Source: a virus | Virus record (IMG/VR): IMGVR_UViG_3300028284_000022 | Coordinates: 1-29,389 of that record | Strand: one strand, 5' to 3' | Length of the DNA: 29,389 nt | Part shown: positions 1 through 29,389 of the stretch, piece by piece | Numbering within the stretch: the first letter of the stretch is position 1 | Layout: the number at the start of each line of letters is the position of its first letter | The notes under the pieces: generated by a model | Database searches by the model: none | Told to the model about the DNA's origin: nothing | The model's input: only the letters and a program-made list of their open reading frames with translations | Made by a program: the position numbers and the translations under genes

Positions 1-130
1 CTTCGATGTGATAAGGAACCAACTTTATATCATCATCTGTTGAGTCTTCAGCAAAAAACAATACCTCAATCTCGGTACGTTCATTGTTAGTGAAGTGTGC
101 TGTCTGTATTTCTAAGTTTTCTATTGTCAT
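1..130 (-). CDS. Partial small protein at the window edge (unrecognised)
   Basis: A reading frame starts with ATG at 130 on the minus strand and stays open to the left edge, giving at least 43 residues (begins MTIENLEIQTAHFTNNERTE). It is acidic, with DSTDDDIK near the visible end, and has no signal peptide or membrane segment. It follows the structural gene at 148-1080 by 17 bases on the same strand, so it probably belongs to the late structural operon, perhaps as a fibre partner or chaperone; that role is inferred from position only. No strong ribosome binding site is visible upstream. I do not recognise the family, and the C-terminus is outside the window. Confidence 0.7.
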   Translation of the reverse strand, partial: MTIENLEIQTAHFTNNERTEIEVLFFAEDSTDDDIKLVPYHIE

Positions 131-144
131 GTGTAAACCAATTC

Positions 145-152
145 TATTTATG
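145..152 (-). promoter_or_regulatory. Possible late promoter, 7 of 8 match
   Basis: On the minus strand this reads CATAAATA, one base off the T4 late promoter box TATAAATA. It lies 14 bases before the ATG at 130, so a transcript would have a very short leader. It also overlaps the stop of the preceding gene, so it may be chance in AT-rich DNA. Confidence 0.3.
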
Positions 153-1080
153 GATTGTATTCCATTTTAAGTCTATGTGTTGCCTGAGTTGTAACCGCCC
201 CATTAGGAAATTCCTGAGTACGATAATCATTAGTATTTACTAAACGTGTTTGGTAATTACCACTACCGTTAAGAACTGTGTTAGCCATACCAGAACCAAG
301 GTTTATTCCGCTACCGTTAATGTTATAGCTGAGATGCGCCCAAGCTTCGGATTGAATACTTTCTTGTATCATAGTATCCATATTTGCTCCAGTATATTGC
401 TGAATATCCGCATCCGCATTACGAATAAACAGCATTGTCTCTATACTAGGTTCTGCAATATTATCAGCCTTCATTAGAAAATAGCTAGTGACGGTTGTTG
501 GTTGGTCTGGAGTCTCTCCGATACCACTTGCTGAGTATGCACCGACATTTGCCCTAGTATCTCTAAATATCTCACTATCTGATACTGACGTATATCCTGA
601 CAGAGTTAGACTGGTATGAATAGTAAACGTTCCTGGTTGACCTGCCGTACCCGATATTGTCGTCATAGCTGGTGCAATAAAGGTATCTTCAAAATCTGAT
701 CTAGTCATAGATTTAATGTTACCATTGTCATAATAAATAGGGTAGGCCACTTGATTAGTATCTGTTGGGTAATCCATTGCAGTACCTGTTTGTACCATGT
801 AACCATAGCCTACTGTCACCGTAGAAACGTTAGGTGTCTCAGCTTCGGTGTCAAAATTAGTAACATCAGTTGTAGAAGCACCAGCTTGTAATCTAGTATC
901 ATTGATAGTCCCAAGATTACCAAGACCACCACCACCATTTGTTTCAATCCTAGTAATAATCACTGAAGGATCAGCTCCATACAAATATCTAGCTCTGTTT
1001 TTAACTGCATCTATCTGAGCCGTTGTCATCTCTATGAGATTGTTCGACCCATCTAATATAAGAGGAGTTCTAACTGTCAT
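148..1080 (-). CDS. Virion structural protein, probably tail fibre associated (unrecognised fold)
   Basis: This is a 310-residue protein. The N-terminal part has LDGSNNLIEMTTAQID and a short basic stretch with YLYGADPSV (residues about 9-40), followed by a glycine run (residues 49-53). The rest is rich in Thr, Ser, Gly and Asn, as in beta-rich phage adhesion proteins. I believe proteins with this N-terminal pattern occur as unnamed virion proteins in marine T4-like phages, but I cannot name the family. The start has a good ribosome binding site (AGGAAG, 8 bases before ATG) inside the end of the fibre gene, 4 bases away. Position after the repeat fibre and the DUF4815-type gene suggests host recognition or the distal tail. 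Coding is supported by length, the ribosome binding site and tight packing. Confidence 0.75.
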   Translation of the reverse strand: MTVRTPLILDGSNNLIEMTTAQIDAVKNRARYLYGADPSVIITRIETNGGGGLGNLGTINDTRLQAGASTTDVTNFDTEAETPNVSTVTVGYGYMVQTGTAMDYPTDTNQVAYPIYYDNGNIKSMTRSDFEDTFIAPAMTTISGTAGQPGTFTIHTSLTLSGYTSVSDSEIFRDTRANVGAYSASGIGETPDQPTTVTSYFLMKADNIAEPSIETMLFIRNADADIQQYTGANMDTMIQESIQSEAWAHLSYNINGSGINLGSGMANTVLNGSGNYQTRLVNTNDYRTQEFPNGAVTTQATHRLKMEYNP

Positions 1081-1084
1081 CTAA

Positions 1085-2503
1085 TTAACTTCCTGCCCCA
1101 TAAAAGGTCTTCAATGCCGTACCAACGCTATTATATATCACAAACGTAACAACGTCTTTTAGTTCTGCTTGAGAAACAGCATCATCTCCAATTTCACTCT
1201 CGCCCACTGCACCTGCTGATATACCATCCGCAGTTACGGCATTTGTCGCAATGTGATCCGCAGTTACCGCATCATCTTGAATATGTTCTGAACCAACAGC
1301 ATCGTCTGCAATCTTGGCACTAGTAACAGCATCTGCCGCAATCTTACCAGTCGTGACAGCTAGATTATTAATCATGTCTGTTACTACCTGAGTTTCGCCT
1401 ATAACACCTGCGGTTGTTGCACCTAACACTCTATCTGCTGTAACTAAGTTTTGCAGTTTAGCATATGTAATAGCATCATCTGCAATCTTGTCAGTTGTAA
1501 CGGCAGAGTTATTAATCTTAGCTGTGGTGACAGCCGAACCATTGATCTTAAGAGAAGTTACGGCGTTTGTTGCCAATTTAGCCGCAGTAATAGATCCATC
1601 CTCAATCAAACTAGCATCTAATGATCCTGCTTTGATGGCAATGTGACCACTGACTGCATCGAATGATGCTGAGTCGAATGAGGCAATACCCTTGTTAGTT
1701 AATGAAGCATTTTCTCCTGAGATAGACCCACTTGAAATGTCAATACCTTCACCTGCTGAAATAGCACTTCTGATATTAGCATTGGTTACTTTACTATATG
1801 TGTAAACTCCATTGTTACCATATGCAAGAGAACCATATCCTGTACCACTATTTGCCGCACTGAATATTTCAATAACAATGTCTGAGTCAACACCAGCGAC
1901 CTTAACTTCGTTAATAGCTCCAACAATACTATTGTTTGCTACTGTCAGTAGATCCCCAAGAGGACCTACAACTGCCGCCGCACTATCTACCTGTGAATGG
2001 ATCTCACCAATAGCCGCACCTACTGTATTTGCTACAGTTCCCATAACGCCTGTTGATATTGTACCTAAAGAAGCTTCTGCGGCATTAGCTTTTGTTAGTG
2101 CAGTTGAAGCATTAGCATCTACTTCGTTAATCGCAACTACAATGTTTTGATCAGCATCTGTAGTCAAAGAACCTCTTGTACCTAAGTCACTGTCAAGGTT
2201 ATTGATCTGTACTTCATGTTCATTAATAGCACCCTTGACTGTAGATGCGCTAGTTGTTAAAGTAGCGGCACCAATCTCGGCATCAAGTTCGTTAATGGCA
2301 GATTTAATACTAGACTTGTCAGTTGTTGAGAGGTTGGCAATTCCACCAATATCACTGTCCAAAGAGTTAATAGCTTGTACAACGTCACTGTCATCCCCCG
2401 AAGTGGAGATCAGTGTGATATCCCCGACATCGTAGGAGATCTCGTTAACTTTGTCTTTGAAAGCATTTACAGTATCTGTAAGGTTTACGTATGTTCTAGC
2501 CAT
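1085..2503 (-). CDS. Repeat-rich tail fibre protein
   Basis: This 472-residue fibre has two repeat architectures. Residues 38-205 hold several units of about 30-50 residues ending in (V)xAINE(V/L)D, for example KSAINELD and VVAINEVD. Residues 301-350 and about 379-448 hold decapeptides of the type ADDAVTSAKI, in near-perfect 10-residue register. Such short-period repeats form elongated trimeric beta fibres in phage adhesins. A non-repeat segment (residues 206-300) links the two parts, and the C-terminus (VVTFVIYNSV onward) is a likely tip or trimerisation region. It probably projects from the baseplate and contacts the host surface. It overlaps neither neighbour but sits directly between them. 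The receptor cannot be inferred. The start (ATG at 2503) has only a weak purine-rich ribosome binding site (AGAGAAGA). Confidence 0.85.
   Translation of the reverse strand: MARTYVNLTDTVNAFKDKVNEISYDVGDITLISTSGDDSDVVQAINSLDSDIGGIANLSTTDKSSIKSAINELDAEIGAATLTTSASTVKGAINEHEVQINNLDSDLGTRGSLTTDADQNIVVAINEVDANASTALTKANAAEASLGTISTGVMGTVANTVGAAIGEIHSQVDSAAAVVGPLGDLLTVANNSIVGAINEVKVAGVDSDIVIEIFSAANSGTGYGSLAYGNNGVYTYSKVTNANIRSAISAGEGIDISSGSISGENASLTNKGIASFDSASFDAVSGHIAIKAGSLDASLIEDGSITAAKLATNAVTSLKINGSAVTTAKINNSAVTTDKIADDAITYAKLQNLVTADRVLGATTAGVIGETQVVTDMINNLAVTTGKIAADAVTSAKIADDAVGSEHIQDDAVTADHIATNAVTADGISAGAVGESEIGDDAVSQAELKDVVTFVIYNSVGTALKTFYGAGS
1160..1603 (-). repeat. Decapeptide-coding repeats in the fibre gene
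   Basis: About twelve 30-bp units in two blocks (about 1454-1603 and 1160-1369) encode xDDAVTxxKI-like decapeptides. At DNA level related copies such as ACAGCATCATCTGCAATCTT (near 1470) and a variant near 1297 are visible. Such arrays can gain or lose units by recombination, changing fibre length. Confidence 0.8.
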
Positions 2504-2722
2504 TTAAATCTTCTCTACAATTTGAGTCAACAGTTGTTTGATGTCACTTATCTCATTCTGTAAGGTCTCTACATCTGCTTTCAGTTGTTTATCTTCTCGT
2601 TCTTTTCTCTTCTGTTGGATCTTTCTTGATCTTGCACTTGAGAGTTCATCTTTATTTATATTAATTATAGCACCCGATTTTGGATCTCTTCTCAAATTCG
2701 AATGCCCTTCAACTTTAATCAT
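2504..2722 (-). CDS. Small coiled-coil structural or assembly protein
   Basis: This 72-residue protein begins MIKVEGHSNLRRDPKSGAI, an N-terminal pattern I associate with a small conserved protein of marine T4-like phages next to tail genes. The central part is strongly basic (SARSRKIQQKRKEREDKQ), and residues about 48-72 form a likely coiled coil with hydrophobic heptads (ADVETLQNEISDIKQLLTQI). The ATG overlaps the stop of the DUF4815-type gene (TAATG), so translation is probably coupled. It ends directly before the fibre start. It may be a fibre chaperone, adaptor or minor structural protein; no function is demonstrated. An internal TATAAATA box for the fibre gene lies inside it. Confidence 0.75.
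   Translation of the reverse strand: MIKVEGHSNLRRDPKSGAIININKDELSSARSRKIQQKRKEREDKQLKADVETLQNEISDIKQLLTQIVEKI
2652..2659 (-). promoter_or_regulatory. Late promoter box inside the small coiled-coil gene
   Basis: The minus strand carries a perfect TATAAATA, the T4 late promoter -10 element. It is about 150 bases upstream of the fibre start at 2503 and could give the fibre and the genes after it extra late transcripts. Confidence 0.5.
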
Positions 2723-5700
2723 TATACACCTAATGCTATAATTCGTAGATCTTGAACTACTGGCGGTGTTGATGTGTTACTAGAATTCAATACAATCTTA
2801 ACTTGGAATTGTGAGAATGCTTCCATAGTACCACCTTCTCCACCAACAAGGTATCTGTATTCTCTGAACACGTTAGGATTTTCATCCGAAGGCATATCAC
2901 TTTCAAGTGTTGCTAATACCCAAGTTGAGTCTAGAAGATTACCTAGAGCATCAGTATCTGAAGCATTAGTTCTATAGTAGACATCAAAGCTTGATGCACT
3001 TGGTCTGTTAGCACCTATAAGGATTTTAATCCCAACAGCACTTTCTTCTAGAGCAACTGGCTGAGTTATGTGCTTGGATAAGCTAGAACCGCCTGATGAA
3101 TTTGTTTCCGCAATATATTCTAGAGGGACGTTTTCATTATTTGCCGCACCACTGGCGACCTGATTGTCCACCAAGTTTTTGATAGCAGTTATAGATGAAC
3201 GTTGTAGATCTACTACAGGAGACACAAGATCATTATTAGTCTTCAAGCTGATATTGTGTGTAACAGATTTAGCACCAGACATGTTTAATGTTGAGTTCTC
3301 TGAAGATGCAATCATTCTAGGTGTTAAGAAAATGTTATTGTTTCTATTAGAGATAGGTGTGTAAATTCCATCTTTAGTGTACGCTGTTTCGGTTCCAGCC
3401 CAAGACTTACCTGTTGTAAACTTAGCTGAGTGTGATATCAGTGTTGAAGGTGGAGATAATGTCTCAAAGTAAGGAAGCGCAGTATCTATTTCAATGTTTC
3501 TTGTTATAGTTACCAAACTACCACCACCAGCTACAGTAGTATTTGCTGTATCTGATGCACCTGCGGTGAATTCAAATCCATAACCATCTACCTTAGTCAC
3601 TGTTCTTTGACCATTAATATTAGCCGCCGCAATCCCACCGAATGCTGTTACACCTGCAATTGTTGTCTTGTCATTAACTAATAGACCATGACCGATTGCA
3701 AATACTTTAACAGTACCTGATCCGTTTGTGACTTCTAATGAATTTGCTTCTAAAGCAAATACTGGAATATTAGCATTCTCTAGGACAGCGTCACCACCGT
3801 TAGTATCAAACTTAGCACGATCAAGTGTGAATGTCAAGTCTCTTTCTTGATCTGCCGACCAAGTTCTTGCATTTTGAGATTTAAACAATGAACCTAGTGT
3901 AGGCTGTTTAGTAACACGTTTCTCAGTAGATCCTACGATAAGATCCCCTGCCTTTGCGACAAATACGTGGTATCCAGTTGTATCTGCTAGTAGTACCATA
4001 GAGTACTCTGTGTTACCGTTTAAGTATACAGGCTCATCAAAGTCAAAGTATGTTACTACAGTACCGTCTTCACTTGTACTAATTTCACTTGGTGATAATG
4101 ATTTTACTCCGTTAGGAACAATTTCATCTGCCGATGGTACACCGTTAACTGTTGGTCTAACTTGACATATAACAGGAACAGTTGTATCTTTTGACTGGAA
4201 CCTAACACCGATACGAGTTACAAACAAGCCTTCGACTTCATTAACCATGAATGTTTGAGCCAATGGATCAGATCTTCTGTTACGGTTACGGTTACTAGAA
4301 GCCTGTGTTCTTGTTCCTGTCGGATTATTTCTTCTTGGCCTTGGAACAGTAGTCGTAGAACCACCAATAGTAAGCACACGAGTAGATGTGAATGTTGCTT
4401 GTCTTGTCTCCAACACACCAGATGATGTGAACGGAGATACCGCAATAGATGTTGCAAAATCTTCGTCTGGAACACTGATGTCTAAAAGTTTAAACTCACG
4501 TGTACCTGTTCTAAATTTAGTTGAACCGTTTGGAATGAAGAATGAACCTTCAATATTACCTTCTGCGTTTGTGGTAAGTATAGACTTTCCATCTGGATGC
4601 TCAACAGCATTATTATATCTGTTACCATAGTCATCAACAGTATTGGCAAATCTTGTAAATGTTTCTGCTCTTACCCAGTCTGCAATTGGTTTGTTGTTAA
4701 AGAATGCATACACTTGAGTATTTGGTTTGAGACCAAATCCACGGAAGCTTACTTTCTTAGACCTCATGAATGGGATAAAGGCAACATCTAATACACGATC
4801 CGCAACGAATTCACGAACAGTTTCTGATGCAACAACTCTATCAACTGAAGTAGTTCTTCCTACTGTCTGTGATGCAAGCTGTGATCCAACCTGTAATTGA
4901 TCTTCACGACCAACCCAATTCCATCTCCAATTATTCCAAAGTGTTGCAGTACCGTTGTTACGTAGTCTTGTACCACCGTCTTCGACACGATCTGGTTTAC
5001 GATCAACATCAACCCACTCATCTGAGGCAGGAGATAGCTCAATAAACCCTTGACCAATAATAACCGCAAATGGGTTAATGTTCATGAATTCAGTAGCTTG
5101 TGGTTGATCTACATAGTTTTGGTTTGTGTGGTTAAGATAAACACTGTCACCTTTAAGAATAGTTCCTGTAGATAGATCACTATCGTAAAGCATTCTTATG
5201 TTTGCTTCTGAGAACCAAGGGCGCATTATCTTAGCTTCTGGATCAATAGAAGCTCTATAGTCTGCCGATTGGAATGATCTTGCTTGATCAGCAAAGTTAT
5301 CTACAAAGAAACCTGATTTAGTTCTGTTGTTTCCACTTGCATCAAGAACGTTAAACGAATTGGTTTCTAGTTCAAGAAGACTTAATGCTGTAGCTTCTTC
5401 TAGTTTGTCAATACGCTCTTCAATCTTACCAATGTCACGCATAGTAAAGCGTTTAGCTTTAATAGTAGTAGAAGTTACATCTGCGTCATTAATTGTGAAT
5501 GGATTCATAGTCACATGGAACATATCCAAAGCATTTGTAGGAATTGGTGGCAACATTGGGTTTACGCTAGGTTCACCTTCAATTGCAGTAACATTACTTT
5601 CCCTATCAATAACAACACGTACCTTTTTACCTAAGTAGTATTCTGCATCACATGAGATCAAGCTTGTGTTCTTAGGCATCTCGTTAATACGAGCACCAGA

Positions 5701-7767
5701 ACCAAAGTTACCTGATGAGTTAACTGTTGAACGGAAATCAAGGACATTTCTTAAATTAACTTCTGTCCCATTCGATTGAGTATATGATGGAATATCACCA
5801 TAGTCAACTTGTCCAGTGTAAGAGTTAACAGCAAAGAAGTCACCAGATGCTCCGTGTGTGAAGTGTTTATATCTTACGAACACATCCGCAGATTGTGTAA
5901 CACCAGCTTTCTTAACCATTCTACCATTTAGATAAGCAAAGTCACGTTGACCATTATCTAAGTCATAAGATGTTGTAAGATCAGCACCGTCTGAATCTGC
6001 AAGAGTAATTCTCTCAATGCTTCTAATATCAGCTTTTGTAAAGTTTAGGTTTCCAGATGCGTCTGGAGTAATAGTCTCTGTAACTTCTGTTATACTTTTA
6101 GTTCTAACCGTACCAGCGGATTTGTTAACATATGTTAAGATCTCATAGGTACCGTCTGGGATGTTACCACCAATTGTACTTGATGTACCACCAGCACCAC
6201 TGAATGTAATGTTTGTGTTGACATCTGAGTCTGCATGTGCCGCAATCCAAGCACTAGTATCCGCAAAGGTTTCTCCTGTTGCAGTTAGTGTAAGGGATCC
6301 AGACTGACCAGAAACAACCGCACTACGTTTACGCTGTGTAGTTAGTGTGATGTCTGTAATAACCTTCGGACGATCTTCTGGTAATGGGAATAGTAGACTT
6401 GTAGCCGCTTCGTCTTTATATGATGCTAGTGAATTCTCAAGAATTAATGTCATATAGTCTGTAGAGCCATTGCCCAATGACTTAACATTGTTTTTGTTTT
6501 TGTTAGCATTGATCTTAATGTCGAATAGATAAACTCTGAAGTTAGCACCATCTTCTTCAACTGATCTTACACGTGCAGTACCAATAATAGTACCTGTACC
6601 TGTTGTGTTAGGATATAGATTTACTTCATCAAACGTTTCAATGTTTGGTAGACCTTTGTTTCCAGAACAAATAACATACTGACCATATGCCGCCGCCACA
6701 ACATTATTGTTTGATGTGAGTGTTGTTCTAGGTTTAGGAACTGGAATTGATAAAGGTGAGTTGATAACCGCTCTATAGCCATCTACATATGCAACACCTG
6801 GAGTAATGTCAAAGTCTAGCTTAGTCACATCATCTTCATTAGTGTCAAAACTTACAGTAAACCTTTTAGCAATATAGTTACCTGATTCTTCTGAAGTACG
6901 AAGAGCCATTCTATCTTCAATTGTATTATAATTGTCTGTTGGCTCAACCTGTGCAACTATCACGCCTTCTGTAACTTTACAGATGTAGATAAAGTTTTCA
7001 TCTGCGGCAATGTTTGCTTGATCGGCAATGATTAATCTAATACGGTACCTGTCAGCACCTGGGGCAGACAAGTTAGGTGTAGCACCTGAGTTGTCATATA
7101 AAGCCGCAGTATCTGATACTGTAACAATATCCTGTACAACCTTAAAACCAACAACAGCATTCGCATCTGAAGTATACTTAGAAATGATTAGTGACTGTTC
7201 TGCCGCAAATACAAATCTATCATTAGCAAAGAAGTCACCTGCGTGAATAGAAACTCTAGTACCTTGACCAACGCATGGGTTAGCAACAGTATTTGTTGCT
7301 TGAACAGTGAGTGTTTCACCACCACCTGATAATGTATCACCTGCTGATACACGTACTGGAGAAGATCCACTAGTCCCACCTGATGTGCTTACATATCTTA
7401 CATAGATTGTAGCTGGCTCAGATTCTGATACTCGTGCAACAGTCTCAATAACTTCTGCAATAATAGAGTTACTTGTTGAGGTAAACTGTGTACCAACAAT
7501 AGAATTGGTTGGAAGTTCTCCTTGGAGTTTAATAAACTCATATCCGTTATTACAAGTCGCACCACCTGGGTTGACTGCCGCACCTTCTTTGAAGATGTTT
7601 CTACCCATTCGAGAAATCTCTCTTTGGGTAATGGTTTGCATCTGTGTTAATTCACGAGCTTGTAGTGCACGACCATTGTTAAAGAGAATTCTGTGGTAGT
7701 TGTCACTATCAGCAAAATCATCTTTATATGTTGACGCAAAAAGGTCTCTTGTAAAGTCTCTAGTCAT
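2722..7767 (-). CDS. Very large virion structural protein (DUF4815-type)
   Basis: At 1681 residues this is the largest protein of the window. The N-terminus contains YHRILFNNGRALQAREL (residues about 24-40) and TQMQTITQREISRMG, a signature I associate with DUF4815 virion proteins of marine T4-like phages. A basic low-complexity linker rich in Arg and Asn (PRPRRNNPTGTRTQASSNRN) lies near residue 1150. The C-terminal third is Ser/Thr/Asn-rich and beta-like. No signal peptide or membrane segment is seen. The start has AGGA 4 bases before the ATG. It lies between gp8 and the fibre genes, so a role as a peripheral baseplate or adsorption protein, perhaps replacing the T4 gp10/gp11/gp12 periphery, is a reasonable inference, but the true role is unknown. 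Confidence 0.85.
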   Translation of the reverse strand: MTRDFTRDLFASTYKDDFADSDNYHRILFNNGRALQARELTQMQTITQREISRMGRNIFKEGAAVNPGGATCNNGYEFIKLQGELPTNSIVGTQFTSTSNSIIAEVIETVARVSESEPATIYVRYVSTSGGTSGSSPVRVSAGDTLSGGGETLTVQATNTVANPCVGQGTRVSIHAGDFFANDRFVFAAEQSLIISKYTSDANAVVGFKVVQDIVTVSDTAALYDNSGATPNLSAPGADRYRIRLIIADQANIAADENFIYICKVTEGVIVAQVEPTDNYNTIEDRMALRTSEESGNYIAKRFTVSFDTNEDDVTKLDFDITPGVAYVDGYRAVINSPLSIPVPKPRTTLTSNNNVVAAAYGQYVICSGNKGLPNIETFDEVNLYPNTTGTGTIIGTARVRSVEEDGANFRVYLFDIKINANKNKNNVKSLGNGSTDYMTLILENSLASYKDEAATSLLFPLPEDRPKVITDITLTTQRKRSAVVSGQSGSLTLTATGETFADTSAWIAAHADSDVNTNITFSGAGGTSSTIGGNIPDGTYEILTYVNKSAGTVRTKSITEVTETITPDASGNLNFTKADIRSIERITLADSDGADLTTSYDLDNGQRDFAYLNGRMVKKAGVTQSADVFVRYKHFTHGASGDFFAVNSYTGQVDYGDIPSYTQSNGTEVNLRNVLDFRSTVNSSGNFGSGARINEMPKNTSLISCDAEYYLGKKVRVVIDRESNVTAIEGEPSVNPMLPPIPTNALDMFHVTMNPFTINDADVTSTTIKAKRFTMRDIGKIEERIDKLEEATALSLLELETNSFNVLDASGNNRTKSGFFVDNFADQARSFQSADYRASIDPEAKIMRPWFSEANIRMLYDSDLSTGTILKGDSVYLNHTNQNYVDQPQATEFMNINPFAVIIGQGFIELSPASDEWVDVDRKPDRVEDGGTRLRNNGTATLWNNWRWNWVGREDQLQVGSQLASQTVGRTTSVDRVVASETVREFVADRVLDVAFIPFMRSKKVSFRGFGLKPNTQVYAFFNNKPIADWVRAETFTRFANTVDDYGNRYNNAVEHPDGKSILTTNAEGNIEGSFFIPNGSTKFRTGTREFKLLDISVPDEDFATSIAVSPFTSSGVLETRQATFTSTRVLTIGGSTTTVPRPRRNNPTGTRTQASSNRNRNRRSDPLAQTFMVNEVEGLFVTRIGVRFQSKDTTVPVICQVRPTVNGVPSADEIVPNGVKSLSPSEISTSEDGTVVTYFDFDEPVYLNGNTEYSMVLLADTTGYHVFVAKAGDLIVGSTEKRVTKQPTLGSLFKSQNARTWSADQERDLTFTLDRAKFDTNGGDAVLENANIPVFALEANSLEVTNGSGTVKVFAIGHGLLVNDKTTIAGVTAFGGIAAANINGQRTVTKVDGYGFEFTAGASDTANTTVAGGGSLVTITRNIEIDTALPYFETLSPPSTLISHSAKFTTGKSWAGTETAYTKDGIYTPISNRNNNIFLTPRMIASSENSTLNMSGAKSVTHNISLKTNNDLVSPVVDLQRSSITAIKNLVDNQVASGAANNENVPLEYIAETNSSGGSSLSKHITQPVALEESAVGIKILIGANRPSASSFDVYYRTNASDTDALGNLLDSTWVLATLESDMPSDENPNVFREYRYLVGGEGGTMEAFSQFQVKIVLNSSNTSTPPVVQDLRIIALGV

Positions 7768-7783
7768 GTTTTCCTACACCAAT

Positions 7784-9151
7784 TTAAAGTTGAATAACGA
7801 TTTTAATATCTTCAGTTTGTTCTGCGGATCTAGCAACCGCCGCTCTATTATCTATATACAATACATCACCACTTAATGGATCTACCTCACCAACGATAAA
7901 CGCATCTGTATCAACATCATCTCCAGACAAAGCAAGAACACCTGCTCCAGATCCGTCAGTCTCTGAGATAGATTCTTGTTCATCAAACTGAATAAATCCT
8001 GTTTCCTCATTCTGATGGTAGTAGAGATTGTCTGAGTCCACCTTATCAATATATGCTTTAGCACCACTTGTAGCACCAAGAATAGTTTTGTCTGGACTGA
8101 ATACTGATGAAATTGTAGATAGATTTAGTCTATTAAGAGCATTACCTGTATTGTCTGTAAACTTTGCTCCACCATATGTTAAAGGATTTCTAATTATAGA
8201 AACTTGTCGGAAATCATTACCTACAATAAAGTCTCCAGCCTCAGTACCTTCTGGCTTCGTATTGAACATAATAGCTCTTGATCTAAGATCGTCTCTTGGA
8301 TCTGCACCAAGACCACTTTTAGGTCCGAATATTGGCCTAATAGATGCACCTGTGCCACCGCCACCTGTAAGTGTTACGTTTGCATAAGTATATCCGGCAC
8401 CAAATACCAATGTTCCAGATGAATCTCTAGCATCTACTTTAGATACCGCTCCACCTGAGATAGTCACATCAGCTTTAGCCAATGTAGATCCGTTACCCAC
8501 GATAGTTGCATTTGGTGTTGATGTGTAACCTGTCCCACCATCAGTTACAGTATAACCAATAATCTCTCCTGGTACTGCCGCATCTTGGATACCCTTTTGC
8601 TCAACGATTGAAGCTGGGCTATCACTATCTGTAGATACAACAAAGTCAACAGGAAGGAAATTAGCTGAAAGAAATTTAGATGCTGTCAAAGCACCGATTG
8701 AATATAAGAACTTCCAAACATATCCATCTGCGGTCTTAAACGCTTCTGTGGATGTGCCTGTAGGCTTAATTGTAGAGTTAACAACGTTACCAGCGGCATT
8801 TCTGCCCGATTGAATACAAAGGTATACATGGTTCTCGTCAGTAAATACGTAGTATGCCGATACTGGATGTCCCTCTATGTCATCATTCAATGAAGAGTAT
8901 GTTGCACCCGAAGACCAGTCTGTCCTTGGAGCACATAATGTTTTATCAGCAACAGCTTTAACAGACTGGATACTAAGACCCAAGTTTCTTGCATCTCGTT
9001 GGGTATTCTTAGGTGTAGGTGCCGCATCTGTGGCATTCCACACTTCTGATCTACCAATTCCGATGTAGTAGTCGTTTGCCGAACTATCAATATCAGTAAT
9101 GATATCAAGTAATAGTTGCTTTTTTAGTTTGTCTGTAATAATCGCTGTCAT
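7784..9151 (-). CDS. 8: Baseplate wedge protein gp8
   Basis: This 455-residue protein has the landmarks of T4 gp8 in order: YIGIGRSEVW (residues 29-38; T4 FGRSEPW), ADGYVWKFLYSI (141-152; T4 DGYVWEYLFEI), FRQVSIIRNPL (314-324; T4 FRQISIITNPL) and the C-terminal SGDVLYIDNRAAV and QTEDIKIVIQL (427-455; T4 GEMIYMENRPPI and QTEEINILF). T4 gp8 is 334 residues. The extra length lies mainly in residues 195-275, a glycine-rich module (GGTGYTSTPNATIVGNG and GAGYTYANVTLTGGGG), and in residues 330-425. gp8 dimers join gp7 and gp10 in the wedge. AAGGA lies 10 bases before the ATG. It sits between the gp10-type gene and the DUF4815-type gene. Confidence 0.9.
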   Translation of the reverse strand: MTAIITDKLKKQLLLDIITDIDSSANDYYIGIGRSEVWNATDAAPTPKNTQRDARNLGLSIQSVKAVADKTLCAPRTDWSSGATYSSLNDDIEGHPVSAYYVFTDENHVYLCIQSGRNAAGNVVNSTIKPTGTSTEAFKTADGYVWKFLYSIGALTASKFLSANFLPVDFVVSTDSDSPASIVEQKGIQDAAVPGEIIGYTVTDGGTGYTSTPNATIVGNGSTLAKADVTISGGAVSKVDARDSSGTLVFGAGYTYANVTLTGGGGTGASIRPIFGPKSGLGADPRDDLRSRAIMFNTKPEGTEAGDFIVGNDFRQVSIIRNPLTYGGAKFTDNTGNALNRLNLSTISSVFSPDKTILGATSGAKAYIDKVDSDNLYYHQNEETGFIQFDEQESISETDGSGAGVLALSGDDVDTDAFIVGEVDPLSGDVLYIDNRAAVARSAEQTEDIKIVIQL

Positions 9152-9162
9152 TTTCTATGTCC

Positions 9163-10155
9163 TTAAGAAGCAACTGTTTTAGAGGCTAGATGCCAGTTTG
9201 CGCCATCCCACATCATGAAGCCAGCTTCGTGTGCCGCAAATGCCACTGTTGATGGGTTACCTGTACCTACTAAGCTAGTTACTGTTACTGTAGCAGTACC
9301 ACTTCCCCTATTCACAAAGTATTTAGTCTCCCCAGTAATCGTCCCATCTGCCATAGTTATAGCAAGAGCGGATGCTGAGTTAAATATTGTAAGTGGGATT
9401 GTTAAATCTACGGCACCGTTTCCTGTTAAGAAGTGTTCACGATGCACTACTTTGTTATTGAGTGTAACACCACCAGTACCTTTAGATGCTAGATTTAGAG
9501 AAATGTTTGCATCGTCACCATCTGCCGCAATAGAAGGAGATCCATTAGTAGCGGCGTTTGCCACCAATAGCTGATTGACTGCCGTTGCCGTTGCTGTTAC
9601 TTTGATTAATTCTGCACCATTCACGTCATTGATACTTGTACCAATCTTACCTGTGTTTATGAGTGGTGATGTTAGTGTCTTATTAGCTAATGTTTGTGTA
9701 GCACCTGTAAAGACAAATGTGTCGTTTGTTCCCAGAACTGGTAGTGTAACGTTCCTATTAGCAGTCAATTCAGAAGCAACAAATACATACTTGTGATCAA
9801 GTGAAGTGTCATTAATCTGTGGTGTTGTGATGATAGGTGATGTTAGTGTTTTGTTAGTCATTGTCTGAGTTGCGGTATTGGAAATTAGTTCCGTACCAAC
9901 TGTAGGCAACGCTAGGGTGATATCAGTAGACGGATTACCAGAAACCAATGTAGTTTGATGATCATCAACATTAGTACCTTCGAACACAATACCCTGATCA
10001 GTCATAGTGATGCCTGCGCTCAACTCACCTGAGTCGCCACCAAGCATTTCATAAACTTCAGCGAAGTTCTGATTGATCTTCAGACCAGCTACTCTGAGAG
10101 TATCGCCAGTTCCGTCATTAGCATTTGTGCCTCTGTTTATGTTCTGTCTTGCCAT
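9163..10155 (-). CDS. gp10/gp9-type baseplate or fibre-base protein
   Basis: The N-terminus of this 330-residue protein (residues 1-45: QNINRGTNANDGTGDTLR, then GLKINQNFAEVYEMLG) matches the T4 gp10 N-terminus (QNINIGNVVDDGTGDYLR, then GIKINENFDELYYELG), a domain also found in reduced form in gp9. After this wedge-binding domain the protein diverges: two ATQT(M/L)xNKTLTSP motifs about 50 residues apart (near residues 95 and 152), typical of phage fibre shafts, then a beta-rich C-terminus ending MMWDGANWHLASKTVAS. It is about half the length of T4 gp10 (602). I infer a protein that attaches to the wedge by its N-terminus and displays a short fibre or pin. Its own TATAAATA promoter lies upstream. 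Confidence 0.75.
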   Translation of the reverse strand: MARQNINRGTNANDGTGDTLRVAGLKINQNFAEVYEMLGGDSGELSAGITMTDQGIVFEGTNVDDHQTTLVSGNPSTDITLALPTVGTELISNTATQTMTNKTLTSPIITTPQINDTSLDHKYVFVASELTANRNVTLPVLGTNDTFVFTGATQTLANKTLTSPLINTGKIGTSINDVNGAELIKVTATATAVNQLLVANAATNGSPSIAADGDDANISLNLASKGTGGVTLNNKVVHREHFLTGNGAVDLTIPLTIFNSASALAITMADGTITGETKYFVNRGSGTATVTVTSLVGTGNPSTVAFAAHEAGFMMWDGANWHLASKTVAS

Positions 10156-10185
10156 TGCTTGATCTCTATTCTAATCTGTTAACTG

Positions 10186-10193
10186 TATTTATA
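10186..10193 (-). promoter_or_regulatory. Late promoter for the gp10-type gene
   Basis: The minus strand has a perfect TATAAATA in the 42-base gap between genes, 30 bases before the ATG at 10155. This is the spacing expected for a T4-type late promoter with a leader of about 24 bases. Confidence 0.75.
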
Positions 10194-10197
10194 AGGG

Positions 10198-11166
10198 TTA
10201 TGCGGAGTCACTGTCGTACCAAGGGAAAGAAACTTCATCAAATGTGTCTAAATTCGTAGACATTCTTGGTGCACGGTAATCAATTCCATCTGAATCTTCA
10301 TCGAATGTTGGAGAATTAACTCCTATCCACTCTTCAATTGTATCGTAGTTACGATCAATTTCTGCAAGTGTTATATTCTCGTATTTCGGAATGATACTAT
10401 CTAGACTAATACGAGCTTCACTATCAGCTATTGCAATAGAATAAGGTACGATACCAGTAGCTTCTTGTTGTGCACTGAAGATTGCTGTTGCAACTCCTTC
10501 AATAACTGGATCTGTATTATCCACCAAGTCAACGGTTGGCATAACTAGTCTATCTTCAACGTTCTGACTAACAATTTGAACTTCACCGCCAATGTACATA
10601 CCCGCTGGATGAACAAATAGTTTATATGCTTCTTTCCATTCTATGATAGGAATTGGAGCTTTAACCAGTAGTGCATATTTTTGATAAAGTTTATCGTCTA
10701 TGATATATTTTAATGACTCTGATCCTATAGTTGATGTGTTTTCGCCTATATTAAAAACATTCTCTTTAGTATAAACGACATCAGGTGATATACCAAAGAA
10801 AGTTCTGAAGAACTGTTCTATAGAATATAATGTACCTTTTGATCTATATAGGGTGTTCGAATACTTAGCCGCAGAACGTTTGTTCTGAAAGCCTTCAAAG
10901 TATTGCTGTCCTAATAGTAACTCATCTTCGATAAAGGATAAGTTAGATAAGTCTGTTGCTGTGATATCTCGGCTTAAGAACAAATCACTGACAATTTTAG
11001 AAGGTGAAACGTCACTATCTTCAAATTGGTAGTATGCATCAAGGAATGATAATAGTTTAGGGTATTCTTCTGCAAAGTACGAAGGAAGAACTTCAGCAAC
11101 AGAATGATGATCCTGTAGAGATAATGCTCTTCTATTATTGTCTTTTAATGTTTTATCTTTTGCCAT
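10198..11166 (-). CDS. 7: Compact gp7-like baseplate wedge protein
   Basis: This 322-residue protein lies directly after gene 6, where T4 has gene 7. It shows the pattern of the C-terminal part of T4 gp7: LPSYFAEEYPKLLSFLDAYY (residues 28-47), an aromatic-rich segment with LYRSKGTLYSIEQFFRTFFG (about 106-125; compare T4 YSTKGIEASYKFLFKVLY), then YKLFVHPAGMYIG (about 180-193; compare T4 IRFVHPVGFGFIAI). T4 gp7 is 1032 residues, so about two thirds is absent here. T4 gp7 forms with gp6 and gp53 the intertwined wedge core; this version would supply just that core contact. It starts 8 bases after gp6 ends with no clear ribosome binding site, so it probably depends on coupling. The assignment comes from recalled T4 sequence and position, not from a search. 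Confidence 0.7.
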   Translation of the reverse strand: MAKDKTLKDNNRRALSLQDHHSVAEVLPSYFAEEYPKLLSFLDAYYQFEDSDVSPSKIVSDLFLSRDITATDLSNLSFIEDELLLGQQYFEGFQNKRSAAKYSNTLYRSKGTLYSIEQFFRTFFGISPDVVYTKENVFNIGENTSTIGSESLKYIIDDKLYQKYALLVKAPIPIIEWKEAYKLFVHPAGMYIGGEVQIVSQNVEDRLVMPTVDLVDNTDPVIEGVATAIFSAQQEATGIVPYSIAIADSEARISLDSIIPKYENITLAEIDRNYDTIEEWIGVNSPTFDEDSDGIDYRAPRMSTNLDTFDEVSFPWYDSDSA

Positions 11167-11174
11167 GCTTTATA

Positions 11175-12998
11175 TTACGTGGTTGTTACCACAACTCCTG
11201 TAGCAAATGATGGACCTTGGTCATATTCTAGAATATCATTTCTTAGTGGACTAATAGCTGATTGGTTAGCTGGGGTTGCACTTACTTTAATGAATGCATC
11301 TCCACCAATAACCTGTGCAACGTTTAACCCAACAATGCTAATAACACCTGTAGCAGAGTTGTAAGATCCTATATTATCTACTACCACACTATCGTCATCA
11401 GATGAGATAACCTGTAGTTTATTGGAAGACAACTTGTTCTTAATGATACATGTCTTTTCTCCAAACTGGAATGGAGTTGTTTTGATAACAAAGTTTACGT
11501 CATCTGGTTCTGAAAGACCAACAGGATATCTTAGTGTATGATCTTGTAATGTGTTTGTTGTAGGAGTAAATCTACGTTGCAATTTGATATTAGCACGTGA
11601 GGATAGGACTGCCGTATCAACTTCATCCACATCGTTTAACAAGTTAGATCTACGGAAAGACTGATTGAACTTACCTATGTTGTTTGTGAAGTACTTGTTT
11701 ATCTCCGTCTGTACGTTATCCTGTACGGTTGTCAATGATAATGAACCAAGTTTAGGATTAAACTGGAAGAAGATCTCAGTCTCAACGAATGTGGTAACTG
11801 GATCTTCAAACTTGATATCAAATCCAACAACTGCTAATTGTTTAGCTAAGTCTCGTATAGAGTTTTTTGTAGTTGTCACAGTATCTTCTGTTACGTCTGC
11901 ATTGAAAACAATTGATAAGAACACTGCACCAAACTCTGGCTTCAAAGCATCCTCACCACCAAAGGCTTGGATATCCTTAATAAGTGTTCCAAAGTTAGAC
12001 AATACAAGAGTAGAGTAATCTACTGCCGTAACCATACGGTTCTGTGTAGCATATTGGAATGGCGCATTCTTACGAATAGAAGCCATCGTCTCTTCTTCTG
12101 CACCACCAATAGAGTTAATATTTGTTATAGGTGTTACATCATAGTTTGATGCGCCAACTTGTATTCTATTGTTTGCAGTAAAGGCAGTAGCTCCGTTAGC
12201 CTTAGATCCATTAACCTGTAGGTATTCGACCACAATCTTGTTACCTGCGACTGGAGCTTTACCAAGAGTTACACCATCACCAAATGTCAATTCGTAAAAA
12301 CCGTTAGGAGATTCTTTCATAATATAAAGTTTAGTGTTCTCATTAATAGTAGAAGCTTTAGAGATGTTGATATACCCAGTAGATGTTACATCATTAGCCG
12401 ATTGGAATACGTTTATAACCGCAGTCTCCATATCAATGTTCTTGTCTGGAATAATATACACATCATCTACACTGTCTGGACCCACAAAGAAAGTTTTAGT
12501 TTTTGATATACCTTCTAATAAGTTGATGTTAAGAGATCCTGTAGGTGTTTTATATGCGTAGTAACCATACCCATTGTCTGTTGCTGTTACTGTCTCTCTA
12601 GTTTGAAACGTGTAAGTAACATCATCAACAGTAGTTGTAAACTTAGTTCCAGTAGGTAAAGATAAAGTTGAAGGTCTACCACTCAAGTCACCAGTGTCTG
12701 TTGACAATGTTACGGTGGCTTTAGATGCAGTCTTTGACTTTGGGATATACCCAATACCTTCTGCAAGAGAGATCAAAGAACTACGAAGTTGTGCAGTAGA
12801 TAAGTATGATTCGTTTAGTGCAAAGTTTGCGATAAGTGCATTATAGTGAGTGTTCGTTGCAAGAACATCTAGAATGTTAGAAAGACCAGATCCCTCAAAG
12901 TTATAGTCAGAGAACTCAGATTGTTCCGCCAATGAGGTTTTCAAATTATTCTTGATCGTATTGAAGTCAAGTTCTGTTGATTTTATTGTGGTAGCCAT
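11175..12998 (-). CDS. 6: Baseplate wedge protein gp6
   Basis: This 607-residue protein (T4 gp6: 660) has the hallmark N-terminus of the gp6/gpJ baseplate wedge family: DFNTIKNNLKTSLAEQSEF, then DYNFEGSGLSNILDVLATNT and HYNALIANFALNESYLSTAQ (residues 11-71). The central region (PFQYATQNRMVTAVDYSTLV and VKDIQAFGGEDA-like, about residues 310-350) is the conserved baseplate J core. gp6 dimers form the ring that ties six wedges together in both extended and contracted baseplates. It begins 1 base after gp25 ends; gp25 contacts the gp6 core and the first sheath ring, so their adjacency is functionally sensible. Confidence 0.92.
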   Translation of the reverse strand: MATTIKSTELDFNTIKNNLKTSLAEQSEFSDYNFEGSGLSNILDVLATNTHYNALIANFALNESYLSTAQLRSSLISLAEGIGYIPKSKTASKATVTLSTDTGDLSGRPSTLSLPTGTKFTTTVDDVTYTFQTRETVTATDNGYGYYAYKTPTGSLNINLLEGISKTKTFFVGPDSVDDVYIIPDKNIDMETAVINVFQSANDVTSTGYINISKASTINENTKLYIMKESPNGFYELTFGDGVTLGKAPVAGNKIVVEYLQVNGSKANGATAFTANNRIQVGASNYDVTPITNINSIGGAEEETMASIRKNAPFQYATQNRMVTAVDYSTLVLSNFGTLIKDIQAFGGEDALKPEFGAVFLSIVFNADVTEDTVTTTKNSIRDLAKQLAVVGFDIKFEDPVTTFVETEIFFQFNPKLGSLSLTTVQDNVQTEINKYFTNNIGKFNQSFRRSNLLNDVDEVDTAVLSSRANIKLQRRFTPTTNTLQDHTLRYPVGLSEPDDVNFVIKTTPFQFGEKTCIIKNKLSSNKLQVISSDDDSVVVDNIGSYNSATGVISIVGLNVAQVIGGDAFIKVSATPANQSAISPLRNDILEYDQGPSFATGVVVTTT

Positions 12999-12999
12999 A

Positions 13000-13440
13000 T
13001 TATCTTAACCTCGAAACGAATGTATTAAGTGTGATTATTTCTTCTGTACTGACTACCTTAAAGGTAACGGTAACAGATAGTGAATTTTTATCTGGCTGAA
13101 GATTGACATCAATGTCAAGTATTTCAGCACGTGGTTCGTATACGTAAAGGGCATTGTCTATACTTTCCCTTACATTTTCTGATGCATTTTCATCAGCTAG
13201 TTCAAAGAACATAGACGTTATGTCTGCACCAAAGTCTTCTTCAAAGGGCTTCTCTAGTCTTCCTGTGGCAATGATATTCTTTACACTTTGTTTAACAGCC
13301 GCCGAATCACTCTTCTTGTAGATATCACCAGATGGTCTTTTTGTAAAAGTTAAATCGATATCCGAATATATCTTAGTGCGAGAAGTGATTACACTCCTTA
13401 CATTAGGGTCTTTGTCTTCTATCGATAGTACACGTGCCAT
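13000..13440 (-). CDS. 25: Baseplate wedge protein gp25, lysozyme-like sheath initiator
   Basis: This 146-residue protein (T4 gp25: 132) carries the diagnostic EPR motif at residues 102-104 (YVYEPRAEI), which in the gp25/W/TssE family organises the sheath-baseplate junction. Also present are GRLEKPFEEDFG (60-71) and a family-like C-terminal beta strand that ends LNTFVSRLR. It nucleates sheath polymerisation and sits on gp6. The gene has a perfect TATAAATA late box and AAGGAC ribosome binding site upstream, so a new transcript probably starts here for gp25-gp6-gp7. Confidence 0.93.
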   Translation of the reverse strand: MARVLSIEDKDPNVRSVITSRTKIYSDIDLTFTKRPSGDIYKKSDSAAVKQSVKNIIATGRLEKPFEEDFGADITSMFFELADENASENVRESIDNALYVYEPRAEILDIDVNLQPDKNSLSVTVTFKVVSTEEIITLNTFVSRLR

Positions 13441-13464
13441 AGTTTGTCCTTAAACTTATGCTTT

Positions 13465-13472
13465 TATTTATA
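13465..13472 (-). promoter_or_regulatory. Late promoter for gene 25
   Basis: A perfect TATAAATA on the minus strand lies in the 38-base gap upstream of gene 25, 24 bases before its ATG, and is followed by a clear AAGGA ribosome binding site. Confidence 0.8.
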
Positions 13473-13478
13473 ACAGTT

Positions 13479-15485
13479 TTACTGAGGTCCGTAGACATCT
13501 GCCTTTAATTCTACAAGACTATCCGAAGCCTGTAGAGCATTATTATACCTTGTTTCTACCTTTCTCTGGAATGTTACAACATCACCAGTGATATTAGGCA
13601 TCTCTACAATGATTTGAACATTCATAGACCCATCCGCAGAGAAGTTATCATAGTCCAATACTAACTTATCAAACTGACCGATATAAGATAAAGTAACTGC
13701 AAGATCATACGTACCATCTCCATCCATTTTACCGTCAGGTCCGTACAACTCATAAACCACGGCTCTACCTTTACTTCTAAGATCTAATAGGCCATTGGGT
13801 GTTAGAGTTTCGGCAGAGATCCCTTGGGGTGATCCTTTACCATATAGTTCTTTAGCATAGAAACCTTCAATGATCTTAAGTCTGTGTGAAGCAAATTGTC
13901 CTCTTGCACCCATAACCATTTTAGTTAGATTTACTTGAGCAATGTAGTTCTTACCGATTTGTTTCTTATCAGCTAGACTTAGGCTCTTAAATGCACCACC
14001 ATCTTCTGCACCAACAAACCTTGCAAATCCCACTCTTTCTGCTACTCTAGTTCCTGTCCCAATAACGGTTCTGCTATCCATTATACCATAAGCCGCATCC
14101 GAAAGAGTAAACCTTTGCTTATTCTTAGGTATAGTAAATGTCTTAGTACTCCTATCTGCCGTTGTGTTACCAATAGTTTCAGTACCTCTTAAGGCTCCAC
14201 CTCTTACTCCTCTAATTCTACCATATCCGTTGGGTGGCGATTGTTGAGCAAAGGATGGGTTTAGTGTTCCGTTGCCAACCTGAGCGGCAGTAAATTCTGC
14301 ATCTTGTAAATATGAAGGATCTCTTAACTTTGATCTAACATCAGTTTCTCCAAGTGGACGTAGTCTAAGACTATTCTTTAGGAAGTCATCAATGTCAACC
14401 TTTACCTTCTTAACACCAATTGCAGATTTATTAAGAACATCTGTAACAACACCATTAGGCGCAGTAAAGACTGGTGGTTGTGCTGTGTCATCTGCGGTAA
14501 ACCCTTGCGAAGATCCTACACCTCCACCAGGATCAGGATCCGAATAGTTTTGAGAGTTTGTTACGTCTGCCGTAATAGATCGAACTGCCGTACCCTGTAG
14601 ATCTCCCCAAAACGCAGGTGCTGTGACACCTTCACTAAAGTGTGCACCCTGTCCGTGAATTCTCATCTCAACACCACCAATGGTGCCAGTATCAGACCAA
14701 ATAAACATCTCATCAGCTTGAGTATTAATCTTAGGTGATGATTGGATTATTCTAGCCTCAGATGAAACTTCTAAATTACTACTTGACGCAATGATATGCT
14801 TACCCTCAGTAGCTTGTTTGTTAGTTCCTTTAACAGCCGTGGTTACATTACCAAGGTGTGTGTTTACGGTTGTACCCACCACTGTATTAGATGAGTTACC
14901 TGATACGGTTTTACCTTCGTTACCAAACACTTTAGTTCTAGCATTACCGTTAATGTTCTCTATCTTGTCGTTTCTAGCATTTACTTCATAGCTATCACAA
15001 TTAACTTTAAAGTCACCCTTAACGTTAATGGTTAGGTCTCCCTCATATGTGAGTTGACCGTTTCCTTCTACTATCACCGTTTGATCGCCGTGTGTCACTT
15101 CAACTTTATTATTCGTTGCTAAAACAACTACGGTTCCGTCTGGACGCATTTCAATACCAGCCCCAGAATTGTGCTTTAGAAGAATACGTTCACCACCGGG
15201 TGTGTCGTTGAATTCTATTACATGACCACTAACAGTTTCTTTAACATCAGCATATGGATATTGTGTAGATGCTATAGGTGGTAAATCAATGTCAGCACCT
15301 AAAGGCAATGAATGAGATTTACCAGAACGAAGTGATTCATTGGTATTGGGTTGGTTTTCATAATTTCTTCTAGGATGTTGCTTACTAGGATCCGCAAACG
15401 CATCTGTTACTTTTCCCTGTGTACTAGCATAACCAGTACCAAAGCGTTCTTCTCTGTCCTTTAGATCGTCTCTTTCCGTTGTCAT
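13479..15485 (-). CDS. gp5 C-terminal needle protein, separate beta-helix spike with extra C-terminal domain
   Basis: Of 668 residues, residues 77-115 (YPYADVKETVSGHVIEFNDT, then PGGERILLKHNSG) match the region of T4 gp5 that begins its C-terminal part (YPYVHTMETESGHIQEFDDT). Residues about 120-255 are valine/glycine/threonine-rich short repeats (VxVxGNxxxxVxGD-like), typical of the triple-stranded beta-helix needle. Unlike T4, no lysozyme precedes it in the same chain, and about 400 further residues follow (from about 260), including GRAVVYELYGPDGKMDGDG and a beta-rich end (GQFDKLVLDYD). That part is not recognised. The ATG overlaps the amidase gene stop (ATGA). It presumably assembles under the OB-fold protein at 16947-17819 as the membrane-puncturing spike. 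Confidence 0.85.
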   Translation of the reverse strand: MTTERDDLKDREERFGTGYASTQGKVTDAFADPSKQHPRRNYENQPNTNESLRSGKSHSLPLGADIDLPPIASTQYPYADVKETVSGHVIEFNDTPGGERILLKHNSGAGIEMRPDGTVVVLATNNKVEVTHGDQTVIVEGNGQLTYEGDLTINVKGDFKVNCDSYEVNARNDKIENINGNARTKVFGNEGKTVSGNSSNTVVGTTVNTHLGNVTTAVKGTNKQATEGKHIIASSSNLEVSSEARIIQSSPKINTQADEMFIWSDTGTIGGVEMRIHGQGAHFSEGVTAPAFWGDLQGTAVRSITADVTNSQNYSDPDPGGGVGSSQGFTADDTAQPPVFTAPNGVVTDVLNKSAIGVKKVKVDIDDFLKNSLRLRPLGETDVRSKLRDPSYLQDAEFTAAQVGNGTLNPSFAQQSPPNGYGRIRGVRGGALRGTETIGNTTADRSTKTFTIPKNKQRFTLSDAAYGIMDSRTVIGTGTRVAERVGFARFVGAEDGGAFKSLSLADKKQIGKNYIAQVNLTKMVMGARGQFASHRLKIIEGFYAKELYGKGSPQGISAETLTPNGLLDLRSKGRAVVYELYGPDGKMDGDGTYDLAVTLSYIGQFDKLVLDYDNFSADGSMNVQIIVEMPNITGDVVTFQRKVETRYNNALQASDSLVELKADVYGPQ

Positions 15486-16957
15486 ACTGGTATTCCTGCG
15501 TTAATCTGTGCTGTCGTCAAAGGTCCTGATGCTTTAGCATCTGTTATTAGATTGGTTTTATTAAAGTTTGATTTCACATATTCTCCTACATCAAAACCAG
15601 GATCAACTTTACCAAGATCAGACGTATCGTTATGACCTAGTGCTTGACCAGAAGGCCATACCTCATAGAACGCTCTAACAAACATAGCAAAGCTATTCAT
15701 CTGAGCAGGTGTTAAGCTATCAGCACTTATATACCTATTTGCATTTGCTGTGCCTGATGGACAATTATATCCCCCTGCCATAGAGATACCTATTGAACGC
15801 TTATTGTGACCATATGCTCCTGAGTGTGCACCCTGTCTTTCAAGTGGTCTTCCTCTTTGCAATCTACCATCTCTACGTATCACATAATGATACCCACATC
15901 CACTCCAACCTCTATCCAAATGCCACTGATGTACATCGTCTGCACCAACGTCTTGGTTAGTGTATGTTCCTGTCCAGTGAGCAATAAACTCTGTAATTTC
16001 TCTATTAGTGTTTCTAAACTCTGCTACCAATTCTTCGGGAGAGTCCACATAAGAGAATTGGGTTGAAGTGTTTGTGGTATTAGCCCCAGCCCATGTATTG
16101 TTATTAGAACCAATTTCATATGGAACTGATGTGTTTGTTCCTACTGAAGTATCCTGATCAACTGTTACGTTATTTTGAGGAGTAAGGTTAAGTGAGTTTA
16201 CCCTTTCCTCAATAGTATCATAAGGCAAAGTTGATACATTTGATATCAAACCAATTGCTTCATCATACTTCTCAACTTCAATAAGTGCCGCAATAGTATC
16301 TTTATCTAATTCAGTTCCTAGTATAAGTTCATCAACAACAATGTCAAATGTCTTATCGGTTACTCTAATCAGATTGGTAAGAATGCCACCAACTGCTCCA
16401 CCAAGTAAATTTGAGAAACTTGCATTGAATGCATCTGTTGCCGCTTTAATGCCTGTAGATGTTCCAATTCCAGAACTGATCGTAGCACTTATCTTAGTAA
16501 CTTGTTCTGCACCAGCCGTAGTGGCAACAGAAGATAGGACATTAGTTAATTCATCTGCTGTCTTGCCTGTAACTTTTGTCAAAGCTCTAGACACTGCTTC
16601 TGGAGCACCAGAACTAATAACAAGTTCAAGTTCTCCGTTTTCGATAGTTTCCCCAATAGCTGAATTGATATTACTTGTAGCTGAAGATAGATCTCCTATC
16701 AACTCATTAGCTAATCCAGGAACTTGACCAGTGATCTCTACAATAGAGTCAGTTGCTTTAAGATTCTCCAGAGGATTATCTCCACCTGACAATGGTAGAA
16801 TTCCAGATACTGTCTCACCGACTTTATTTAAAGATGTTTCTAATTGACAAGATGCAACACCCACAACTTGATTTTTAGTCTCAAGTATCTTTCCTAAATT
16901 ACTATTCTTTACTATAGCATCTAGTTGACTGTTTAGAATATTAATATTAATTGCCAT
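15482..16957 (-). CDS. Baseplate hub protein with AmpD-type N-acetylmuramoyl-L-alanine amidase domain
   Basis: Residues 320-465 of this 491-residue protein form an Amidase_2/PGRP domain: zinc ligand candidates H327 (FIAHWTGT), H442 (GHND) and D452 (KVDPGFD); catalytic candidates Y357 (GYHYVI) and K450. The H442-K450-D452 spacing equals that of AmpD (H154, K162, D164), as I recall it. It would cut the amide between N-acetylmuramic acid and L-Ala. The N-terminal 300 residues are Ser/Thr/Ala/Ile-rich with helical stretches and no recognised domain; they may dock it on the spike. It is translationally coupled on both sides (11-base overlap with the OB-lysozyme gene, 4-base overlap with the needle gene), which places it in the puncturing device rather than in a free lysis cassette. 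No holin-like gene is adjacent. Confidence 0.85.
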   Translation of the reverse strand: MAININILNSQLDAIVKNSNLGKILETKNQVVGVASCQLETSLNKVGETVSGILPLSGGDNPLENLKATDSIVEITGQVPGLANELIGDLSSATSNINSAIGETIENGELELVISSGAPEAVSRALTKVTGKTADELTNVLSSVATTAGAEQVTKISATISSGIGTSTGIKAATDAFNASFSNLLGGAVGGILTNLIRVTDKTFDIVVDELILGTELDKDTIAALIEVEKYDEAIGLISNVSTLPYDTIEERVNSLNLTPQNNVTVDQDTSVGTNTSVPYEIGSNNNTWAGANTTNTSTQFSYVDSPEELVAEFRNTNREITEFIAHWTGTYTNQDVGADDVHQWHLDRGWSGCGYHYVIRRDGRLQRGRPLERQGAHSGAYGHNKRSIGISMAGGYNCPSGTANANRYISADSLTPAQMNSFAMFVRAFYEVWPSGQALGHNDTSDLGKVDPGFDVGEYVKSNFNKTNLITDAKASGPLTTAQINAGIPV

Positions 16958-17819
16958 TATTATATGTCTCCAAAACTTGTCTAGCGTGTTCTACTCTTTG
17001 ATCTTTGTGAGCAAATGCCGCATTTGGCCTTTCATACTTATCGCAGAAGAACTCTGTAGCCTGTTTAAGATTTGTCATCTGCTTGAACTGATTGTATCCC
17101 CAAAACCTAGGAGATATTGTAGAGAAGTCATATAGTAGAAATCCCAACTGAGTTTCCAATGCACCTATGTCTAAACCACGATCTAATGCATAAGCCTCTA
17201 ACTGTTGAAGTCTGTTTGCATCTGGGTTCCATTGAGCAATACCAAATGAACTTTCCCCAGTAAATCCAGACGTTACACCAGGATCCATATTTGATTCTTG
17301 AATAAGATTACCAACAATAGCCGCAGACTGAATAGGAGTAAAGCCATTTCCGATAAAGAAGTTAAATGCTTTTTCAGAATTACTTGATCCTACAACAGTA
17401 TTGGTATTTACCGTGTTTCTTGGAATTCCACCCGATGGATGTGGAACAGATCTGACAACTGGATCAGGCTCTCTAGATCTAGTTTCATCTAACTGTGCCT
17501 GTTCTATTCTAGGCATAGATCCCATTACTAAAGGTATCTGAGATTGTTGACCATCCATGAACATCCCAAAGACTTGTGCACCAACTTTAATTCCAACAGA
17601 TCTACCTAAACCAGAAACACCTTCTTCAGTGGTAGGAACTAAAACCTGTGCCCATGGGAGCGTATGTTCTGGAACCTCATTTACATCTTCATTATGCACA
17701 CCAAAAATGCGTACCCTAACCCTACCAACTTTAAGAGGATCTTGGATATCAATAACTATACCGATAAACCATCTATGAACATCGCCGTAGAAGTTTGATT
17801 GAATTGGAGTAAAAGTCAT
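16947..17819 (-). CDS. 5: gp5-type hub protein: OB-fold plus tail lysozyme
   Basis: Residues 14-105 of this 290-residue protein match the T4 gp5 N-terminal OB domain: HRWFIGIVIDIQDPLKVGRV (T4 WFVGVVEDRMDPLKLGRV), TLPWAQVL and GRSVGIKVGAQVFGMFMDG. Residues 147-286 are a lysozyme or transglycosylase-type domain with AAIVGNLIQESNMDP (E175 likely catalytic) and SFGIAQW (191-197), like the phage tail lysozyme 2 family; the T4-type GH24 signature of T4 gp5 is absent. The OB part would trimerise beneath gp27, and the enzyme would open peptidoglycan during injection. The ATG overlaps the gp27 stop (ATGA). The protein ends where T4 gp5 would be self-cleaved, so here the cut is made at gene level. Confidence 0.88.
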   Translation of the reverse strand: MTFTPIQSNFYGDVHRWFIGIVIDIQDPLKVGRVRVRIFGVHNEDVNEVPEHTLPWAQVLVPTTEEGVSGLGRSVGIKVGAQVFGMFMDGQQSQIPLVMGSMPRIEQAQLDETRSREPDPVVRSVPHPSGGIPRNTVNTNTVVGSSNSEKAFNFFIGNGFTPIQSAAIVGNLIQESNMDPGVTSGFTGESSFGIAQWNPDANRLQQLEAYALDRGLDIGALETQLGFLLYDFSTISPRFWGYNQFKQMTNLKQATEFFCDKYERPNAAFAHKDQRVEHARQVLETYNNGN

Positions 17820-19063
17820 AATTTAGAAACCCCTAATGTTACTCTATGTTTTTCATCAAAGAAAGAATGTCTAATAGATGATATAATAAACTCACCAGAT
17901 TTTTGTTCATCAAGAATTGTAACATCACCTTCCATAGAGGTTACTTCGATCTTAATCTTTCCTCCGATAGTAGGAGTTTCCAGTTCCATAAACAAAATAC
18001 CAGTAACTTGCATTGTTGCAGTTCTACTATCTAGTGCTCTTAGTACACTCTTACGTTTAATCTTAGACTTTAGTTTATTAACATCTTCATCATATCCATA
18101 TCCATCTTCTCCAATTTGAGAAGGAGCAACGACATTGAATATAAAGTTAGACTCATAGTCTACAATTCGTTTGTCATCCACAACAAATTCGCCATCTACT
18201 ACTTTAGTGTCAGGTAAAACCTCATTAAGCCTAAACTCAGGGTTTTCAGATCTATTACCATAAACGGTATCTAAAACTTCGAACTTGGCACCCATAGCAC
18301 CACTGACGATACTGCTTAGTGTGTTATTGTTATTGGCATAGGAAATGTCTTCGATTGTAAACAATGACTTACCTGGATTATTATTACTTGCTATCGCACC
18401 TGATTTAACAAACGGTGTGTTGAACAAAGGTTCTGCATCGATAATATCTTTTAAGTTAGTTAAGTAGATATCATCCGACTTGATAGAACCAAACAAAAAG
18501 TACGGAAACCCTTCGTTTGTTGTCAAGCTATTCAATACCCAATTAGCTGATTCAATTGGTGATATGTATGGAGTCACAATGCTCATAGACTGTTGTATAG
18601 GTTCGTGACCATTGATCTTTGTAGTGTCTAGTGTCACTCCCATTTGACCATCTAAAATTCTCTTTATGATCTGTAACGGTGTGCCAGTGTATGACTTGCT
18701 GATTGCTTTAAGATGACTTTTGAATACATGCTCAGTCATCAAAGAGAAAACATATGTCATGGTGGTATCATTTACAACACTGATAGAATCTGTCTTATAC
18801 ATCACAAAACGTTTCTTGATAGATTTATCTTGTTGGTGATTGTATAGATCTATTTCTAGTATTTCGGTACCAGAGAAGTTTGATCTTGAAAATAGATTAG
18901 AACTATCTACTATAAGAACGTTACCAGATATTCCAAGGCTTCTTATGTTTTCGGTAAGTATCAACTCGCCAATAGCTTGTGAGACATCAATCTCTTGATC
19001 TGTCTTTTCAAGAATAATTACTGCTCTTCTATATGAATAATGGCTTGCCGTTGTATCGGACAT
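17816..19063 (-). CDS. 27: Baseplate hub protein gp27
   Basis: This 415-residue protein (T4 gp27: 391) precedes the gp5-type genes with a 4-base overlap. Its architecture fits the hub: an N-terminal beta domain with repeated LTENIRSLGISGNVLIVDSS-type strands, a second tube-like domain (TMTYVFSLMTEHVFKSHL, PLQIIKRIL), and a C-terminus SGEFIISSIRHSFFDEKHR then VTLGVSKL that resembles the end of phage hub proteins. gp27 trimers adapt the sixfold tube to the threefold spike and form the cup for gp5. AAGGA lies 9 bases before ATG. The call rests on position, size and fold-like motifs more than on strict sequence identity. Confidence 0.82.
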   Translation of the reverse strand: MSDTTASHYSYRRAVIILEKTDQEIDVSQAIGELILTENIRSLGISGNVLIVDSSNLFSRSNFSGTEILEIDLYNHQQDKSIKKRFVMYKTDSISVVNDTTMTYVFSLMTEHVFKSHLKAISKSYTGTPLQIIKRILDGQMGVTLDTTKINGHEPIQQSMSIVTPYISPIESANWVLNSLTTNEGFPYFLFGSIKSDDIYLTNLKDIIDAEPLFNTPFVKSGAIASNNNPGKSLFTIEDISYANNNNTLSSIVSGAMGAKFEVLDTVYGNRSENPEFRLNEVLPDTKVVDGEFVVDDKRIVDYESNFIFNVVAPSQIGEDGYGYDEDVNKLKSKIKRKSVLRALDSRTATMQVTGILFMELETPTIGGKIKIEVTSMEGDVTILDEQKSGEFIISSIRHSFFDEKHRVTLGVSKL

Positions 19064-19065
19064 AC

Positions 19066-19791
19066 TTAGTTATCCTTGAGTTTTGACATAAACTGTGTAG
19101 CAACTCTTTGAATAAGCTTGGGACTAATGATATTGATATTGGATAGATCATCATTAAATTCAATTAGTCTTTCCATATTCGTTGTAGGTACTAGTCCAGT
19201 TAAGTCTGGGTTATGAGGATCTATGTCTACGTACTCTCCATCAGAATTTTTGTAATGGTGTACCGAATCAAATTGCGTACTATCGGCAGTCACAACACAT
19301 GTTTGAGCATCTCCACCCGACCCAACGTTAAGATTTTCACCCACGTTAAAGTTATCTGGTGTGTCTATGATAATAGTACCTATGTCGAGCAGAACTTCTT
19401 TAATAACACCTGTAGAACCAGACTGAGATCCAGTGGCAACTACACCCTTTTTAAAGTTAGTCTCACCAATATTTGTAGTTGTTCGTATTGCTCTATGAGG
19501 ATAGTTCTTCTTGCCTAGTTCATACAAAGCGTTTCTACCTAAAGGCCAACCACTTTCTTTTAGTTTATCATTCACTAAGAAAAATGTCCAATAGTATTCT
19601 GAAGTGCCGTAAAGCCTATAAGATAGAGTGTCAGGTCTCTCATCTTGTAGTATCGTATAGGTCTCATATATTGTAACATCATCCTGAGCTTCTTCTGTTA
19701 AGATAGCATGCTTACTGAAGTCTTGAATTACAACAGCCGCCTCTTGCGTACCAAAGCTATATAATGCCTTTTGAAAGTTTTTGAAATACAT
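19066..19791 (-). CDS. 53: Baseplate wedge protein gp53
   Basis: Of 241 residues (T4 gp53: 196), the diagnostic stretch RPDTLSYRLYGTSEYYWTFF (residues about 52-71), then LVNDKLKESGWPLG, equals T4 RPEELANAIYGNPQLYWVLL then MCNDNYDPYYGW. The C-terminus IISPKLIQRVATQFMSKLKD is helical as in T4. An extra segment of about 60 residues with GVVATGSQSGSTGVIKEV and NVGENLNVGSGGDAQ (about residues 115-170) is inserted and looks like a small glycine-rich beta module. gp53 completes the gp6-gp7 wedge and is needed for wedge-to-wedge joining. GAGGG precedes the ATG by 7 bases. Confidence 0.92.
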   Translation of the reverse strand: MYFKNFQKALYSFGTQEAAVVIQDFSKHAILTEEAQDDVTIYETYTILQDERPDTLSYRLYGTSEYYWTFFLVNDKLKESGWPLGRNALYELGKKNYPHRAIRTTTNIGETNFKKGVVATGSQSGSTGVIKEVLLDIGTIIIDTPDNFNVGENLNVGSGGDAQTCVVTADSTQFDSVHHYKNSDGEYVDIDPHNPDLTGLVPTTNMERLIEFNDDLSNINIISPKLIQRVATQFMSKLKDN

Positions 19792-20748
19792 TTATCTGCC
19801 CTCTTGTACGATATCTTGTTTATTAAGTGGACGCAACTCTGTAAATGATAGAGTAATTTGGGCATCAGTAAACCCACCATCTTCATAGAAGCCCATTCCA
19901 GAAGAGTTGTATGTAACCTGACAATTAGTCAAATATGAAGTCAGAATTTTAGTGAATACATCTTTACCTTTATATGTCATCTTAATATCAAATGGATCTG
20001 GAAATCTATACCCAACAGCAATCTCACCAACACCTATTTCGTCGGGATACATTGCTACTCTGAACTTCTTAATTATTTCTTTGATGCGTTCTACTTCAGC
20101 CGCACTGTTAGGTACTAACTTGAATGTAAATGAATGTGAACGAGCCGCCACACTATTGAATAGTGTACGACTGTTAGGGTTCAATGCTACACGTGATGCT
20201 GATGAAACACCTTGAGCTACCTGAGTATTTGCTTTCGAAGCAACTCTAAGTGCCGCCAGAGATCCTGCCTCACCACCTATACCACCTAGAAGACCATCAA
20301 TAAAACCTTGACCTGCGTTACCGACTGCCGACACACCTAAGTCAAATAGGCTCCCAGCCGTACCAACTGCTTTCTCTGCCGCACCACCGATAACACCAAG
20401 ATCCGCATTTGCATAACTGATAGTGTCATTAAAGTTCTGACCAGCTGGCAACCTCAATTGTATTTGCCAGTCACCTTGTCTACCACGATCATTTCTTTTA
20501 ATTGACCTATTGACGACCCCAGCCTGTTGTTTAATTCTACTACTTCTCGGATCACCCGGACTAAATCCTTCTGTCACACCTTCTACATTCTCTGCCTGTT
20601 TTACGACTTCGCTTTCTACGATTGTCATAAACGTCGATATATCCAAAGGTTCTATAATCCGTGGTCTAAACGAAATGATCCCTGGGTATTCGCCATCATT
20701 AATCCCATCATTATCGATTGGGAATGAATATGTGTTCTTAAGTTCCAT
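19792..20748 (-). CDS. 48: Baseplate tail-tube cap protein gp48
   Basis: This is a 318-residue protein (T4 gp48: 364). The middle carries a Gly/Ala-rich hydrophobic stretch (about residues 118-170). This is followed by RSHSFTFKLVPNSAAEVERI (about 204-223) and IKKFRVAMYPDE, corresponding to the TFxxTPRSxxDLxxI-F pattern of gp48, and by a C-terminal tube-like beta domain (NCQVTYNSSGMGFYEDGG, ITLSFTELRPLNK). gp48 sits on the hub and, with gp54, starts tube polymerisation. First gene of the leftward late operon, directly followed by gp53; both late promoter and AAGG ribosome binding site are visible. The alternative call gp54 is less likely because the 215-residue gene at 21919 fits that role. 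Confidence 0.75.
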   Translation of the reverse strand: MELKNTYSFPIDNDGINDGEYPGIISFRPRIIEPLDISTFMTIVESEVVKQAENVEGVTEGFSPGDPRSSRIKQQAGVVNRSIKRNDRGRQGDWQIQLRLPAGQNFNDTISYANADLGVIGGAAEKAVGTAGSLFDLGVSAVGNAGQGFIDGLLGGIGGEAGSLAALRVASKANTQVAQGVSSASRVALNPNSRTLFNSVAARSHSFTFKLVPNSAAEVERIKEIIKKFRVAMYPDEIGVGEIAVGYRFPDPFDIKMTYKGKDVFTKILTSYLTNCQVTYNSSGMGFYEDGGFTDAQITLSFTELRPLNKQDIVQEGR

Positions 20749-20759
20749 TGTAAAACCTT

Positions 20760-20767
20760 AATAAATA
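20760..20767 (+). promoter_or_regulatory. Probable rightward late promoter for gene 4
   Basis: AATAAATA on the plus strand is 7 of 8 to TATAAATA and lies 32 bases before the gene 4 ATG, with AAGG 6 bases before that ATG. It faces the leftward late promoter only 15 bases away. Confidence 0.5.
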
Positions 20768-20782
20768 GAAGTGCATCGTTAT

Positions 20783-20790
20783 TATTTATA
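20783..20790 (-). promoter_or_regulatory. Leftward late promoter for the baseplate operon (gp48 onward)
   Basis: A perfect TATAAATA on the minus strand lies 34 bases before the gp48 ATG at 20748, inside the 51-base divergent gap. The leader would be about 28 bases and ends in an AAGG ribosome binding site. Confidence 0.8.
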
Positions 20791-20799
20791 AGGCAAATC

Positions 20800-21318
20800 A
20801 TGGCACATAGTGGAAAATTCAAACCTAAAAACATATCTAAGTACAAAGGTGACTACACAAAGATCGTTTATAGGTCTGGTTGGGAGTTAAGATGCTTTAA
20901 ATGGTGCGATGATAGCCCTATGGTTAAGTCTTGGTCAAGTGAAGAAGTAGTTATTCCATACTTATATGATGTTGATAAGCGTATGCACAGGTACTTTATG
21001 GATCTTAAGATTACTTGGAAAGATGGATCTGTAGATCTTATTGAGATAAAGCCTGATAAAGAGACAAGACCTCCAGAATATAAGGGCAAGAAAACTAAAC
21101 GTTATATCAACGAGAGTTTAACATTCATTAAAAATCAAAACAAGTGGGATACTGCTAAGAAGTATGCAAAGGATAGAGATTGGGGCTTCCAGATCTGGAC
21201 TGAACATACCTTGGAGAAGATGGGTCTCATGCCTAAGAGAACAAAGCCATTGAAATCTACTAAGGTTGCCTTTAAACCATTAAAACCCCTAAAGGTCAAG
21301 AAGAAGACTAAAAAGTAG
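20800..21318 (+). CDS. 4: Head completion protein gp4
   Basis: This 172-residue protein (T4 gp4: 150) matches T4 gp4 along its length: MAHSGKFKPKNISKYKGD (T4 MAYSGKWVPKNISKYRGD), YRSGWELRCFKW, RYFMDLKI, IEIKPDKETRPP (T4 IEIKPKKETQPP) and RGIKFRILTE-like RDWGFQIWTEHTLEKMG. The conserved acidic and lysine residues E29, D68 and E82-x-K84 fit a PD-(D/E)xK or TnsA-like nuclease arrangement, as proposed for this family. It acts after DNA packaging, making heads competent for tail joining. The C-terminal 25 residues are a lysine/proline-rich extension (PLKPLKVKKKTKK) beyond T4. AAGG precedes the ATG by 6 bases; it is divergent from gp48. Confidence 0.93.
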   Translation: MAHSGKFKPKNISKYKGDYTKIVYRSGWELRCFKWCDDSPMVKSWSSEEVVIPYLYDVDKRMHRYFMDLKITWKDGSVDLIEIKPDKETRPPEYKGKKTKRYINESLTFIKNQNKWDTAKKYAKDRDWGFQIWTEHTLEKMGLMPKRTKPLKSTKVAFKPLKPLKVKKKTKK

Positions 21319-21326
21319 TATAAATA
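21319..21326 (+). promoter_or_regulatory. Late promoter directly before the gp2-like gene
   Basis: A perfect TATAAATA directly follows the gene 4 stop codon and ends 5 bases before the ATG at 21332. With normal T4 late spacing, transcription would start at or next to the ATG, giving a leaderless message; no ribosome binding site is visible. Confidence 0.6.
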
Positions 21327-21331
21327 ACATC

Positions 21332-21919
21332 ATGAGCAAGAACTTATTCGATAAATTAGAGATAGAAGCATTCCGTGCGGGCATTACTCCACGGACTGAA
21401 GAAAGTCGTGCGTGGTTTCGTAGACGTGCTTCACAGATGCGTAACGTTAATAGAGAAGGCTTAATGCAAGCCGAACAGGTTAGGTTGACCAGAGATAGTG
21501 TTGTGGGTAACATGTATATGTTCTTCTATGACCCTAAACATAAAGAAACTCTACCTTACTATGACCAATTTCCTTTGATATTTGTTCTTGGTGATGCTCC
21601 AGGTGGTTTTATGGGTCTAAACCTTCACTACCTACCCCCACTATTACGTGCCAAGTTATTAAGTGCTTTGTTAGATCTAGCAAACAATGATAAGTACAAC
21701 AACAGAACTAAACTGATGTTATCTTATGATCTGATCAAAGGATCTGCTAAGTATAAAGCATTCAAACCTACACTCAAGCATTATTTGACAGCACATGTCA
21801 AAACTCGTTTGGCTAAAGTTCCAGCCGCAGAGTGGGAGATTGCTACATTCTTACCAATGGCACAGTGGAAGAAAGCTTCACAATCTCAAGTGTATAGACA
21901 GTCAAGGAAAATGATCTAA
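21332..21919 (+). CDS. gp2-like protein, possible DNA end protector
   Basis: This is a 195-residue protein. Key segments are RAWFRRRASQMRNVNREGL (residues about 26-44), GNMYMFFYDPKHKETLPYYD (about 59-78) with QFPLIFVLGDAPGGFMGLNL following, and FKPTLKHYLTAHVKTRLAKV. I associate this pattern with marine T4-like proteins annotated as DNA end protector (gp2), and in T4 gene 2 also lies near gene 4. T4 gp2 protects packaged DNA ends from host RecBCD. The protein is basic, consistent with DNA contact. The name is uncertain; it could equally be a tail or neck protein. It lacks a ribosome binding site and has TATAAATA directly upstream; its stop overlaps the next ATG (TAATG). Confidence 0.6.
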   Translation: MSKNLFDKLEIEAFRAGITPRTEESRAWFRRRASQMRNVNREGLMQAEQVRLTRDSVVGNMYMFFYDPKHKETLPYYDQFPLIFVLGDAPGGFMGLNLHYLPPLLRAKLLSALLDLANNDKYNNRTKLMLSYDLIKGSAKYKAFKPTLKHYLTAHVKTRLAKVPAAEWEIATFLPMAQWKKASQSQVYRQSRKMI

Positions 21920-22566
21920 TGTTTCAAGTAGATGAAATGAAGGCAATGATCTCTAAAAAAGGTGGATTTGCAATGGCAAACCAATTTAGAGTAATCCTTC
22001 CTGCGCCTAATACCATATCAAGAGTTACAGATCGAAGAGGCAATGCTGAAGATATCCGTGATCTAAACTTGCTGTGTAAAGATGTGAACCTACCGGGCAG
22101 ACAGATCCTAACACAAGAGCGTGTACAAAGTATGGCAGTCCGTAAGGTTGCATATGGGTATGGTCAAGAAGATGTATCTATGACGTTTCATGTTATGAAT
22201 GATTATGGCATCAAGAGATACTTTGAGAACTGGCACGATCAGATAATCGATTTCGAAAGAAAAGAGCTAAAATATAAGAACACCTATACACATGACATAG
22301 AAATTATACAATACAAAAAAGGTGCAGAGACCGCAGACATTTCTAAAACGTCTAGCATTGGTTTCGACATCAACGACAAATTAAGATTTGACCTTGATAT
22401 AACTAAGACAAGAAGAGGTGCGTTAACACCTGCTGTTGAAGTATATAAATGTAAATTGATCAATGCATTTCCTACTACTCTGAATGCAATACAACTAAAC
22501 AATGAGCAAAATGGTTTGCTTGAAATTAATGTCCAATTTTCATACGACGATTGGGTATCTACATAA
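21919..22566 (+). CDS. 54: Tail tube family protein, probably gp54 tube initiator
   Basis: This 215-residue protein shows the T4 gp19-type tube fold pattern: FAMANQFRVILPAP (residues about 17-30), DLNLLCKDVNLPGRQI (the family LxxxxxxVxLPG strand), YGYGQEDVSMTFHVMNDYGI with KRYFENWHDQI (about 92-111), and the C-terminal NAFPTTLNAIQLNNEQNG then LLEINVQFSYDDW, the usual last strand of tube proteins. The main tube gene gp19 normally lies beside the sheath gene, which is not in this window. A second tube-fold protein next to gp26 and the tape measure therefore suggests gp54, which caps the hub and starts the tube. T4 gp54 is longer (320). A second in-frame ATG lies at 21940. Confidence 0.65.
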   Translation: MFQVDEMKAMISKKGGFAMANQFRVILPAPNTISRVTDRRGNAEDIRDLNLLCKDVNLPGRQILTQERVQSMAVRKVAYGYGQEDVSMTFHVMNDYGIKRYFENWHDQIIDFERKELKYKNTYTHDIEIIQYKKGAETADISKTSSIGFDINDKLRFDLDITKTRRGALTPAVEVYKCKLINAFPTTLNAIQLNNEQNGLLEINVQFSYDDWVST

Positions 22567-22580
22567 ACAATGGAGTTATT

Positions 22581-23291
22581 ATGGCTTTACCTAAACTAAA
22601 CGACCAACCCAAATACGAATTGACTATTCCATCTAGTGGTACCGTCATCAGGATTAGACCATTCTTAGTGAAAGAAGAAAAGATTCTTCTACTTGCTATG
22701 GAAAGTCAAGATCAGTCACAGATCCTGTCAGCTATAGTTGACACTCTAGAAGCATGTGTACTAGGAGAACTTGATACTAACGTACTTACCACGTTTGACA
22801 TTGAGTACCTGTTCACTAAACTAAGATCTAAGTCAGTTGGTGAGACTGCTAAGATTGAACTGGAGTGTACACACTGTAAGGAAAGAAACCCTGTGGTTAT
22901 TCCAATGGATGATGTAGGCGTTAAGGGTGATATGGAATCTAAAAACAAAACTGTCGATATTGGCAGTGGAGTATCACTTGAACTACAATGGCCTCGTTAT
23001 AATAGTATCGCAAAAGATGCTACAGTAATTGAGGGTGGTGCAGAAGCAACATTCTCTATGATTAAACATTGTATTTCTTATGTGTGCACTGATGAGGATA
23101 GAATTAAGTTCTCTGAAGAAAGCGCAAAAGAAAAGGATGAATTCGTTATGTCTATGACTGCTGATAACTTTTCATCCATCAAAGACTTTATCGAAGGTAT
23201 GCCTACACTGAAGCATAACATCGATTTTGAATGTTTGTCATGTGGAAAACCTAACGAGTATACTTTGGAAGGTATGCAAGATTTTTTCTAG
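22581..23291 (+). CDS. 26: Baseplate hub assembly protein gp26, zero-frame product
   Basis: The start is set at ATG 22581 (236 residues, MALPKLNDQPKYELTIPSSG) because GGAG lies 5 bases upstream; the earlier ATG at 22551 sits inside the previous gene and has no such site. The protein fits the T4 gp26/baseplate hub family: TVIRIRPFLVKEEKILLLAM near the N-terminus, then two CxxC pairs (C96-x-x-C99 and C218-x-x-C221) that probably bind one zinc ion. T4 gp26 is 208 residues and acts in hub assembly. The gene ends GATTTTTTCTAG, where the last codons form a slippery heptamer immediately before the stop; see the frameshift entry. It is followed by the tape measure gene, the position of tail assembly chaperones in many phages. 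Confidence 0.8.
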   Translation: MALPKLNDQPKYELTIPSSGTVIRIRPFLVKEEKILLLAMESQDQSQILSAIVDTLEACVLGELDTNVLTTFDIEYLFTKLRSKSVGETAKIELECTHCKERNPVVIPMDDVGVKGDMESKNKTVDIGSGVSLELQWPRYNSIAKDATVIEGGAEATFSMIKHCISYVCTDEDRIKFSEESAKEKDEFVMSMTADNFSSIKDFIEGMPTLKHNIDFECLSCGKPNEYTLEGMQDFF

Positions 23292-23380
23292 TATGTCTAT
23301 CTCATAATAGTATAATCAATTACTATAAAAACAACTTTGCACTGATGCAACATCATAATTATAGTTTGAATGAGATAGAC
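23282..23380 (+). promoter_or_regulatory. Predicted -1 programmed ribosomal frameshift signal
   Basis: The zero frame reads GA[T TTT TTC] TAG: the heptamer T_TTT_TTC (23282-23288) fits X_XXY_YYZ and directly precedes the gp26 stop. After a 6-base spacer (TAGTAT) comes GTCTATCTCAT (23295-23305), which pairs perfectly with ATGAGATAGAC (23370-23380) to give an 11-bp stem, or 12 with a U-G pair. The 64-base loop contains smaller hairpins (ATAGTA with TACTAT; TTGCA-CTGA-TGCAA). The minus-one frame then stays open for 62 codons. Slip site, spacer and stem are seen directly; frameshifting itself is inferred. Confidence 0.75.
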
Positions 23381-23476
23381 GGATTGATACCATGGGAAAA
23401 GGAAGTGTATATTACTATGCTTGCTGAACACATAAAAGAACAAGAAGAAGAACGAAAGAGACAAAGAAATGGCTGA
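23288..23476 (+). CDS. Frameshift extension of gp26 (gp26-fusion C-terminal domain, gp51-like position)
   Basis: In the -1 frame, 62 codons run from 23288 to the TGA at 23474-23476, beginning LVCLSHNSIINYY and containing YSLNEIDGLIPWEKEVYITM (residues about 25-44 of the extension), then LAEHIKEQEEERKRQRNG. The PWE-x-x-(V/I)Y segment followed by a charged helix is like the short downstream partners of tail assembly chaperones. Fusion gives about 298 residues from the ATG at 22581. Independent initiation at ATG 23345 is possible (43 residues) but no ribosome binding site precedes it. The last codons overlap the tape measure start (23469). It is the only coding explanation for the 177 bases between gp26 and the tape measure gene. 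Confidence 0.75.
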   Translation, partial: LVCLSHNSIINYYKNNFALMQHHNYSLNEIDGLIPWEKEVYITMLAEHIKEQEEERKRQRNG

Positions 23477-25310
23477 TACCACTCTCAATGATGTAGTTAA
23501 AACCCTACAGAAAGGTCAGGCACGTGATGAGCGAATGGCTAAGAACTTTGAAGCATGGTTCAAAGCCCAAGAACGTGCACGTCTTGATGCTCTAGAAGAG
23601 AGAAGAGAACGTAAGAAGGCTAAACCTGAGTCTGTAGAACGTGCAAGAAGAAAAGATACTGGTAAAGATAATACTGGTATGGGTTTCTTAGCACTAGGTA
23701 AGCTTGTAGGACCTTTAGGCGCATTCATCGCTGGCTTCACTGCATTAGGTGCGGCATTGGTTGGGTTCCGTGGGTGGGAACTAAAAGCAATTAAATCATT
23801 GGATAAGTTTGGTGGGTTTAGTAAGGCATTAAATCAGAAGTTTATTGACCTAAGAGCCAAGTTCTTTAGGAAGCTAGGTCTAGATCCTAAGTTGGGAAAA
23901 GCTGTAGGTGGTAAAAGATCTCTTGCGACACCATTAACAACTCAGTTGAATAATAGAATAAGCACATGGTTCTCTAACCTACAACAAAAGTATTTTAAGA
24001 TCTTTGGTCTTGGTGTTGATGGTAAACCTGTATCCGTACAGGGAGATGATGGAAAGATCAAACCTAAAAGTATTATGGCTAGACTTGGTGTTAGAATAAA
24101 CAGCATATTTAGACCTATAACCAAAATGTCTGCCGCTATTGGTGCTTGGTTTAGTGGCGCAGGGGCTAAGGTTGTAAACTTTGGTAAGTCTTTCCTAGGT
24201 AAAGGTGGGGCATTTGTCAAACTCATGGGTAAGATCCTATGGCCTCTTGGTATTCTAATATCTGCATTTGATGGTATGAAAGCATACATGGCATCTGATG
24301 AAGCAACTATATTTGGTAAGTTTGGTGATGGTATCGCTGGAATGGTTGGATCATTCATTGGTGCACCATTCGACTTAATCAAAAGTGCATTCCTTTGGAT
24401 CATAAGAAAGATCACTGGTGCTGAAGTTGATGCAGATGGTAACTACGACACATCAACAACAAGTGGAAAGATCCTACAGGTTGCTAAGGACTTCTCGTTT
24501 ACAGAGATGATAAAGAAAATGGTCAAAGCACCATTCACTGCAATTCTAAATGTCGTGGATTGGGTAAAGTCTAAGTTTGCTATCTTCAGTTCTGAAGGTG
24601 AGGGTGGTGGATTTAAAGGTATGATGAAATCTATTATGGATGATGCACTAGCACTCTTTGGCTTTGAGAAGGGCATGAGTGTATTAGAGATCATTGGAGC
24701 TATCGTTGTGGCACCTGCGACAGCGGGCATCAAGTGGCTTAGTGGTATATTTGGATTTGAAATACCAGAGAACTTCACACTAAACCCTGTTACCCTAATA
24801 ACAAAATATGGCAACGATGCTTTCAAGTGGATCGCAGGCAAGTTTGGCTTTGAGATCACTGATGATGATTTCAGTATCACTGGTTGGATTAAGAACAAAT
24901 GGGATGAAGCTGTTACTAAGATGCAAATGGCATTCTTAGATCTAGGGCTATGGATGTCTATGATCGGACCTAAACTAAAGGTTATGGCAGTAGAAGCAAT
25001 TAAATCTTATACTGGTAACTGGATCATTGATGATGCTACTCTAGGTGAGTTGCAAGCAGACGTTGACAGAAGAGAAACTCAAGCTCAAGTGCTTAGGGAT
25101 CAGTTAGCGATTCAGAGAGCAAATAACAATGCAGAAGATATCACACCAACAGAACCATTCCCTGCTCCGCCAGTCGTTCTTATGGATGGATCTCAAGGAG
25201 ATACTAATAACTCACAAACAACCATCAATCAAATGAAAATACCAATGAATTCTGGAAGTGATGCCTTCCTAGAAGAAACAGTAAGACGACCTATGCAGTT
25301 TGGGGGATAA
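23469..25310 (+). CDS. 29: Tail tape measure protein, gp29-like
   Basis: This is a 613-residue protein, close to T4 gp29 (590). At about 0.15 nm per residue this gives a tail near 90 nm. The N-terminus is a charged helix (residues 1-68, rich in Arg/Lys/Glu), followed by several hydrophobic segments suited to membrane passage: about 71-100 (FLALGKLVGPLGAFIAGF), 255-268, 285-312 and 403-420. Residues 421-432 (IKWLSGIFGFEI) and 452-463 (FKWIAGKFGFEI) are an internal repeat. The C-terminal 60 residues are polar and Asn/Gln-rich. It overlaps the gp26 frameshift extension. It would fill the tube lumen and leave ahead of the DNA. No enzymatic domain is seen. Confidence 0.8.
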   Translation: MADTTLNDVVKTLQKGQARDERMAKNFEAWFKAQERARLDALEERRERKKAKPESVERARRKDTGKDNTGMGFLALGKLVGPLGAFIAGFTALGAALVGFRGWELKAIKSLDKFGGFSKALNQKFIDLRAKFFRKLGLDPKLGKAVGGKRSLATPLTTQLNNRISTWFSNLQQKYFKIFGLGVDGKPVSVQGDDGKIKPKSIMARLGVRINSIFRPITKMSAAIGAWFSGAGAKVVNFGKSFLGKGGAFVKLMGKILWPLGILISAFDGMKAYMASDEATIFGKFGDGIAGMVGSFIGAPFDLIKSAFLWIIRKITGAEVDADGNYDTSTTSGKILQVAKDFSFTEMIKKMVKAPFTAILNVVDWVKSKFAIFSSEGEGGGFKGMMKSIMDDALALFGFEKGMSVLEIIGAIVVAPATAGIKWLSGIFGFEIPENFTLNPVTLITKYGNDAFKWIAGKFGFEITDDDFSITGWIKNKWDEAVTKMQMAFLDLGLWMSMIGPKLKVMAVEAIKSYTGNWIIDDATLGELQADVDRRETQAQVLRDQLAIQRANNNAEDITPTEPFPAPPVVLMDGSQGDTNNSQTTINQMKIPMNSGSDAFLEETVRRPMQFGG

Positions 25311-25312
25311 TA

Positions 25313-25507
25313 GTGTATGTAATGATAACTATATTAATATTAGGGACACAGTTTTCTGTACAAGCACCTAACATTGTGTTTAATGATATGGCTTCTTGTT
25401 TGAAAGCTAAAACATTACAAAATAAGATATTGGATTTAACTAAACCTGATGCTGATGCTAGACATATAACTAATTGCTTTAAGATAACACCAGATATACA
25501 AGCGTAA
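25313..25507 (+). CDS. Small protein with N-terminal hydrophobic segment (unrecognised)
   Basis: This 64-residue protein uses a GTG start at 25313 (GGGGG lies about 6 bases upstream) or ATG at 25322. Residues 1-18 (MYVMITILILGTQFSVQA) look like a signal peptide with a plausible cleavage after VQA. The mature part APNIVFNDMASCLKAKTLQN has two cysteines (residues 29 and 55), which could form a disulphide in the periplasm. Similar tiny secreted proteins beside tail genes are, to my memory, common and unnamed in marine T4-like phages. It is the last gene of the rightward block, 2 bases after the tape measure gene, and is followed directly by a terminator. Confidence 0.65.
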   Translation: MYVMITILILGTQFSVQAPNIVFNDMASCLKAKTLQNKILDLTKPDADARHITNCFKITPDIQA

Positions 25508-25509
25508 AA

Positions 25510-25538
25510 GGCAGAGGTTTCCCCCTGCCCTTTGTTTT
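25510..25538. terminator. Probable bidirectional terminator between converging operons
   Basis: GGCAG (25510-25514) pairs with CTGCC (25525-25529), extended by GG/CC across one mismatch, with loop TTTC. It is followed on the plus strand by CTTTGTTTT, and on the minus strand by CTTTTAC. It lies exactly between the converging tape-measure block and gene 32. Confidence 0.7.
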
Positions 25539-26454
25539 AATCTTCGGCTGTTAGACGAGAGAAGTAGGATAATGTATCATCATCGTTACTCGTTTCCATA
25601 GCCTCTGCGGTTACTGGTGCGAACTCTTGTGGAGTATCTGCAACATTAGCAGTTGGCATAGGCGGAGCACTCTCTTGTACTGACAAGTCATGACTGGCTT
25701 GTGAGGTCATAGTTGTTTGACCTGTAACCTTCTCAAAACGAGCCTTCAACTCAGCATATGATTTAAAGTTCTTCGGATCGATGAACTCACTCAAGTCGTG
25801 CATCTTATTATAGATGGCTTCCAACTCAGCATCGTTGTTTGACAATGCACTCTGAGAAGCGAACTCAGACTTATCGTAGTTACGATAGCCTTCGACTTGG
25901 CGGATCTTCAATTTGAAGTCTGCACCTTCCCAAAAGTTAAATGGATCTACAGGCTTCTCGTCTGCAAATTCTGGTTGCATGGCATCAATGATCTTATCAT
26001 AGATCTTCTTACCAAACTGATACAACATAACCTTACCTTCATTAGAAGGATTTGCAGGATCTGATACGATCAATGCATTAACAACATAATGCAAACGGCG
26101 TTTCTGTTTACGAGCAAGTGTCTTGCCCTCTTCAGTACCGTTGTTCCATAGTGTTGAGTTATATTCGGATACTGGATCCTGTTCGTTAAGAGTAGTCAAA
26201 GACTTCTCAATATACCAACCACCGGGGCCTTGAAAGCCGTGGTCAAAGTAACGAACCCATGGTAGGGCTTGTCCTTCTGCGGCGGGTAGGAAGCGTAGAA
26301 CGGCATAACCGTTACCCATCTTATCCACTGTTGGTTTCCATAGGCGGTCATCGCCATAGTTCTTCTTACCAGTAGCACCACCACCTGCGGCATCTGCCGC
26401 CGCTAGTAGATCATTGATCTGGTTACGTTTTGTTTTTAGATTTGCAAAAGACAT
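25537..26454 (-). CDS. 32: Single-stranded DNA-binding protein gp32
   Basis: This 305-residue protein (T4 gp32: 301) carries T4 landmarks in order: DKMGNGYAVLRFLP (about 44-57), DHGFQGPGGWYIEKS (71-85; T4 NHGFKKNGKWYIETC), SDPANPSNEGKVMLYQFGKK (131-150; T4 [20 protein letters not shown]), FWEGADFKLKIRQVEGYRNY (174-193). The basic N-terminus (KTKRNQINDLL) fits the cooperative domain and the acidic C-terminus (residues about 285-305) the partner-recruiting tail. The protein contains no cysteine, so the T4 zinc finger (H64, C77, C87, C90) is lost. It coats single-stranded DNA in replication, recombination and repair. A consensus sigma70 promoter lies upstream; the leader is short and AT-rich, as suits translational autoregulation. 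Confidence 0.95.
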   Translation of the reverse strand: MSFANLKTKRNQINDLLAAADAAGGGATGKKNYGDDRLWKPTVDKMGNGYAVLRFLPAAEGQALPWVRYFDHGFQGPGGWYIEKSLTTLNEQDPVSEYNSTLWNNGTEEGKTLARKQKRRLHYVVNALIVSDPANPSNEGKVMLYQFGKKIYDKIIDAMQPEFADEKPVDPFNFWEGADFKLKIRQVEGYRNYDKSEFASQSALSNNDAELEAIYNKMHDLSEFIDPKNFKSYAELKARFEKVTGQTTMTSQASHDLSVQESAPPMPTANVADTPQEFAPVTAEAMETSNDDDTLSYFSRLTAED

Positions 26455-26467
26455 TTGTATGTTCCTC

Positions 26468-26505
26468 GTATTGCTGAATTATATTTGTATTACTGAATTA
26501 TTATA
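26468..26505 (-). repeat. Two tandem 19-bp near-repeats in the gene 32 promoter/leader
   Basis: On the plus strand GTATTGCTGAATTATATTT (26468-26486) is followed by GTATTACTGAATTATTATA (26487-26505), identical at 15 of 19 positions. The second copy includes the -10 box and the first lies in the presumed messenger leader, before the GAGGAA ribosome binding site. It could be an operator or a gp32 binding region. Confidence 0.55.
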
Positions 26506-26528
26506 CTATAGAATCGATGTGGTGTCAA
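26500..26528 (-). promoter_or_regulatory. Consensus sigma70 promoter for gene 32
   Basis: Minus strand: TTGACA (26523-26528), 17-base spacer, TATAAT (26500-26505), a perfect match to the bacterial housekeeping consensus. Predicted start near 26493 gives a leader of about 39 bases with GAGGAA before the ATG. Confidence 0.85.
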
Positions 26529-26531
26529 CCA

Positions 26532-26765
26532 TCAATCATCGAACAATAGTACATTTTGTCTAGGGAGATAATTAAGCCTCATAGCTTCCCCCTCTAACTT
26601 CTCAACGATAACACCGTTAAGAAACTTCTTTACATCTTCTGGCTCAATGTTTGTTTCTGTGCAAACATCAATAACTGCATCCATGTAGGATAGCTTTTTA
26701 CCAAACACAGATGTCTCTACCATACTTGAGAATTTACTCTTGTTTAGAAACTCTGTTTCGCTCAT
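26532..26765 (-). CDS. 33: Late transcription coactivator gp33
   Basis: This 77-residue protein (T4 gp33: 112) has the compact helical core seen in cyanophage-type gp33: KFSSMVETSV, then LSYMDAVIDVCTETNIEP (about residues 25-42), then VEKLEGEAMRLNYLPRQN. The C-terminus VLLFDD is a hydrophobic-acidic tail suited to sliding clamp binding, as in T4 gp33. gp33 bridges RNA polymerase and the gp45 clamp so that late TATAAATA promoters are activated, and this window carries several such boxes. Position beside gene 32 matches T4 (33-59-32), but gene 59 is not between them. The ATG overlaps the preceding gene stop (ATGA). Identification is by pattern and position. Confidence 0.75.
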   Translation of the reverse strand: MSETEFLNKSKFSSMVETSVFGKKLSYMDAVIDVCTETNIEPEDVKKFLNGVIVEKLEGEAMRLNYLPRQNVLLFDD

Positions 26766-27868
26766 TTATTTAATGCCCTTAAGATGATTGTATCCCTATT
26801 TAGTCTTCCGTTTGGAACGGTTGTTTGCGTCTTTAAGGTGCTCCACATCTTACCGATTTGGTTAGCAGTCTTAGTTAAGGCAACAGGGAGACCCTCGTGT
26901 GGTTTACGAAGCGTAATCTGCCTTGACAGATCTGCATCCCAACCCTTCAACGTAGTGCCTTTCACCTCTAACCCTGTTGCCTTATGACTCACGTATTCGG
27001 TCAGTTTCTTTGTTTTGATATTAAAGGCATATAGTCTCATAGCCCCTACAATAGACATAGGGTGTATTGACTTTAGTTTATACTCTTTGTTCTCAAAACA
27101 AATCTGTATCTTGGCGACTTGCTTGTCAGCACTCTTAACACGTGGTTTACGTGGTGTGCGTGTAGCTTTCTTAGTCGCCACATACTTATCAGCATCATCA
27201 ATGATACTCTGAACGAATTCGAGATACTTCTTCCATACACTCAGTGGTTGACTAGAGTATGCCTCAACAAGATCGGGAGTTCTCTTATTGATCAACTCAG
27301 TCAGTTCATTACGTAGTGGTGTGTAGAAAGAAACCACTGCACTCGCTGTTGACTGTGGGTATATACCCCCAACCAATTCTTCATACACATTGTGAGTAGC
27401 GTTAGGCCATTCATCAAGTGTACCTTCAATACTACCAATGAAGTCCGAAGTCTTCTCTTTGATAATATCAGCGGGTGTCCTACGTGGGATTGTTTTCACT
27501 TCCCCATTTTCTTCCTTATCGACTAGGGTTTTAAGTCCTAGGTCTTCAAGGTATTTGAAGAAAGTGTCCAGAGCGTTCTTTGCATTCCAATTGTCTGGAA
27601 AGACTTTGCCCTTCTGTTCCCACAAGATAGTAGAAGCAATGAAGTGCTTTGGAGTGAAAGCCCACTCTGGTGCGGCAAGATATACCTCTTGGGTATCCTT
27701 GTCGAATGTCTGCTTGATGTAAGTCTTAATGAATGACGCTATGTCTTTCTTATCGACTTCCATACGGATGTATTCATTAAAGTGACTAAAGTTGGTGTCA
27801 GGTGCGGCACCAATTCCTGTTCTAGCTCTCGCACGTGGTAGTGATTTTGCTTTCATTTTCTTAGCCAT
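26762..27868 (-). CDS. Conserved-looking phage protein of unknown function, upstream of gp33
   Basis: This 368-residue protein is not recognised. It starts with a basic stretch (MAKKMKAKSLPRARARTG), continues with an acidic-to-neutral helical half (EVDKKDIASFIKTYIKQTF; STILWEQKGKVFPDNWNAK), has a basic linker rich in Arg, Lys and Pro at about residues 235-250 (ATKKATRTPRKPRVKS), then a beta-rich C-terminal domain (about 255-365: YKLKSIHPMSIVGAMRLYAF, TKKLTEYVSHKATGLEVKG, TLRKPHEGLP). It lies in one transcription unit with gp33 (4-base overlap), behind a TTGACA promoter, so an early or middle nucleic-acid or transcription role is plausible. It is not gp59, which is smaller and of different sequence. 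Confidence 0.8.
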   Translation of the reverse strand: MAKKMKAKSLPRARARTGIGAAPDTNFSHFNEYIRMEVDKKDIASFIKTYIKQTFDKDTQEVYLAAPEWAFTPKHFIASTILWEQKGKVFPDNWNAKNALDTFFKYLEDLGLKTLVDKEENGEVKTIPRRTPADIIKEKTSDFIGSIEGTLDEWPNATHNVYEELVGGIYPQSTASAVVSFYTPLRNELTELINKRTPDLVEAYSSQPLSVWKKYLEFVQSIIDDADKYVATKKATRTPRKPRVKSADKQVAKIQICFENKEYKLKSIHPMSIVGAMRLYAFNIKTKKLTEYVSHKATGLEVKGTTLKGWDADLSRQITLRKPHEGLPVALTKTANQIGKMWSTLKTQTTVPNGRLNRDTIILRALNK

Positions 27869-27896
27869 AACGAATCATCTCCTCAAGTAGTTACAT

Positions 27897-27928
27897 ATTA
27901 TATTACCTTAATTTGCAAATGGTGTCAA
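27897..27928 (-). promoter_or_regulatory. Sigma70-like promoter for the 368-residue gene and gp33
   Basis: Minus strand: TTGACA (27923-27928), then TAATAT at 17 bases (27900-27905) overlapping TATAAT at 20 bases (27897-27902). GAGGAGA lies before the ATG at 27868. The -35 box is embedded in GGTTGACACCA, the same 11 bases as in the gene 32 promoter. Confidence 0.7.
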
Positions 27929-27931
27929 CCC

Positions 27932-28174
27932 CTAATCGACACTGTTTTTAATTTGCTTTACATTTGGTTGGTCATTGAATTGATGTAGAACTAATTCTCC
28001 ATCTTCATCATAGGTACTTCTGACAAACCCCTGTTCACAGAGATACTCGACGGTGGTGCTGACTATATCGTCATGTTTATTAGCCCACCAATGTTTGTGG
28101 ATAAAGAAACCGCATATAGCGCAACTTACGCCGAATATCACTGAGAGTATTTCTTGATCGATATAAAAGTGCAA
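27932..28174 (-). CDS. Small membrane-anchored protein, TTG start (unrecognised)
   Basis: This 80-residue protein begins at TTG 28174 with a strong ribosome binding site (GAGGGGAG, 5 bases away), which supports the unusual start. Residues about 8-26 (EILSVIFGVSCAICGFFIH) form one membrane helix, followed by HKHWWANKHDD and a cytoplasmic-type domain VEYLCEQGFVRSTYDEDGE ending in a polar tail. Single-helix small proteins of this layout are common in early regions of T4-like phages, with no assigned function. It lies 21 bases after the 118-residue gene on the same strand, and the next promoter (27928) follows its stop at once. Confidence 0.75.
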   Translation of the reverse strand: MHFYIDQEILSVIFGVSCAICGFFIHKHWWANKHDDIVSTTVEYLCEQGFVRSTYDEDGELVLHQFNDQPNVKQIKNSVD

Positions 28175-28195
28175 ATATACTCCCCTCTTAAATTA

Positions 28196-28552
28196 CTATT
28201 TAGGCTTCCCCTCTTCGATGAATTCCATGGGTGGTGGCACTCGTACATCCACATATTTCCACTTAGGATCTTGCCAGTTAAAGCTTCCATCGGTTGATGT
28301 TACGGATCTTACCTTATCCATACGAAATGAACGAAACCCATTCTTGTTAACATCCCATGATGGCAAAACCTCTTCATTGATTTTGCGAACCTTCTTGGTT
28401 GTTAAAGGATCTTCTTTGGTGGGTGGTGGAAGATCTTCGGCACGTAGTGTGCAAACCATCTTACGCATTTCACCATTTACTTTTTCGAATACTACTTCAC
28501 ACACGTGTTTCTGTAGTACTTCAACTAGTTCTTTTCTAGTTATCATTGTCAT
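28196..28552 (-). CDS. SH3-like beta-barrel protein, DUF2693/WYL_2-type
   Basis: This 118-residue protein resembles the phage DUF2693 family: CEVVFEKVNGEMRKMVCTLR (residues about 18-37), AEDLPP, then WDVNKNGFRSFRMDKVRSV (about 66-84), where the family has (V/W)WDxxKxGWRxFR. These proteins occur in many large phages, are predicted to be small beta-barrels, and may bind nucleic acid or regulate transcription; no role is proven. AAGGA lies 9 bases before the first ATG (28552); ATG 28546 is an alternative. It overlaps the end of the 85-residue gene by 17 bases. Confidence 0.75.
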   Translation of the reverse strand: MTMITRKELVEVLQKHVCEVVFEKVNGEMRKMVCTLRAEDLPPPTKEDPLTTKKVRKINEEVLPSWDVNKNGFRSFRMDKVRSVTSTDGSFNWQDPKWKYVDVRVPPPMEFIEEGKPK

Positions 28553-28793
28553 AGTCTACATCCTTTCTAAAATGGTAGATTCCATGTGGTAGGTTCCAAG
28601 CTTCCATTAGCTTACGATACATATCTGATGTAAAGCCAATCACTTGATATCGTTTTTCGTTCTCGTCCCATTGACGAAAGAAGACTTCTGCCTGATGATC
28701 GATAATCATTTCGACATCTTCATAGGAATCAGTGGTATCCAAGATGGTTACCTTAGTTTCATTAAAGTCTTCGTCCTCTTCAATAGTAATCAT
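28536..28793 (-). CDS. Small acidic protein (unrecognised)
   Basis: This 85-residue, strongly acidic protein begins MITIEEDEDFNETKVTILDT and ends KDVDYDNDN. The middle segment AEVFFRQWDENEKRYQVIGF (about 35-54), then TSDMYRKLMEAWNLPHGIYH, mixes beta strands and a helix. No motif is recognised. Very acidic small early proteins of phages often act as DNA mimics or host protein inhibitors, but nothing here proves that. The ATG overlaps the stop of the 49-residue membrane protein gene (TAATG). Confidence 0.75.
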   Translation of the reverse strand: MITIEEDEDFNETKVTILDTTDSYEDVEMIIDHQAEVFFRQWDENEKRYQVIGFTSDMYRKLMEAWNLPHGIYHFRKDVDYDNDN

Positions 28794-28942
28794 TAACCAC
28801 GTATCTCCAGAACGACAGTGGCACTGATAAGATAATTCTTAATCAGATCTAGTAGGTTAGGTTCGCCCCAAAACAATATAACCATAACAGCTATAAACGT
28901 CCAGAACGTACCTGAGTTTAGGTGGGTATCACCATTTTTCAT
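28793..28942 (-). CDS. 49-residue single-helix membrane protein
   Basis: This short frame begins ATG at 28942 and ends TAA at 28793-28795. Sequence begins MKNGDTHLNSGTFWTFIAVM, followed by VILFWGEPNLLDLIKNYLIS. Residues about 11-26 form a membrane helix, with a second weaker amphipathic stretch after it. Both ends join neighbours by TAATG overlaps, which strongly supports real coding in an otherwise empty 148-base gap. No family is recognised; it may sit in the inner membrane early in infection. Confidence 0.7.
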   Translation of the reverse strand: MKNGDTHLNSGTFWTFIAVMVILFWGEPNLLDLIKNYLISATVVLEIRG

Positions 28943-29232
28943 TAGTAGTCTCCCCAATCATTATCGTACTTTGTGGTTGCACGATAGGTTTCGCCATAAT
29001 ATTCATCAGCATATCTAGATGCATCAGTCCAATAATTGATGTTTTCACCTTGTACAGGTTCTCGAACAACATTACTTACACGTTTGGTTTTAATAGAACC
29101 AACATCCTGTAAAGCCTGTTTGGATTTACGCTTGAGTGTGTTGAATGTAGATTTACGCTTCAGCGTATTTCGTTCAGCGATTTCTTTAATCATAGCCAAA
29201 CGGTCAGCCTTTTGTTGTGGTGTCATAGTCAT
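28942..29232 (-). CDS. Small protein, basic N-terminal half and acidic, tyrosine-rich C-terminus (unrecognised)
   Basis: This is a 96-residue protein. Residues 1-55 are basic and helical with a short duplication (NTLKRKSTF, then NTLKRKSKQ at about residues 22-38). Residues 60-96 are acidic and aromatic (NINYWTDASRYADEYYGE, KYDNDWGDY). The contrast suggests a nucleic-acid-binding half and a protein contact half, as an inference. AAGGA lies 9 bases before the ATG. It is 3 bases from the 39-residue gene upstream and overlaps the 49-residue gene downstream. Confidence 0.75.
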   Translation of the reverse strand: MTMTPQQKADRLAMIKEIAERNTLKRKSTFNTLKRKSKQALQDVGSIKTKRVSNVVREPVQGENINYWTDASRYADEYYGETYRATTKYDNDWGDY

Positions 29233-29235
29233 AAG

Positions 29236-29355
29236 TTACATTCCTTCTCTGACAAATTCTTCAAATGTTTTAGGAAATACATCCTTCGTAGTATTCAGAT
29301 AGACTTCATATCTCTGACCATCTTCTGTTAAAGGCGAGTTTTCATCATAAGTCAT
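29236..29355 (-). CDS. 39-residue small protein, first gene of an early unit
   Basis: ATG at 29355 with GGAG 6 bases upstream; stop TAA at 29236-29238. Sequence begins MTYDENSPLTEDGQRYEVYL and ends FPKTFEEFVREGM. It is acidic, soluble and of unknown function. An extended -10 promoter lies just upstream, so it is the first gene of the small-gene cluster running to 27932. Confidence 0.65.
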   Translation of the reverse strand: MTYDENSPLTEDGQRYEVYLNTTKDVFPKTFEEFVREGM

Positions 29356-29379
29356 TTAGTTCTCCATCAATTAAAATAT

Positions 29380-29388
29380 ATTATAGCA
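29380..29388 (-). promoter_or_regulatory. Extended -10 promoter of the small-gene cluster
   Basis: Minus strand reads TGCTATAAT, an extended -10 element (TGnTATAAT), about 24 bases before the 39-residue gene. Its -35 box would be outside the window. Confidence 0.6.
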
Positions 29389-29389
29389 C

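Follow-up and report, generated by a model that had tools for sequence, protein, structure and literature searches.

A predicted -1 ribosomal frameshift at the end of gene 26 of an uncultivated marine T4-like myovirus, with a candidate stimulatory stem in its lineage

Introduction

In phage lambda, one gene yields the tail chaperone in two forms, G and GT, through a -1 slip immediately upstream of the tape measure gene. The locus described here is like it in that two chaperone forms are predicted from one gene by -1 slippage. Lambda slips on G GGA AAG and the present locus would slip on T TTT TTC with a downstream stem; the likeness meant here is one of arrangement. In T4, TAC-N (gp26) and TAC-NC (gp51) are two separate genes, with gene 51 on the opposite strand from gene 26 and with no TTTTTT at the domain junction of gene 51, whereas here both would be products of one frameshifted locus.

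Tail assembly chaperones of T4-like phages were identified by Vladimirov, Gautam and Davidson (Virology 2022, PMID 34826709). Two later articles cite that work, one in connection with poly-T slip signals that T4-like phages have in their TAC-N genes (PMC12846349) and the other for T4-like phages with separate short and long genes instead of frameshifting (PMC10885494). The TAC of the Vandenendeviridae phage Adele has a conserved GTTTTT slip at the end of TAC-N and, upstream of the tape measure gene, a -1 frame that is open; the present locus is similar, with a presumed tape measure gene, but Adele is from a different phage family and no long-range stem is reported for it in the available part of the article (PMC12846349).

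The DNA analysed, designated below as the window, is the whole stretch of 29,389 nt at positions 1 to 29,389 of IMG/VR record IMGVR_UViG_3300028284_000022. It is a further T4-like member, from an uncultivated virus, with a long-range stem of which no description was found. A preliminary description of the window had proposed a frameshift at the end of gene 26.

Results

The observations concern the anatomy of the locus, its conservation, the coding evolution of the -1 frame, and the homology to T4 gp26 and gp51. Features of the locus are listed in Table 1. Slippery heptamers occur 82 times in the window (both strands), and only one of the 82, TTTTTTC at 23282-23288, combines the correct frame with a long ORF that stops nearby and a long -1 frame after it. 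The coding part of this frame (23288-23473) gives 62 residues and is closed by TGA at 23474-23476. No in-frame start was found near the junction of gp26 and the extension in the window, and the first in-frame ATG of the extension, at about codon 20, has no Shine-Dalgarno sequence. The preliminary description was accurate on the anatomy: the heptamer in the correct frame directly before the gp26 TAG, the 6-base spacer, the perfect 11-bp stem with a 64-base loop, the 62-codon open -1 frame, and the extension without its own ribosome binding site were all found again.

Table 1. Features of the gene 26 locus, in coordinates of the window
Feature	Coordinates	Strand	Evidence or remark
Gene 26 (predicted TAC-N, 236 aa, 0 frame)	22581..23291	+	Stop TAG 23289-23291; end is ...GAT TTT TTC TAG
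Shine-Dalgarno-like GGAAGG, possible stimulator	23267..23272	+	9 nt upstream of slip; family-wide enrichment
Slippery heptamer T_TTT_TTC	23282..23288	+	In phase, adjoins gp26 stop; TTTTTTN in phase in 336/336 relatives
-1 frame extension (62-aa gp51-like predicted TAC-C domain and stop TGA)	23288..23476	+	phrog_634, phage homologues
Spacer, 6 nt, includes gp26 stop codon	23289..23294	+	Read from sequence
5' arm of 11-bp stem, GTCTATCTCAT	23295..23305	+	RNA fold; near-frozen codons in 31 relatives
3' arm of 11-bp stem, ATGAGATAGAC	23370..23380	+	RNA fold; near-frozen codons in 31 relatives
Next ORF, 613 aa, product presumed to be the tape measure protein	23469..25310	+	Position; 8-nt overlap with extension end

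The gp26 of the window matches Pfam T4_baseplate (1.6e-60) and phrog_150 (1.8e-59). For the 62-residue extension the match (1.2e-26) is to gp51, as phrog_634, "baseplate hub assembly catalyst". Homologues of the extension were found in 564 phage records, mostly of cyanophages, with alignments that usually begin at extension residue 2, which corresponds to the end of gp26. A profile of the predicted fusion covers almost all of T4 gp51, and T4 gp26 aligns to the N-terminal part of this profile only, without the C-terminal part; T4 thus carries the fusion as a gene of its own. The extension profile alone aligns to T4 gp51 residues 204-244. By these alignments, the predicted TAC-N is homologous to T4 gp26 and the predicted TAC-C to the C-terminus of T4 gp51, and T4 gp51 is recognized as a single chain joining both domains, with the same architecture as the predicted fusion. 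An AlphaFold model of gp26 has a mean pLDDT of 92. In fold searches its strong matches were predicted gp26-type proteins of other phages only; nothing significant was found in PDB, where the HK97 tail assembly chaperone 2OB9 had E = 0.8 and a TM of 0.39 of the target, and a PDB sequence search with the gp26 profile gave no match.

The preliminary description placed the tape measure gene after the extension. An ORF does adjoin there, with the overlap given in Table 1, but no sequence match of its 613-aa product was found to T4 gp29 or to any annotated tape measure protein, and tblastn (E <= 1) gave no match among 50,697 annotated phage records. The relatives of this ORF are mainly within the lineage of the window; one is close (75%), and identity is otherwise about 23-35% within that lineage. 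The ORF at 23469-25310 is presumed to be the tape measure gene by its position only.

Relatives were collected from IMG/VR and from annotated phages by the downstream peptide alone. The 336 loci include some contigs fetched twice, and 160 were left after removal of junctions more than 94% identical. When the junctions were aligned, as had been suggested in the preliminary description, TTTTTT was in phase at the end of gp26 in all 336 relatives (160 non-redundant). The heptamer is TTTTTTC in 93 of the 160, TTTTTTT in 43, TTTTTTA in 22, and TTTTTTG in two; a last base A changes the second residue from Phe to Leu, with the slip still intact. The base before TTT TTN is T in 160 of 160, and the residue encoded there varies (Asp, Ser, Asn, Ala, His, Thr). 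For 50 non-redundant relatives, which are kin and not independent, the summed log10 chance given their own synonymous codon usage is -12.3 for T before the slip codons and -7.9 for TTT as the first slip codon. The slip site is kept in Kyanoviridae (cyanophages), Vibrio phage KVP40, Sinorhizobium phage phiN3, and Rhizobium phages. Between the slip and the first conserved Met, 287, 168, and 825 substitutions were counted at codon positions 1, 2, and 3 of the -1 frame, and this third-position excess indicates that the -1 frame behaves as a translated frame.

In the window, GTCTATCTCAT is the exact reverse complement of ATGAGATAGAC. RNA folding of 23282-23400, a check named in the preliminary description, gave -27.1 kcal/mol (z = -3.4 against dinucleotide shuffles), and the 105 nt that follow the slip fold at -23.9, where synonymous-codon shuffles average -13.7 and none of 200 is as low. 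At least 9 of the 11 stem pairs form in 31 of the 160 non-redundant relatives; the remaining 129 have 1-8 pairs, centred on 5-6. In the gp26 tree the stem-bearers are inside one group of 50 (support 96), and three changes are needed. A search of the junction in Rfam found nothing above threshold. In several other lineages a short local hairpin stands as far from the slip site as the long stem does in the window, and covariation in two of these lineages was weak and moderate, respectively. Most relatives have neither the long stem nor a local hairpin, so the long stem seems to be a lineage-specific accessory, although the share without any stimulator is poorly measured, as most non-stem relatives scored "none" in the helix search and their p of 1 is uninformative. 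As part of the frameshift signal, the stem of the preliminary description thus holds for the lineage of the window, and not in general, as most relatives keep the slip without it.

The frameshift could be real and the 11-bp stem a by-product of conserved codons with no stimulation. Such a reading would fit with the lack of this stem in most relatives and with a core varying too little for covariation. As regards the compensatory changes that the preliminary description had proposed as a check of the stem, covariation in 24 relatives was at best marginally above shuffles, since the core hardly varies, with 7 of 12 pairs showing no variation at all. Support for the long stem therefore rests on synonymous constraint. 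In the 31 stem-bearers the synonymous difference is 0.09 in arm codons versus 0.41 at other codons, with 260 of 593,775 column sets as low as the arm columns, whereas in the 129 non-stem relatives the same columns vary freely (0.51 versus 0.52 elsewhere). This pattern, together with the bimodal pairing counts and with the local hairpins at the same spot, which in one lineage have modest two-sided changes, makes the by-product reading rather unlikely. We are inclined to think that one uncultivated marine T4-like lineage fixed the 11-bp stem with its loop of about 64 nt, all of it within the sequence that codes for TAC-C, to stimulate frameshifting of gp26. Sister lineages would have either a short local hairpin equally far from the slip or no stem.

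Upstream of the slip, a Shine-Dalgarno-like element at about 10 nt is enriched in 124 relatives, with a mean of -6.25 versus a synonymous expectation of -4.93 kcal/mol (Wilcoxon p = 2e-11, relatedness ignored). Purine runs of this kind at that place in the window and relatives are GGAAGG, GGAGG, and GAGGG.

A gp51-like peptide made as a separate protein, by termination-reinitiation or from an internal start, would agree with the many phage records that annotate a CDS of its own for gp51, and with KVP40 and Rhizobium phages, where an ATG overlaps or adjoins the gp26 stop. An ATG is, however, absent within 6 codons of the slip in the window and in 130 of 160 relatives, and 114 of the 160 have their first ATG only at codon 20-21, within the conserved domain. 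Homology to gp51 covers the extension as far as the slip site, and so do conserved residues under purifying selection. The -1 frame is, judged by the alignments, conserved, open, and overlapping with the upstream ORF, without a conserved start of its own. Considering also that TTTTTT is kept even where the encoded amino acids change, and that both domains are joined in one chain in T4 gp51, the separate protein is very improbable, with the reservation that reinitiation could contribute in those 30 of 160 relatives where an ATG does occur within the first 6 codons after the slip. Transcriptional slippage inserting one base on T6 and so giving the fusion, to which the universal six-T homopolymer might point, is hardly credible, as six T are short for polymerase slippage, the run never departs from the single phase in which tandem P/A-site slippage can occur, and downstream stems and Shine-Dalgarno-like elements are signals for ribosomes and not for polymerases.

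Discussion

Gene 26 of this marine T4-like myovirus very probably ends in a programmed -1 ribosomal frameshift, which would give gp26 and the fusion as the short and long tail chaperone. Most ribosomes would stop at TAG and release gp26 (TAC-N, 236 aa). A minority would slip back by one base in tandem on T_TTT_TTC, reading CTA GTA TGT and so on, and would add 62 residues to give a 298-aa fusion (TAC-NC). In analogy with lambda G/GT, both forms would act in tail assembly as chaperones of the tape measure protein, for which the next ORF is the probable gene. In the lineage of the window, the 11-bp stem 6 nt downstream would stimulate the slip, and perhaps the Shine-Dalgarno-like element upstream would do so too. 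What we infer is the slipping itself, with its efficiency, and the parts played by the stem and by the two forms as chaperones. The view of the preliminary description that gp26 corresponds to a G-type chaperone and the gp51-like tail to a T-type domain joined by frameshifting fits all of the comparative tests.

The abstract of Vladimirov, Gautam and Davidson reportedly describes several groups of T4-like phages as frameshifting and the T4 group as having genes 26 and 51 apart, in agreement with the present results. The preliminary description knew of no account of frameshifting for T4-like gp26; one was published in 2022 (PMID 34826709). As the arrangement was described for T4-like phages at that time, the present finding is correct and mostly known. 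The long-range stem in the lineage of the window is the sole part for which no description was found in the literature, and it is possibly novel.

The frameshifted tail chaperone is probably widespread in T4-like phages beyond the group of T4 itself, and public records would have it wrongly divided, as "baseplate hub gp26" on the one hand and "hub assembly catalyst gp51" on the other. If the stimulatory role of the stem is true, a family that combines an invariant slip site with interchangeable stimulators would offer a natural series in which to study the setting of frameshift ratios, and the swapped downstream RNA elements could serve as a test of what fixes the ratio of chaperone forms.

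In public records such as NC_008296, MT647606, and NC_015287, the -1 extension is a separate truncated "gp51" with varying starts, or it is unannotated. Elsewhere in the window, two adjacent overlapping baseplate genes with different peptidoglycan hydrolases are located on the minus strand at 15482-16957 and 16947-17819; the hydrolases are an Amidase_2 domain and a gp5-type OB domain with phage tail lysozyme.
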